Shown here piece by piece: positions 1-64,000 of a DNA stretch of 64,000 nucleotides. Location: the NCBI GenBank assembly GCA_014378525.1, contig JACMNL010000132.1, positions 1-64,000 of the forward strand, in the 5' to 3' direction. The notes below the pieces were generated by a model. That model was not told where the DNA came from and did no database searches. It was given only the letters and a program-made list of their open reading frames with translations. Both the position numbers and the translations under genes were made by a program. The DNA is from Bacteriovorax sp. GTDB taxonomy: Bacteria; Bdellovibrionota; Bacteriovoracia; Bacteriovoracales; Bacteriovoracaceae. The stretch's first letter is position 1. Every line of letters begins with the position of its first letter.

Positions 1-55
1 AATTACACCACAAATTAACTTAACGTTTTATCCATCTCTAGAGTATATTTAGAAT

Positions 56-754
56 ATGTATAAATATCTCAATCTATTTTTATTGGGCGTTTCATTAAAC
101 GCTTTTGGTGCACATGCGAACCCCTCCGAATTACATATTGTGACTTTCGATATCGCGCCCTTCAGTTATTTTGAAAATAATGAACTCAAAGGTTACAATA
201 TTGATATTTTAAAGCAGCTGGAGAAAAGCTCAGGATTGAAGTTTAATTATGAAGTACTTCCTTACGAGAGGTTAAAATTATTTTTAAAACGTGGTACTCC
301 CGATCTGCTTATTAATTTAAGAGCTTTATGCTTAAAAAACTCTAAAGCTTATGAGGTTCAGGAAAAACTTTATGAAACTGTGCCAGCTATCTTTGTAAAA
401 AAAGGCACACAACCTACTAGGGGTAACATTCGTGTCGGTCGATTACTTGGTACATGTGGTTTAGTTAGCAAAAAATATTTGAAAAATGCAAATATCGTTG
501 ATTTGCCTTCACTCGATCAGGCCGTTGAAATGCTGGTTGATAAGAAAATTGATAGCATTTGCGGTTTAGGACCTGTGGTCAATTATAGTTTGCAAAAAAG
601 AAAGTTCAGTGAACCGATGGTGATATATAAGTCCCAGACAAATGATGACCATATGTTTGATGCTGTTTTATGCCGAAAAAAATCCCTTTCACCTGCAATT
701 AAAAAGCAGCTGGAGCAAGCGGCCCGTGGGATTAAAATTCCGAAAATTATTTAA
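56..754 (+). CDS. Periplasmic amino-acid-type solute-binding protein (SBP_bac_3-like)
   Basis: Signal peptide followed by 'LHIVTFDIAPFSYFENNELKGYNIDILKQLEKSSGLKFNYEVLPYERL', typical of the SBP_bac_3 fold. Confidence 0.75.
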   Translation: MYKYLNLFLLGVSLNAFGAHANPSELHIVTFDIAPFSYFENNELKGYNIDILKQLEKSSGLKFNYEVLPYERLKLFLKRGTPDLLINLRALCLKNSKAYEVQEKLYETVPAIFVKKGTQPTRGNIRVGRLLGTCGLVSKKYLKNANIVDLPSLDQAVEMLVDKKIDSICGLGPVVNYSLQKRKFSEPMVIYKSQTNDDHMFDAVLCRKKSLSPAIKKQLEQAARGIKIPKII

Positions 755-807
755 AGGCTAAAACCTCAAACTCTTGTTAAACTTTAACATATGAGGAGTC
801 AGTTTTA

Positions 808-2085
808 ATGGTTAGATACATTCATCTTCGTTTTCTTTTTCTTTTTTTAATTTTAGGCGCATGTTCTCCGGAGGGAAAAAAGGCCGGAATATCTTTTCAT
901 TTTAAGGATCCAACATTATTACCGCTCTTAGATGCCGGTAATTTTAAAATTGGCGATGAAGCATATTTCTACAATGCTTTTTATATCGATAGAGAAAATG
1001 CCAGGAATAAAGTATCAGCTCCTTTATTTATTCATCATGTAGATCAACTCAACCTCGCTGGAAGTGTATTGCAAAATCCCATGTCCTATCCAGGGGCAGA
1101 GCATATCCGGCATCTGGTAACACTCGCTACACCCTGGGGGCCGGGCGTTTTATTTGCTGATCACGGAGTTGATTATGCCGAATTCAACTCTGGTGGGATG
1201 GTAAAACTGCTGGTCAAAAATGATAAGGACAACACACTTGCCGATTTTAGCGGGCGCCTGAATCAAAAACCAAATTTTGTCTTTAATGTGGCCGCGCCCA
1301 AACGAAAGGGACAAAAATTCAACGATATTTTATTAATTTCTTATAATACTCCTTTTTCTAAAATTGTTTATCTACAGGCGACGACCAATGGTTATGTCGA
1401 TAAAAGTGAAATGCTTCCGGCCAACTGGTTTAAAAAAGAAATCTGTTTTATGACCGGAACGGCACTGGATATTGACCATGATGAAACTGATGAAGTACTG
1501 CTTGGAGGTTGTGACCTGGATGTAAAATTAAACCCCAGTGCTCATGACAGGATAATAAAACTTGAAAAAAACAAATGGGTTTTTCAGGACGAAAAAATAC
1601 TTCCGGTAAGAAAAGGTGAAAAAGGATGGGGGACTGTCTTTTTATTAAAAGAAGATTTTAATCAGGATGGTTTCACCGATATTGTGGCACTCACACATGA
1701 CCTGGGTTTTCATCAAGGCCAGGTTCAAGTCATGTATTACGATCCTGCTCAGAAAATTTTCAGCAATCGGGAAGTGCGTAACTGGCCTCAGGCCACACTA
1801 AATTTAAGCCAGCATTATCTTCATCGGGTCGTGGCCTTTGATATTGATAAAGATGGAAAAAAAGACATCATTGGACAATTTTCTTATATAAAAGGAAATA
1901 ATTTTTTGGGTCCCAAAATTTTTGTCCTGCTTAATAAAGGAAATTATTTTGAATATCAAACAGAGAATATTTTGAATCTCAAAAATGAAACTGGAATTAT
2001 TGGAATCGACGTTTTTAAAATTAAAGACCAGAAAGAAGATTCCTTAATGATTAGTTATTATAATAGTAGTGTCGATATTTTTTAA
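808..2085 (+). CDS. Lipoprotein with FG-GAP/VCBS-like repeats
   Basis: Lipobox LGAC; repeated Ca-binding-like 'DIDHDETDEVLLG', 'DFNQDGFTDIVAL', 'DIDKDGKKDIIGQ'. Confidence 0.7.
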   Translation: MVRYIHLRFLFLFLILGACSPEGKKAGISFHFKDPTLLPLLDAGNFKIGDEAYFYNAFYIDRENARNKVSAPLFIHHVDQLNLAGSVLQNPMSYPGAEHIRHLVTLATPWGPGVLFADHGVDYAEFNSGGMVKLLVKNDKDNTLADFSGRLNQKPNFVFNVAAPKRKGQKFNDILLISYNTPFSKIVYLQATTNGYVDKSEMLPANWFKKEICFMTGTALDIDHDETDEVLLGGCDLDVKLNPSAHDRIIKLEKNKWVFQDEKILPVRKGEKGWGTVFLLKEDFNQDGFTDIVALTHDLGFHQGQVQVMYYDPAQKIFSNREVRNWPQATLNLSQHYLHRVVAFDIDKDGKKDIIGQFSYIKGNNFLGPKIFVLLNKGNYFEYQTENILNLKNETGIIGIDVFKIKDQKEDSLMISYYNSSVDIF

Positions 2086-3224
2086 GTTAAGAAAAAGCGC
2101 TGGCGAATGTTTCTGATGGAATGTAGAACGGCATTTTTAAAATTAAAAGGTCTCTTCACATGTTTCTCTGAGAAAAAATGCCCAAGATTTCCATGATTGA
2201 CGATTCCATCTTTCAGATTCTCATGGCCCAGAACTTCCAGAAATTTTACGTAATCGGGATGATCCTCTTTGTAGATCGCCCGTTGAATAAACTCTTCAGG
2301 AGTAAAAAATCCCCAGTTGGCCACTTTTTGAAAGAAAACTTCATCGGCCTTAAATTTTTTCCCTAGTGATACGAACTCGATCATCTCCTGGTAGTTGTGA
2401 TCTTGTACAACAAAGTCCAGACGTAAAAAACCGATTTCATTTCTGGCGCGCAACATGGAAATAAATTCTATGTTTTTCATTAAGAGGTTCCAGTTTCCGC
2501 CTCGTCTGGTAATACCGTAAGTCGCTTCAGTCGCAGCATCGATAGAAATATAGACACTGCTGATGTTTTTGTGAATCTTATGCATGGACTCCCATGCCTG
2601 ACGGTTAAAAAGAATCCCGTTAGTCATGATTTGAAGTTTTAACCCAGGATGTTTTTTGCCATCGAGGGTAAATAGTAAGCGTCGAAAATGTTTACCAACA
2701 AATGGATCACCCGAAGAGCAGGCAACGATGGTGGTATTTGATAAGTCCCGCGAGAGCAGATCATCTGTAATTTTTGAAATCAACTCTTCATCTTCATCAC
2801 TATTGCTGGTGACAAAATCTGTGCGGCAACTGGGGCAAGCGAGATTACAAGTCCGATCGTAACTTAAATTAATCATGCGAGGCTTACTGGTAAAATGATC
2901 GATGCCTTCTTTTTTTGCTTTAGCAATATGATGAACTCTGGAACTACTTATATCGTAGAGTCGGTCAGACTGTATTTCAGGACATAATTCAGCATTACAG
3001 TTATCGTAAGTGCCATCGAGAATGGTTTGGCGGATGTCATTGTAAATTTTGCCATTCCAGATTTCTTCAATTGTATTTTTTTTTAAGTCGCCGACCTTAA
3101 CCGGTAAAATAGTAGGGCAACAAGCATAACAGTTGATAGCACCATCTTTTTGGTTTTGAATATCAATATACTCAAACGGCATGGCGCAGACTTTATTGGG
3201 AAATGGGGGTCTTTTAATAGACAT
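2082..3224 (-). CDS. Radical SAM protein with N-terminal SPASM-like Cys region
   Basis: 'CNLACPSC' CxxxCxxC motif; N-terminal 'CAMPF...CYACCP...GDLKKNTIEEIWNG...C....C' SPASM-like; start taken at internal ATG 3224 (MSIKRPPF), which avoids overlap with the upstream gene. Confidence 0.8.
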   Translation of the reverse strand: MSIKRPPFPNKVCAMPFEYIDIQNQKDGAINCYACCPTILPVKVGDLKKNTIEEIWNGKIYNDIRQTILDGTYDNCNAELCPEIQSDRLYDISSSRVHHIAKAKKEGIDHFTSKPRMINLSYDRTCNLACPSCRTDFVTSNSDEDEELISKITDDLLSRDLSNTTIVACSSGDPFVGKHFRRLLFTLDGKKHPGLKLQIMTNGILFNRQAWESMHKIHKNISSVYISIDAATEATYGITRRGGNWNLLMKNIEFISMLRARNEIGFLRLDFVVQDHNYQEMIEFVSLGKKFKADEVFFQKVANWGFFTPEEFIQRAIYKEDHPDYVKFLEVLGHENLKDGIVNHGNLGHFFSEKHVKRPFNFKNAVLHSIRNIRQRFFLT

Positions 3225-3226
3225 TC

Positions 3227-3985
3227 TTAAAATCCAGCATACCAATCATAACCGCGTTCTGCCCAATAGTCGCGAGGACGTGTATCTGAGAAAAAAATTT
3301 TCCCGATTCTTTTTAAATTTTTAATACCATATTTGACGGGAATCATCAGTCTCAATGGAGCTCCGTTGGCCAGAGATAGTGGCGCTTCATTCATCTCATA
3401 GGCAAGTACGGTTTGCGGGTGAAGCATCGATTCCATATCTATTGAGACGTAGTATTCTTTGTCGGGAGTTTCAAGACCCACATAAGCGTAATAACTTCCG
3501 TCAGGTTTTTTTCCTATGTCATAAAATTTCATGAAGTCTGAAAAACGCATTCCTGCGTAGGACATTTCTTCGCTCCAGCCTTCGATACAACGGAAGTCTG
3601 TTGAGTAATCTACTTTGTCTGCGGCATGAAAAGCGGCGATCGGAAGTTTGAAAGATTTATTTCCGCTGATCACTTCAACCGAATAATTTTTAGAATCGGC
3701 GAGCGATTGCAGGCCTATATCTCCATTTTGTCGGGGTGCAGTCCCTTTTTTGGGACGGGGTTTTTTTACTGAAAGATTTTTTGATGAACTGATTTTTGCC
3801 CAGATTTTCTGGTTCCATTCAAAACTGTGGCGAAGAGCGTACGGAGTGTCTTCGATTCTTTCACTCGATCTTATTGCGCGGAAACCAAAGATCACAACAG
3901 CGACGAAAATGATTCCGGTAAGTATTGAACCAGTAAGGCGTTTCTTTAATTGTTTTTCATCAATATTATTTTTTTTCAATTTCAT
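3227..3985 (-). CDS. Membrane-anchored molybdopterin-dependent oxidoreductase (sulfite-oxidase/MsrP-like fold)
   Basis: 'DFRCIEGWSEEMSYAGMRFSDFM' Mo-ligand Cys motif; single N-terminal TM; next to a cytochrome b gene. Confidence 0.8.
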   Translation of the reverse strand: MKLKKNNIDEKQLKKRLTGSILTGIIFVAVVIFGFRAIRSSERIEDTPYALRHSFEWNQKIWAKISSSKNLSVKKPRPKKGTAPRQNGDIGLQSLADSKNYSVEVISGNKSFKLPIAAFHAADKVDYSTDFRCIEGWSEEMSYAGMRFSDFMKFYDIGKKPDGSYYAYVGLETPDKEYYVSIDMESMLHPQTVLAYEMNEAPLSLANGAPLRLMIPVKYGIKNLKRIGKIFFSDTRPRDYWAERGYDWYAGF

Positions 3986-4589
3986 ACCCCGCGATCATGG
4001 CCCTGAAGTTGTTCCATCCAGCTTTAATAACCTGGAGAATATGAACGATAACGAAAAGAATAAATCCTATCATTAAAATAAAATGCTCGAGTCTTGCGGC
4101 CTCGTATCCACCGAGCAGGGCCGTGAGCCATCCCATTGTAACAGGTTTATAGATCGCAATTCCTGTAACGATACTTCCGAAGGCCATCAGGATCACTCCG
4201 CAGTAAGCGAGTTTTTGAGCGGCATTAAATTTACCGTGCATTGGTGGTGCTGATTTTCTTAAATGTAAATCGTGAAGCGTAACCAGAACTGCATCTTTAA
4301 AAGTGCCGAGGCGTGGAGCAAGTTCTCTCCATTCGCCGCTGAATATCTGATAAGCGAGATAGACCAGGCCATTAATCAGAAAGCCCCACATAATAAAAAA
4401 GTGCCAGCTTAAACCTTCGGCCAGTTTATACTGAAGAGATAATTTTTCAGCAATGGGGTCGGGGATTTTGAAATAGGCATCGTTCGCCCAGTAAATCAGG
4501 ATTCCACTCCAGACCATGAGTGATAAAAAGACTACGTTGATCCAGTGAGTGTACCTGAGGATGCGCGAATGTTTTTCTGTGATGATCAT
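3966..4589 (-). CDS. Cytochrome b561/b6-type membrane protein
   Basis: Multi-TM with 'RYTHWINVVFLSLMVWSGILIYW' and spaced His residues. Confidence 0.8.
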   Translation of the reverse strand: MIITEKHSRILRYTHWINVVFLSLMVWSGILIYWANDAYFKIPDPIAEKLSLQYKLAEGLSWHFFIMWGFLINGLVYLAYQIFSGEWRELAPRLGTFKDAVLVTLHDLHLRKSAPPMHGKFNAAQKLAYCGVILMAFGSIVTGIAIYKPVTMGWLTALLGGYEAARLEHFILMIGFILFVIVHILQVIKAGWNNFRAMIAGYEIEKK

Positions 4590-5182
4590 TTTTTTGCCGA
4601 CCCGTTATATTTTTCGAGACCTTTCATATATTCAACTTTAGAAATTTTTCCGGCCTTAAAAAGCTCTTCATTTCTTTTAATCAGTCTTTCCTTTTGCGCT
4701 TCATGAAGATTAACAGCGTGAGCTTCTTTTAAGAAGGTACTGATGGCCGGAGTTTTTTTCGGTGGCATTGTAACTAAAAAAATTGTTGAGATAAGATCGA
4801 CAAAGGGAAGCGAGAAAAAAACGATGACAAGAATGGTCTCAACTTTTGTAAGCTGTCTGTTAACGATATCTCTCAGTCTCTTTAAGTCGACAATTCGAAG
4901 TGCGAGTATGAAAGCGTATCTTGTTGCAAACATCTTCATATCAAACTTAGGTGCGTGATTAAGTTCTTTCAGCATGTCCGCGTATGTCGGGTCGGCCTGA
5001 AGCAATTGAAAAACATTGGCGAACAGCGGATTGTGTTGAAGACTTTTAATCGCGTCGCCCATGTAAGGGCCATAAATGTACTGGAAGCCGAAGGCCATGA
5101 GCAATGAGTTCTGGAAGAAATAAGCAAGCCTACCGGTTTTACCTGTGATGGAAAATACGCTGGTGCTTAGTTCTTCACTCAT
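4586..5182 (-). CDS. Uncharacterised membrane protein, possibly DUF805-like
   Basis: GRLAYFFQNSLLMA... RIVDLKRLRDI ... hydrophobic pair; ATGA-type overlaps with both neighbours. Confidence 0.5.
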   Translation of the reverse strand: MSEELSTSVFSITGKTGRLAYFFQNSLLMAFGFQYIYGPYMGDAIKSLQHNPLFANVFQLLQADPTYADMLKELNHAPKFDMKMFATRYAFILALRIVDLKRLRDIVNRQLTKVETILVIVFFSLPFVDLISTIFLVTMPPKKTPAISTFLKEAHAVNLHEAQKERLIKRNEELFKAGKISKVEYMKGLEKYNGSAKK

Positions 5183-6480
5183 AAAACTCTGTTGAAAATC
5201 TGGTCCACAGATTTGAGGTAAATGCTTCTAAGACCATCAGCATTTACTTCGGGGAGTAAAACATTAATTTTTCTCGACTTAAGTTCGTTTTGAATGAACT
5301 CGCGGTACTTCACTGGATTTGATTTTGCCTCCGGGTCAAACGAAGCCGTTTGAACGACAGCATACAAATCTTCTCTTGTTAAAGATTCACAGTTTTTAAT
5401 CAGAAAGTGAAGATAAAAACTTGAGAGGTAGTGAGTATGGGCAAGTACTTTGCCTTCGATTACAGCTGTGTCGATATCAAGCAGGTTTAATGTTCCTGTA
5501 AAACGCTCAAGAGCATACGTTAGAATTCCAAAATGATCCGGAAGAAAAAGTCTCTCTGCACTTGAGTGAGAGATATCTCTTTCGTGCCACAGAATTGAAT
5601 TTTCCAGGGCCATATTTAAATGTGAGCGTAAAAAACGGGATAGACCTGTCAGGTTTTCAGCCGAGATCGGGTTTTTCTTATGCGGCATTGTGCTCGAGCC
5701 TTTTTGACCTGCACGGAAACCTTCTGCCACTTCTCTCACGTCAGAGTGGTGAAGGTGACGGATTTCAACTGCGAGGCGCTCGATAGCGTTAGCGACCAGG
5801 GATGTGATCGAAATTAATTTTGCAATTCTGTCTCTTGGAATAATTTGCGTTGAAACATCTTCAACTTTTACGCCGAGTTTTTTTGCGACACTTTCTTCGA
5901 TGTCCGGAGTCAGGATCGTATAGTTTCCTACAGCTCCTGAAAGCTGGATCGTTAATTCATTATTGTAGAAATCCTGCAGCTCAGCTCTTCTTCTCTTGAA
6001 CTCAGCATAGTGACCTAATAGTTTTTGCCCGAAGCTCATTGGCTCGGCATACATTCCGTGTGAGCGGCCTAAGGTCATCAGCATTTTTGTTTCGATGGCA
6101 CGTGACTTCAGTGCTTCCATAAAAAGATCGTATGACTTCATCACAACTTCAAGCGAAGACTTGATCTGAAGAGTAAGCGCACTGTCGATGACGTCAGAAG
6201 ACGTTACACCGTAGTGAAAATATTTTCCTATATCGGCAGGAACCTGTTCAGTGATGGATGTGCAGAAGGCGATTACATCGTGGCGTGTGACGGCCTCAAT
6301 TTCATCGATGCGTGCGGGTCTGATTTCAGCATGCGAGATGATCTCAGCGATGCCTTTCGGGATCATGTTTTTTTCTTCGAGAGCGCGGAGAAGTTCGAGT
6401 TCGATCTGAAGAAAAGTTCTGTACTTGTTTTCATCACTCCAGATGGCGGTCTGGGCCTTTGCTTCATAACGAGGAATCAT
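5179..6480 (-). CDS. purB: Adenylosuccinate lyase
   Basis: Signature 'GSSTMPHKKNPISAEN' and N-terminal 'MIPRYE...IWSDENKYRTFLQIELELL'. Confidence 0.97.
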   Translation of the reverse strand: MIPRYEAKAQTAIWSDENKYRTFLQIELELLRALEEKNMIPKGIAEIISHAEIRPARIDEIEAVTRHDVIAFCTSITEQVPADIGKYFHYGVTSSDVIDSALTLQIKSSLEVVMKSYDLFMEALKSRAIETKMLMTLGRSHGMYAEPMSFGQKLLGHYAEFKRRRAELQDFYNNELTIQLSGAVGNYTILTPDIEESVAKKLGVKVEDVSTQIIPRDRIAKLISITSLVANAIERLAVEIRHLHHSDVREVAEGFRAGQKGSSTMPHKKNPISAENLTGLSRFLRSHLNMALENSILWHERDISHSSAERLFLPDHFGILTYALERFTGTLNLLDIDTAVIEGKVLAHTHYLSSFYLHFLIKNCESLTREDLYAVVQTASFDPEAKSNPVKYREFIQNELKSRKINVLLPEVNADGLRSIYLKSVDQIFNRVL

Positions 6481-6495
6481 AATCCGTCCTTATTT

Positions 6496-7146
6496 TTAGA
6501 GGAAGAAACTGAGCTCGAATCCAATCGTTAAAAATCCTAATGTGAGGGATCTGTCAGAACTGGATTCTTCATTTTCTTTCGCTCTTTTTACCACAGCGAG
6601 GTTGTAATTGAAATGAGCACCGGCACTAAAATAGTCATTGAATCTTTTATAAAGAGAAAATTTCGCAAGAAGGCCCGGGCCCGTGAATGTTTTCCCGGAA
6701 TAATCTTCTTTGTAAGAATTGTAAGTCAGGTCCGCGGCCATAAGTTCATAGATACCATCAAATGGAAGCAATGTTTGTGCGTAGCGAGTCTCGCGGCCGA
6801 TACCAACTCCGATTGTTGTCAGGTTATTTTGTTGCAATTCAATCTGGTCATTCATCGCACCCGTTGCTTTGGGATTATTGGCAGACATTTCCCTGAACAG
6901 TCCTTTCGTAAAAACCACGTTGCTGTCGATCCAGAAATGATCCATTTGTTTTGCATATGAAAAAGCAAAATTTGAAAGATCAGAAGATTTCTGCAGGCTC
7001 GAATTAAATCCGGCCATAAAAGAAAATCTGTTGTCATGAGTTGGGTTGTAAGTGCTTTCTGTGTTCAACACCAGTTCACCTTTATCGTGAGCTGCAAAAG
7101 CGTTGTTAGACACGATCAGAGAACAAATGAGGAGTAGTTTTTTCAT
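6496..7146 (-). CDS. Putative outer-membrane beta-barrel protein
   Basis: Signal peptide; alternating hydrophobic strands; C-terminal aromatic 'ELSFFL'. Confidence 0.55.
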   Translation of the reverse strand: MKKLLLICSLIVSNNAFAAHDKGELVLNTESTYNPTHDNRFSFMAGFNSSLQKSSDLSNFAFSYAKQMDHFWIDSNVVFTKGLFREMSANNPKATGAMNDQIELQQNNLTTIGVGIGRETRYAQTLLPFDGIYELMAADLTYNSYKEDYSGKTFTGPGLLAKFSLYKRFNDYFSAGAHFNYNLAVVKRAKENEESSSDRSLTLGFLTIGFELSFFL

Positions 7147-7147
7147 T

Positions 7148-8893
7148 TTATTTACCTTTTACCCTTGTCGCCAGCAACTCGAAATTTTCTCCCGGAAAAT
7201 CTTCAATTCCTGCGAGACGGGCAAGTGTTAATTTTTCTCTTAAGTGCTGAAGCTTGGTTTGTTCATAAAAAATCTTGGTCGAACTTAAGTCAGCAAGTGC
7301 CAGTGAAAAATCATAAAATTTTGTTCTTCCAGCTAAATAGTTTTCTAAAATCGTATCGAAAGTTTTCTGTAAACTAGGTAAGCGCGCTTCAAGAATCACA
7401 ATCTGGTTTTGCAGCGATAAAATTGTTTTATAAATCTGTCTGATCTGCGATTGAGTGAAGTGAGTGTTCTTTTCAAATTCTTTTTGGGCAATTTCCCTGC
7501 TGATTCTGCTGGTCGCAAGTTTATTTGAATTTAAAAATCCATCCTGTCCTGTGATCGCCCATGTTGTATTGATGCTGGCAACCAGTTCAACATTTCCACT
7601 GCCTGAATAAGTTTCATAGCGGGTAGTGTTTACTGTAGGACCGAATTGTTTATTGTAAGCACCGAGATTGATCGTAAATTTCGGAAGCGGCATATTTTCT
7701 TTCAAGGCCACATCGTAGTCTCTTTCAGCGTTATCGATCAGAACTTTATTGGTTAACAGGGTAGGGTTGGTTTTTTCTGCCAGAGCTAAAACTTCATCCA
7801 GCGTGATTTTAATTCTTCTGTAGTCCAGACCTTCGTTGATGACATATTTTGTCCCTACAGGATCAGTAATCTGGAAGGCGACCCCTTCATCGGCTTCATC
7901 AGCAATGATTTTAGCATCGTGATAATCGTTTTGTGCTTTTAAGTATTCACTTCTCGCCTGGTAGTAGTCCTGCTTCGAAGTTTTTCCGACAGTGATTTTT
8001 TCTTTGCTTAATCGATAAACGAAAGAGGTCTGGCGAAGTTCTTCAGAGCGTATTTTTTCAATATTCTTCGTTGAAACAAGCGAGAAGTAGCTGTTGATCA
8101 GGTCAAGCTTCAGTTCTCTTTTTGATTCGTCGTAAATTTGTGTATTTCTCTCGTAAAGATTTTTTTTGTTCAAGTAAACTGCGTAGTCTTTTCCCCAGTT
8201 AAAAACAGTATAATCGCCGAGAGACAATCCAAGCGTTCCACTTGGAGAAGTAGAATTTGGAACGGCAGGTGGTCTGCTTGAATGGTGAAGAGTTGCAATG
8301 TTCTGGTCAGCCGTTTGCAGAGTGATTTTCAATTCCGGAAGCCAGAATGCACTTTTTGCTCCGGAAAAAGTTATCTCGTTAATCTGCTGAAGCTGGCCCT
8401 TGATATTTTGGGCGTAGTTTTTTCGTAGACCCTGCTCGATGACATCGTTCAACTGTAAATTTTTATAAACATCATTGAGTTTATATTTATCAGTTTCCTG
8501 AACATACATTTCTGTTTCAGTGGTCTGTTTTACTGATCTCACCTTAGAAGCAGGTTTACCATTTTTGGGTTTTAATAAATCTTCTTCTGGAACAACACCC
8601 GTTCTTTTTTGTAATGTCGATGGCTCTTTTGTCGGAGTATCCACCGGCTCAAGTTTAATCACTTCTTCCGTGACTTCATCGAGATTTTTTGTCGGAATGA
8701 CTTCTGTTTTAGGAGTCGGTGTTGCAGATTCTCCAGCGGGAAGAGTTTGTGGACCTTCACTTAATTGAGTTGTGTCTGCAGCTGGAGTTGAGTCCAGCGT
8801 TTGAATTGTATCAGTGTCATCTTCTTGTGCACGAGACAGCTGAGGAGAAAACAGGCTTACTGCCAATAAGAAAGGCAAGAGGTTTTTTGTCAT
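7148..8893 (-). CDS. TolC-family outer-membrane efflux protein
   Basis: Signal peptide, Pro/Thr-rich linker, then TolC-type helical repeats ('ALAEKTNPTLLTNKVLIDNAERDYDVALKENMPLPKFTIN'). Confidence 0.85.
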   Translation of the reverse strand: MTKNLLPFLLAVSLFSPQLSRAQEDDTDTIQTLDSTPAADTTQLSEGPQTLPAGESATPTPKTEVIPTKNLDEVTEEVIKLEPVDTPTKEPSTLQKRTGVVPEEDLLKPKNGKPASKVRSVKQTTETEMYVQETDKYKLNDVYKNLQLNDVIEQGLRKNYAQNIKGQLQQINEITFSGAKSAFWLPELKITLQTADQNIATLHHSSRPPAVPNSTSPSGTLGLSLGDYTVFNWGKDYAVYLNKKNLYERNTQIYDESKRELKLDLINSYFSLVSTKNIEKIRSEELRQTSFVYRLSKEKITVGKTSKQDYYQARSEYLKAQNDYHDAKIIADEADEGVAFQITDPVGTKYVINEGLDYRRIKITLDEVLALAEKTNPTLLTNKVLIDNAERDYDVALKENMPLPKFTINLGAYNKQFGPTVNTTRYETYSGSGNVELVASINTTWAITGQDGFLNSNKLATSRISREIAQKEFEKNTHFTQSQIRQIYKTILSLQNQIVILEARLPSLQKTFDTILENYLAGRTKFYDFSLALADLSSTKIFYEQTKLQHLREKLTLARLAGIEDFPGENFELLATRVKGK

Positions 8894-8993
8894 ACTTCCA
8901 CTTTGTAATTCTTTGTAATTCTTTTTAATCTTAATGATTAGTTCTTAAATGTTTAGAATAGTTTAGAGTGGGCGATATGCATTGAAAAGCATT

Positions 8994-9344
8994 TTATAAC
9001 GTAATGCCGGGACAGCCTTTTCGAACGATATTTTCTTCGTGAAACTGGATTTGTGTTTGAACAAGTGTGAGTTCGTGTTCTAGATGGCCGAGATTCACTT
9101 CGAGTTTTTTCTTCAAAGTAACTTTATTTTCCGGAGTGATTTTTTGCAGGTGTTTATTTCTTTCAATCATGGCCAAGATGCGTTGTTTATTGCCAATTTT
9201 TTCTTTTCGCTCTTCTGTCAGAAGCTCACAGCGGCGTGAAATGCTCGGATCGGTAATGACGGTGCGCTTATAATCTTCCGCGCGAACCAGTCCACGGTAC
9301 CCGATAAAAACAATCAGGAATAATATCGAAATTCTTTGGGCCAT
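8994..9344 (-). CDS. Small secreted or membrane-anchored hypothetical protein
   Basis: ORF with N-terminal hydrophobic segment and coiled-coil-like C-terminus. Confidence 0.5.
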   Translation of the reverse strand: MAQRISILFLIVFIGYRGLVRAEDYKRTVITDPSISRRCELLTEERKEKIGNKQRILAMIERNKHLQKITPENKVTLKKKLEVNLGHLEHELTLVQTQIQFHEENIVRKGCPGITL

Positions 9345-9403
9345 TCGCCTCTGTCTCCTCTATAATTACAAACTTATTATACCAGTTTTTGGAGACCTTT
9401 AAA

Positions 9404-10180
9404 GTGAGTAAAAAGAGTGTCCTCATTTTAATTCCCGCGCGTTTTGCTTCGACTCGTTTTCCGGGCAAGCCTCTGGCGCTGATTGCGGGCAAGAGTATGA
9501 TTTCCAGAGTTCTGGAAAATTGCCAGACTGCCTCTCATCCCAACATAAATTTTGAATCTTTTGTCGTGACTGATGACCATCAGGTTGAATCACACATCAA
9601 AACTTTTTCACCGAATGTTGTTCGTGTTGATGATGATGTGATCTCCGGAACATTGAGAATAGAGCTGGCGTACGCCAGATTTTTCAAAACAAAACAGTAC
9701 GACCTGGTGATAAACGTTCAGGGTGATGAACCGTTACTGGAAGGGTCCGATCTCGTTCGTCTCGCTGAATTTCATCTTAGTAAACATTTCGACATCACGA
9801 CTCTTGTAAAAAAGAACATGAATTTCGACAGCGTCTTTCACGATTCTAATAAGGTAAAAGTAGCGATGAGTGAAACGACGGGAACAGCGTTTTATTTTTC
9901 ACGTGCAAGCATTCCGTTTAAGCGCGATGCCGGCGTGAACTGGACCAACGACTACTGGTTCCTGCACATTGGTGTGTACTCGTACAGACCGGAGGCCCTG
10001 AGCAATTTTTCAAAAGCACCTGTATCTCGTCTCGAAGATTTAGAAAAACTAGAACAACTCCGCGCACTCGAAATGGGTATGACCATCGGTGCACTAGAAA
10101 CACAAAGTATGGTGATGGGAGTTGATCACCCGGAAGACATTAAAAAAGTAGAAGAGGTAATCAGTGGCAGAAGTAAGTAA
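9404..10180 (+). CDS. kdsB: 3-deoxy-manno-octulosonate cytidylyltransferase
   Basis: 'ILIPARFASTRFPGKPLALIAGKSMISRV', 'INVQGDEPLL'; GTG start at 9404 preceded by GGAGA. Confidence 0.95.
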   Translation: MSKKSVLILIPARFASTRFPGKPLALIAGKSMISRVLENCQTASHPNINFESFVVTDDHQVESHIKTFSPNVVRVDDDVISGTLRIELAYARFFKTKQYDLVINVQGDEPLLEGSDLVRLAEFHLSKHFDITTLVKKNMNFDSVFHDSNKVKVAMSETTGTAFYFSRASIPFKRDAGVNWTNDYWFLHIGVYSYRPEALSNFSKAPVSRLEDLEKLEQLRALEMGMTIGALETQSMVMGVDHPEDIKKVEEVISGRSK

Positions 10181-11783
10181 TAAGAAACATAAAAAATACA
10201 TCTTTATCACCGGAGGAGTTGCAAGCTCACTTGGTAAAGGACTCGCGGCCGCAAGTATCGCAAGTTTACTCGAGAGACGCGGGATAAAAGTTTCCATGTT
10301 AAAAATGGATCCGTACATCAACGTCGATCCGGGAACGATGAGTCCCACTCAGCACGGGGAAGTTTTCGTCACTGATGACGGAGCTGAAACAGATCTGGAT
10401 CTTGGCCACTACGAAAGATTTACTTCTCTTACGTTAAAAAAAGAAAGTAATTTTACGACAGGCCAGGTTTATTTAAAAGTTATCGAGAACGAAAGAGCGG
10501 GAACTTATTTAGGTAAGACTGTTCAGGTCGTCCCACATATCACCAACGAAATCAAACGCAGAATTCATAAAGCGAGTGAGAACTGTGATTTATTGATCGG
10601 AGAGATCGGTGGAACTGTAGGGGATATTGAATCACTGCCGTTCATTGAATCGATCAGACAATTATCTCACGATGAAGGAGCGGAAAACGTTCTGTTCATT
10701 CACTTGGTACTTCTTCCCTACATTGCAGCTGCTGGCGAGTTGAAATCAAAACCTGCTCAGCACTCTGTAAAAGAATTAATGTCACAAGGATTATCTCCAC
10801 ACGTGATCATCTGCAGATCTGATCGTGTTGTTGATGAAGATACACTTGATAAAATTTCACGTTTTTGTAACGTGGGAAGAAAAAATGTATTTCAATCAAT
10901 CGACATGGATTCAATTTACAAAGTGCCGCTTGAATTTCATAAGCAGGGCCTTGATGAAAGAATCAGTGAACTGTTAGGGATCTGGGCGCCGGAAGCAAAA
11001 ATTGGTGACCTTGAAAAAGTTGTTCACAATTTTACAAACCCATTACGTGAAGTAAAAATCGGAATCGTTGGTAAATACACTGACCTTATCGAATCTTATA
11101 AATCTTTAGACGAAGCACTAAACCACGGTGCGATTGCAAACCAGTTAAAATTCAAACCGGTTTACATCGACTCTGAACAACTTGAAAACAACGCCAACAT
11201 CGGCGAAATTTTAAAAGGTGTGCAGGGGATTTTAGTACCAGGTGGATTCGGAAGCCGCGGTACTGAGGGAAAAATTAAAGCGATTGAATACGCCCGTCTT
11301 AATAAAATTCCATTTTTTGGAATTTGTCTGGGACTGCAGTTAGCAGTAATTGAATTTGCAAGACATGTAGCAGGCATTACGGATGCGACGTCGGAAGAAT
11401 TCCAGAGCGGTGGTGCCCATTTAATTCATTACATGGAAGGGCAGAGTGACAAGGGGTCTAAAGGCGGCAACATGAGACTCGGGTCTTTTGAATGTTTCCT
11501 TGAACCGAAAACTCTGGCAGAAAAAGTTTATCACTCGGAAAAAATTCACGAACGTCACCGTCACCGTTTAGAAGTGAATAATATGTACGTTGATAAGTTA
11601 AAAGAAAAAGGACTGATCGTTTCAGGTTTTAACAGAGAATTAAATCTGGTTGAAGTGGTGGAGCTTTCAGATCATCCGTTTTTCATCGCTTGTCAGTACC
11701 ACCCGGAATTTAAATCGAAACCATTTTCTCCTCATCCGCTGTTTAAAGCGTTTATTGAAGAGTCTGATAAAAACAGAAAGTAG
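10164..11783 (+). CDS. pyrG: CTP synthase
   Basis: 'KYIFITGGVASSLGKGLAAASIASLLERRG', GATase 'PFFGICLGLQLAVIE'; GTG start. Confidence 0.98.
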   Translation: MAEVSNKKHKKYIFITGGVASSLGKGLAAASIASLLERRGIKVSMLKMDPYINVDPGTMSPTQHGEVFVTDDGAETDLDLGHYERFTSLTLKKESNFTTGQVYLKVIENERAGTYLGKTVQVVPHITNEIKRRIHKASENCDLLIGEIGGTVGDIESLPFIESIRQLSHDEGAENVLFIHLVLLPYIAAAGELKSKPAQHSVKELMSQGLSPHVIICRSDRVVDEDTLDKISRFCNVGRKNVFQSIDMDSIYKVPLEFHKQGLDERISELLGIWAPEAKIGDLEKVVHNFTNPLREVKIGIVGKYTDLIESYKSLDEALNHGAIANQLKFKPVYIDSEQLENNANIGEILKGVQGILVPGGFGSRGTEGKIKAIEYARLNKIPFFGICLGLQLAVIEFARHVAGITDATSEEFQSGGAHLIHYMEGQSDKGSKGGNMRLGSFECFLEPKTLAEKVYHSEKIHERHRHRLEVNNMYVDKLKEKGLIVSGFNRELNLVEVVELSDHPFFIACQYHPEFKSKPFSPHPLFKAFIEESDKNRK

Positions 11784-11792
11784 GAATAATTT

Positions 11793-12593
11793 ATGACAAA
11801 ACCAAAGTTGGATTTATTTATTGGTTCATGTGTACTGGAGAGTGAAGAACTTGCTCTTACAATCGCTGAGCGTTTAGTAAAAGATCTTGAGCCGTACAAA
11901 GATAAAATCACTCTTACCTACAAAGGAAGCTTTGATAAAGCGAACCGCACATCAATCAACTCATACAGAGGACCTGGTATTGATGAAGGGATGAGAATCC
12001 TTCAAAAAGTAAAAGACACTTTCGGTCTTCCGGTCTTAACTGATTTCCATGAAGCAAGTCAGGCAATGAAGCTTGCGACTGTCGTTGACGTATTACAAGT
12101 CCCGGCGTTTTTATGCCGTCAGACTGACATCATTGCAGCAGGAGCAGAGGCCTGTGCAAAATACGGAAGAATCCTGAAAATTAAAAAAGGACAATTTTTA
12201 TCTCCCGAAGAAACAAAAAATATCGTCGATAAAGCGACAACGTTTTTACCAAAATCTCAAATCCTTCTAACAGAAAGAGGATCGAGTTTCGGATACAACA
12301 ATTTAGTTGTGGATATGGCCTCGTTCCAGATCATGAAAAGTTTCGGAGTAAAAACTGTTCACGATGCTACTCACTGTGTGCAAAGACCAGGCGGACTTGG
12401 AAATGCGACAGGCGGTAAGCGCGAGCAGATTCTCGTTCTCGCTCGTGCCGCGATTGCAGCAGGCGCAGACGGAATTTTCATGGAAACACACCCGAACCCG
12501 GAAAAAGCACTTTCAGATGCAGCGACAAGTTTACCTCTTGATTCAATCAAGGGAATTGTCGAACAACTGCTTAAAATTTACGAGGTGGTATAA
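11793..12593 (+). CDS. kdsA: 3-deoxy-8-phosphooctulonate synthase
   Basis: 'FIGSCVLESEELALTIAERL', 'SFDKANRTSINSYRGPG', 'ERGSSFGYNNLVVDM'. Confidence 0.97.
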   Translation: MTKPKLDLFIGSCVLESEELALTIAERLVKDLEPYKDKITLTYKGSFDKANRTSINSYRGPGIDEGMRILQKVKDTFGLPVLTDFHEASQAMKLATVVDVLQVPAFLCRQTDIIAAGAEACAKYGRILKIKKGQFLSPEETKNIVDKATTFLPKSQILLTERGSSFGYNNLVVDMASFQIMKSFGVKTVHDATHCVQRPGGLGNATGGKREQILVLARAAIAAGADGIFMETHPNPEKALSDAATSLPLDSIKGIVEQLLKIYEVV

Positions 12594-13159
12594 TGGCCCA
12601 GCCACTAGACGAAAAAAAATCACTGAAAGTGACTGCCGAAAAATTCAAGGCGAAACTTTCTAAAATTAAAGTTTGTATCTTCGACATCGACGGAATCCTC
12701 ACAGACGGAAAAATTTCCTGGGAAGGAGACGATGTCGGTTTCAACCGCACGACTCACGCTCTCGATGGCCACGGCTTGAAAATGATGATGGCCGCAGGAT
12801 TGAAAGTCGGAGTGATTTCCGGCGGTGATTCAATCGGTGTACGCAAAAGATTTATTGATAACCTGAAACTCGATTTCGTTTATCTCGGAAACGAAGACAA
12901 ACGCGAATCTTATTTAAAAGTTTTAGCATTAGGTTACAAAGACGAAGAAGTTTTATACATGGCAGATGAATTCATCGATATGCCCATCCTTCAGCGTGCA
13001 GGATTTTCTGCGACTGTTCCAAACGCATCGCTGGAGATCCAGGAAATCGTCGACTACATCACCATCAGAGAAGCGGGAGATGGTTGCGCACGCGAAGTGA
13101 TCGACATTCTCCGCTACGCTCAAAACATTCCACTACAGCTTCTGGAGTTCGTGAAATGA
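12593..13159 (+). CDS. kdsC: KDO-8-phosphate phosphatase (HAD)
   Basis: 'IKVCIFDIDGILTDGKI', 'HGLKMMMAAGLKVGVISGGDS'. Confidence 0.9.
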   Translation: MAQPLDEKKSLKVTAEKFKAKLSKIKVCIFDIDGILTDGKISWEGDDVGFNRTTHALDGHGLKMMMAAGLKVGVISGGDSIGVRKRFIDNLKLDFVYLGNEDKRESYLKVLALGYKDEEVLYMADEFIDMPILQRAGFSATVPNASLEIQEIVDYITIREAGDGCAREVIDILRYAQNIPLQLLEFVK

Positions 13160-13425
13160 CTCCGCTGGAAGACCGCCTCTTCAAATTAAAACTCGTGCTG
13201 GATGAAACAGTGAAGTTTCCCTCAGAGTATTTATTCAAGTTTATTGTCCCACTCTCAGAAATCCACCAGATCCTCTTCATCATGCAGGGAATGGAGATCG
13301 AACAGAAAGCTTCGAGCAATGGAAAATACATCAGTGTCAGCGGTAAAATAATGATGCAAAAAAGCGAAGACATCATCAAGGTGTACGAGCAGGCATCTGT
13401 GATAAAAGGAATTATCTCATTATGA
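13156..13425 (+). CDS. DUF493 (YbeD-like) protein
   Basis: 'SSNGKYISVSGKIMMQKSEDIIKVYEQASVIKGIISL' resembles DUF493; ATG inside ATGA overlap with kdsC. Confidence 0.7.
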   Translation: MTPLEDRLFKLKLVLDETVKFPSEYLFKFIVPLSEIHQILFIMQGMEIEQKASSNGKYISVSGKIMMQKSEDIIKVYEQASVIKGIISL

Positions 13426-14456
13426 GCATTCATCAAAAAAAGAAAGTCGCTCTCGTTATCGGTGCCGGTGCTTTTGGTACCGCCATGGCACAGGTCATCT
13501 CACAAAACTTCGAAAAAGTTATTTTGAAAGTGAGATCACAGGATATTTACGATGCGATTAAGGATGGAGAAAACTCAATTTATCTTCCGGGAATGAAAAT
13601 CGCGGGCAACATCGACGCCGCTTTAACATGGGAAGAAGTGGATGCGATCCCCGGAAATATCGACCTGATCGTTTCCGCTCTACCAAGTGGCGGCATCACA
13701 GAATACTTCAAGGAAAACTACGACAGATTTTTAAGTTACCTTATCAAGGGAATTCCCGTCGTCTCTCTCTCAAAAGGGATCGACCCCGACACATTAGAAT
13801 TATCCGACGACTTATTTTTCGATATGTACCCGCACTTCAAAGACCAGTTCTGCTTTTTATCCGGCCCAAGTTTCGCCCACGAAATTATGCAGGACCAGAT
13901 CACACTGGTCGCAATCGCAGGAAGATCAAAACAAGTTTTAGAAAACGTTTCAGACATGATGAACACAAATTCCTTCAAAGCTCTTGCAAGCTACGATGTG
14001 AAGGGTGTTCTCTTAGGTGGAGCTCTTAAAAATATTCTTGCCATCGCGGGTGGTATCATCGAAGGCCTTGGCTACAACCACAACACACGTGCAGCGATGA
14101 TCACTCGAGGAATTGCAGAAATGCTCCGCTTCGGTGCCGTCTACAACGCACGCCCAGAAACTTTCTACGGCCTCTCAGGAATGGGAGATCTAATCCTCAC
14201 AACAACAGGTGATCTTTCAAGAAATAAAACTTTCGGACTTGAACTCGCAAAAGGAAGAAAAGCAGAGGCCATCATCAAATCACAACGCTCAGTCGTTGAA
14301 GGTTACAAAACAGCAAAGGCCGCTCACTTTATTTCTGAACGCTACGACATCCGTGCACCCATCTTCAACGGTGTCTACGGAGTTTTATACAATGACGGCG
14401 AGCCGAGAGAAGTCATTACAAAACTTATGCGATCTCCCACAAAATTTGAAACATGA
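13422..14456 (+). CDS. gpsA: Glycerol-3-phosphate dehydrogenase [NAD(P)+]
   Basis: 'VALVIGAGAFGTAMAQVIS', 'GGALKNILAIAGGIIEGLGYNHNTRAAMITRG'. Confidence 0.96.
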   Translation: MSIHQKKKVALVIGAGAFGTAMAQVISQNFEKVILKVRSQDIYDAIKDGENSIYLPGMKIAGNIDAALTWEEVDAIPGNIDLIVSALPSGGITEYFKENYDRFLSYLIKGIPVVSLSKGIDPDTLELSDDLFFDMYPHFKDQFCFLSGPSFAHEIMQDQITLVAIAGRSKQVLENVSDMMNTNSFKALASYDVKGVLLGGALKNILAIAGGIIEGLGYNHNTRAAMITRGIAEMLRFGAVYNARPETFYGLSGMGDLILTTTGDLSRNKTFGLELAKGRKAEAIIKSQRSVVEGYKTAKAAHFISERYDIRAPIFNGVYGVLYNDGEPREVITKLMRSPTKFET

Positions 14457-15313
14457 TCACATTAAAAAGCAGATATCTTGGTGCCATGCTTGGACTCGCT
14501 GTCGGCGATGCTCTCGGTGCGCCTGTTGAATTCAAAGAACGCGGATCATTCCCCCCAGTCACAGAAATGCAGGCCGGCGGCCCTTTCAATTTACAAAAAG
14601 GCCAGTGGACTGATGATACGAGTCTCGCACTTTGCCTTGGATTAAGCCTCGTAGAAAAAAATGGCTTCGATCCCTACGATCAGATTGAAAAATATATTAA
14701 ATGGTTTCGCGAAGGCTTTATGAGCTGCACGGGACATTGTTTTGATATCGGCAATACAACTAAAGCAGCACTGCTACGTTACGAAGAAAATAAAGATATC
14801 TACGCCGGCTCAGTCGATGATCCTCCGACCAACGGATCGCTGATGCGATTGGCACCCATTCCTCTTTTTTATTTTAAAAGTCCGGCCGATACTGTGAAGT
14901 ACGCAGGCCTTAGTTCGAAAGTCACACACGCGCCGATAAATTGCATCAAGACCTGTGAAGATTTAGCGAAGTATATTCAAAGAGCACTTCACGGCGAATC
15001 GAAGATGGAAATCTTCCGCGATTCAACTATCGATTTTAGAAAATCATATGAAGAAGTTTCGGGAAAGGGAACTGCAATTGAATGTTTAGAAGGGGCCATG
15101 TGGTGCTTCTTTCATTCTAAAAGTTTTGATGAAGGTGTGAAGATGGCCGTGAATCTTGGGGATGATACGGATACGACTGCGGCCGTGTTTGGCCAGATTG
15201 CGGGGAGTTTTTATGGGGTGGAAGGGATTCCGGAATCAATGCTCAGCGATTTGTTTGATAAAAAGTTAATTGAAGATGTTGCTTTAAAACTTTTTAGTTC
15301 TGCCGGAGTTTAA
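14453..15313 (+). CDS. ADP-ribosylglycohydrolase family protein
   Basis: 'GAMLGLAVGDALGAPVEF', 'GQWTDDTSLALCL', 'NLGDDTDTTAAVFGQIAGSFYG'. Confidence 0.93.
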   Translation: MITLKSRYLGAMLGLAVGDALGAPVEFKERGSFPPVTEMQAGGPFNLQKGQWTDDTSLALCLGLSLVEKNGFDPYDQIEKYIKWFREGFMSCTGHCFDIGNTTKAALLRYEENKDIYAGSVDDPPTNGSLMRLAPIPLFYFKSPADTVKYAGLSSKVTHAPINCIKTCEDLAKYIQRALHGESKMEIFRDSTIDFRKSYEEVSGKGTAIECLEGAMWCFFHSKSFDEGVKMAVNLGDDTDTTAAVFGQIAGSFYGVEGIPESMLSDLFDKKLIEDVALKLFSSAGV

Positions 15314-15384
15314 GCTGCGTGCTTAATTCTATTAGTTTAATAGGCGGTGAATGATCATAGAAAGCAATTTTTGAATAAAGAACT

Positions 15385-15404
15385 GGGACGATTGAATTCG
15401 TCCC
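15385..15404. terminator. Candidate short hairpin between convergent genes
   Basis: GGGACGA-TTGAAT-TCGTCCC perfect 7-bp stem between DraG-like and dsbD-like genes. Confidence 0.4.
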
Positions 15405-15410
15405 TCGAAA

Positions 15411-17633
15411 TTATAAATTCTCTCTAATTCTGGCAATACTCACAGTTTCCCCAAGATTAATCAACGTTCCATCTTTTTTCTGAATAAAATAAGCGGGAAC
15501 TCCCACCAATCCATTTTTTCTCAAAAAACTACCGATGACTTCATCTCTCTTCGTCCAGTCACCAATCAAAAGTTTTAAGTTTTGATCTTTAACTAAATTT
15601 TTAAAGTCGGCCGTATCTAAAACAAGTTTCTCATTCACTTTACAAGTGAAACACCACTTCGCTGTGAAATCGATAAACACAACTTCCTGATTCGTTTTGT
15701 ATTCACCCATCTTCGATTCAGACCACGCCTGCCAGTCCAGACCTTGAGCTTGTTTGTCTCTGATTAAGGCCGTCTGTTCTTCACTGCTTGCAACCACTGA
15801 AGTTGAAGCAATGTTAACGAAAATTGCCAGACCAATTAAAAAACTCACAGCACCAATCCACTTTTCTTTTTTCTTAAAAAGTAAAAAACCTGCGTAGACG
15901 AAAACGAGAATCGAGCCGAGTTTGATTAAGTGGGATGAACCATCAACAAGAGCGTTGTAGACATCAAGAAGCCAGATGATCGTTAGAAGTAGTGTCACAC
16001 CGAGAATTTTTTTAACAGTGTTCATCCAGTTTCCAGGCTTCGGCAGGAACGCTACCAGCTTGGGATAAATCGCAGTTAAAATAAACGGGAATGCTAATCC
16101 AAGACCGATCATTGTAAAGATCAGGTAGATTTCTACAGTTGATGATGTGAATGCGAATGTCAGTGCTGTTCCTAAAAAAGGTGCTGAACATGGAGTCGAT
16201 AATACCGTCGCTAAAATTCCGCTTAAAAAGTCGCCGGTGAAATTTTCTTTTATGGTTACGTTTCCAAGCTTTGATCCGCCGGGAGTCGCAAATTCAAATA
16301 CACCGAACAAGTTAAGTGCGAAAACGAACAGGCCGATGATCATGATGGAAATAAAAGAAGGGGATTGTAATTGAAAGCCCCAGCCGACTTGCGAGCCGAT
16401 TGATTTAAGTGAAAGAACAATCGTTGCAAGAGTCAGGAACGTAAAAAGAATTCCAAGCGTGTAAAACACATTGTGCTTGATGATCGCTCTATGCGATTCG
16501 TTTTTATATTTCACCAGACCAAAAAGTTTGATGGAAATTACGGGCAACACACACGGCATGATGTTTAAAATTAATCCGCCGATGAAAGCGAGAACTAAAT
16601 AATAGCCGATCGACTGTTTAGCAGCGCTGACTATTTTTGGTGAGGTATCGGAGGCACCCCCCATGTCAACTGGAGCGGCAACAGTGACTTCGGTTAAATC
16701 GAAACTGGTAAATTTCTTTTCTACTAAGAGAACTTTCTTTTGAATGGGGTCAGAAAATAAAAAGCGAAGTGTGTATGGCTTTTTAAATTTTCCGTTCGCT
16801 GCCAGTGGTTCTGGAGGAGACTGGTATTCACCGTCCCAGCTGATTTCCGTTACACCTTTTACATCAGTTCCTGTGACTGTCAGGTTTTCGTGTTTCACAT
16901 CGAAAGGAAGTTGAGGGAATGCGTAGAGAAGATTTGTATCTTTTAAATAAGTCACATCAGTTGTTTTACTTACACTGTAAACGAAGACAAGAGTGTTCGG
17001 AGTTTTTCCTTTTGCAAGATTGATTTTTAAATAGTCAGGCATCACTGCAAGTTTTGGCAGCGCCTGGAATCTTTCTGCAAGCGCAGTCGATTCATAATCG
17101 GCATGCAAACCAGTTGTGGCCACCGTCACTTTTCCAGGAGCTATTTTAAATTGCGAAAGCTGCTGGCCTGGAACACAGATGTGTTTACATACAAGCCATG
17201 TCGATTTTAAGTCGATTGTTTTTCCGCTGTATTTATTAAAATCTGCTTTAGATAGTTTAAAGAAAAATGTGTAGTCGTTTTCATATCCATAGGCCCAAAG
17301 ATTTCCCGGCTCGATAAAGCGGCGGGGAGCAGGCCATTCAGCTTCTTCAAGCTTAATCTCTTTGCCTGCGATCGTGAAAACGTTTTTAACTGCAAGACCT
17401 GCGTCACCCGGATTTTTCCAGTAGGTATGCCAGTGAGGAAAATTTTCAAAACTAAGGGCAAGGTATTCATCGCTTCCATCTTTGAAAGACTGGATCGCCA
17501 TGGTGACCGGCCTTGCGGGAACAGATTCTTCAGCAGCATGAAGAGTAGTGAATGAAAACAGGAGAACCAATAGCATGATGAATCGCATAGTAGGGCCCTT
17601 AAAAAAGTAAGTTAAAAACTTTTGATTAGTCAC
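15411..17633 (-). CDS. dsbD: Thiol:disulfide interchange protein DsbD-like
   Basis: N-terminal DsbD-alpha-like domain, 8-TM 'GLILNIMPCVLPVISIKLFGLV' core, C-terminal thioredoxin 'DFTAKWCFTCK'. Confidence 0.9.
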   Translation of the reverse strand: MTNQKFLTYFFKGPTMRFIMLLVLLFSFTTLHAAEESVPARPVTMAIQSFKDGSDEYLALSFENFPHWHTYWKNPGDAGLAVKNVFTIAGKEIKLEEAEWPAPRRFIEPGNLWAYGYENDYTFFFKLSKADFNKYSGKTIDLKSTWLVCKHICVPGQQLSQFKIAPGKVTVATTGLHADYESTALAERFQALPKLAVMPDYLKINLAKGKTPNTLVFVYSVSKTTDVTYLKDTNLLYAFPQLPFDVKHENLTVTGTDVKGVTEISWDGEYQSPPEPLAANGKFKKPYTLRFLFSDPIQKKVLLVEKKFTSFDLTEVTVAAPVDMGGASDTSPKIVSAAKQSIGYYLVLAFIGGLILNIMPCVLPVISIKLFGLVKYKNESHRAIIKHNVFYTLGILFTFLTLATIVLSLKSIGSQVGWGFQLQSPSFISIMIIGLFVFALNLFGVFEFATPGGSKLGNVTIKENFTGDFLSGILATVLSTPCSAPFLGTALTFAFTSSTVEIYLIFTMIGLGLAFPFILTAIYPKLVAFLPKPGNWMNTVKKILGVTLLLTIIWLLDVYNALVDGSSHLIKLGSILVFVYAGFLLFKKKEKWIGAVSFLIGLAIFVNIASTSVVASSEEQTALIRDKQAQGLDWQAWSESKMGEYKTNQEVVFIDFTAKWCFTCKVNEKLVLDTADFKNLVKDQNLKLLIGDWTKRDEVIGSFLRKNGLVGVPAYFIQKKDGTLINLGETVSIARIRENL

Positions 17634-17776
17634 ATGAATTTTACCTCAACTCTGCCCTTAAAAACAACTTTTCAAGTTGTTTACAGTTTATTTACAATGA
17701 GCACACATTCAGTTTACAAAGACCGCGGATTCGGATTAGAGTTTTATAAGCTAAAACAGTAATTTAATGGGAAGCA

Positions 17777-19093
17777 ATGCTTAAAAAAATCTTTCACACG
17801 CTTGATTTTTTCTTACCGTCAGAAATTGGCGATCAAGTCGATATTGCCACACATTTTAGGGCACGATCAATCATTGCTACAGGATTGCTGGGCATTGTAT
17901 TCGTATTGCTTTTGTTACTAGGCGCAAGCATTCTTGAGGTGGCCTTACTCAACCGGATTGGGATGTTAGTCAGTCTGATCGCTATGATAACTCTGATAAT
18001 TTTCTTGAAAACCAGAACACACAATTTTGAGTTTTCTTTAAACGTCGGTGCTTTTTTACAAATTTCCATTGTAAGTGCAGCCATTTTTTTTAGTGCGTTT
18101 TCTGCCAAAGGTCTCGGGTTTTTCGGACTGATCTGGCTTGCTCCACTTTTTTTACTGACAGCTTTTTACTTCAAACCAATTCACGGTCTGGCCTATTTCC
18201 TGCTCAATATTCTGGTTCTGGCCTTCTTAACTAATTATCATGAGGCCGGTTTTTACTATCCGGTCCAAAATGTTTCCAATTTTAAATCAGTTTATTTGAT
18301 GTACTTATTTCTCGTACTAGTTTCGGTTTATTTGCTTTCATATCTGTTCATCCAGCTGAATGGTTTGTTAAAAGATGAACTATCCAAGCAAAAAACTTTA
18401 TTGCTTGAAAGTGCCAAGTTCCAGTCACTGGGCCAGATGGCCTCAAACCTTGCTCACGATATCAACAATCCGCTTTTTACGATTCAGGGGAAACTTCACC
18501 AGATCAGAAATCTTTTATTGCAGGACCAGCTGGATCTCGATAAGTGCGATCATATTATCGAAGATGTTGAAGGAACTATTTTAAGACTCTCGCAGATTGT
18601 AAAAGGGATCAGTACATTCGCCAGACAAGGGCATGCTGACCAGATGGTTTCAGTAAGCGCAGACGACATTATTAAAGGGATTGTACTTTTAGGTTCAGAT
18701 CGCATCGTTCAATCGGGGATTACTTTTGATATTAAAGTTTCGCCTGAAACGCGAATCATCTGTTACCCGTCATACATCTCACAGGTAATGATTAATCTTT
18801 TAAACAACGCCATCGATGCTCTTGAGCATGCTGATGTGAAACTGATTCAGGTGGAAGTCTTCACTGCTGATAAGTGGGTTGAGATTCATGTGCGAGACAG
18901 TGGTCCCGGTGTTTCTCCGGACATAGAATCAAAAATCTTTGATTCTTTTTTCACGACAAAAAAATACGGTAAAGGAACAGGCCTTGGTCTTTCAATTTCG
19001 AAAGGTCTCGTTGAGATTCACGAAGGCCATATTAAATATCAACGTGTAGGAAACATGACGGACTTTGTAGTCTGCCTTCCAAGTTATGAGTAA
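17777..19093 (+). CDS. Membrane sensor histidine kinase
   Basis: About 6 TM, H-box '[18 protein letters not shown]', N/G boxes '[10 protein letters not shown]', '[18 protein letters not shown]'. Confidence 0.93.
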
Positions 19094-19886
19094 CTATCGC
19101 TATAGTCCCGAACGCATTATCTGCATGACCGAAGAGTCGGTGGAATTTCTTCATGCCATTGGCAGAAGTGATTTGATTGCAGGTGTGTCTGTCTATGCGA
19201 AGAGACCTGCTGAAGTCTCACAGCATCCGGTGATTTCGAGTTTCACTCATGCCAACTTAAAAAAAATCCAGAAAATTAAACCAGACCTCGTCATCGGCTT
19301 TTCCGACATTCAAAAAGACATCGCCAAAGAGCTAATCTCTGAAGGCATCGATGTTTATATTTCCAACCAGAGATCTATTGAAGAAATTTTCCGTTACATG
19401 TGGATGCTGGGGAATATGGTAGGTGAGGGTTCAAAAACTGAAATCTATCTGCAAGGACTCGAAGAAAAAATCTCGGCCGCACGAAGCTTTGCCAAGACTT
19501 TAAAGAGTCGCCCGAAAGTTTATATAGAAGAGTGGGACGAACCACAGATTTGCGGGATACGCTGGTTTTCTGAACTCGTGGGCCTGTGTGGCGGCGTCGA
19601 TATCTTCGAAGCAAAAAGCATGGAGGGCATTAAAGCGAGCGAGCGGTTTGTGACCAGCGAAGAAGTCGGACTCAATAACCCGGACATTATCCTCGCTTCA
19701 TGGTGTGGAAAAAAAGTTGATATAGAGAGCATCAAAGCTAGACCCGAACTGAAAAACAGTTCGGCCGTAAAAAATAATCAGGTTTATGAACTCGAACCGG
19801 AGATCTTTCTCCAGCCAGGACCGGCACTATTCGTTGACGGTATCGATCGGTTAATGGACCTATTTGGTTCATTTAACTCAAATTAA
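19086..19886 (+). CDS. BtuF/FepB-like binding-protein fold without signal peptide
   Basis: 'RIICMTEESVEFLHAIGRSDLIAGVSVYAKRP', 'KKIQKIKPDLVIGFSDIQ'; no N-terminal hydrophobic leader. Confidence 0.85.
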   Translation: MSNYRYSPERIICMTEESVEFLHAIGRSDLIAGVSVYAKRPAEVSQHPVISSFTHANLKKIQKIKPDLVIGFSDIQKDIAKELISEGIDVYISNQRSIEEIFRYMWMLGNMVGEGSKTEIYLQGLEEKISAARSFAKTLKSRPKVYIEEWDEPQICGIRWFSELVGLCGGVDIFEAKSMEGIKASERFVTSEEVGLNNPDIILASWCGKKVDIESIKARPELKNSSAVKNNQVYELEPEIFLQPGPALFVDGIDRLMDLFGSFNSN

Positions 19887-19978
19887 AATTCCCCGCAATT
19901 TAGATTAAATTTTTTCTCATATCTTCCGAAAATCATAAGGAGAAATGCCATCGTGGCAGATTTTTAGGAAGAATATTT

Positions 19979-20749
19979 ATGAAAAATACACTTTTAGTTT
20001 CGTGTTTAGTACTCCCGTTATTAGGGTCATGTGGTTATGACTTGAAATCGGAGATAACAAAAATTGAAGCGAAAGCAGTCATCATTAACAAATACGAAAA
20101 CGTCGCCCTAAAACTCGCCAAAGAAAATAGAGAACTGCATGCGCAGATAAAAAGGCTTGAGTTCGATATTCAAAAATTAAAACAAGACAATGCATTCAAG
20201 GCCGGTAAATCGGAAGAGCATGGTGAACCATCGGTTGCGAAAGCAGAACATGGTGAAGTGAAAGAAGGCCACGCACCAGCGCGCGCTATCGCCAGCATTA
20301 AAGCTGAGCCTCTTGTTGTAAAAAAAGATTTAGTAGAGTGGAAAACTTATAAGTGGTCTGCTGACGATATGATGAAAATTGCGGACAAAGAATTCAAAGC
20401 TAAAAACTTTGAAAAAGCAGCGCAGTTTTACAGCTCAATCGCTGTGTACTACCCGGAGTTCAAGCATTTTGATGATGAATTCTATTTCAAGGCAGGGATC
20501 TCATCTTACGAATCCGGTGTTCACCACGACTGGACACTAAAACATTTTGAAGCACTGATGGAAAAATACCCGACTTCGCAATACTACAGAAGCGCAAAAC
20601 TTTGGGTTGCACTGACTCACATGAAGTTAGGTGAGAAACAAAAATTTTTCGCGACAGTTGAAGAGTTCAGAAAAAAATACCGCAATACAAATGAATGGAA
20701 AATTTTAAGTTCTTATTATGAAAACATCGAAGAGAAAACAAATGAATAA
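19979..20749 (+). CDS. TPR-containing lipoprotein (BamD/YbgF-like)
   Basis: Lipobox 'LLGSC', coiled coil, then TPR-like 'ADKEFKAKNFEKAAQFYSSIAVYYPE'. Confidence 0.75.
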   Translation: MKNTLLVSCLVLPLLGSCGYDLKSEITKIEAKAVIINKYENVALKLAKENRELHAQIKRLEFDIQKLKQDNAFKAGKSEEHGEPSVAKAEHGEVKEGHAPARAIASIKAEPLVVKKDLVEWKTYKWSADDMMKIADKEFKAKNFEKAAQFYSSIAVYYPEFKHFDDEFYFKAGISSYESGVHHDWTLKHFEALMEKYPTSQYYRSAKLWVALTHMKLGEKQKFFATVEEFRKKYRNTNEWKILSSYYENIEEKTNE

Positions 20750-21824
20750 ATTTTTAGCAGCACTTGCAGTTTTAACATTACCAACTCTTTCTTTTGCGGC
20801 CGCATCTCAGTACGGGCGCATTGTTGATGTTAAGGGTAGTGGATTTATTTCTTATGAGGGAGCAACTCATGAGATGAAAAAAGGTGACATCATCAATAAC
20901 GGTTCTGAGCTCATCATCGAGCACTCGGGACAAGTGACGTTTACTGACAATGCTGACCACCGTTTCCATTTAGGAAATTCGTCGACAGTAGCTGTTGATA
21001 AAGGAATTGTTGAGCTAAGAAGCGGTGACGTCTGGGTTCAGTCAATCAACGCAACCGATGAAGCTGAGCTTACATCAGCGAACTCAAAAGTTACTTACAA
21101 AGGTGGAGAAGCGATTCTTTCGTACGATTCTGTAAAAGGTAAAACACAACTAATGGTGATCAATGGTCTTATGAAATTTTCCAACCTTCGTGCACCTGAA
21201 TTAAATTTAACAGTAGCGGAAGGAAATTTTACTTTCGTTGACCAAAAATTTGAAGAAGGTATGCCACGTGACCCGACTCCAGTAGGACAAAAAACTTACG
21301 GACAACTGGTTGCTATGTTCAAAGGTGTAGCACCAATGGACGCGCATTCTGCAGAGATTTTCAAAGATCATGGCGAAAAAGAAAAAGGGGCTAGAGGTAT
21401 TGCTTCTGTTCCTGAGAAAGCAGAGAAGGCAGAAAAAGCTGAAAAGGTTTCTGAACTTGAAGAGAAGTTAAAACAACCTGCGCACATGGCCGAAGTTGAA
21501 AAACATGAAGCAGCACCTGCTGAAAAAGCTGTTGTAAAAGTTGCTCACAAAAAGACGACACCTGTGGCCAACAAGTTAGTTGTAAAAATTTATGGATTAG
21601 TGGGATCAGAAACTAGTGCAACCACAGATATCTATGATACAACTGCCTTAGTAAAAACTGAAAGTACAAAAGGAACGCGAGCTCCAGCATCTGTACCGGA
21701 AACTGCTACACAAACGGTATTAGATCAGCCAGTTCCTAAAGACGGCGAATTGAAAACAAATCCAATTACGACACCACAATATAAAGAAAGCGATAAATTA
21801 ATTGATCAACTCAATAAGCTCTAA
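20742..21824 (+). CDS. FecR-domain secreted protein
   Basis: Signal peptide; 'GDIINNGSELIIEHSGQVTFTDNADHRFHLGNSSTVAVDKGIVELRSGDVWVQS'; start at ATG 20742. Confidence 0.75.
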   Translation: MNKFLAALAVLTLPTLSFAAASQYGRIVDVKGSGFISYEGATHEMKKGDIINNGSELIIEHSGQVTFTDNADHRFHLGNSSTVAVDKGIVELRSGDVWVQSINATDEAELTSANSKVTYKGGEAILSYDSVKGKTQLMVINGLMKFSNLRAPELNLTVAEGNFTFVDQKFEEGMPRDPTPVGQKTYGQLVAMFKGVAPMDAHSAEIFKDHGEKEKGARGIASVPEKAEKAEKAEKVSELEEKLKQPAHMAEVEKHEAAPAEKAVVKVAHKKTTPVANKLVVKIYGLVGSETSATTDIYDTTALVKTESTKGTRAPASVPETATQTVLDQPVPKDGELKTNPITTPQYKESDKLIDQLNKL

Positions 21825-21883
21825 GCTTGCCCCGTTGAACAACTAACACAATCTGCTTTTTTTTGAAAAAAGAGAGAGCAGCT

Positions 21884-23353
21884 ATGACTAAAGTCAAAGA
21901 ACAACTGGCCCTTACTTACGACGACGTTCTCATCAAACCTGCTTACTCTGAAAACCTGCCTTCGGAAACCAACACAACGGCGTTGTTCTCACGCAACATC
22001 GGCCTCAACATACCTATCGTTTCCGCTGCCATGGACACAGTGACCGAAGCACCTTCCGCTATCGTTTTAGCTGAAGAAGGCGGCATTGGTGTTATCCACA
22101 AAAACTTAACAGCATATAGACAGGCCGAAGAAGTTGAGAAAGTAAAAAAATTCGAAGCGGGAATGATTTTAAACCCCGTGAGCGTTGATGAAGAAACAAC
22201 ATTAAGTTACGTGATGGATTTAAAAAACCAGAAAAAGATCACCGGAGTTCTGGTTGTCGATAAAAATAAAAAACTGGTCGGAATTCTTACCAACCGCGAC
22301 CTGCAGCTGGAAACAAACTTCAACCAGAAAGTGAAAGACGTCATGACGACCAAAGAAAAACTCGTCACGGCCGATCCAAAAATTTCCGTTGATGATGCCA
22401 AAAAACTTTTACACAAACACAGAATTGAAAAACTTCCTTTAGTGAGCGGCGACGGTTCAATCCACGGCCTGATCACAGTAAAGGATATTTTAAAAACTAT
22501 TACTTTTCCCAATGCCAACAAAGATTCACTGGGACGCCTTCGCGTTGCCGCTGCCATCGGTGTCGGTGATAAAGAGTTTGAGCGTGCAAAAATTCTCGTT
22601 GAAGCTGGAGTTGATGCTCTTGTTGTCGATACAGCTCACGGACACTCTAAAGGTGTTATCGAAATGGTGAGACTACTTAAAAAAACTTTTCCTAACCTCG
22701 ATGTTGTCGCAGGAAATGTGGCGACAGCAAAGGCCTGCAAAGATTTAATCGATGCTGGTGTCGACGGTGTAAAAGTCGGAATCGGTCCCGGATCAATCTG
22801 TACAACGAGAGTTGTGGCAGGGATTGGGGTTCCTCAATTTTCGGCAGTATTAGAATGTGCAGAGTATTGCAGAAAAGCAGGCATTCCCTTAATCGCCGAC
22901 GGTGGTATAAAATTATCAGGTGACGTTGTAAAAGCATTAGCTGCTGGCGCCAACTCTGTCATGATCGGATCATTATTCGCCGGTACTGATGAAGCTCCAG
23001 GTGAAATGGTTCTTTATCAGGGACGCGCTTATAAAGTTTACCGCGGAATGGGATCAATGGGAGCGATGACTCTCGGATCAAAAGACAGATACGGGCAGGC
23101 GAGTGTTGAAGATATTGGTAAATTAGTTCCGGAAGGAATTGAAGGCCAGGTTCCTTATAGAGGATCTCTTTCAACAAATATCTATCAACTTGTCGGTGGT
23201 CTGAGATCGGGAATGGGGTACGTGGGAGCAAAAAATCTTTCTGAGCTGTATGAAAAATCTGAGTTCATCACGATTTCATCGGCCTCACTGAAAGAAAGTC
23301 ATCCCCATGACATTTTCGTAACGAAAGAAGCACCTAACTATCGAATGAGTTAA
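21884..23353 (+). CDS. guaB: IMP dehydrogenase
   Basis: '[14 protein letters not shown]', 2 CBS domains, '[20 protein letters not shown]'; start at ATG 21884. Confidence 0.98.
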
Positions 23354-23356
23354 TTA

Positions 23357-24916
23357 ATGAAAAAGAATTTTGCAAAAAAAATATGGATCATCGACTTTGG
23401 ATCCCAGTACACTCAATTAATCACGAGAAAAACCAGAGAGCTTGGTTACTCAAGTGAGATTATCTCCCTCGATGAATGCCATAAGCGCTTCACCGAAGGA
23501 TCTCTTCCTGAATGCCTGGTTTTATCCGGCGGCCCTCAATCAGTTTTCGAAGACACTTTCGATTACAGTTTCATTTTCAAAAACGCCAAACTTCCGGTGC
23601 TGGGTATCTGTTACGGAATGCAGCTGCTTGGAAAATATTTCGGCGGTGTCGTAGAAAAAGGAATCATCGGCGAGTACGGAAACGCTGACATCCATTTCAC
23701 AAACAATTTTAAAATCCCGTCGACTCCCACAAACATGAGCGTGTGGATGAGCCACTCGGATCACGTTAGCAAAGTACCTGCTGATTTTGATGTCATCATG
23801 GAGAGTTCGAATAAACTTGTCTCTGGTATCAGACACCAGAAACTTCCGATCATGGGACTGCAGTTTCATCCGGAAGTGGAACATTCTAAACACGGAAAAT
23901 CGATTCTCAATTATTTTTATGCAAAGGTAGCGAACCTTACAAAAGACTGGAACGCCAGCGAGATGCTTGAAGAAGCGTTCGACATGGTAAAGGAAGTCGG
24001 CGATAAAAAAGTTCTGTGCGCTTTTTCCGGTGGAGTGGACTCTCTGGTGGCCGCGACGTTAAGTCACAAAATTTTAGGTGATAACCTTCACTGCTTTTTT
24101 GTCGACAATGGTCTGCTTCGTACGCAGGACTACATTCACATTGAAAAACTAAAAAAGAATACAACACTTAACATCGAAGTGATCGACGCCAAAGATGATT
24201 TTCTCAATGCACTGAAAGGTCAAAGCGACCCGGAAGTGAAAAGAAAAACCATCGGGAAAATGTTCATTGAAATTTTCGAAAAGAAAGTTAAAGAATACGA
24301 AACAAGTCACAAAATTCATTTTGAGTATTTGTTACAAGGTACTTTGTACCCTGACGTCATCGAGTCTTCTCCCCACATCAACGGTGGAAAGTCCGTGACG
24401 ATTAAATCTCACCACAACGTTGGTGGATTACCAGAGCGAATGAAATTAAAACTTCTGGAACCGCTTCGCCACTTATTTAAAGATGAAGTGCGTGAGATGG
24501 GAATGTCGCTTAATTTAAAACGCGACTGGGTTTACCGCCATCCGTTTCCAGGACCTGGTCTTGGCGTTCGAATTCTCGGAGAGATTACTCCCAAAGCTAT
24601 CAAAGCATGTCAGGACTCTGATCAGATCCTTTACGAAGAACTGATGGAAGCAAAACTATACCATTCAACATGGCAGGCCTTTACCGTTTTCCTTCCGGTG
24701 CAGACTGTAGGAGTGAAAGGTGACGGGCGTGCTTATGAAAATGTTATCTGTCTTCGTATGGTCAATTCGAGTGATGGTATGACGGCCAACTGGTCACACT
24801 TTCCACATGAATTTCTGGAAGTTGTATCGAGAAGAATCACGAATGAAGTTGCGGGGATCACGCGCGTAGTTTACGATATTACATCTAAACCTCCAGGGAC
24901 AATTGAATGGGAGTAA
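23357..24916 (+). CDS. guaA: GMP synthase (glutamine-hydrolysing)
   Basis: 'IWIIDFGSQYTQLITRKTRELG', 'LCAFSGGVDSLVAATLSHK', C-terminal 'KPPGTIEWE'. Confidence 0.98.
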   Translation: MKKNFAKKIWIIDFGSQYTQLITRKTRELGYSSEIISLDECHKRFTEGSLPECLVLSGGPQSVFEDTFDYSFIFKNAKLPVLGICYGMQLLGKYFGGVVEKGIIGEYGNADIHFTNNFKIPSTPTNMSVWMSHSDHVSKVPADFDVIMESSNKLVSGIRHQKLPIMGLQFHPEVEHSKHGKSILNYFYAKVANLTKDWNASEMLEEAFDMVKEVGDKKVLCAFSGGVDSLVAATLSHKILGDNLHCFFVDNGLLRTQDYIHIEKLKKNTTLNIEVIDAKDDFLNALKGQSDPEVKRKTIGKMFIEIFEKKVKEYETSHKIHFEYLLQGTLYPDVIESSPHINGGKSVTIKSHHNVGGLPERMKLKLLEPLRHLFKDEVREMGMSLNLKRDWVYRHPFPGPGLGVRILGEITPKAIKACQDSDQILYEELMEAKLYHSTWQAFTVFLPVQTVGVKGDGRAYENVICLRMVNSSDGMTANWSHFPHEFLEVVSRRITNEVAGITRVVYDITSKPPGTIEWE

Positions 24917-25377
24917 ATTTTTATTCCCGCCATGGGATGCTGCTTTTAGGGTGTATTGAAATTTACATCGGGCTTTTTCTATTCATCTCCAATGTGTTTA
25001 TAGAAAAATACGGAATCAGAAGAAATAAAATTCCTGAAATGCGATCTAAATTTCTGGATCTGCCAATTGCACTTAAAGGCCTGTTGATCACAGCACTATC
25101 ACTTTTTGTTTTCAGCTTGATGCTGCTGGTACTTTATCTTGATTTACCTGAAAGTGAATCACTGAAGAGAACAATGACCTGGCCACTGGTGATTCTTGGT
25201 GCCAGTGCTTTTTTATACAACTCTTTAACCGACAGTAAAAAAGCAGAAGCGGGTGCAAAAAAATCTGCACTAATCACTCATCTTATAAAAAATAAAACTT
25301 TCTATAAAAATTTCATCGGAACAATCTTCTGCGGAATTTTTGTCATCGTTGGATTCAAAACCATCTTTTCAAGCTAG
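24907..25377 (+). CDS. Small integral membrane protein, unknown function
   Basis: Four hydrophobic segments; overlaps guaA by 10 nt. Confidence 0.55.
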   Translation: MGVNFYSRHGMLLLGCIEIYIGLFLFISNVFIEKYGIRRNKIPEMRSKFLDLPIALKGLLITALSLFVFSLMLLVLYLDLPESESLKRTMTWPLVILGASAFLYNSLTDSKKAEAGAKKSALITHLIKNKTFYKNFIGTIFCGIFVIVGFKTIFSS

Positions 25378-26288
25378 AGACAGATTTTTTCCAGTTCTTT
25401 CTCAGGATACCCTGTGTATTTTTTCATACCGATATCTTCCAGTTTAAGATTGCGTGCCTTTCTGATTTGCTGAAGAATTTCGGAACCCCATTTACCAGCG
25501 ATGGCCGGATCATCAATGTACACCTGATCTTTTGAAGCTTCTGTAAGTGAAATAAACTCTACGCCGTGTGCTCTGTAGTTTTTGATTAAGTCAGACAGCA
25601 TTTCTGCATCAAATGCACCGATATGAAGCAATAGAATATGAGGTATATCTCTTTTTAAAAGTTTGTGTGACATAAGTGCCGCTTCTTCAAGTTTTGCAAC
25701 AGCATTGTCCTGATAAGTCTTTTTAAGCCACTCAATAGATTTCTGGTCTTTTTTATCAGCACATCTGGCGTAAGGATTATTCCACGACCAGTCTTCAAAA
25801 TCGACACTGACCTGGGCAATTTGATACTTATTTTCTGCCAGGAATTTTCTGATATTATTTCTTTTTTCCATATCAGGACCTTCTCGAAGGTAAGGGTAAC
25901 GAAAGAATTTAAAATTCATTTTCCCGTTCAGCTCACTTAACATCTCTTCATCGGCCCTAATATCTTTTTGAAAATCTATAGCAGAATTCGTATTGAGATC
26001 CATATGTGTGTAAGTGTGATTCCCCAATGGAAAACCTTCTTTTACCCATAAATTTAAAACTTCTTTTGTAAGAGGCTCATCTTTAACTTTTGCGGCATTG
26101 ATAAAGCCATACACTTCTGGAATTTTTTCTTTTTTTAAAACAGCGAGCATCTTTTTTGCAACATCTATTCTGCTTACACCTGCAGGCAGTTGCCCATGAT
26201 TGGGAAGATCATCAATGGTAATGGCCAGCTTGATTTTTGCCTGAGCTGTAAATGATAGAGTAAAAAATACTATCGTTAAAAATTTCAT
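25374..26288 (-). CDS. Secreted polysaccharide (NodB-type) deacetylase
   Basis: 'AITIDDLPNHGQLP', 'GNHTYTHMDLN', 'FFRYPYLREG'. Confidence 0.9.
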   Translation of the reverse strand: MKFLTIVFFTLSFTAQAKIKLAITIDDLPNHGQLPAGVSRIDVAKKMLAVLKKEKIPEVYGFINAAKVKDEPLTKEVLNLWVKEGFPLGNHTYTHMDLNTNSAIDFQKDIRADEEMLSELNGKMNFKFFRYPYLREGPDMEKRNNIRKFLAENKYQIAQVSVDFEDWSWNNPYARCADKKDQKSIEWLKKTYQDNAVAKLEEAALMSHKLLKRDIPHILLLHIGAFDAEMLSDLIKNYRAHGVEFISLTEASKDQVYIDDPAIAGKWGSEILQQIRKARNLKLEDIGMKKYTGYPEKELEKICL

Positions 26289-26289
26289 A

Positions 26290-28578
26290 TTATTCCATAT
26301 CGTATCTTGTTAAGTCCAGGTATCCAAAGTCCGTCGGACTCTCTCGCTTAAAATTTGCATTCAATTCATCATACACGGCCCAGAAACGATCTGACACTCT
26401 TGAAACCGCAAACTCTTTTACAACTTTTGCATAATCTTCTTTCGTGTGAATTTTGAAAACTCTATTTTTAAAATCCTGTAGTTTCTCGCTTTCAACCACG
26501 AAAAACTTATTCGGATAAAAGCTAAAATATCCGGGGAAAATCGTAAGATTATCTTCCTTCGGTGCTAATCGCAGCGACTCGGTTAAGATCCAAGAAATAT
26601 TTTCATGCTCACGGTTTTTAATAATTGTGAAAACTTCACCCGGTTTTTCTTTATGCTTAACTAGTAAGTATGAATTCTCTGGAAAGAAATTCGGAAAACG
26701 TCTGTTCCCTGTGGCCTTAACCGAGACCAGTTCTCTTAAGACTTCTGCATCTTTTGTCAGAGCAAATTTTTTCTTCTGGGCAGTCGTGAGTGAAATGTTT
26801 TTCCAGTTTAATGTATCCGGCGCAGTTTTCGCCATCGGTTTTAAATTATTCAAAACCTGCTCAACGAATTCCTGTTTGGCATTTCTAGGATCTTTATACT
26901 TCATCGCAGTCGGCTGATTCACATCGACCAGCGGAAACATGTACTTCATTTTCGCTTCTGTTAATAGGCCTTTATACCACGATTTACGCAGAGGAATGCG
27001 CGATTCTGGAGGAAGAAACGATAAAAAAATTTCTTCAGCTTCCATACGGATCATATCCATATAAATTCTTGTGAGCGTCTGATGAGAAACATTTCCGTAC
27101 ACATCGAAATTCACGACCAGGTTATAAACGAGTCTTTCCATCAAAGCATAGTCGAGAAAAAAAAGTGTTTTCGGCAGATCACCCTTAAATCCCTGCATAA
27201 CAACAGCATTGTCGTTATGACGGAAAATTGTAAGTGATGCATTCGGATTTTCTCCGTTTCCATCCCACAGGTCAGTGATGGCGTAACCCTGAGGTTTTAA
27301 TTTGTGAGTCCATTCGGCACGAAGTTTTCTATAACTTTCACGGTACAGAACAATTTGTTTTGTCAGAGCGTAGCTCGCCGAAAGTTTTATGTCACTTCCC
27401 CAAACCCCGGGAAGAATTAAAAGATCTTTTGCCTTTAATTCATACTCTTTCGATTTAACCATAGTGTCTGAATCTGGATTGATAAACATGACATAAAACT
27501 GCTCCTGAATCGAATTTACCGCCTGACTTCCGTTACAAACCGGCCCTTTAATAAATGTGCTCACAATAAAATGCGAGTTATCCAGCATAAACTGGTAGCG
27601 CGACTTAACCGGTATATCAGAAAAAGCAACGAATGGATTTTCAGAAACGCCGGCCGAGTAAGATGCCTCTTTGGAAACTTTCCATTTTTCTTCAAAAAAA
27701 ACATGTTTCCATCTGTTCATGACTTTGTTGCTGAATTCAAAAGGTAAATGAGTTTTAGCAACAATCGTTGTATCGAGATACTTTAAGCAGTAGTAAAAAT
27801 CTCTGGTTTCAGGGTTATCGTTGGGTCTTCTCGTCGCAATCTCATCAATACCTGCATCACATTTATTTTTTGATCTCACAAGACGGAAAAAAGTTTCGGG
27901 AGCTTCAGGAAAATAAATATGCGCTAAAAATAAATGTTCATAGATATAGCGGGAGACGAGTTTTTCTTCAGCACTTTTTTCGTTAAAAAAATTATTCCAT
28001 TCTTTAACTATAGATTTTAATCTGGCCGGGGCCTCTTTCTCCATCGAGCCGGGAGCACCGTTGCCAATCCAAACGCCCAACGTTGTTCTTTGTTCTTCCG
28101 TAATCGGAGGAAGGGCGTAAGGCATCTTTAAATCAGAACTCGTTTTAAAAAGAGTTTTTAAAACTTGCGCATCATCGATGCATGAAATACTTTCTTCGAC
28201 TTTTTTAAAGGGAATATCCATTTGTGTCAGTGGTTTTGTTCCCAACATCTGGAATAAAATATTATCTTCAAGTTTTCTCGACTGATTGATGTCGTAGAAG
28301 CCAAGTCGTCTCCATTGTTTGATATCGGTCGCATCGATACCAGGACGGGTAGGATGAACACTATCTATTCTTGTTCCGTTATAAACATTTTCGTGTTTAC
28401 CTCCGCGCTCAAAATTTTCGTAGTTCTGCAAATTGACCTGGCATGGCCCGTTCAAACAACTGTGGCAGGCGATGCAGCGGTTATCGAAAATAGGTTTGAT
28501 TTTTTCGCGGTATTCGTCAGCGCGAACCGCACTAAATGAAATGAGAGTAAAAGCAAAAAGCATTTTTATATAGTTCAT
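26290..28578 (-). CDS. cti: Fatty acid cis/trans isomerase
   Basis: Signal peptide, c-type haem motif 'CIACH' and Cti-like body. Confidence 0.85.
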   Translation of the reverse strand: MNYIKMLFAFTLISFSAVRADEYREKIKPIFDNRCIACHSCLNGPCQVNLQNYENFERGGKHENVYNGTRIDSVHPTRPGIDATDIKQWRRLGFYDINQSRKLEDNILFQMLGTKPLTQMDIPFKKVEESISCIDDAQVLKTLFKTSSDLKMPYALPPITEEQRTTLGVWIGNGAPGSMEKEAPARLKSIVKEWNNFFNEKSAEEKLVSRYIYEHLFLAHIYFPEAPETFFRLVRSKNKCDAGIDEIATRRPNDNPETRDFYYCLKYLDTTIVAKTHLPFEFSNKVMNRWKHVFFEEKWKVSKEASYSAGVSENPFVAFSDIPVKSRYQFMLDNSHFIVSTFIKGPVCNGSQAVNSIQEQFYVMFINPDSDTMVKSKEYELKAKDLLILPGVWGSDIKLSASYALTKQIVLYRESYRKLRAEWTHKLKPQGYAITDLWDGNGENPNASLTIFRHNDNAVVMQGFKGDLPKTLFFLDYALMERLVYNLVVNFDVYGNVSHQTLTRIYMDMIRMEAEEIFLSFLPPESRIPLRKSWYKGLLTEAKMKYMFPLVDVNQPTAMKYKDPRNAKQEFVEQVLNNLKPMAKTAPDTLNWKNISLTTAQKKKFALTKDAEVLRELVSVKATGNRRFPNFFPENSYLLVKHKEKPGEVFTIIKNREHENISWILTESLRLAPKEDNLTIFPGYFSFYPNKFFVVESEKLQDFKNRVFKIHTKEDYAKVVKEFAVSRVSDRFWAVYDELNANFKRESPTDFGYLDLTRYDME

Positions 28579-28626
28579 GAATTATCCTTATGGATAAATC
28601 ATAGGGGATAATTGTGATTAATCAAC

Positions 28627-29532
28627 CTAATCGAACAGAGAAAGTTGAGGTTTAGTCGACTCTTTCGCCGAAATAATCTCTCTCGTTTCATGAAGAAGCA
28701 CTTCACGCTTGGAAAATGAATCCTTAAACGTCTCAATAACAAAAAAACTCATCTCAGGGTACTTGCGCTTTAGATCTCTCATCTCTTCAGTGATAAGCTC
28801 AACGTTCTTGTGATCGTCATCACTCATCCCAAAACGGTGAAAGGGAGAATAACCGTATTGCTCAATTGCTTTTTCGACACTCGCTCTGATTGCATGTTTT
28901 TTTAACTCAGCAACACTTTGCTTGAAGTGAATATCACCCAGATCTTTTCTGACTTCAGGATTCGATACCGGATAAATTGAATGATAATTCGGAGTGTGCG
29001 GCAGATATCCTGCTCTCACCATCTGATCTACACCTTCAATAATTGTCGACGGGTGATGGCCGCGTGCCGTGATTAACGATACAGGACGGTGGTTATAAGT
29101 CGCATGGTAAAAATACTCCCACGAAGGAGCTTTCCAGTGCGTATCAAGTTCTTTAAGTGCCTTTAAAACGTCTTCAACGAAGCCCTGCTTTTTTCCGGCC
29201 TTTACTTCCAGCGGATGTAAATCTTTATCGCGGAAATGTCTGAACGATCCGTTGGCGTCATTGAAGTCCATGTAGTAGTCGGCGAACCGGCCGGAGATAC
29301 CGATGTTTTTATTTTCGTGAGCGAACTCACCTGAAGAGAGAGCAATTTCTGCGTTGGTTTTTTTATTGAAGATAATTATAGGAGTTGAAAGAAAAGCGAC
29401 GTTGTCATCGAAGTCGAAAAAATAAAAAGACCTTCCACCCAAGTGAAAATTGCGGTCACTCTCACGGGGAACATCAAACTGAAAACTCAGCTGCCCAGGA
29501 AGAATATCGTTTTTTGTGCTTTTTCTTTTCAT
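28627..29532 (-). CDS. HAD-like protein with C-terminal QLSLFD
   Basis: 'FYFFDFDDNVAFL', 'VSLITARGHHPSTIIEG', 'RFGMSDDDHKNVELI' fit HAD motifs; C-terminus KPQLSLFD. Confidence 0.7.
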   Translation of the reverse strand: MKRKSTKNDILPGQLSFQFDVPRESDRNFHLGGRSFYFFDFDDNVAFLSTPIIIFNKKTNAEIALSSGEFAHENKNIGISGRFADYYMDFNDANGSFRHFRDKDLHPLEVKAGKKQGFVEDVLKALKELDTHWKAPSWEYFYHATYNHRPVSLITARGHHPSTIIEGVDQMVRAGYLPHTPNYHSIYPVSNPEVRKDLGDIHFKQSVAELKKHAIRASVEKAIEQYGYSPFHRFGMSDDDHKNVELITEEMRDLKRKYPEMSFFVIETFKDSFSKREVLLHETREIISAKESTKPQLSLFD

Positions 29533-29547
29533 GTGCTTAATCTTTTA

Positions 29548-30180
29548 TTACATGTCCGTTATCATTCTTGTCAAATCGATCAGAGTTGCAGGGTAATCAG
29601 CTTTATTTATTTTCTCACCGTTTTTCTTCTTGTACTGAATGAAATCTGTCAGACAGAGTGCTCTTACGGAAGTTGGTCTTCCCGCATCTTTTGCACAGCT
29701 TTCATACATTACTGCCGCAACTTTTTCATACGACTCGTGAACTTTTAAAACTTCTTTTAACAACCCTAAATCTTTTCCTGCCTGCATAACCGGAGCAGGA
29801 GTGCGATGAAGAGCTGCCGGTGGAAGTTTTTTGATATCAGAAAGCTTCGGAAGTTTTAATTCAGTTTCTCTCACAAGTGCAGCGAACTGTTCTTCCGTCA
29901 TTTCATTTATTTCTTTTTCGGTATACTGACGCTCACGAACCAGTAAATCACTGTCCTCGAAATCCTTTCTTTCCGTCATTTCTTCCTGTTTCTGGATGTT
30001 GCCGGCGATGATTGCTTTTAAGCCGCGGGGCTTATTTTCGCTGGTATTTTCACTCGTCAACTGACTTTTCATATCATCTGAGCGCACGTGTTTTTTCCCT
30101 CTCAAAAATAACGTTCCCAGTAACACCAGTGTTGCTACCGCAAGAACGATGGTTGAGGGCCTATTACCTTGAAGTTTCAT
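29548..30180 (-). CDS. Membrane-anchored hypothetical protein
   Basis: Single N-terminal TM, otherwise soluble. Confidence 0.5.
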   Translation of the reverse strand: MKLQGNRPSTIVLAVATLVLLGTLFLRGKKHVRSDDMKSQLTSENTSENKPRGLKAIIAGNIQKQEEMTERKDFEDSDLLVRERQYTEKEINEMTEEQFAALVRETELKLPKLSDIKKLPPAALHRTPAPVMQAGKDLGLLKEVLKVHESYEKVAAVMYESCAKDAGRPTSVRALCLTDFIQYKKKNGEKINKADYPATLIDLTRMITDM

Positions 30181-30345
30181 TGGGACTCCATTAAAATTAT
30201 CGAGATGAGGTAGTTTACGCTAAAAGTCAGTTTCACTCAATCGCACTCCCCAAAAGTGTGTAAAAAATGCCTCAAAATCTGCTTACAATACGTGCTTAAA
30301 ATGCTTAAATTTATAGATACACACACCACTTTCAGGAGACGGGAT

Positions 30346-33300
30346 ATGTCCTTTCTGGAAACTCACTCAGATAGCTTTGTTCATTTACATTTACACACTC
30401 AATACTCACTCTTAGACGGCGCAATCCGTTTGAAGGATTTGATAAAGAGAGCGCAGGAACTTGGTGTTCCGGCGATTGCTCAGACCGACCATGGAAACAT
30501 GTTCGGCGCCATCGATTTTTATACTCAATGTAATGCCGCTGGTATTAAACCGATTCTTGGTTCTGAAATTTATTTCACACCCGGATCGCGTTTTGAAAAA
30601 GGTGCGCTTAAAAAACAAAAAGTCGTGGGATCGCAGGATGAGATGGAGTCCCGTCACCAGATTCACCATTTAATTTTGTTGTGTAAAAACGAAACCGGTT
30701 ATCAAAACTTATGTAAGCTTTTATCCCGCGCTTACATGGAAGGTTTTTATTACAAGCCACGCGCAGACTACGAACTGCTTCGCGAATTCAGCGAAGGTCT
30801 GATCTGTACGACGGCATGTCTGAAAGGTGAAGTTGGTTACAACTTTTTTTCTGACCAGGACGACCGCGCCCTAAAAGCAATTGAAAAACTAAGTGATATT
30901 TTCGGCGAAGATTTTTATCTGGAAATACAGGAGAACGGAATTCCGGAACAAAGAATTGTTAACGAGAAAATTGTAAAATACGCACGCGAAAATAATATGA
31001 ACATGGTAGCAACAAATGACTGCCATTACCTGACTCGTGAAGATGCGGCCGCGCAGGAAGTTCTTCTTTGCGTACAAACTGGAAAAACTCTGCAGGATGA
31101 ACAGCGCATGCGTTTAACGACGAATGAGTTCTTCTACAAAACACCGCAGGAAATGAGAGAAGCTTTTCACTATGCTCCTGAAGCCTGTGACAACACACTT
31201 CTTATCGCCGATAAATGTAACGTAAAATTTAACTGGAAAGATGAAAAGGGTAATCAGATTTACCATCTTCCGGATTATCCGATTCCAACTGAAGAAACTG
31301 CGCCTGAGTATTTCAGACGCGAATCCCGCGAAGGTCTCGAAAGAAGATTTGCAGGACCGCACTTTGTAAAACTTAAGCAGGACCCGAAATGGGAAACGGA
31401 AATTAAACCAAAATATTTAGAACGTCTTGAAGATGAACTTTCAATGATTGTTCAGATGGGATTCCCTGGATATTTCTTAATTGTATCGGACTTCATCAGA
31501 TGGGCAAAAGCAAACGGCTGTCCGGTTGGACCGGGACGTGGTTCCGGCGCGGGGTCTATCGTTGCTTACGCTCTCGATATTACCAACGTCGATCCGATTC
31601 CATTCAACTTACTCTTCGAGAGATTCATCAACCCTGAACGTGTATCGATGCCGGATTTCGACGTCGACTTCTGTCAGGAAAACCGCCACAGAGTTATTGA
31701 ATATGTAACTCAAAAATACGGTGAAGAGCGCGTAGGCCAAATCATCACTTTCGGAAAACTGCAGGCCAAGGCCGTTATCAAGGATGTCTCGCGCGTTTAC
31801 GGATTAACATTCGGTGAAGCTGACGTTATTTCAAAACTGATTCCTGAAGAATTAAAAATTACCATTGATAAAGCTCTGGAGATGGAGCCGAAACTTACCG
31901 AGCTGATGGAGCAAGACCCGCGTATTAAACAGGTCATTAACATTTCAAGAAGACTCGAAGGTCTTCTTCGCCATGCTTCGATTCACGCTGCCGGCGTCAT
32001 CATCACCAACCTTCCTCTTGTGACTTACTGTCCGCTTTTCAAAGGGCGTGAAGGTGAGAAGGTTATTCAGTTCGATAAAGACTTCTCTGAAAAAATCGGT
32101 CTGGTTAAATTCGACTTCCTTGGATTAAAAACTTTAACGGTTATTGAAAACGCTTCGAACTTCATTAAGCGCGATCACGATAAAACTTTTGATATTGAAA
32201 AAATCGATCTTGAAGATAAAAACGTTTACGATTTTGTTTCAAAAGGTGAAACAGTTGGAGTGTTCCAGCTGGAATCTTCGGGAATGATCGACCTGTGTAA
32301 GAGAATTGCACCGGGATCAATCGACGATATTTCTGCGATCAACGCGCTTTATCGCCCGGGTCCTCTTGAATCGGGAATGGTCGACGAGTTTATTGAAATC
32401 AAGCACGGAAGAAAACTGACGAACTATCCGTTCCCAAGTTTAGAGCCGGTTTTAAAAGATACATACGGAGTTATCATTTACCAGGAACAGGTAATGAACG
32501 TGGCCCGTATAGTTGCCGGTTACTCTCTCGGACAGGCGGACATGCTTCGTCGTGCGATGGGGAAAAAGAAAGCTGACGAGATGGCGAAACACAGAGAGTT
32601 GTTTTTAGCTGGTGCCAAAGAGCGTGGCTATAACACTGACACGGCCAACGACCTTTTCGATAAGATGGAAAAATTTGCGGAATACGGATTCAACAAATCC
32701 CACGCCGTTGCTTACTCGGTTATTTCTTACCAGACAGCATGGCTTAAATATTATTATCCGGCAGAATTTTTCGCTGCACTTTTAAGTTCTGAACTTGGAA
32801 GCATGGATAAAGTAACCCAGTATATCGGGGACGCAAAACATTTCAACATTGAAGTAATGCCTCCTGATATCAACGAATCACTATGGCCATTCAATGTTGT
32901 CGGAAAAAATATCCGCTTTGGTATGGGAGCTGTAAAAAACGTTGGTAACAACGCTGTTGATGAAATCGTGAGAGAGAGAACTGAAAACGGTCCGTTCACA
33001 GGATTCTTAAACTTCGCAGAACGAATCAACTTAAAAGTTGTAAACACTCGTGTGTTCGAGTCCCTTATTAAAGTTGGTGCTTTCGATTCATGTGAAAAGA
33101 AATTCAACAGAAAAACGATTCTTGAAAACCTTGATACGATTTTAGCTTACTGTAAAAAACGTCAGGAAGAGCAGTCACTCGGGCTTGTTTCATTGTTTGA
33201 TTTAGGCGGAGACTCAATGTCTCAGACCGCTGCTGACAACCTGGATATACAGGAAGAACGCGACTTCGACGACCTCGAAAAACTTTCTCATGAAGCAGAG

Positions 33301-33942
33301 TTAATGGGGATTTATATTTCCGGACATCCGCTCGATAGATATAAAAACCTGATGGAAGAAATGGCCACTATGCCGATTTCAAATGTTCAGGATTTTTTAG
33401 GAAGCGATCAGAAGAGATCAATGACACTGGCAGGACAATTTACTGCGAGAAAAAACATCCTGACGAAAAAAGGCGACAAGATGTGTTTTGCGACTCTCGA
33501 AGATTTATCAGGAAAGATTGAATGTATTATTTTTCCTAAAGTATTTGCTGAGTACGAACTGGTACTTGCTTCAGATGAACCAATGCTGATTGAAGGTTAT
33601 GTAAATATGCAGGAGAGTCCGAGAAAAATTTTCGCGGATAAAATCCTGAGACTAAAAGAGCATTCAGAAAATAAAATTACAGGTGTTCGAATCAATGTTG
33701 ATTTAAATGATCTGACTGAAATGAAGCTCAATAAACTTCGCCAGGTTCTTCTGTCTTACAGAGGGGCCACTCCGATGCACATGATTTTCGAAGGCCCGGG
33801 CGGAAAAGCACGACTGCCTCTAGGCGAAGAATTTTTAATTAACCCGACACCGCAAATGGCCCACCAGATAAATGAAGTTTTTAACCGCGACGCTGTTAAA
33901 TTTATTATCGACGGAAGGCTAGAGGATGTTCATGTTGTATAA
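30346..33942 (+). CDS. dnaE: DNA polymerase III subunit alpha
   Basis: PHP 'FVHLHLHTQYSLLDGAI', 'PVGPGRGSGAGSIVAYAL', 'PDFDVDFCQENRHRVI'; start at ATG 30346. Confidence 0.98.
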   Translation: MSFLETHSDSFVHLHLHTQYSLLDGAIRLKDLIKRAQELGVPAIAQTDHGNMFGAIDFYTQCNAAGIKPILGSEIYFTPGSRFEKGALKKQKVVGSQDEMESRHQIHHLILLCKNETGYQNLCKLLSRAYMEGFYYKPRADYELLREFSEGLICTTACLKGEVGYNFFSDQDDRALKAIEKLSDIFGEDFYLEIQENGIPEQRIVNEKIVKYARENNMNMVATNDCHYLTREDAAAQEVLLCVQTGKTLQDEQRMRLTTNEFFYKTPQEMREAFHYAPEACDNTLLIADKCNVKFNWKDEKGNQIYHLPDYPIPTEETAPEYFRRESREGLERRFAGPHFVKLKQDPKWETEIKPKYLERLEDELSMIVQMGFPGYFLIVSDFIRWAKANGCPVGPGRGSGAGSIVAYALDITNVDPIPFNLLFERFINPERVSMPDFDVDFCQENRHRVIEYVTQKYGEERVGQIITFGKLQAKAVIKDVSRVYGLTFGEADVISKLIPEELKITIDKALEMEPKLTELMEQDPRIKQVINISRRLEGLLRHASIHAAGVIITNLPLVTYCPLFKGREGEKVIQFDKDFSEKIGLVKFDFLGLKTLTVIENASNFIKRDHDKTFDIEKIDLEDKNVYDFVSKGETVGVFQLESSGMIDLCKRIAPGSIDDISAINALYRPGPLESGMVDEFIEIKHGRKLTNYPFPSLEPVLKDTYGVIIYQEQVMNVARIVAGYSLGQADMLRRAMGKKKADEMAKHRELFLAGAKERGYNTDTANDLFDKMEKFAEYGFNKSHAVAYSVISYQTAWLKYYYPAEFFAALLSSELGSMDKVTQYIGDAKHFNIEVMPPDINESLWPFNVVGKNIRFGMGAVKNVGNNAVDEIVRERTENGPFTGFLNFAERINLKVVNTRVFESLIKVGAFDSCEKKFNRKTILENLDTILAYCKKRQEEQSLGLVSLFDLGGDSMSQTAADNLDIQEERDFDDLEKLSHEAELMGIYISGHPLDRYKNLMEEMATMPISNVQDFLGSDQKRSMTLAGQFTARKNILTKKGDKMCFATLEDLSGKIECIIFPKVFAEYELVLASDEPMLIEGYVNMQESPRKIFADKILRLKEHSENKITGVRINVDLNDLTEMKLNKLRQVLLSYRGATPMHMIFEGPGGKARLPLGEEFLINPTPQMAHQINEVFNRDAVKFIIDGRLEDVHVV

Positions 33943-35140
33943 AATTTTACTGGCAGTCACTTTATTGTGCGCCTTTAATTTAATGGCCGCAGAAGAAAGT
34001 GTTGAAGTCCTGGTGAAAAAAACAGATGTCGTAGCGGCTGCTCCAAAAGCGCAGGTCTCTGACTTGTTCCTTATCAATGGAATCCGTCAGGCCGTCACTA
34101 AAGAGCTGATTGTTAAAAAACTGGATAACGATGAGTTCTGGAAAAAACTGGATGAAAAAAAACTGACTGAAACCAGTGAAGTGACTCTGTTTACTCCGGT
34201 TTTTATTTCAAAAAGAGTGGACGTGAAAACTCCATCCGTTGTAACTCCCATTCCTGCCACGATTCCTGTTGATCCGTTTATCCGTGCGAATTTTATCTAT
34301 GAAATTGATTCTGAAAAATTAAAAAAATTTTATGATGAAACTATGTCTGGCCTGAGTATTCCTGATGTCAGCATCAAAACTTTTTACATTGTTCCGGATA
34401 TCGCCATCGATTCTGATATGTCGTGGGAAGATGTTGGAGTCACAAAAAAAGAAAATTTTTCGGGAGTTATTGTTGAGTCCTGGAAAAAATGGGCCGCAAC
34501 GAATTTCAAAAATTTCACGAATGTCGTTGTTCTGGAAAAAGATTTTTCTGATAAACCTGAAAATATCAACTCTGAGTCAGTGACATTAAAATGGAATTCA
34601 TCGCTTAAAAAAGCCGAAGTATTTCAGGACAGAAAAAGCGCTCGTTTTGAAATGACAGCTCAGTTCGTTCTGGTAAATACAAAATCGGGAGAGAGTTTAA
34701 CGGCCTTCGATTTTCCTAATCAAAAAAGAGAATTCAATATTGCGAATACAAAACAATTAAGCTCGAATCTTGCGAGTCTGGTTTATAATTTACTTAACTC
34801 ACAGACCGTAAAAATTAAGGGAGCACTTGAGCTCAACCGCGTATCGGGCACATTCAAAACAATCGAAGTAAAAGTCACCGGGAAGATCGGCCTGCTGGAT
34901 ATGTCACAGGTGAATTCGATGCTCGCTGAACGCTTCAAGCAAATTGCTCTGACATCTGAAACAAAAAGTTATTCCAGTGACTCCTCGGTGCTCTCAATAA
35001 AAAGCACTGCCGAAAATGATTCTCTCTATGCACTTTTTGCCAAAGATGGAGGAAAATTCCCTCTCAATGAGCAAAAAATTCTTGTTTTTAACCCTCAGGA
35101 CCACTCTTTTGCAATTATTTCAAAAGAAGCAAATAATTAA
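33926..35140 (+). CDS. Secreted hypothetical protein
   Basis: Signal peptide; overlaps dnaE 3' end by 17 nt. Confidence 0.55.
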   Translation: MFMLYKILLAVTLLCAFNLMAAEESVEVLVKKTDVVAAAPKAQVSDLFLINGIRQAVTKELIVKKLDNDEFWKKLDEKKLTETSEVTLFTPVFISKRVDVKTPSVVTPIPATIPVDPFIRANFIYEIDSEKLKKFYDETMSGLSIPDVSIKTFYIVPDIAIDSDMSWEDVGVTKKENFSGVIVESWKKWAATNFKNFTNVVVLEKDFSDKPENINSESVTLKWNSSLKKAEVFQDRKSARFEMTAQFVLVNTKSGESLTAFDFPNQKREFNIANTKQLSSNLASLVYNLLNSQTVKIKGALELNRVSGTFKTIEVKVTGKIGLLDMSQVNSMLAERFKQIALTSETKSYSSDSSVLSIKSTAENDSLYALFAKDGGKFPLNEQKILVFNPQDHSFAIISKEANN

Positions 35141-35187
35141 GAAGAGTTAGACTGATTTTCCGGTATACGGAAGAAAGAGGGATTGAA

Positions 35188-36111
35188 ATGGTCAGGAAAT
35201 TTTTATTAATTCTATTTTCACTGAACTTTGTTGTCGCATGTTCATCTGATGTCATTTCAAGAAACGGAGAAGGCAAGAGACCACGTTCTGAAGAAAGAAA
35301 GATTTTTTCCGGTGTAAAAAAGAAAATTGCACTGCTGCCATTTTTTAACGAGTCACCATTTGAAAGTGAAGACCTTGAAGTGAATGCTACTGAAGAACTT
35401 CGTATGGAGCTTTCACGTTCCGGTGAATTCATTGTCGATCCATCATCACAAAAATTATTCGGCCCTTCAAAAGAGATTTACGTCGGCGGCGGTATGAAGC
35501 TGGTCCAGCTTACACGTCAGGCGAAAATTGCAGGGATTAACTTCATCATTTTCGGAAGAGTGATCGATGCCCGCGTACGCGAAAAATCAGACGAGATCGG
35601 GATCGTAAGGCAGACAAAATCCTATACAGAATCAAAAGTTGAAGTGCGCGTCTTTGACGTAAACGCCGGAAAAGAAATTTATACGGAAACACTTAATGGT
35701 TATGCTGATGACAGTTCATACAGGTTTTTTTCAACGGACAGAGAAGACTACCTAGCTTACAGACGTGAGCTTTTAAGATACGCGGTAAGAGTTGGTGTGA
35801 GAAAATCAGTTCCTAAAATCCTCGAGCTTGCCAGCAAACTTGACTGGGTCGGACGTGTCGCTAAAATTATCGGAACAAAAGTTTACCTGAACGCCGGAAG
35901 AGAAAGCGGGATCAACATCGGTGATATTTTAAAAATTATCACAGAAGGAACCGAGATCTATGACCCTGAAACAGGAGCATTAATAGGTATGAGTAAGGGT
36001 GATATGAAAGGAACAATTGAAGTCGTCGACTACTTTGGAACAGACGGTGCGATTGCGATTTTACACTCTGGAGGCCAGGTCCTTGAAGGGGACTTTGTTC
36101 AGCTTTATTAA
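35188..36111 (+). CDS. Lipoprotein with CsgG-like middle and FlgT C-terminal-like domain
   Basis: Lipobox 'VVAC'; 'KKIALLPFFNESPFESEDLEV...'; C-terminus 'GRVAKIIGTKVYLNAGRESGINIGDILKI...DPETGALIG'. Confidence 0.7.
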   Translation: MVRKFLLILFSLNFVVACSSDVISRNGEGKRPRSEERKIFSGVKKKIALLPFFNESPFESEDLEVNATEELRMELSRSGEFIVDPSSQKLFGPSKEIYVGGGMKLVQLTRQAKIAGINFIIFGRVIDARVREKSDEIGIVRQTKSYTESKVEVRVFDVNAGKEIYTETLNGYADDSSYRFFSTDREDYLAYRRELLRYAVRVGVRKSVPKILELASKLDWVGRVAKIIGTKVYLNAGRESGINIGDILKIITEGTEIYDPETGALIGMSKGDMKGTIEVVDYFGTDGAIAILHSGGQVLEGDFVQLY

Positions 36112-37156
36112 CTTATATAAATACTCTTATCCATTTTTTAAAAACATAGCATTCAGTCTCGATGCCGAACGTGCGCACGAGTTCACCATTCATTCAATGA
36201 AGATGGCCGGAAGATTTCTTCCCGACCAGAAAGACGACGAACGATTTCACTTAAAAGCGATGGGACTTAATTTTTCAAATCCGGTGGGACTAGCTGCAGG
36301 CCTTGATAAAAACGGTGAAGCCATTTCTTTCATGACTCATTTACCTTTTGGTTTTGTAGAAATCGGGACAGTGACACCGAAGCCCCAAGAGGGAAATGAT
36401 AAACCGAGATTGTTTCGTTACCCGTCTGAAGAGTCATTAAGAAACAGAATGGGATTCAATAATTTTGGTTCTGATATTGTTTTGAAAAATTTGAAAGCAG
36501 GCAATCGCCGCGGAAAAATTGTCGGCGTGAATTTAGGTAAAAATAAAGTCACATCGAATGATGATGCTCCAAAAGATTACTCAACACTCTACAGAGATTT
36601 TGCACCTTCCGCTGATTACCTGGTGATCAATGTTTCTTCTCCGAACACTCCGGGACTTCGCGATCTTTTAAAAGACGCGGGCCTCAGACAGATTTTTGAA
36701 GCGGTCGATGCTGAAAGAAAAAAATGTTCAAAACCATTACTCGTTAAAGTCTCTCCGGACATGGCCCTGGAAGAGCTTTCTTCAGTCGTGGGCCTTGTTA
36801 ATGAATATAAACTTGATGGAATTATCGCCACCAATACGACGATCATGAAAGAGCGTGGAGAAGGCGGAGTGAGCGGGAAACTGCTGACTCAAAAAGCGCG
36901 TGCGACCAGAGAATTTTTATTAAAAGAAATTAAAAACTCACACTCGAATGCTGAACTTATCGGCGTCGGTGGCATCTCAGGTTTTGAAGACCTGATGGAT
37001 TTCTGGCGCGCAGGTGGAAGACTCGCACAGATTTATTCTGCATTCGTTTTTCAGGGGCCGGGAGTATTGTTTGATATCGAAGAGCATCTCGATATGGAAT
37101 TTAAAAAACGTGGGACGAAAACCTTTGAAGAATTTTTAGACAGCGTAAAAAAATAA
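36095..37156 (+). CDS. pyrD: Dihydroorotate dehydrogenase (quinone), class 2
   Basis: 'NFSNPVGLAAGLDKNGEA', 'FVEIGTVTPKPQEGN', 'NVSSPNTPGLRDL'; start uncertain, TTG at 36095 proposed. Confidence 0.93.
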   Translation: MFSFINLYKYSYPFFKNIAFSLDAERAHEFTIHSMKMAGRFLPDQKDDERFHLKAMGLNFSNPVGLAAGLDKNGEAISFMTHLPFGFVEIGTVTPKPQEGNDKPRLFRYPSEESLRNRMGFNNFGSDIVLKNLKAGNRRGKIVGVNLGKNKVTSNDDAPKDYSTLYRDFAPSADYLVINVSSPNTPGLRDLLKDAGLRQIFEAVDAERKKCSKPLLVKVSPDMALEELSSVVGLVNEYKLDGIIATNTTIMKERGEGGVSGKLLTQKARATREFLLKEIKNSHSNAELIGVGGISGFEDLMDFWRAGGRLAQIYSAFVFQGPGVLFDIEEHLDMEFKKRGTKTFEEFLDSVKK

Positions 37157-37160
37157 AAAA

Positions 37161-37198
37161 AAACCTCATCAACGGTTAGGGCCGGAGATGAGGTTTTT
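37161..37198. terminator. Bidirectional intrinsic terminator
   Basis: CCTCATC...GATGAGG stem flanked by poly-A on the left and TTTTT on the right, between convergent pyrD and a small gene. Confidence 0.85.
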
Positions 37199-37217
37199 AG
37201 AAAAAATTATCTATAAA

Positions 37218-37445
37218 CTATTTCTTAAAACAAACTTCTCTTAATTCTGAATCAAATGAAATCAACTTATCTGTATCAGCATTTAATTCTTCAATTTCGA
37301 TTGAAGTTAATGCGTTTGCATCTTTGCAGATGATCACTGCAGGAGCGTCTTTAGCAGGCGTTGGTGGATTTGGTGGAATGGCCTGAACACTAACTGATAA
37401 AACTGTCGCTGTAGCAATAAGAGCGATGTATAGAGCGTTTTTCAT
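37218..37445 (-). CDS. Small secreted protein (75 aa)
   Basis: Signal peptide ending VQA; two Cys in mature part; RBS-like AGGAG upstream. Confidence 0.6.
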   Translation of the reverse strand: MKNALYIALIATATVLSVSVQAIPPNPPTPAKDAPAVIICKDANALTSIEIEELNADTDKLISFDSELREVCFKK

Positions 37446-37639
37446 TTGCTTCTCCTGAAATTAAAAAGTGATCCTGGTTATGCTAACAGCACCTTTCGTT
37501 TTTTAGATGCGCGATTGTAATTATTACTTCTGCTATCAAAATTTTAGACGGCCTTTCCCAGAGGAGAGTACCTCATTACAGAGGTTTATCTGTCGTCTTT
37601 TTTCTCATTATATGGGCCATTTGGTCCGATAAGATAGCT

Positions 37640-38329
37640 ATGAAGTTCGGATCTCTATTCATTCTATTTACTGTTTTTGCTGTCGGAATAGTTTCGGCCG
37701 CTGAACAAAAAGACTGCGAAGGCATTAACCATCCTGCTTATCAGGATGAATACCGCGCATGTTTACGAACAAATATTGCTGCATCAGCGAGTGATGCCGG
37801 AGTTGATTGCGTAGACTGTCTTTTTGCACAGGAGTCGACTGGATCGAATGCATGGGTTGCAGGTTTATCTGCGATCGCTCAACCTCTCGCTTATCTTGCC
37901 GGACAATACACCATTGCAAAATACCAGAACGATACTCAACAGGCGTGGGCAAAAGCTTATTCGTCTGCCTACACAGAATGCACAAACAGATTCAACAGCT
38001 ATTTAAGTTACAACACTTCAGTGGGCGCTAATCCGATTGGAACGAGTGATGCAAGTACACTGATGAATTCCTGCAACGGAAACGGATACGGCTCGTACGC
38101 GGGTTACGGCGGCCAGACAGGAAATGCTTTTGGTGGTTACGGAAATCCCTTTCAGGCAAACGGTTACTCATCAGGATTTTTAAGCGGCATGGGGGGAATG
38201 TATCCCAATGGTGCAAGTTCAATCTACGGCAACGGGATGACTTCGGGCGGGATTGGAATAGGTGCCTATGGTTCAACAGGCACGTCTGCAGTTTATCAAA
38301 CTGGAGTGACTGCAGCTTTCGGTTTTTAA
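37640..38329 (+). CDS. Secreted Gly/Tyr/Asn/Ser-rich low-complexity protein
   Basis: Signal peptide, N-terminal Cys-containing region, then GYGSYAGYGGQTGNAFGGYGNPF... Confidence 0.65.
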   Translation: MKFGSLFILFTVFAVGIVSAAEQKDCEGINHPAYQDEYRACLRTNIAASASDAGVDCVDCLFAQESTGSNAWVAGLSAIAQPLAYLAGQYTIAKYQNDTQQAWAKAYSSAYTECTNRFNSYLSYNTSVGANPIGTSDASTLMNSCNGNGYGSYAGYGGQTGNAFGGYGNPFQANGYSSGFLSGMGGMYPNGASSIYGNGMTSGGIGIGAYGSTGTSAVYQTGVTAAFGF

Positions 38330-38338
38330 TTCAAATAA

Positions 38339-39031
38339 CTAGTACGTAGGTCGTGTAACGTACTCTATGGGGTCAGCAACACCAGCTTTTTGAAAGCCTC
38401 TCAAACGAAGTGCACATGAATCACAAACTCCGCATGCCTTGTCGTTTCTCTCATAACAAGACCAGCTTGATTCCAGTGGAGCTTTTAACTCAAGAGCTTT
38501 TTTTACGATCTCATCTTTCTTTAAAAAAATAACAGGAGTGACGACTCTGATGTCTCCGTCTTTTGTTCCTTCTTTAATCAGATTATTTACAGCTTCATAG
38601 TAAGATGGTCTGCAGTCAGGGTACCCTGATGAATCTTCGTACACAGCGCCGATGTAAATTCTTTTAGCACCGATAACTTCTGCCCATGAGACGGCCATTG
38701 AAATGATGTGAGTGTTTCTGAAAGGCACATATGAATCAGGAATTTCTTCAGAATCGCCTTTATATTTTTTTACATCGATTTTGTCGTCAGTGAGTGAAGA
38801 TCCGCCGATTTGTTTTAAAAAACTTACGTCGATAATTTTCTGGTGAGAGGCCGGCACTTTATAAAATGCAGCAATTTTTTTGAAACTTGCAAGCTCGCGC
38901 TCTTCAGTTTTTTGTCCGTAGTTTAAATGCAGAAAAGCTAAGTTTTCATATTCAGTATTGGCGATGGCCGCGCATACTAACGAGTCCATTCCACCGCTCA
39001 CTAAACATACTGCTAAATCTTTGCTCTTCAT
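38339..39031 (-). CDS. queC: 7-cyano-7-deazaguanine synthase
   Basis: 'VCLVSGGMDSLVCAAIA', C-terminal 'SCYERNDKACGVCDSCALRLRGFQKAG'. Confidence 0.95.
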   Translation of the reverse strand: MKSKDLAVCLVSGGMDSLVCAAIANTEYENLAFLHLNYGQKTEERELASFKKIAAFYKVPASHQKIIDVSFLKQIGGSSLTDDKIDVKKYKGDSEEIPDSYVPFRNTHIISMAVSWAEVIGAKRIYIGAVYEDSSGYPDCRPSYYEAVNNLIKEGTKDGDIRVVTPVIFLKKDEIVKKALELKAPLESSWSCYERNDKACGVCDSCALRLRGFQKAGVADPIEYVTRPTY

Positions 39032-39036
39032 AAATC

Positions 39037-40764
39037 CTACGCTTTTTCCGATGCCGTTTTAAAATAATCTAAAAATTGTGTTGCCCTTTTTTCTGCGTTT
39101 GCTTTTTTATCTGCAAGGCTTCCGTCCTTTTCCTGGATCATAATATAAAATTTTATCTTTGGCTCTGTTCCCGACGGGCGAAGATAAACCTGGTTACCAT
39201 TATCAAAAAAGAAGCCGATCACGTTACTCTTAGGTAATCCTTCGATGCCCTGTGAGTAGTCTTTAATCTGCTTAATCCCACTGCCAAGAATGCTTTTTTC
39301 GCTGAAGTTTCTGAAGTTGGCCATGATACGTGAAATTTTTTCCTGACCTTCGATACCGAAATAGTCCAGAGACAATAAATCTTCTCTAGAAAAGCCGAAT
39401 TCTTCGTAAATTTTATCGAGAGCGTCCAGGAGGTTCATGCCCTGAAGCTTATAAAATAGTGCGACTTCTGCCATTTGAGAGACTGAGCTCACACCGTCTT
39501 TATCACGGGCGAAAGTATGGCAAAGGTAACCGAAAGATTCTTCTGTTGCGAAAATAAATTTCTTTTGTGGTTGTGTTCTTTCAAGCTCGTTCATTTTTCC
39601 ACAGATCCATTTGAATCCAGTGAGAGTGTTGAAAACTTCAACGCCGTATGAGTGGGCGATTGTATCAAGCAGTGGGGTCGTTACTACAGTTTTCACGATG
39701 TAGTTTTCTCCAGAGAGTTTTCCCTTTTTCTTCATTTCGGAAAGCATGTAGTGAACTTTTAAAATCCCGATCTGGTTTCCAGTTAGATAGTGAACGACAC
39801 CTTTCACTTTAACCGCCACACCAAGACGGTCAGTATCTGGATCAGATCCCATAACAATATCGCCACCGACTTTATCCATCAGGTCCACGGCCATTTTTAA
39901 TGCCGATGGATTTTCAGGGTTCGGACTTTTTACAGTGGGGAATCTTCCGTCAGGTTGGGCCTGTTCAGCAACAATATGAACATCCGTAAATCCTAAATCC
40001 TTCAGTGCACGCGAACATGGAACAAGCCCTGCTCCGTGAATTGGAGTGTAGACTACTTTTAATTTGCCGCCATCTTTGTGACACATTTCCGGATTTACCA
40101 TTTTGCTTAAAATGGCAGCGTAGTATTTTTCTTCAACCGAATCATCAATCCATGCGATGAGATTATTTTTCAGACCATCTTCAAACGGCACAACTTTTAC
40201 TGCAGAAAAATCCGTGATGGCGTAGTAGTTGTTGATGATATTCTGATCGTTCGGTGGAGTGACCTGCGCGCCATCTGACCAGAAAACTTTGTAGCCGTTA
40301 TACTCGGGAGGGTTGTGAGAAGCAGTGACCATAACTCCGGCCATCGATTTGTGCTCGCGTACCGCAAACGATAAAAGCGCCACCGGATTAAGGTGCTTAT
40401 AGATGTAAGCTTTGATGCCGTTGCCGGCCATAACTTCGGCCGCCACTTTTGCCAGCTCGATCGACATAATGCGCGAATCATAGCTGATACAAATACTAGG
40501 GTTATTTGATTTCTGCGCCAAAACTTCTGTGCATAGTGCCTGAGTGGCCTTTCTGATTGTGTAAACATTGATGCGGTTGATTCCTGCACCTCTGATTGAC
40601 CTCATTCCACCGGTGCCGAATTCAAGATCTTTATAGAAGCGCTCGTTAATTTCTTTTGTATCGTTAGAATCTATCAGCGCCTGGATTTCAGCTCGGGATT
40701 CAGAGGAGAAATATGAATTCTGCGCCCATGATTTGGCCTTTTCCATTGAAGTTTTGTCAGTCAT
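39037..40764 (-). CDS. Phosphohexomutase (phosphoglucomutase/phosphomannomutase family)
   Basis: 'GVMVTASHNPPEYNGYKVF', 'GSDPDTDRLGVAVK', 'LRPSGTEPKIKFYI'; start at internal ATG 40764. Confidence 0.93.
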   Translation of the reverse strand: MTDKTSMEKAKSWAQNSYFSSESRAEIQALIDSNDTKEINERFYKDLEFGTGGMRSIRGAGINRINVYTIRKATQALCTEVLAQKSNNPSICISYDSRIMSIELAKVAAEVMAGNGIKAYIYKHLNPVALLSFAVREHKSMAGVMVTASHNPPEYNGYKVFWSDGAQVTPPNDQNIINNYYAITDFSAVKVVPFEDGLKNNLIAWIDDSVEEKYYAAILSKMVNPEMCHKDGGKLKVVYTPIHGAGLVPCSRALKDLGFTDVHIVAEQAQPDGRFPTVKSPNPENPSALKMAVDLMDKVGGDIVMGSDPDTDRLGVAVKVKGVVHYLTGNQIGILKVHYMLSEMKKKGKLSGENYIVKTVVTTPLLDTIAHSYGVEVFNTLTGFKWICGKMNELERTQPQKKFIFATEESFGYLCHTFARDKDGVSSVSQMAEVALFYKLQGMNLLDALDKIYEEFGFSREDLLSLDYFGIEGQEKISRIMANFRNFSEKSILGSGIKQIKDYSQGIEGLPKSNVIGFFFDNGNQVYLRPSGTEPKIKFYIMIQEKDGSLADKKANAEKRATQFLDYFKTASEKA

Positions 40765-40870
40765 ACAAGCTATCCTTTTCGATTGAGTTGCAGCTAGTTT
40801 ATCAAATATCTCTTCATAGATCACAATTTTTTCGCTATGATCAAGGTCGTTAAAAGTTTCCGGAGGATTT

Positions 40871-41119
40871 ATGGCCAATAAAAAAATGAAGCACAAATTA
40901 AACATCGCTGGCGCATGGTATTGCACAGATCCTGATGACGATAATGGAGAAGGTTGCATCGCTTGTAACGTTTGTTACACAGGCGCTCCTGAATTCTTTA
41001 AAGAAGACGAAGATGGAAACGCATACGTCTGGAAACAACCAACAACACCTCAGGATATTGAATTATGCCAGGAGCAGCTTGAAGCTTGTCCGGTAGCTTC
41101 CATTGGAAGTGACGGCTGA
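40871..41119 (+). CDS. Ferredoxin-like protein
   Basis: 'CIACNVCYTGAPEFF...CPVASIG'; RBS GGAGG. Confidence 0.8.
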   Translation: MANKKMKHKLNIAGAWYCTDPDDDNGEGCIACNVCYTGAPEFFKEDEDGNAYVWKQPTTPQDIELCQEQLEACPVASIGSDG

Positions 41120-41121
41120 TT

Positions 41122-42405
41122 TTGACGGCCTCTAAACTCGAATTACTTTCCACAGTTTTATTTTTTATCGCAATCATTCATACATTTCTGGTCAGCAAGT
41201 TTGAACATATCGCCGACCAGAAACCCAAAGGATCCATCGCTCACAATATCTGGCATTACCTGGCGGAAGTTGAAGTTGTCTTTGGCATCTGGGCCATGGT
41301 TTTCATCGCCATTTTTGTAATCGCCAGAGGAGCAGACTCAGCGCTTTTTTATCTCGATTCATTAAACTACACTGAGCCCGCTTTTGTTTTTGTCATCATG
41401 TGTGTGGCCGCCACCAGACCAGTTATTTTACTCGCAGAAAAAATAATACAATTTTTTGCGAGGCTTTTGCCCTTTAAACCAAAGATGTCTTTTTATCTGT
41501 CTGCTTTAATCATCGGACCCTTACTTGGATCTTTCATTACTGAACCTGCTGCGATGACTGTGACCGCACTTATTCTTCTCGATGCTTTTTATAAAGAAAA
41601 GGTTTCCTTAAAATTTAAATACGCAACACTGGGACTTCTTTTTGTAAACGTTTCCATTGGAGGAACGCTCACTCATTTTGCAGCACCACCGGTTTTAATG
41701 GTGGCAAGCAAGTGGGGATGGGGAACACTTTATATGCTGGAGCACTTCGGTTATAAATCAGTGCTGGCAATTTTGCTTTCGACTTTTCTTTATACATTTG
41801 TGTTAAAAAAAGAATTGCAGGGAAAGGTAATTGTAAAAAATTATCCGGAAGGATACTTAATTCCACGCTGGTGGAAAGTGTTAGCTCATGTGATTTTTTT
41901 ATTTCTGGTTGTATATACAGCACATCATCCAAAAGTTTTCATCGGGATTTTTTGTTTCTTCTTAGGATTCATAAAAATTACAGAGAGATTTCAGGACCCG
42001 CTTAAAATAAAAACATCTTTTCTTGTCGCTTTTTTTCTAGCAGGTCTCGTCACTCTGGGATCTATGCAGGCATGGTGGCTGCGGCCATTACTGGCGCGAA
42101 TGAATGACCTGGTTTTATTTTTGGGAGCAACATCTCTCACCGCAATCACGGACAATGCGGCCTTGACGTATCTGGGCTCACTCGTGGATCTGTCAGATGC
42201 TTCAAAGTATGCATTGGTTGCAGGTGCTGTGGCCGGTGGAGGATTAACAGTGATCGCGAATGCTCCGAACCCTGCCGGATTCGGAATTTTAAAAGAAACT
42301 TTCGGCGATGACGGAATCAATCCACTCAAACTTTTTATATACGCACTCGTTCCAACTATCATTGGAGTTTTGTGCTTATTTCTTTTACCAAGCTTTAATG
42401 TCTAA
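41122..42405 (+). CDS. Putative Na+/H+ antiporter (PF07399-type)
   Basis: Multi-TM, 'GSFITEPAAMTVTALILLDAF', 'GATSLTAITDNAALTYLGSLV'; TTG start directly after the ferredoxin stop. Confidence 0.75.
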   Translation: MTASKLELLSTVLFFIAIIHTFLVSKFEHIADQKPKGSIAHNIWHYLAEVEVVFGIWAMVFIAIFVIARGADSALFYLDSLNYTEPAFVFVIMCVAATRPVILLAEKIIQFFARLLPFKPKMSFYLSALIIGPLLGSFITEPAAMTVTALILLDAFYKEKVSLKFKYATLGLLFVNVSIGGTLTHFAAPPVLMVASKWGWGTLYMLEHFGYKSVLAILLSTFLYTFVLKKELQGKVIVKNYPEGYLIPRWWKVLAHVIFLFLVVYTAHHPKVFIGIFCFFLGFIKITERFQDPLKIKTSFLVAFFLAGLVTLGSMQAWWLRPLLARMNDLVLFLGATSLTAITDNAALTYLGSLVDLSDASKYALVAGAVAGGGLTVIANAPNPAGFGILKETFGDDGINPLKLFIYALVPTIIGVLCLFLLPSFNV

Positions 42406-43484
42406 ACTGATTTCGGCTCGACTGGCGTGATCCATTTGTATTTATCTGGTGCGCGCCCTTCCTGAATCGCTAACAGCTTCTCACGAAGCTCAGTAGAAAT
42501 TTTTCCATCCGGATAATGAAGAGGGAAGCGGTCTCCGCTGATGTCACCAAAATAATTAATGGGTGTGATAATGGCAGCTGTTCCGCAAGCGAAAGCTTCT
42601 GTACATTTTCCAGCTTTGATATCCACAAGAAGTTCATCGATGTCGATGTTTCTTTCATGAACCGTGTAACCAAGATCGCGGGCAAGAGTGATGATAGATT
42701 TTCTAGTGATACCATCTAAAATAGTGTCACCTGTTTTTGATGTTAGTAATTCATTGTTCACAACAACGAACACGTTCATCCCTGACATTTCTTCGATATA
42801 TTTTTTATGAATAGCATCCAGCCATAATGTCTGAACGAATCCCATTTGTTTTGTTTTGATTGCGGCAGCAAGGCCCGCAGCGTAGTTTCCACCTGCTTTG
42901 GCATAACCAGTTCCACCCGGGAAAGCGCGTGCATTTTCTCTTTCAATATAAACTGAAAGACCGCTGCCGCCTGAAAAATAACTCGCCGATGGAGATGCGA
43001 TCACCATGAAGACAAATTTTTCAGCAGGCTTGATTCCCAATGATTCTTCAGCAGCGTACATGAAAGGACGAAGGTAAAGTGATTCACCTGAACGTCTTGG
43101 AACAAAGTTCGCCGAGTAAGCAACTATATCAAAAACCGATTGCATGAAAATATCCTGAGGCACATGTGGCATCGCCATTCTTTCAGCAGAGCGGTTGAAA
43201 CGTAAAAAGTTTTCTTCCGGACGAAAGATATAAGGACCCATACCGTTTACACGATAAGCTTTCATCCCTTCGAAAATTTCCTGAGCGTAGTGAAGAACTT
43301 TAGCAGTTGGATACATTGTGATGGGGCCATATGGAAGATAAGTTACTTCTCCCCATTTTCCATTTTCGTAAGTACATGTGGCCATCACTGGCGCCATTGT
43401 ATTTCCGAATCCCATTAAATTTTCTGGAAGCTGATATGTTTCAATCGCGTTTTTAAGACCGGGACCGATATTAAATTGGGCCAT
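42402..43484 (-). CDS. ilvE: Branched-chain amino acid aminotransferase
   Basis: 'YAQEIFEGMKAYR', 'YAKAGGNYAAGLAAAIKTKQMGFVQTLWLDA', 'EAFACGTAAIITPI'; start at internal ATG 43484. Confidence 0.95.
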   Translation of the reverse strand: MAQFNIGPGLKNAIETYQLPENLMGFGNTMAPVMATCTYENGKWGEVTYLPYGPITMYPTAKVLHYAQEIFEGMKAYRVNGMGPYIFRPEENFLRFNRSAERMAMPHVPQDIFMQSVFDIVAYSANFVPRRSGESLYLRPFMYAAEESLGIKPAEKFVFMVIASPSASYFSGGSGLSVYIERENARAFPGGTGYAKAGGNYAAGLAAAIKTKQMGFVQTLWLDAIHKKYIEEMSGMNVFVVVNNELLTSKTGDTILDGITRKSIITLARDLGYTVHERNIDIDELLVDIKAGKCTEAFACGTAAIITPINYFGDISGDRFPLHYPDGKISTELREKLLAIQEGRAPDKYKWITPVEPKSV

Positions 43485-43646
43485 ATATTTCCTAAATGAG
43501 TGCTGCGTAAAAAGTTGACCCATTATATCCAATAATACACAGGAATCAAAAAAAAACTCAAAATGACCTGTTTAGTCGGACATTTTTTTTAGCACATATC
43601 AGCGTATTACGAAGGCAACCTATACGAAAATTAACGTAAATAATTC

Positions 43647-43674
43647 TAAGAACGCTTCACAGTGATGCCGATAA
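43647..43674 (+). promoter_or_regulatory. Candidate sigma-28 (FliA) promoter upstream of cheA
   Basis: TAAG-N16-GCCGATAA; exact match to the sigma-28 -10 consensus in an intergenic region. Confidence 0.5.
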
Positions 43675-43717
43675 AATAATTGAGAAATTTAAAGGCCCCT
43701 AATAGAGAGTAGAGTTT

Positions 43718-45568
43718 ATGGATGATTTTGAAAAAGAAGTTAAGTTAGATTTTTTAACTGAAGCACTTCAGCTCCTTGATGATTCTGAGCAGGCATTTTT
43801 AGCACTGGAAAGTGATAAAAATAACGCTGATCTGATGAACCAGATCTTCAGACTGGCCCACAATTTAAAAGGAACTTCTCGAGCAGTAGGTTTCGGAGAT
43901 GTGGCCGAGTTCACTCACGAATTTGAAAACTTGATTTTAAAATTAAAAGAAGGGCATCTGGAAATTACAGACGCCATCGTTTCACTTTTACTTGAATGTA
44001 ATGACCACGTCAGCGTGATGATTAAAATGCTGAACATGGACTTGAATGCAAGATTTGAATCGAAAGAAATTATTGAAAAAATTCTTTCTGCACTCTCAGG
44101 AAATTTAACTATGGCAGCAGCTCCTGTTGCAACAGCGGTTGAAGAAATGACGGAAGAAGAAACTATTTCTGCAGATGATATAGCTCTACTTGCAAGCTTT
44201 GAAGCAAATTTAAATGCACCTTCGGAACCAATGACTGCAGAAGAGTCTGCTCAGAGAGCAGAGTCTTTTTTCCCGACAGAAAAACCAGCAGTGGCAGTTG
44301 CTCCGGTAGTTGCACCGGTACATGCTGAACCAGAACAGAAAAAAGCAGCAGCTCCGGCCGCAAAAGGAAATTCAGAAGACGACAGTATCCGCGTAAGTTT
44401 ATCGCGCGTAGAAATGCTCAACAACGTTGTTGGAGAGTTGGTTATTATCCAGACAGTGTTAAACCAGCACAGAGAAGAAGTTTCAAATCCACTGATGTTG
44501 AAATCGCTTTCTCAACTGGCGAAACTTTCAAAAGAAATCCAGAACATTTCCATGAGTCTTCGTATGGTTCCTCTAAAACAAACACTGCAAAAGATGCAAA
44601 GAATTGTTCGTGATACTTCAAAAGCTCTTAACAAGCAGGTCAACCTCGAGTTGATCGGTGAAGATACAGAAATTGATAAAACAGTCCTTGAGCATTTAGC
44701 AGATCCACTGGTTCACATTGTTAGAAACGCTGTTGATCATGGGCTTGAAACAACTGAAGGAAGAATTGCTGCCGGAAAACCTGAGATTGGTACGGTCACA
44801 ATTAAAGCTGCTCACGAAGGAAATAACCTAGTGATCGAAATAAGCGAAGACGGAAAAGGAATCAATCCTCAAGTCATTCGCGGGATCGCAGTGAAAAAAG
44901 GCCTTATCTCAGAAAATGCAACAATGAGTGATGACGACATCATCAATCTTATTTTCCACCCTGGATTTTCTACGAAAGAAGCTGTCTCAGAAATTTCAGG
45001 ACGCGGAGTAGGAATGGATGTTGTAAAAACCAACATCGCAAAACTATCCGGTGAAGTAAAAATCATCACTGAAATCGGGAAAGGTTCTACTTTTAAAGTT
45101 GTTCTTCCGCTTACACTTGCCATCATCGAAGCGATGGTGACAAAAATCGGCGAAGAAACTTATATCATTCCTCTTGGACAGGTTTACGAATCGCTTTCTC
45201 CTACAGCAGACCTGGTTCACCATGTGAATGGTGTGGGTGACTGTCTGAAAATTAGAGGAGACGTCATTCCATTATTTAAAATTTCCAAAGCACTTCAGAG
45301 AACGATGAAAGAGAAGCCTCTTAATGAGCAGATCGCAATTATTGTAAACACTGAAGAAAGAAGTTTTGCCGTTCTGGTTGATGACATTCTTCACCAGCAG
45401 CAGGTTGTTATTAAAAAACTTGGCGATGAAATCAAGAATCAGAAAGGTTTCATGGGAAGCACGATTTTAGGAGACGGGAAACCCGCTCTTATCCTGGACC
45501 TGGTTGAATTATTTGCAGGATCAATGAAAAAGAAAAAGACTAACTTTATCGAAGAGATGGCCGCATAG
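43718..45568 (+). CDS. cheA: Chemotaxis histidine kinase CheA
   Basis: Hpt 'LAHNLKGTSRAVGF', 'HLADPLVHIVRNAVDHGLE', CheW-like C-terminus; no obvious P2. Confidence 0.96.
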   Translation: MDDFEKEVKLDFLTEALQLLDDSEQAFLALESDKNNADLMNQIFRLAHNLKGTSRAVGFGDVAEFTHEFENLILKLKEGHLEITDAIVSLLLECNDHVSVMIKMLNMDLNARFESKEIIEKILSALSGNLTMAAAPVATAVEEMTEEETISADDIALLASFEANLNAPSEPMTAEESAQRAESFFPTEKPAVAVAPVVAPVHAEPEQKKAAAPAAKGNSEDDSIRVSLSRVEMLNNVVGELVIIQTVLNQHREEVSNPLMLKSLSQLAKLSKEIQNISMSLRMVPLKQTLQKMQRIVRDTSKALNKQVNLELIGEDTEIDKTVLEHLADPLVHIVRNAVDHGLETTEGRIAAGKPEIGTVTIKAAHEGNNLVIEISEDGKGINPQVIRGIAVKKGLISENATMSDDDIINLIFHPGFSTKEAVSEISGRGVGMDVVKTNIAKLSGEVKIITEIGKGSTFKVVLPLTLAIIEAMVTKIGEETYIIPLGQVYESLSPTADLVHHVNGVGDCLKIRGDVIPLFKISKALQRTMKEKPLNEQIAIIVNTEERSFAVLVDDILHQQQVVIKKLGDEIKNQKGFMGSTILGDGKPALILDLVELFAGSMKKKKTNFIEEMAA

Positions 45569-45577
45569 GAGACCAAG

Positions 45578-46078
45578 ATGGAAAAAGACAATGTAATGAA
45601 AATGAAGAAACAATCTACAACTGAACTCAGTCGATTCATCGAATTCAGCCTGGGTTCTGAAGACTATGCCATCCCACTTTTAATGGTGAGAGAGGTTATT
45701 TCGGTTCCGGATACAACTCCGATTCCAAAATCGCCGGCACATTTTTTAGGAATTATGAACCTGAGAGGTCAGGTAATTTCTGTTGTCGATCTTAGAAAAA
45801 AATTAAAAGTAGAAGCACGCCAGGACAAAGAAGAAGCAGTAATCATCGTTGATATCGGTGGAATGAATATTGGTGTGGTTGTAGATTCAATCAATAAGGT
45901 TCTTGCATTTTCTTCTGAAGACGTAAGTGAAATGCCGGAAGTAGAACACCAGAACAATACTCAGTACATTTTTGGTGTTTATAAAAAAGAACACTCGCTA
46001 ACGATTCTTCTTGATATCGCCAAGGTCCTGGACCTGAAAGATATGGAAGCCATCAGCGGAATGAAAAAAGCTGCATAA
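45578..46078 (+). CDS. cheW: Chemotaxis coupling protein CheW
   Basis: 'RFIEFSLGSEDYAIPLLMVREVISVPDTTPIPKSPAHFLGIMNLRGQVISVVDLRKKL'. Confidence 0.96.
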   Translation: MEKDNVMKMKKQSTTELSRFIEFSLGSEDYAIPLLMVREVISVPDTTPIPKSPAHFLGIMNLRGQVISVVDLRKKLKVEARQDKEEAVIIVDIGGMNIGVVVDSINKVLAFSSEDVSEMPEVEHQNNTQYIFGVYKKEHSLTILLDIAKVLDLKDMEAISGMKKAA

Positions 46079-46120
46079 CTTTTTGACTTGTTAATTGTTG
46101 GGTTACTTTAGAGGTGTCAG

Positions 46121-47971
46121 ATGAGTCAGGCAGTTGCTGGTAGTATCAGTAAAGAATTTATTTCTTTAATTGATAAGGTTTCTAGTGTCGTCCATAAAAT
46201 TTCAGGAAACCGCCTTGGTGAAAAACAGGCGTACATGGTTGAGACGCGTGTAAAAAAGCGTATGATGGAACTGGGACTTAAAACTCCTGATGAATACATG
46301 AAATATATCGATGCTCACTTCGATCATGAATCCTATATACTGGTTGGTCTGATTACCACACACCATACTTTTTTCTTCAGAGAGTTTCCACATTTTGAAA
46401 TATTAAAAAACAAACTTCCGGAGCTTGTGGCCCACGTAAAAAAGCGCGGCGATAAAACTTTAAGTGTATGGTCAGCTGCGTGTTCAAAGGGACATGAAGT
46501 TTACTCACTGGCCATGTTTTTAGATTTCCATATGTCACAAATTGATCCGACAATCTCTTTTAAAATTCTTGGAACTGATATCGACGGCGAGTCTGTTAAG
46601 ATTGCAGGAAACGGTGTTTATCATCACAATGAAATCAAAGAAATACCTATGAACTTCATGGGAGACAACTGGACCAAAGGGACAGGCGATATCGCCATGT
46701 ACGCCAAAGTCAAAACAAAATTAAAATCAAAATGTGAATTCAGACCAGGCAATCTTTTAAAAGTAAGTGAAGCAGTAAAAAATGAAAAATTTGACGTTAT
46801 CTTTTGCAGAAATGTTTTTATTTATTTTGAAACTCACCAGGTAGAATCGATCTCCAAAGATTTAATAAATAGACTTCAACCACATGGAATTTATTTTTCT
46901 GGAATTTCTGAGCCATTATCAGGAATGAAACTTGATATTTCTTCGATCGGGCCCTCTGCTTATGTTCACAAGAGTGCAGTACCTGCAACACCAGCACCAG
47001 TTGGAAACGTTATTCCAATGCGAGCGTCGGTAAGTTTCCAGCCGCAAATCTTAAAAGTAATGTGCGTGGACGACTCACCAAGTATATTAACACTACTTAA
47101 AAAAGTTCTTACTCCGGAACACGGATTTGAAATCGTTGCGACTGCCGTCAATGGTAAAGATGCAATGGAAAAATTAAAAACTGTAAAAGTAGATTTAATG
47201 ACTCTCGATATTCACATGCCGGAAATGGATGGTGTGACTTATCTGGAGAAAAATCACAATAAATCACATCCTCCGGTTATGATCATTTCATCTGCCTCGA
47301 GAGCAGACTCTGATACAGCAATGAAAGCGTTTAAGTTCGGGGCAAGTGACTATGTTGAAAAACCAGCACTGGCAAATCTTGAAGAGCGTGGAGAAGAGAT
47401 CAGAACAAAACTTAGATCAATTGCAGGAAGTGCGCAAAGAAGTACTGTGGTTTCTTCTTTTGATAAAGAGAACCAGAAAACTTTCCTGATCACAAATCCG
47501 GAAAAGAAAATGAGACTGATCCTGGGCTCATTGTCAGATCTTCCGGTGTTCAAAGCTTTCTTTCATGACATGGATAACTCACAGCCACCTACACTGATCT
47601 TCTTTGAAGGATCAGGGGAAATTCTTGAAGGCATCGTTAGAGAGCACCAGAGAGATTTTAAGAAGACAGTGGTTTTTTTTGACAGCATGGAAACAAAACT
47701 TGAAGCGAACAAAATTTATTTTGTAGACTTCAAAAAATATTTCTCACAAATTCACTTGAAGTATCAGACATGCCCGACTTCAATTCTGTCCTATGGAAAT
47801 ACATCTGCGCATGCAGCAAAGGCCGTGAAAGACTGGAAAAATTGCGAATTATTACTGGAAGACCTGGGAGAAAAAGCGAATCCGAAACACCCGTTGAAAA
47901 TGTACGCACAGGACGTCGTTCCTGCGACAAGTTTTCCTTATATGTCATGCCGCTACCTGAGTACGAAGTAG
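46121..47971 (+). CDS. CheR methyltransferase-REC-degenerate CheB-like fusion
   Basis: CheR 'HHTFFFREFPHFEIL', 'VWSAACSKGHEVYSLAMFL', 'DVIFCRNVFIYF'; REC 'VMCVDDSPSILTLLKK...TLDIHMPEMDGV'; C-terminal about 150 aa lacks CheB catalytic motifs. Confidence 0.85.
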   Translation: MSQAVAGSISKEFISLIDKVSSVVHKISGNRLGEKQAYMVETRVKKRMMELGLKTPDEYMKYIDAHFDHESYILVGLITTHHTFFFREFPHFEILKNKLPELVAHVKKRGDKTLSVWSAACSKGHEVYSLAMFLDFHMSQIDPTISFKILGTDIDGESVKIAGNGVYHHNEIKEIPMNFMGDNWTKGTGDIAMYAKVKTKLKSKCEFRPGNLLKVSEAVKNEKFDVIFCRNVFIYFETHQVESISKDLINRLQPHGIYFSGISEPLSGMKLDISSIGPSAYVHKSAVPATPAPVGNVIPMRASVSFQPQILKVMCVDDSPSILTLLKKVLTPEHGFEIVATAVNGKDAMEKLKTVKVDLMTLDIHMPEMDGVTYLEKNHNKSHPPVMIISSASRADSDTAMKAFKFGASDYVEKPALANLEERGEEIRTKLRSIAGSAQRSTVVSSFDKENQKTFLITNPEKKMRLILGSLSDLPVFKAFFHDMDNSQPPTLIFFEGSGEILEGIVREHQRDFKKTVVFFDSMETKLEANKIYFVDFKKYFSQIHLKYQTCPTSILSYGNTSAHAAKAVKDWKNCELLLEDLGEKANPKHPLKMYAQDVVPATSFPYMSCRYLSTK

Positions 47972-47978
47972 GATTGTA

Positions 47979-49439
47979 ATGAAAAAATTGCTGCCGCAGA
48001 AAATTCAGACAAAACGTGAAGGCGGAGAGTTCCTGACGAGTCTCATTCCAGGAGACGCTTTTATTTCTTTTCACCATTCTAATGGTGAATGCATGGCCGT
48101 ATATTTTAAAAAGTTTGACCTGATTCCGGTGAATTTTGAAAAACTAAATGAATCGGTGAAAGAGTATTTTTCAGGAGAGTTCAGCAAAATAGAAATGAAA
48201 GTGATTGCAGTTACAAAGTCACTTGATATTATAAGCGATTTTTTCACGCCTAAAAAATTCCAGTCGATTAAAAAAATCGAAAAAAATGGTCAGGTTGAAG
48301 TTTGTTTTCTACCTGAGATTAACAAAGTCAGGGTTTCAATTGTGCCATCTGTGGTAGAAGAAAAACCTCGAGTTGCTCCAAAAGTTATGCCGACTAAATT
48401 TAAAGTTTTAGTTGTCGATGATTCAAAAACCATCAGGACAATTTTATCGCGTATCTTTTCAAGTGATCCGATGTTTGAAGTTTGCGCCATGGCCGAAAGA
48501 CCCTCTGAAGTTGAAGCACTGATTTTAAAACACAAACCGGATGTTATCACTCTCGATATTCACATGCCGGAAATGGATGGTGTGACGTTGTTAAAAACAA
48601 TCATCACTCCGAAGTATCACATTCCAACGGTGATGATTTCAAGTATCAGTATGGCCGAAGGGCCGCTGGTTTTAGACGCCCTGGAAAACGGTGCTGTCGA
48701 TTATATCCAGAAGCCCGAGATGTCGGAGATTGAAAAGGTCACACCTTTCATCCTGGAAAAAGTCAGAACAGCTGCAATGGCCAACACGAACAAAAGAACT
48801 TCGCGTGAAAGACCCGCAAGCATCCAGACCAAAGAAAAATGTAATATGGACTCACTGATTGTTTTAGGTTCATCAACAGGTGGAACTGAAGCGATAAGAG
48901 ATATTCTTACGGCCATGCCGGACCAGATTCCGCCGATGCTGATCGTTCAGCATATACCTGCAGTTTTTTCGCTGGCATTTGCCAAAAGAATGAACGACCT
49001 CTGTCCGTTTGAAGTAAAAGAAGCGGAAGACGGTGATGAAGTAAAAATCAACCGCGTGCTCATCGCTCCCGGTGGAATGCAGATGAAGATGGTCCACAAG
49101 GCCGGAAAAACGTATGTTGAAATCAACGACGATGAACCTGTAAACAGATTCAAGCCGTCAGTGGATTATATGTTCTTAACTGTCGCTAAAAGTCTTTACA
49201 CGCATACCGTTGCCGTTATTTTAACCGGGATGGGAAAAGACGGTGCGAAGGGAATGCTGGAGCTTCGTAATCATGGCGTGAGAACAATCGCTCAGGACGA
49301 AGAGACATCAGTTGTTTTTGGTATGCCGAAAGAAGCAATAAACATCGGTGCTGCAGAATTTGTTGAACCACTTTTAGGTATCGCCGAAAGAATCACTATA
49401 TTAACAAATCAAAAAAAAAGTAGAAAGGAAGTTTCATGA
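47979..49439 (+). CDS. cheB: CheB methylesterase with N-terminal CheD-like extension
   Basis: REC 'VLVVDDSKTIRTIL'; catalytic 'GSSTGGTEAI', 'LIVQHIP', 'VILTGMGKDGAKG'; about 130-aa N-terminal extension. Confidence 0.92.
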   Translation: MKKLLPQKIQTKREGGEFLTSLIPGDAFISFHHSNGECMAVYFKKFDLIPVNFEKLNESVKEYFSGEFSKIEMKVIAVTKSLDIISDFFTPKKFQSIKKIEKNGQVEVCFLPEINKVRVSIVPSVVEEKPRVAPKVMPTKFKVLVVDDSKTIRTILSRIFSSDPMFEVCAMAERPSEVEALILKHKPDVITLDIHMPEMDGVTLLKTIITPKYHIPTVMISSISMAEGPLVLDALENGAVDYIQKPEMSEIEKVTPFILEKVRTAAMANTNKRTSRERPASIQTKEKCNMDSLIVLGSSTGGTEAIRDILTAMPDQIPPMLIVQHIPAVFSLAFAKRMNDLCPFEVKEAEDGDEVKINRVLIAPGGMQMKMVHKAGKTYVEINDDEPVNRFKPSVDYMFLTVAKSLYTHTVAVILTGMGKDGAKGMLELRNHGVRTIAQDEETSVVFGMPKEAINIGAAEFVEPLLGIAERITILTNQKKSRKEVS

Positions 49440-49837
49440 AAAAAGTTCTAATTGTTGAAGATGAAAAAGATATACGTGAAATACTTGATGAGGTTTTCAG
49501 AAAAGATCTGGGCTTCACACATGTGACATTTGCTACGGATGGTCTAGAAGGATACACCGAAGCCTATCTCCAGAAATTTGATCTGATCTGTACAGATCAT
49601 GCTATGCCTTATTGCAAAGGCAGCGACATGGTTTTTGGCATTAGAAATAAAACCGGAATAAATCAACATACTCCTATCATCATGGTTTCCGCTCTTATCT
49701 CTGAATTTGCTGACAAGATGGAAAATATGGAGAGCACCTATTTCATTGAAAAACCTATCGATTTTTCACGCCTTAGTCGCTACGTTAAGATGGCAATGAT
49801 GAATTCAAAAAATAGAACTGATTCAGACGCTGCTTAG
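49436..49837 (+). CDS. Single-domain response regulator (CheY-like)
   Basis: 'VLIVEDEKDIREIL', 'DLICTDHAMP', K in 'FIEKP'. Confidence 0.92.
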   Translation: MKKVLIVEDEKDIREILDEVFRKDLGFTHVTFATDGLEGYTEAYLQKFDLICTDHAMPYCKGSDMVFGIRNKTGINQHTPIIMVSALISEFADKMENMESTYFIEKPIDFSRLSRYVKMAMMNSKNRTDSDAA

Positions 49838-49968
49838 TTAGCTTCATTCCATTTCAGAATATTTGCTTCAAAAAAGATTACAAGTTTGTAACGAAAAGTA
49901 TTTCAGTTGCTAAGTCTATCGCTCAAAAGCAAAATCGGTTGATAATTAATGCTGCAAGGAAGGTCTTT

Positions 49969-50739
49969 ATGAACAATGATAATGCTATCATCAACCGTGT
50001 TCCTCATATTATTCTGCTGTACTGGATCATTAAAATTGCATCTACTACATTAGGTGAAACCGGCGCCGATATGTTCTCCATGACTTTCAATATCGGTTAC
50101 GGTTATACAATCGTCATCTTTATGGCCTTATTTCTTGTTTCACTCGGTGTAAAACTAGCGATGAAAAGATATGAAACTATTTCATATTGGTTTCTTTTTA
50201 CGATGACTGCAATTGTTGGCACAGCTATCTCAGATTATATCGACCGCACTTTAAAAATGGGGTATGCGGCCGGATCTGCATTATTGTTGACACTACTTTT
50301 AGTTGTTTTAGGTGTTTGGTATAAAACTGAAAAATCAATTGATGTGGAAAAAATCACAACTACACGGGCCGAACTTTTTTACTGGATGGCCTTTCTTGTG
50401 GCCAACACTCTTGGTACTGCGGCCGGAGATTATCTTTCAGACAATCTGGAAATGGGTTTCATGTTCAGTGCCGCTTTGATTGCTGTCGTTCTTGTCATCA
50501 CTGCTTTATTGCATTTTTATACAAAGATGTCCGGCATTCTGCTTTTCTGGATTGCTTTCGTATTAACCAGACCGTTTGGTGCAACTTTCGGAGACCTGCT
50601 TACAAAGACTCACGAAAAAGGCGGACTGGATCTTGGAACAATTGGCTCATCAATTTTCTTTGCCATCGTTCTTGTCATTGCTCTACTTAGAGAAATTCAT
50701 GTAGAAAAATCCAAAGTTGTAAAAGATTTTGCTCTCTAA
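49969..50739 (+). CDS. COG4705-like multi-TM membrane protein with four internal repeats
   Basis: Four hydrophobic repeats carrying [LIG]G[ET]xx[AS]D-type motifs; start at ATG 49969. Confidence 0.65.
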   Translation: MNNDNAIINRVPHIILLYWIIKIASTTLGETGADMFSMTFNIGYGYTIVIFMALFLVSLGVKLAMKRYETISYWFLFTMTAIVGTAISDYIDRTLKMGYAAGSALLLTLLLVVLGVWYKTEKSIDVEKITTTRAELFYWMAFLVANTLGTAAGDYLSDNLEMGFMFSAALIAVVLVITALLHFYTKMSGILLFWIAFVLTRPFGATFGDLLTKTHEKGGLDLGTIGSSIFFAIVLVIALLREIHVEKSKVVKDFAL

Positions 50740-50750
50740 ATAAATACTTT

Positions 50751-50788
50751 CATAAAACGTAAGGGCCACTGGTCACTTACGTTTTATG
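50751..50788. terminator. Bidirectional terminator overlapping a CDS 3' end
   Basis: CATAAAACGTAAG-N12-CTTACGTTTTATG, perfect 13-bp stem. Confidence 0.75.
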
Positions 50789-51786
50789 TTTTTAAAGATA
50801 TTACTCGAATCATCCCCACCAGATTTTCCACCGAACACATATCGAATAGAAACCCCATATCTCATTCCATCTTTAGTTTCCGAACCGGGATTGTAGGTTG
50901 TATAATTGGCCTCAGCCCCAACGATAATATGTTTACTTAGATTAACATTGTATCCAAGACCGACTCTCTTCAAAGTCTGGGGAATTAAAGTAGCGTCCAT
51001 AGAAAGCTGGCCCGGACCCATTTTACGAGAGAGACCAGCAGAGATTGCGAAATGGGAGTCTCGATAATCCGGATTATTGTCAAAATGTATATTTTCATTC
51101 CAGAAAGTCCATTTGCCATCTTTGGATTTAACGATAATTCCAATGTCCTGTCTGTTTTCTACACCCAGTTCTGGATTGTCACCATTTCCTAAATGCATAG
51201 CTGACGCCTTTATTTGAATTTGCTCTGATACATCTTTGCTAAAGCGAACCGCATAACCGTCAATGGTCCCAATTCGTAAATCTCCATCCTTTGTTTCAAA
51301 AACAGATGCTTCCATTTTATCGAACAATTGAAAATTTGTATCTAGAGCAACTGTAAAGCCTACGACTTCATTATGTACTCCAAGTTCGTGCACTGGACTC
51401 TCTTTCGGAATAGGCATTAATGTATTGTCGAATCCATATGCGATTTCCTGTTTACCGATGACAATCGCAACAGGTTTGCCACCAATGTTTTTAATTTCGA
51501 TATGTGCTGCTTTTATAAAATCTTCAAAATTAAAATTTTGCGGAAGTGGAGCACCATCCAGGATTAAATCGCGATCAAGTTTTAATTTAATCGATGCTTT
51601 TATATTTTCAGATAACTGATCAGTGAGCAGAATTTCGGCCTGATCTAATCGAACGTTTTCAGTGTCCGGCCCGGTTGTTGTGAGACCCTCAAAAGGAATA
51701 TTTCCGTCCCATGTGTATTTGGGTTCTGGTTCTGCAAAGGCAGAAAAAGAAGAGGCCAGAAGTAAGCTTAGAATTAATAATTTCAT
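50773..51786 (-). CDS. Outer-membrane porin-like protein
   Basis: Signal peptide ending SAFA, beta-rich, 'IVIGKQEIAYGFDN', C-terminal strand 'YGVSIRYVFGG'. Confidence 0.65.
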   Translation of the reverse strand: MKLLILSLLLASSFSAFAEPEPKYTWDGNIPFEGLTTTGPDTENVRLDQAEILLTDQLSENIKASIKLKLDRDLILDGAPLPQNFNFEDFIKAAHIEIKNIGGKPVAIVIGKQEIAYGFDNTLMPIPKESPVHELGVHNEVVGFTVALDTNFQLFDKMEASVFETKDGDLRIGTIDGYAVRFSKDVSEQIQIKASAMHLGNGDNPELGVENRQDIGIIVKSKDGKWTFWNENIHFDNNPDYRDSHFAISAGLSRKMGPGQLSMDATLIPQTLKRVGLGYNVNLSKHIIVGAEANYTTYNPGSETKDGMRYGVSIRYVFGGKSGGDDSSNIFKNIKRK

Positions 51787-52270
51787 AACAACTCCGAAAT
51801 CTAGTTTAAAAGATATATCGAAGTTTATTTGAAACTAGATTTCCGCATTTGATTTGCGAAAAATATTCACTGGTTCTGTCTAAAATTTAGTCAGTTTTTT
51901 ATTGTAAATAGCAGATCTTTCGTGCGAAATGGATTATTACAATTAAGTAATGAAGTTAGTGATTAGTAAACAATCCAGTCCCGGCCATTGTGATAACAAT
52001 AAAAATTAAAATAGTTTAAGAATAAATGACCAGATGGACTCAGCGATAGGATTAATTATTTTTAATATTTTTTTACTTGCCTTCCGAATTTATAGTTTTA
52101 TATTCCCAGATATATTAAAAGTTAAATACCAACCAATCAGGAGAAAAAGATGGACGAGCACCCCACAAGCACTTTTTATTTTCCTGAGAAGTGTAATCCT
52201 GTTTTTATATTCTAAAAATCGTTTAATCTCTCAGGTTTTTCTATCATGAAAACACTTATGAGATTGAGTT

Positions 52271-54028
52271 ATGCAAAAACGACAGCCCTTTTTTAATTTT
52301 TCACTTTATGTTCTGATTGATGAATTTGATTTCACATGGCGGGATCTCGTTGCCATTATGATGTTCATTTCTTCTTTATGGCTCGGGATAAATCTCATCC
52401 GGGATATGGACGTGCCTTACAGCACTACAACTTTTCAGAACCTTGATTTGAGTTACTCCAGAATTCCGTATTACATGATGAGAAGTACGTTTCGAATGTT
52501 CCTTGCCTATGGCGCTTCTTTATTATTCACCACAACCATTGGTTACTGGGCCTATCGTAGCAAGCGCGCCAGAGCTTTTATCATTCCGATCGTTGATATT
52601 TTACAATCCGTTCCTGTACTGGGATTTTTGTCGATCACGGTGACAGGATTTATGTCTTTTTTTCCACATAATCTTCTGGGAGTGGAGCTGGCGAGTCTGT
52701 TTGCTATTTTTACAGGCCAGGTCTGGAATATGACTTTAGGTTTTTATCATTCGCTAATTACACTTCCAAACGACTTAAAAGAGGTTTCCCGGGTCTATAA
52801 ATTAAATCCCTGGCAGCGCTTTACCAGACTGGAGTTGCCGAATTCGACAATATCTCTTGTGTGGAATTCAATGATGAGTTTTGGTGGCGGATGGTTTTTC
52901 GTTGTTCAAAGTGAAATGATTACTGTGCTGGGAAAAAATATCAAGCTGCCAGGAATTGGGTCATATATGGGAATGGCGCTTGAAAAAGGGGACTCCCGGG
53001 CCGCGCTGTATGCAGTCCTTGCAATGGTGACTACAATTGTTTTAATCGATTTATTATTCTGGAAACCAATCACTGTGTGGTCCATGAAATTTAAAAACGA
53101 GCAAGTGGATTCAAGCGAAAATCCGAAGTCGTTAATTTTTGAAATTTTAAACAAATCGAAACTTGTGAATAGAATTGTTAATTTCATAATGAGTTCAATC
53201 GATACATTTTTTAACTGGTTTTTTAATCTTGGTGCCGTGGTCTTTTATAAAAACAACAGAAAAACCAGAGTTACAAAGAACAATAAAATACTGGATTTTG
53301 TTTTTTATCTTTTAGTTATCATCCTTATCTTTTACGTCACTTGGTTTGCTTTCAGCGAAATAAAAAATAAAATTTCCTTTCCTGATATCCTGCTGGTTTT
53401 AAAACTTGGAACCTACACAATGCTTAGAGTTTTTCTGATGGTCATTGTATCAACAGTTATCTGGACACCAATAGGTGTTTGGGTTGGATTTCGTCCGAAC
53501 GCTGCAAGAATTGTAAGACCTATGGCGCAGATTGGAGCTTCATTTCCCATCAACATGACTTTCCCGATTGTTGTAGGATTTTTTATCAGTCACAATGTCG
53601 ATATGAACTGGGGAAGTATTTTTCTGCTTTCTCTCGGGGCCCAGTGGTATGTTCTATTTAATATCATAGCCGGCGCATCTTCTATTCCAGGCGATATGAA
53701 AGAGTGTGCACGTATTTTTAAATTAAAAGGTATCAAGCTCTGGTCTAAGATGATTATCCCTGCGATCTTTCCTTATTGGGTAACCGGGGCGTGTACGGCC
53801 GCTGGTGGTGCATGGAATGCCAGCATCGTTGCCGAGTATGCTAGTTTTGGAAAACAGAAATTGATTGCTCAGGGACTTGGATCCTACATTTCGCAGGCGA
53901 CGAGTGATGGAAACTGGAACGGAATTTTCTTAAGCATCGTCACGATGTCTGTGTTTGTTGTTTTCATTAATCGCTTTGTTTGGCGCAATCTTTATAAATT
54001 GTCTGCTGAAAAGTTTCATTTGGAATAG
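52271..54028 (+). CDS. Fused double-domain ABC importer permease (NitT/TauT type)
   Basis: Two BPD-transport-like modules: 'SRVYKLNPWQRFTRLELPNS' and 'ARIFKLKGIKLWSKMIIPAIFPYWVTG'. Confidence 0.88.
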   Translation: MQKRQPFFNFSLYVLIDEFDFTWRDLVAIMMFISSLWLGINLIRDMDVPYSTTTFQNLDLSYSRIPYYMMRSTFRMFLAYGASLLFTTTIGYWAYRSKRARAFIIPIVDILQSVPVLGFLSITVTGFMSFFPHNLLGVELASLFAIFTGQVWNMTLGFYHSLITLPNDLKEVSRVYKLNPWQRFTRLELPNSTISLVWNSMMSFGGGWFFVVQSEMITVLGKNIKLPGIGSYMGMALEKGDSRAALYAVLAMVTTIVLIDLLFWKPITVWSMKFKNEQVDSSENPKSLIFEILNKSKLVNRIVNFIMSSIDTFFNWFFNLGAVVFYKNNRKTRVTKNNKILDFVFYLLVIILIFYVTWFAFSEIKNKISFPDILLVLKLGTYTMLRVFLMVIVSTVIWTPIGVWVGFRPNAARIVRPMAQIGASFPINMTFPIVVGFFISHNVDMNWGSIFLLSLGAQWYVLFNIIAGASSIPGDMKECARIFKLKGIKLWSKMIIPAIFPYWVTGACTAAGGAWNASIVAEYASFGKQKLIAQGLGSYISQATSDGNWNGIFLSIVTMSVFVVFINRFVWRNLYKLSAEKFHLE

Positions 54029-54036
54029 GTGAATTT

Positions 54037-55359
54037 ATGAAAGTATTAACTTCTCTTGAAAAAGTTTCTAAAACATACAATCTTGAAAATGATCAAGATG
54101 TTTTAATTTTAAAAGATATTAACTTAACGGTTAAAGAAGGTGAGTTCATCGCGCTCCTTGGCCAGTCTGGTTCCGGAAAATCAACCATTCTCAGAATCAT
54201 GTCAGGTCTTATTCCTCCAAGCACAGGACGAGTCATACATAACGAAGAAGTTCTGGATGATGTTAACTCTGATGTGGCAATTGTTTTTCAAAGTTTCGCT
54301 CTCTATCCATGGCTCTCAGTTGCTGAAAATGTCCGCATTGGTCTTAACCAGAGAAAACTGACGAAAACAGAAGAAGACAGTGAAATTGAAAATGCGCTCG
54401 ATCTCATTGGTCTTGGTGGACACGAAAATGCATATCCAAAAGAGTTGTCCGGTGGAATGAGACAACGTGTAGGTTTCGCCCGCGCACTCGTGGCCAAACC
54501 AGAAATTCTTGCAATGGACGAGCCCTTCAGTGCACTCGATGTTTTTACTGCCAGAAATTTACGTGCTGAAATTATCCGTCTCTGGCAAAACGGAAATGCC
54601 GGATTCAAATCTGCTTTCATGGTGACTCACAATATTCAGGATGCCGTTGCAATGGCCTCGCGAATTTTAATTCTTTCAAGTAATCCCGGGAGTGTTGTAT
54701 ACGATATAAAAAATGAACTCTCTTACCCTAGAGATGAAAAGTCTTTCGAGTTCCAGGCAAGGGTGGATGAAATTCACGATATGATAACTAGCTTAACTCT
54801 TCCTGATAAAGATAAGGATTATGAAAAATCATTTATAATGCCAAAGGATTTGAAGGAAGGTCCATCAACTGAACTATCACACCGTATTGAATCGATTCCT
54901 GCCGTAACAGCAGGAAGGATGATCGGTCTTCTTGAAATGATTGCTAATGATAAAGGATTGGTAGATATTTTTGATTTGTCAGCACAAATGCGTGAGGAGT
55001 TTGGTCTAACTATTTCCGTTACAAAAGCACTAGAGCTTCTGGATCTGGTAGAAACACCTAAGCATGATGTTGTACTCACTCAACTTGGCCATCAACTTGT
55101 TATCTCCAATACTCTCGATAGAAAAATTATTTTCAGGGATCAGATTAAAAAACTCAATCTGTTTAAAATTATTTTAAATAAACTTGAAATGCAGACTGAG
55201 GTCAGTGAAGTCGCACTTCAGGAAGAAATTGCAGATAAACTTCCTTATGAAAACGCCGATAAAATATTCGATACCATTGTCGACTGGGGACGTTTTGCAG
55301 AGATCCTCGATTACGATATAAACAGGAAAGTTATTTACGCGCCTGAAGAAGAAAATTAA
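54037..55359 (+). CDS. NitT/TauT-type ABC ATPase with C-terminal AAA-associated domain
   Basis: '[16 protein letters not shown]', '[15 protein letters not shown]', '[12 protein letters not shown]'; C-terminal winged-helix-like region. Confidence 0.9.
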
Positions 55360-55384
55360 AAGAATAAAAACACCTGGGAAATGG

Positions 55385-55717
55385 ATGATCATTTTAAAAA
55401 CACTGCTTCTATTTATCGTTACTTCACTCACAGAAATCATTGGATGTTATCTTCCATATCTCTGGCTGAAAGAAGGAAGGTCAGTATGGCTTTTGTTACC
55501 TGCGGCCTTGAGTCTATTCTTGTTTTCCTGGTTGCTCACACTTCATAATACAAACGCAGGACGAATATACGCTGCCTATGGTGGAATCTATATTTCAGTA
55601 GCTCTTTTCTGGATGTGGTTTGTAGAAGGTAAGAGACCTGATCATTGGGATGCTATTGGAATTTGTATAATTCTAATTGGTAGCGGGATTATATATTTTT
55701 CTCCGCACAGAATTTAG
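55385..55717 (+). CDS. YnfA/UPF0060-family membrane protein
   Basis: '[39 protein letters not shown]', '[31 protein letters not shown]'. Confidence 0.92.
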
Positions 55718-55736
55718 TAAAAATAAGTTGAAAGAA

Positions 55737-55811
55737 TGGTAGTCGGAATAGGGATCGAACCTACGACCACTTGGATGTCGACCAAGCGCTCTACCACTGA
55801 GCTATCCGACT
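55737..55811 (-). tRNA. tRNA-Val (anticodon GAC)
   Basis: Reverse complement AGTCGGATAGCTCAGTGGTAGAGCGCTTGGTCGACATCCAAGTGGTCGTAGGTTCGATCCCTATTCCGACTACCA folds as a cloverleaf; CCA encoded; anticodon stem CTTGG/CCAAG. Confidence 0.93.
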
Positions 55812-55918
55812 ATTGATGAGCGCCTATACTAAGATCCCTCGAGTTTCCTGTCAAACTTTCTGTTGTGTGTTATCTGTTTTTTTCGTGCCTGCAGTTTCCA
55901 CATAAGCTATATTTAAGC

Positions 55919-57568
55919 ATGCAGAAAAATAGAATGCCTCTCAACTTCGGTGGCCTCCTTTGGGGCCAGTTAAAAGAATTTAAAATTTACTACATCTTCG
56001 GTGCCATCGCACTTGTTGCCACTCACGAAATCCAAAGTCAGCTGCCATTTATGGCAAAAGAGCTGGCGGATTTTGTCGCGAAAAATAACAATGAACTTCG
56101 TCCGAGTTTATTTTTTTTATGTGCGCTGGGAATTCTGGTTTTCAGAACGTCTTCAAGAATTTTATTTTTTTATCCGGCCCGTTTATTACAAAAGTTTTTG
56201 CGTGCAGAACTTCTGGAGAAACTGGAATCCAATACACCTCAGAGATTTCGTCATTTAAATTCAGGTCAGCTTTTTCAATACCTCTCGGGGGACATTGATC
56301 AGATCAGGGCCTTGATCGGGTTCGTTGGTCTTCAAGGTGCAAACTTTATTATCGCGTTTTGTATTCTTGTTCCGAAGATGATGGCGTTTAATGCCGGCCT
56401 GTTAGTTGCGCTGACTCCGATGCTTGCGTGTTTTATTATTTTCACAGTTGTTGTTTCACGAAACAGAAAATATTTTAAACTGACTCAGGATATGCAGGGT
56501 GAAGTTCAAAACTTAATCATGGAAAGTTATGTAGGGAAGAGAACGATTAAAAACTTCCACTCAGAAGACTCGTTCATGAAACTCTTTTCTGAACTCTCTT
56601 TGAAAGAACTTTATTATTTTTATAAATCGAGTTTAGGTGTTTCCATTTCAATGCCACTGATTGGATTTGGAGTCGGGCTCTCACTTTTATGGGGTGCCCA
56701 GATTATTAAGGCCAACCATCTCGGTGCAACTTCCTTAATTTTATTTTCAGGATTTATTTTCTTATTCATGGAGCCGATGGGGTATCTTTCATGGATTGGG
56801 ATCGTCGTTTCACGATCGCACGCTTCTTGGGAGCGTTTAAAAGACCTGGATTTAGCTCTGACAACTTCCATTGAAGCTGAAGAGAAGCTGAGAAATTTAA
56901 ACCTTGAAGTTGTAGAAAACAATTACAAACTCCCTTACTGGGAAAACTCACTGACAATTAATTTCCGGCCGAATGCCTGGAACGTGATGATTGCCAAAAC
57001 CGGTCACGGTAAAAGTGAGATGTTATTAAAGCTTTCAGAAGTTTTAAGACAGCGCGGGAAAAATATCAGCTTAGTTGCGCAGGATCCATATATCTTCAAC
57101 GATACGATCGAGCGAAACGTATTTCTTGGAAAAAAAGAAACGGATGCTGAGCGCGAGTATGCAAAAACTATTTTAAAAATTCTGGGGCTAGATTATTTAG
57201 AGCCGAACCTTGAAAATCTTATGAAGATGGAAGTGGGAGAAAACGGAAAACGTTTATCCGGCGGGCAGGCGAAAAGATTAAGCCTGGTTCGAAGCCTGAT
57301 GAGTGAAGCGGAAATTCTCATCTGGGATGACCCGTTTTCATCTGTGGATTTAATTCTGGAAAAAGAAATTATCCTGGAATTAAAAAAACATCCGATTATG
57401 AACAACAAAACAATTATTTTGACGAGCCACCGTCTCTCGACCGTCAGACACTCCGACTATCTGGTATTTCTGGATAAAGAGGATGGAGTGGTTGAAGAAG
57501 GAATGGTTAACGATTTACTAAGAGAAAACAGCAAGACGTATGAATACTTCCAAAAACAAATGGTATAG
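55919..57568 (+). CDS. ABC exporter half-transporter (degenerate-site NBD)
   Basis: TM domain then 'AKTGHGKSEMLLKL', 'LSGGQAKRLSLVRSLM', Walker B 'ILIWDDP'; start at ATG 55919. Confidence 0.88.
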   Translation: MQKNRMPLNFGGLLWGQLKEFKIYYIFGAIALVATHEIQSQLPFMAKELADFVAKNNNELRPSLFFLCALGILVFRTSSRILFFYPARLLQKFLRAELLEKLESNTPQRFRHLNSGQLFQYLSGDIDQIRALIGFVGLQGANFIIAFCILVPKMMAFNAGLLVALTPMLACFIIFTVVVSRNRKYFKLTQDMQGEVQNLIMESYVGKRTIKNFHSEDSFMKLFSELSLKELYYFYKSSLGVSISMPLIGFGVGLSLLWGAQIIKANHLGATSLILFSGFIFLFMEPMGYLSWIGIVVSRSHASWERLKDLDLALTTSIEAEEKLRNLNLEVVENNYKLPYWENSLTINFRPNAWNVMIAKTGHGKSEMLLKLSEVLRQRGKNISLVAQDPYIFNDTIERNVFLGKKETDAEREYAKTILKILGLDYLEPNLENLMKMEVGENGKRLSGGQAKRLSLVRSLMSEAEILIWDDPFSSVDLILEKEIILELKKHPIMNNKTIILTSHRLSTVRHSDYLVFLDKEDGVVEEGMVNDLLRENSKTYEYFQKQMV

Positions 57569-59324
57569 TTTATTTTTCTTTGAAGGCTCAAAAGGGATGC
57601 TGGCATTAACAGTCGTCTGTTTGATTTTGTCTTCCGTTCTCGGGGTCAGAACTCCACAACTTGTGGCGAACCTGTCTAAGAATTACAGTGATGACTCACT
57701 TTTTTCATCATCGCTTCTGGCGTTGTTTTACAACTTTCTTTTCGTTTACTTAAACAGAGTTATGTATCAGCTTGCCGTGAATAAATATGTGCGCCTTCTA
57801 ATTCAATATGCCCGCACTCAAACTTACGGCAGATGGCTTTCAAGCAATGAGCACGACAGTGAAAAGTATCCGCAAGGGGAAATCCTCTCGCGTATTATGT
57901 CGGACACTGAAGCTATTCGAGATTTGATTACCTCAGGTTCATTCGGTATTTTTATTGATTTAAGTTTCGTTGTTTCATGTTTGATCGGTTTCATTACATT
58001 AAATAAATTCACCGGATTTTTTATCAGTGGAACTGAAGTGCTGGTGACTCTAGGACTTATCTGGGGAAGCCAGCTGATGCGTGATGTGTTTATGAAGCTC
58101 AGAAACTCTCAGGCGAAAGTTAACCGTGTTACGGCCAACGTTCTGGGTGGATTCCACCAGATGTATTACACCCGTCACGACAAGTACGCTTCAGTGAAAT
58201 CGAATGCGGCCTTCGAAGACTTTTTAGAAAAACAAAATCAGGCCAACAATTTAGATGCTGCTTACTACGCTGTTGCTGAATCGCTTTATCCGATTTTACT
58301 GGCGCTGGTTATATTTGTATTTCCTTATTCTGGATTAACGGAAGCTGCCCTTATTTTTGCTATTGTGGATTTAATCCAGAGATCGATCAGTCCTATTAAA
58401 GAAATTTCAGGAAAAATTGCGAACATCCAGAGAGCGATTACGGGGATCGATCGCATTCAGCATTTTTTAAATGACATGCCTTTTAAACTGATGATGAACT
58501 CTTCAAGACTTTTATCTGAAACTCATCACTCGCGCTTAGTGAAACTTGACGTCAACGTTCCGAAGTTTACTTATCCTAAACGAGTAAAGAAAAATGCAGA
58601 TGACACTGAAGAAGTACGCGATACTTTTTCTCTTCAAAATATTAAATTCCAGGGTTACCCGGGGCAGTTGATTGGGATCGTGGGACTATCCGGTTCAGGT
58701 AAGTCAACTCTCTTGAATATTCTCGCTGGAAATGTGATTGCCCCTGAAGCCGTTGTAGATCTGACTATGAAGACCGATGAAAAGAATTATCATCTGGCGA
58801 TCCGCGATCTGGATGAATACCGCCGCGAAGTGAGTATCGTTTCTCAGGAATCGCATATTTTCAGTGAATCACTTATTTTCAATATCACATTGAAACGTGA
58901 ACTGGTTCCAGCGGAAATTGAGCATTTTGAAAAAACATGGAAAGAACTTGAAACGAGCATCCCTTACTTAAAAACCATGGGACTTAAGACTTTCGAAAAG
59001 ATCAATCCTACAAAATTATCGTTGGGGCAAAGACAACTTCTGGCCGGCGTTCGTGCCTGCTATTTAAAAAAGAACATCGTCTTCTTCGACGAGATTTCTT
59101 CGGCCCTGGACTCGGAACTGGAGCAGGCCCTGCGTGTTTGTATTCTCCTGATTCAGGAGTTCTCACTCACGATTATCGTCGCTCACAGAGTAGAGACCAT
59201 CATTGGAGCAGACCAGATTCTGGTCATGGATAAAGGTCTGGTTGTTGACTCGGGGAATCACGAAGAACTTTTAAAATCTTCGAATGTTTACCAGGAATTT
59301 ATCCGCGAACTCTCGCATTCCTGA
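57540..59324 (+). CDS. ABC exporter half-transporter (partner)
   Basis: 'GIVGLSGSGKSTLLNIL', 'LSLGQRQLLAGVRA', 'IVFFDEISSALD'. Confidence 0.9.
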   Translation: MNTSKNKWYSLFFFEGSKGMLALTVVCLILSSVLGVRTPQLVANLSKNYSDDSLFSSSLLALFYNFLFVYLNRVMYQLAVNKYVRLLIQYARTQTYGRWLSSNEHDSEKYPQGEILSRIMSDTEAIRDLITSGSFGIFIDLSFVVSCLIGFITLNKFTGFFISGTEVLVTLGLIWGSQLMRDVFMKLRNSQAKVNRVTANVLGGFHQMYYTRHDKYASVKSNAAFEDFLEKQNQANNLDAAYYAVAESLYPILLALVIFVFPYSGLTEAALIFAIVDLIQRSISPIKEISGKIANIQRAITGIDRIQHFLNDMPFKLMMNSSRLLSETHHSRLVKLDVNVPKFTYPKRVKKNADDTEEVRDTFSLQNIKFQGYPGQLIGIVGLSGSGKSTLLNILAGNVIAPEAVVDLTMKTDEKNYHLAIRDLDEYRREVSIVSQESHIFSESLIFNITLKRELVPAEIEHFEKTWKELETSIPYLKTMGLKTFEKINPTKLSLGQRQLLAGVRACYLKKNIVFFDEISSALDSELEQALRVCILLIQEFSLTIIVAHRVETIIGADQILVMDKGLVVDSGNHEELLKSSNVYQEFIRELSHS

Positions 59325-59382
59325 TTTTTTCTCGCTATCATTATGACTAGTGAAAAATTATCTATCCAAGGTAGGAGTCGTA

Positions 59383-60438
59383 ATGAAAAAGCTTATGGGC
59401 AAATTAACACCGTTAATGGCGGTTGCCGTTCTAACTATCGTCGTGATCGCTTGTCAAAAAGAAGCGAATTCAAAACCAAATTTTATTTTTAAACCGGCCC
59501 CTTCTACTGATGTAGTAGCGTCTATTGGTTCAGATAAAATCATGGAAAAAGATTTTGTTAAAGGAATCGAAAGTGACCTTTACGAAGCAGAAATGAAAGT
59601 TTACGAAATTAAAATGGCAAGACTTCAAAGCATGCTTTTAGAGCGTTATATGAATGCTGACCCTGATAAAAAAGGTTTAACAAACGATCAGTTCCTGGAC
59701 CAGAAAATTGCTAAAGGAACGAAAGTTTCAGACGCTGATGTAGAAAAATTCATTAAAGAACGTCAGATCCCGAAAGAGCAGATCAATCCTGAAATCAAAA
59801 CACGTATCGTAGAATATTTAACAGTTGAACAAAAGAAAGTTGCTGTTGAAAAATGGATCGCAGAAAAAACGAAAAAAACTCCGGTTGAAGTTTACTTAAA
59901 AAAACCTCAGTTACCGGTATTCGATGTTCAACTTGGCGACGCAGCTGTTAAAGGCGGCGGAGATGCAAAAGTTACGATCATCGAATTCTCTGATTTCCAG
60001 TGTCCGTTTTGTTCAAAGGGGGCCGTGATCCTGACTGCTCTTGAGAAAAAATACGGAAACAAAATCAAAATCGGATTCAAACATTTTCCACTGCCATTCC
60101 ACGCTCAGGCACGTTTAGCTGCTGAAGCTTCAATGTGTGCAAAAGAGCAGGACATGAAATACTTCTGGAAAATGCACGACGCTATGTTTGCTGACCAGTC
60201 TAAACTTGATAAAGGCAATCTGATTGCTACGGCCAAAAAAGCTGGTGTGAAGGAAGCAGAATTCAAAGCATGTCTGGAAGCAGGTAAGTATAAAGCGAAA
60301 ATCGACGAGTCAGTTGCCGAAGGAACAAACCTTGGGATCAAGTCGACTCCGACTTTCTTCGTAAACGGGAAATTAATTAGTGGTGCTCAACCAATTGAAG
60401 TATTTTCTGATGTTATCGATGAAGAACTAGCAAAATAG
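59383..60438 (+). CDS. DsbA-family lipoprotein with SurA-like N-terminal domain
   Basis: Lipobox 'VIAC'; 'VVASIGSDKIMEKDFVKGI'; thioredoxin-fold 'EFSDFQCPFCSKGAV', 'GIKSTPTFFVNGKLISGAQP'; start at ATG 59383. Confidence 0.85.
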   Translation: MKKLMGKLTPLMAVAVLTIVVIACQKEANSKPNFIFKPAPSTDVVASIGSDKIMEKDFVKGIESDLYEAEMKVYEIKMARLQSMLLERYMNADPDKKGLTNDQFLDQKIAKGTKVSDADVEKFIKERQIPKEQINPEIKTRIVEYLTVEQKKVAVEKWIAEKTKKTPVEVYLKKPQLPVFDVQLGDAAVKGGGDAKVTIIEFSDFQCPFCSKGAVILTALEKKYGNKIKIGFKHFPLPFHAQARLAAEASMCAKEQDMKYFWKMHDAMFADQSKLDKGNLIATAKKAGVKEAEFKACLEAGKYKAKIDESVAEGTNLGIKSTPTFFVNGKLISGAQPIEVFSDVIDEELAK

Positions 60439-60460
60439 TCCACAATAGACCGACTAAAAC

Positions 60461-60489
60461 AGTTGGGCAAAGGTCATCTTTGCCCAACT
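60461..60489. terminator. Perfect 12-bp hairpin downstream of the DsbA-like gene
   Basis: AGTTGGGCAAAG-GTCAT-CTTTGCCCAACT; no clear U-tract. Confidence 0.55.
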
Positions 60490-60574
60490 CCAAATCTTGC
60501 CCCTGATCCTATATAATTGTTTAATGCCAATCCCTCAAAAATTATTGGGGCCTATTGTGTATTAAGGGTTATTT

Positions 60575-62506
60575 ATGGATGTTAACAATCAGTCAAAAGC
60601 AATTACACAGGCAAGGGATCGCTACCGTGAAGCTCAGGAAGACCTGAAGGGATCGTACGAAAAAAACCTGAGTCAGATGAAAGAAACTTACGACGGTAAG
60701 AGTGCAAAACAGGCAAAAAATTACGACGAACATAAAACAAAACTCGAAGAGCAAAACTCAGTTAACAACGAACTTTACACTGACAAAACAAAAACAGCGA
60801 TCAACAAGTCTCAGGAAGAGTTTAAAAATAAACTTCGCGAAAATACAGCTAAATTTGATCAGGATAGAAACGGACAAAAAAATGAGTTGAATGAAAAACT
60901 TTCAACACTTTCTGAAGCGTATAAAAAAAGCGCTGATGAAAATACCCGCTACGAAGATCAGATTAAAAAATCAATGGGCGAGCGCTATACATCAGCGAAT
61001 AAACGTTACCAGGATGATTTTAACAAACAAATCACCAATCTTGATGAAAAATCCAAAAAAGTAAATCAGGAAAACAGCGAGAATGACCGTGAAGAGCGAC
61101 TTACACTTCAGGAAAAAAATTCGGCCGATCTTGAAAATATGAGAAGCAGTTCAAGTGAACAGAAGTTTAAGGAAGTTTCGCGCCTTAAAAATGACAATGA
61201 AAATCTTCGTACAGTTATGGGAAGAGATAACCAGATGCTGAAAGACCGCCAGGAAGAAAGAGTGGCTGACCTTTTCAAGATGAAAGGCAAAGAAAGTGAT
61301 GACGGTCAGAAGAATTTTGAAAATCTTCAGAAAGACCTGCGCATGAAAAACGTTGCAGCTGCAGAAAAAGAAAGTGCGAACCATAAAACAGAATCGAAGG
61401 AACTTGAAGCGCGATTCAATGACGACGTAAGAAACATCCAGAGCGTGGCAAATCAGAAAATTAAAGGCGGGACTAACGCCGATAATTTAACTGATGAATT
61501 AAAACAGACTAAATCCTCTTACGACAACAGACTTCAGGCCGCACGTGAAGAAATCAACCGCAATAATATGATGAATTCTGAAAAAGAAGACAACATCGAT
61601 TCAATGTATAAAGAAAAATTGAAGCAACAAAAGCTTTCCAATATCGAAACTCTTGGTAAAAAAGAAGATGAAGCGAGTGAAACACTTAAGCAAAGTGTTT
61701 ATGAAAACAGAGAAAAAAATAATGCCATGATCGACCGTTACAAGGCCGAATCAAGCACTATCAAAAAAGAAGATGATGATCACCTGGCCCACACAATGGA
61801 GCAGGGAAAAAAGCAAATTAAAGACCAGAGAGTCGAGTTCGGAAGAGTCGTCAATAACATGAATGATAAAAACATGGAGACGATCAATTCTTTGAAAGAG
61901 GATTATTCAAAAGATAAAACCCAGTCGATCGAAAAATCCAAAAAGGATTTTAACGAAGAAAAAGTCGCAATGAAAAACGATTTCAACCGCAATGTAACTA
62001 TTCGCGATACACTTTATGAGCAAAAGCTTTCAGAGATGGAAAAGCAGACGAATAAAATTATCGAGAACTATGAAAACAGAATGGTCTCAATCACCCGTAA
62101 AACTGAAAATGAAATTGACCAGATCAAGACAACAGAAGCAGAAAGAAAATTAAAAGAAGGCCAGGCCAACAGAGTGGGCATCGAAAATTTACGTACGCAG
62201 AGTGATGCCGAACTTGTCCAGATGCGTGATAAATACGAAGGGAAAATTGCCCGAGACCGCGCAATGACCGACAACAATACTAATAAAATTGTCCAAAAGT
62301 ACGAAGATCAACTTAATCGCGAAAGAATTGATCACCAAAAAGAACTATCAACAAGATTAGGTGAGTCCCAGTCGCAGTTCGAAAGACTTTTTAAGAATTC
62401 GGAGCTGGAAAAGCAGACTTTAAGAAACCAGTATGAGCAGCGAATGGAAAATATGAAGCTCGGTTCTCTTGCAACTAGCACAGATCCTTCTTCAAAAAAG
62501 GCGTAG
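60575..62506 (+). CDS. Long coiled-coil protein (643 aa)
   Basis: Lys/Glu/Asn/Asp-rich throughout, no signal peptide or TM, heptad-like periodicity. Confidence 0.7.
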   Translation: MDVNNQSKAITQARDRYREAQEDLKGSYEKNLSQMKETYDGKSAKQAKNYDEHKTKLEEQNSVNNELYTDKTKTAINKSQEEFKNKLRENTAKFDQDRNGQKNELNEKLSTLSEAYKKSADENTRYEDQIKKSMGERYTSANKRYQDDFNKQITNLDEKSKKVNQENSENDREERLTLQEKNSADLENMRSSSSEQKFKEVSRLKNDNENLRTVMGRDNQMLKDRQEERVADLFKMKGKESDDGQKNFENLQKDLRMKNVAAAEKESANHKTESKELEARFNDDVRNIQSVANQKIKGGTNADNLTDELKQTKSSYDNRLQAAREEINRNNMMNSEKEDNIDSMYKEKLKQQKLSNIETLGKKEDEASETLKQSVYENREKNNAMIDRYKAESSTIKKEDDDHLAHTMEQGKKQIKDQRVEFGRVVNNMNDKNMETINSLKEDYSKDKTQSIEKSKKDFNEEKVAMKNDFNRNVTIRDTLYEQKLSEMEKQTNKIIENYENRMVSITRKTENEIDQIKTTEAERKLKEGQANRVGIENLRTQSDAELVQMRDKYEGKIARDRAMTDNNTNKIVQKYEDQLNRERIDHQKELSTRLGESQSQFERLFKNSELEKQTLRNQYEQRMENMKLGSLATSTDPSSKKA

Positions 62507-62558
62507 TTGATGGTATCCTAGGTAATATCTTAGAATTTAGATAAAACCCAGGATACCA

Positions 62559-64000
62559 ATGAGACGTGCAAAAATAGTTGCAACTATCGGCCCTTCGACC
62601 AACACCAAAGAAATGCTTTCAAAATTAATCGAGACAGGCGTAAACGTCTGCCGGATCAATATGTCACACGGTACGTATGAAGCGCACTCTGCTGTTATAA
62701 AAAACATCCGTGAAGCTTCAAAAGAATCAGGTTATGAAGTGGCGATTCTCGCTGACCTTCAAGGGCCGAAAATCCGCGTTGATAAACTTCCCGAGCCCCT
62801 TAAACTGGAGCCAGGATCAGAATGGGTTATTGGTACATCAAAAATTAAAGACAACTATCCTGAGTATAAAAATAATTACATTCCTACTATCTATGAACAT
62901 TTAGTTTCTGACTGTCATGATGGTGCACGCATTTTATTTGATGACGGACTTTTGTCTGCAGTTGCTGTTTCTCGTGATCGTGATGTTTATAAAATTAAAG
63001 TCATCACTGGTGGGATGTTAAAATCCAATAAAGGGATCAATCTTCCGGACTGTGATGTGTCTGCTCCGGCGTTCACTGAAAAAGACCGTGAAGATTTAAT
63101 GTTTGCACTAAAAGAAGGTGCAGATTACGTTGCTCTGTCTTTCGTTCGCAAGAAAGAAGATATCATGCAGGTAAAAACTCTATTGCATTCGTTGAAAGTT
63201 AATATTCCCATTATCTCTAAAATTGAAAAACCTCAGGCCGTAGATAATCTTGATGAAATTTTATCTGTCACAGATATGATCATGGTAGCTAGAGGTGACA
63301 TGGGTGTTGAAGTCGGGAACCATTTAGTTCCGGCGATTCAAAAGAAAATTATTACTGCCTGTAATGCCCGCGGTATTCCGGTTATCACTGCCACTCAGAT
63401 GCTGGAGAGTATGACTGAAAATCCGACTCCAACTCGCGCAGAAGCTTCAGACGTAGCGAATGCAATCTGGGATGGAACAGATGCAGTTATGCTTTCAGGT
63501 GAAACAGCTTCGGGAAAATATCCCATTGAAACTGTGCGCATGATGGATCAGATTGTTAGAGAAGCAGAACGTACACCAAAAGAAAGACCGCTCATGAGAC
63601 ACCAGGATTTATCGAGCTTAACAGCTTCGATCATGGTGGCCGCAAGTATGATCGCTGAAAAAATCGGCGCTAGAAGAATCCTCTCTGTTACAGAGTCAGG
63701 AGCTTCGTGTTTACGTATCACTCAATTCCGTCCAAGTGTTCCGGTTCTGGGAATTACCAATTCACTTAGAGTCGCACGCCGTATGTGTTTATACTGGGGA
63801 GTAAGTCCTTTCATCGTTATCGATCAGGAAAAAGAAAGTTCTGACTTCATGAAAAATGTTTTAAAAGAAGTTAAGGATCGCCTGAAATTAAAAAACGGCG
63901 ACAAGCTGGTCGTGACTAAAGGTGACGGGCAATTCTTTTCACAAGGAAGCTCAAACTCTGTAAAGGTGGAACTCATCAGGGATGTTCCTAAAGTGAAAGG
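62559..64000 (+). CDS. pyk: Pyruvate kinase (3' truncated by window end)
   Basis: Translation from ATG 62559: MRRAKIVATIGPSTNTKEMLSKLIETGVNVCRINMSHG... 'ISKIEKPQAVDNLDEIL', 'MVARGDMGVEV', 'TATQMLESM'; no stop before 64000, which explains absence from the ORF track. Confidence 0.97.
   Translation, partial: MRRAKIVATIGPSTNTKEMLSKLIETGVNVCRINMSHGTYEAHSAVIKNIREASKESGYEVAILADLQGPKIRVDKLPEPLKLEPGSEWVIGTSKIKDNYPEYKNNYIPTIYEHLVSDCHDGARILFDDGLLSAVAVSRDRDVYKIKVITGGMLKSNKGINLPDCDVSAPAFTEKDREDLMFALKEGADYVALSFVRKKEDIMQVKTLLHSLKVNIPIISKIEKPQAVDNLDEILSVTDMIMVARGDMGVEVGNHLVPAIQKKIITACNARGIPVITATQMLESMTENPTPTRAEASDVANAIWDGTDAVMLSGETASGKYPIETVRMMDQIVREAERTPKERPLMRHQDLSSLTASIMVAASMIAEKIGARRILSVTESGASCLRITQFRPSVPVLGITNSLRVARRMCLYWGVSPFIVIDQEKESSDFMKNVLKEVKDRLKLKNGDKLVVTKGDGQFFSQGSSNSVKVELIRDVPKVK

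Follow-up and report, generated by a model that had tools for sequence, protein, structure and literature searches.

A CheR methyltransferase joined through a receiver to a probable pseudo-CheB domain in Bacteriovorax sp.

A gene in a chemotaxis cluster of Bacteriovorax sp. encodes a CheR methyltransferase that is followed by a receiver domain (REC) and by a C-terminal domain, referred to here as X. Domain X is very probably a pseudo-CheB catalytic domain. The gene lies in a 64,000-nucleotide stretch of contig JACMNL010000132.1, and this whole stretch is called the window (Table 1). A preliminary description of this DNA had read the protein as CheR-REC followed by a catalytically dead CheB domain. 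This reading is upheld by Pfam, by AlphaFold and Foldseek, and by a motif scan. The layout recurs in several families of the phylum and X is under selection, and regulation or positioning of the live enzyme is thus the probable role of the dead copy.

Table 1. Features of the chemotaxis cluster in the window
Feature	Position	Strand	Basis
CheA histidine kinase	43718..45568	+	
CheW	45578..46078	+	
CheR-REC-pseudoCheB ORF (616 aa)	46121..47971	+	Pfam, Foldseek
CheR methyltransferase (CheR_N and SAM-binding domain)	46172..46945	+	Pfam; conservation over 69 homologues
Receiver domain of the CheR protein	47057..47368	+	Pfam; conservation over 69 homologues
Linker helix region	47369..47500	+	Conservation over 69 homologues
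Probable pseudo-CheB catalytic domain (X)	47501..47968	+	AlphaFold, Foldseek, profile-profile comparison, motif scan
GSLSDL, at the place of CheB GSSTGG	47525..47542	+	Sequence alignment
FFEG, at the place of CheB VQHIP	47600..47611	+	Sequence alignment
YGNTSAHA, at the place of CheB TGMGxDGA	47792..47815	+	Alignment by hand
PATSF, near-invariant X signature (P-x-T-S-F)	47921..47935	+	Conservation over 69 homologues
Next gene, pseudoCheD-REC-CheB (486 aa)	47979..49439	+	
N-terminal domain, CheD-like in its model	47979..48338	+	AlphaFold, Foldseek, sequences
Receiver domain of the active CheB	48405..48725	+	Pfam
CheB catalytic domain with intact GSSTGG, QHIP and TGMGKDG	48858..49394	+	Pfam, motifs
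Single-domain receiver (CheY-like)	49436..49837	+	

Domain layout, fold and active-site region

Pfam recognizes CheR_N (residues 18-65), the SAM-binding CheR domain (82-275, E 3.8e-44) and Response_reg (313-416) in the 616-residue protein, and it gives no significant match C-terminal to the receiver. The CheR motifs ACSxGxE, GTD, CRNxxIYF and FFRE are intact. They are invariant or nearly so when residue conservation is computed over 69 homologues. The receiver has an acidic pair (DD, 317-318), the phospho-acceptor D363, S391 and K414. D317, D318, D363 and K414 are invariant in the same homologues, as are E426 and K430 of the linker. Judged by its sequence, the receiver has the residues needed for phosphorylation, and it precedes X in the chain just as the receiver precedes the catalytic domain in CheB.

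Domain X comprises residues 461-616. Its AlphaFold model, built on an alignment of 38 sequences, has a pLDDT of 85.5. Five PDB matches were returned by Foldseek at E < 0.001 and all of them are CheB (1chd, 6ymz), so that no unrelated fold was encountered at this level. The first match, 1chd, has an E-value of 7.4e-5 and a moderate TM-score of 0.58, with about 200 columns aligned. The strongest match outside CheB, to an ion channel, is weaker than that to 1chd by a factor of about 60.

Comparison of profiles by hhalign matched X to the intact CheB domain of CheR-REC-CheB fusions (E 4e-6, probability 87%), with controls against CheR, CheD and the N-terminal domain of the next ORF at E 0.1-0.4; E-values from pairwise profile comparison and from small databases are rough. 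The match places columns 40-128 of X on the part of CheB that starts ahead of GASTGG and runs to the YIAPGG strand, and reciprocal HMM searches between X and CheB in small databases agree. Single X sequences fall below the Pfam CheB_methylest cut-off, with one member at E 0.093, and the X profile did not find CheB when compared with the PDB by sequence. The strings quoted in the preliminary description do occur in the protein, and the alignment to the neighboring CheB that had earlier been made by hand is essentially right, as judged by profile-profile comparison and by the Foldseek alignment to 1chd.

Other identities for X were considered. CheD and CheR were rejected by profile comparison. 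A REC-like domain was also rejected, since the profile match to REC covers the shared linker only. Weak sequence-search matches of X and of the N-terminal domain of the next ORF to UMPH-1, HycI and the hypothetical protein PF0523 were unconfirmed by the fold search.

The place of the nucleophilic Ser of CheB is occupied in X by L471 (mostly L, I or F in homologues) and that of the His by E496, both read from sequence alignment and not from a superposition. When aligned by hand, the segment YGNTSAHA at the place of the Asp motif contains no Asp. None of GSSTGG, QHIP and TGMGxDG was found by the motif scan in X of the window protein or of the listed family homologues. A QHMP string in one homologue (L051) sits inside its CheR domain, outside X. 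The triad motifs were also not found in the X domain of 19 further X-bearing proteins from elsewhere in the phylum, with the exception of an isolated QHLT somewhere in L140. The preliminary description had listed motifs of the GSSTGG, VQHIP and MGKDG type as missing, and the scan agrees; catalytic residues elsewhere in X were looked for and none was found. X does not have the Ser-His-Asp catalytic triad and is thus predicted to be catalytically dead. With a CheB fold that is devoid of the triad motifs, the earlier phrase "methyltransferase fused to a pseudo-methylesterase" is correct. The regulation within one chain and the decoy role that were proposed along with it are hypothetical.

The surroundings of the site are altered as well. 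Between the strand IYFVDF and the strand before YGN, both next to the active site, X has 21 residues and the neighboring CheB has 51, which makes X shorter there by about 30 residues.

Neighboring CheB gene, distribution and descent

The CheR-type and CheB-type ORFs form a pair that is flanked by CheA, CheW and a single-domain receiver. The second ORF of the pair holds the sole CheB match in the window's genome (93% complete, 144 contigs). This genome also has three CheR matches, and CheD is matched twice in it, on other contigs. A CheR match other than the one described here (L127; G000 contig 104:3858-4400) is found in a 972-aa open frame. A 115-aa antisense ORF (47730-48077) overlaps the CheR gene at its end and the CheB gene at its start and is probably spurious.

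The N-terminal domain of the CheB protein, which had not been remarked on earlier, was modeled by AlphaFold with a pLDDT of 92.9. The top Foldseek match of this model is CheD from Thermotoga maritima (2f9z_C, E 2.8e-5, prob 1.00), and NTAN1 structures rank after CheD. The domain has no Pfam match, was not identified by a sequence search of the PDB, and gave E 0.09 against CheD in hhalign, which is not significant. The GSC and HxxLP motifs, which hold the Cys and His of CheD, were not found in it; some relatives keep a Cys near the place of the CheD Cys. On the strength of the model, we take the domain to be CheD-like and without the Cys/His motifs. The CheB gene then appears to mirror the CheR gene, with a live enzyme joined to a dead CheD-like domain.

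When a sample of 236 genomes from across the phylum was surveyed with the X profile, 68 of them gave a match, under several family codes. This recurrence was also absent from the preliminary description. The named relatives retrieved with this profile are Bacteriovorax, Halobacteriovorax and other assemblies, which bear the labels Bacteriovoracaceae, Bdellovibrionales, Oligoflexia or Proteobacteria. Relatives that are 62-88% identical to the CheR protein of the window mostly have the same genus code. Conservation of X in relatives of the same family, its presence in these 68 genomes and its low dN/dS speak against X being a product of chance.

A CheR tree built from 51 rows, rooted with two stand-alone CheRs and containing several long branches, places the X-type in the midst of CheR-REC-CheB fusions whose triads are intact. 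A single clade of all intact fusions is rejected (p-AU 0.00027), and a single clade of the X-types with their fused forms is not (p-AU 0.275). This nesting makes the loss of catalysis in a fused methylesterase probable. X thus probably arose from a fused CheR-REC-CheB ancestor, and the loss perhaps happened once.

Possible roles of the pseudo-CheB domain

We consider the following explanation, taken as a whole, reasonably likely. CheR is very probably joined here to a full CheB-type regulatory half, consisting of REC and the catalytic-domain fold, in which the methylesterase site has been lost. In the mechanism that we propose, CheA would phosphorylate the REC of CheR-REC-pseudoCheB, and the REC/pseudoCheB interface would open or close as in CheB. 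The non-catalytic module would then gate CheR or position it on receptors. Demethylation would fall to the CheB encoded next door, which is joined to the dead CheD-like domain, and the same kinase would drive methylation and demethylation via the paired receivers. That a CheA-phosphorylated, non-catalytic module steers CheR is put forward tentatively. It is more doubtful that the two neighboring live enzymes, each carrying a dead receptor-modifying enzyme through its receiver, make up a kinase-controlled adaptation complex with the pseudoenzymes positioning it on receptors.

In evolutionary rate, X has its strongest coupling with the REC of its own protein (partial r 0.35) and no direct coupling with the neighboring CheD-like domain (partial r 0.04); these partial correlations derive from non-independent pairwise distances and carry no significance level. 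This pattern favors a kept REC/pseudoCheB interface, and with it a non-catalytic module under phosphorylation control that would act on CheR or on where CheR is placed, over direct docking between the pseudo-domains. Docking is a possible explanation, to which we give a rather low probability: the pseudo-CheB and the pseudo-CheD would hold CheR and CheB as one adaptation complex and would become dispensable once the two are fused. Single chains that unite the two proteins do occur (L045, 1073 aa; L048, 1062 aa; L049, 1048 aa; L134, 1179 aa), and these chains retain stretches between the catalytic domains, as docking would have it. The downstream CheB keeps all three triad motifs in the first three of them. 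An 808-aa CheR-REC-REC-CheB protein adjoining cheA (L135:2906-5332) also suits this explanation: both pseudo-domains are missing from its sequence, and in the CheR tree it groups with L150, an X-type (support 99/93). However, joint loss of the pseudo-domains is seen in this one case only, and a contact between them is not supported by the rates. In two other genomes (G053 and G047; L129 and L130), moreover, the X-type gene lies away from cheA/cheW and no downstream CheB gene was seen in the surrounding region. Each of these genomes has a single CheB match, which lies on another contig and belongs to an intact CheR-REC-CheB fusion. The pairing is thus not obligatory.

It is unlikely that the pseudo-CheB acts as a decoy, which would occupy the receptor sites of CheB or compete for CheA phosphate and so restrain the active CheB until it is needed. 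A CheB fold without the triad, a complete REC that could accept CheA phosphate and an active CheB encoded next door are all consistent with such a role. The residues missing from X lie close to the active site, however, and receptor binding may have been lost with them.

A repurposed enzyme, with a new active site around the conserved E580, D581, D598, T603 and S604, is improbable. They rank with the best-conserved residues of X. The signature P-x-T-S-F is the most conserved part of X proper, with P and S kept in 68, T in 63 and F in 59 of the 69 homologues, and it occupies the place of TSVVYGMP in CheB. The five residues stand where CheB has QDE...TSVVYGMP, though, and may be structural, and Pfam, PDB and Foldseek searches found no similarity of X to another enzyme family.

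That X is a decaying remnant without function was already disfavored and is very improbable: X has diverged more than CheR or REC, but its median dN is 0.29 and 0.39 in two sets of 12 relatives, its dN/dS of about 0.07-0.2 indicates purifying selection (a rough figure, because dS, near 2 at about 2.2, is near saturation), its motif is near-invariant, and it is retained across many genera and several families.

Comparison with known systems

The REC-X half resembles the CheB methylesterase (PF01339; 1chd, 6ymz) in combining a REC with the catalytic-domain fold in the same order, and in a conserved acidic, TS-containing C-terminal stretch at the corresponding place. It differs from CheB in the missing Ser, His and Asp motifs, in the shortening beside the active site and in its fusion behind CheR. 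The intact CheR-REC-CheB fusions (L054, L055, L056, L061 and others) have the same domain order, a similar length and related CheRs. They differ from the X-type in that the triad motifs are present, and they are thus presumably bifunctional methyltransferases/methylesterases. The N-terminal domain of the next ORF has its fold in common with CheD (PF03975; 2f9z chain C). It differs from CheD in being without GSC and HxxLP and in not being recognized by sequence. A CheD that Pfam does recognize is fused to REC-CheB in L064:2249-3874, where GPC is kept and the His of HxxLP is missing.

In the textbook scheme, phosphorylation acts on CheB but not on CheR. Regulation of CheR by the module, if it occurs, would depart from that scheme by placing the methylation step directly under the control of CheA through phosphorylation. 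Pseudoenzymes are well known as regulators elsewhere. The portions of the open-access literature that were covered contained no pseudoenzyme among the chemotaxis adaptation enzymes and no report of a dead CheB or of CheR-CheB and CheD-CheB fusions arranged in this way. The proposal can be tested by comparison, given the spread of the layout across the phylum, its intact relatives, and the natural fusions that either keep or lack the pseudo-domains.

The CheR-TPR fusion FrzF is described as having an extra domain that restricts the number of sites methylated (PMC3447774). As in FrzF-type fusions, CheR is joined here to a non-catalytic domain. The partner in FrzF consists of TPR repeats, whereas here it is a receiver with a predicted dead esterase.
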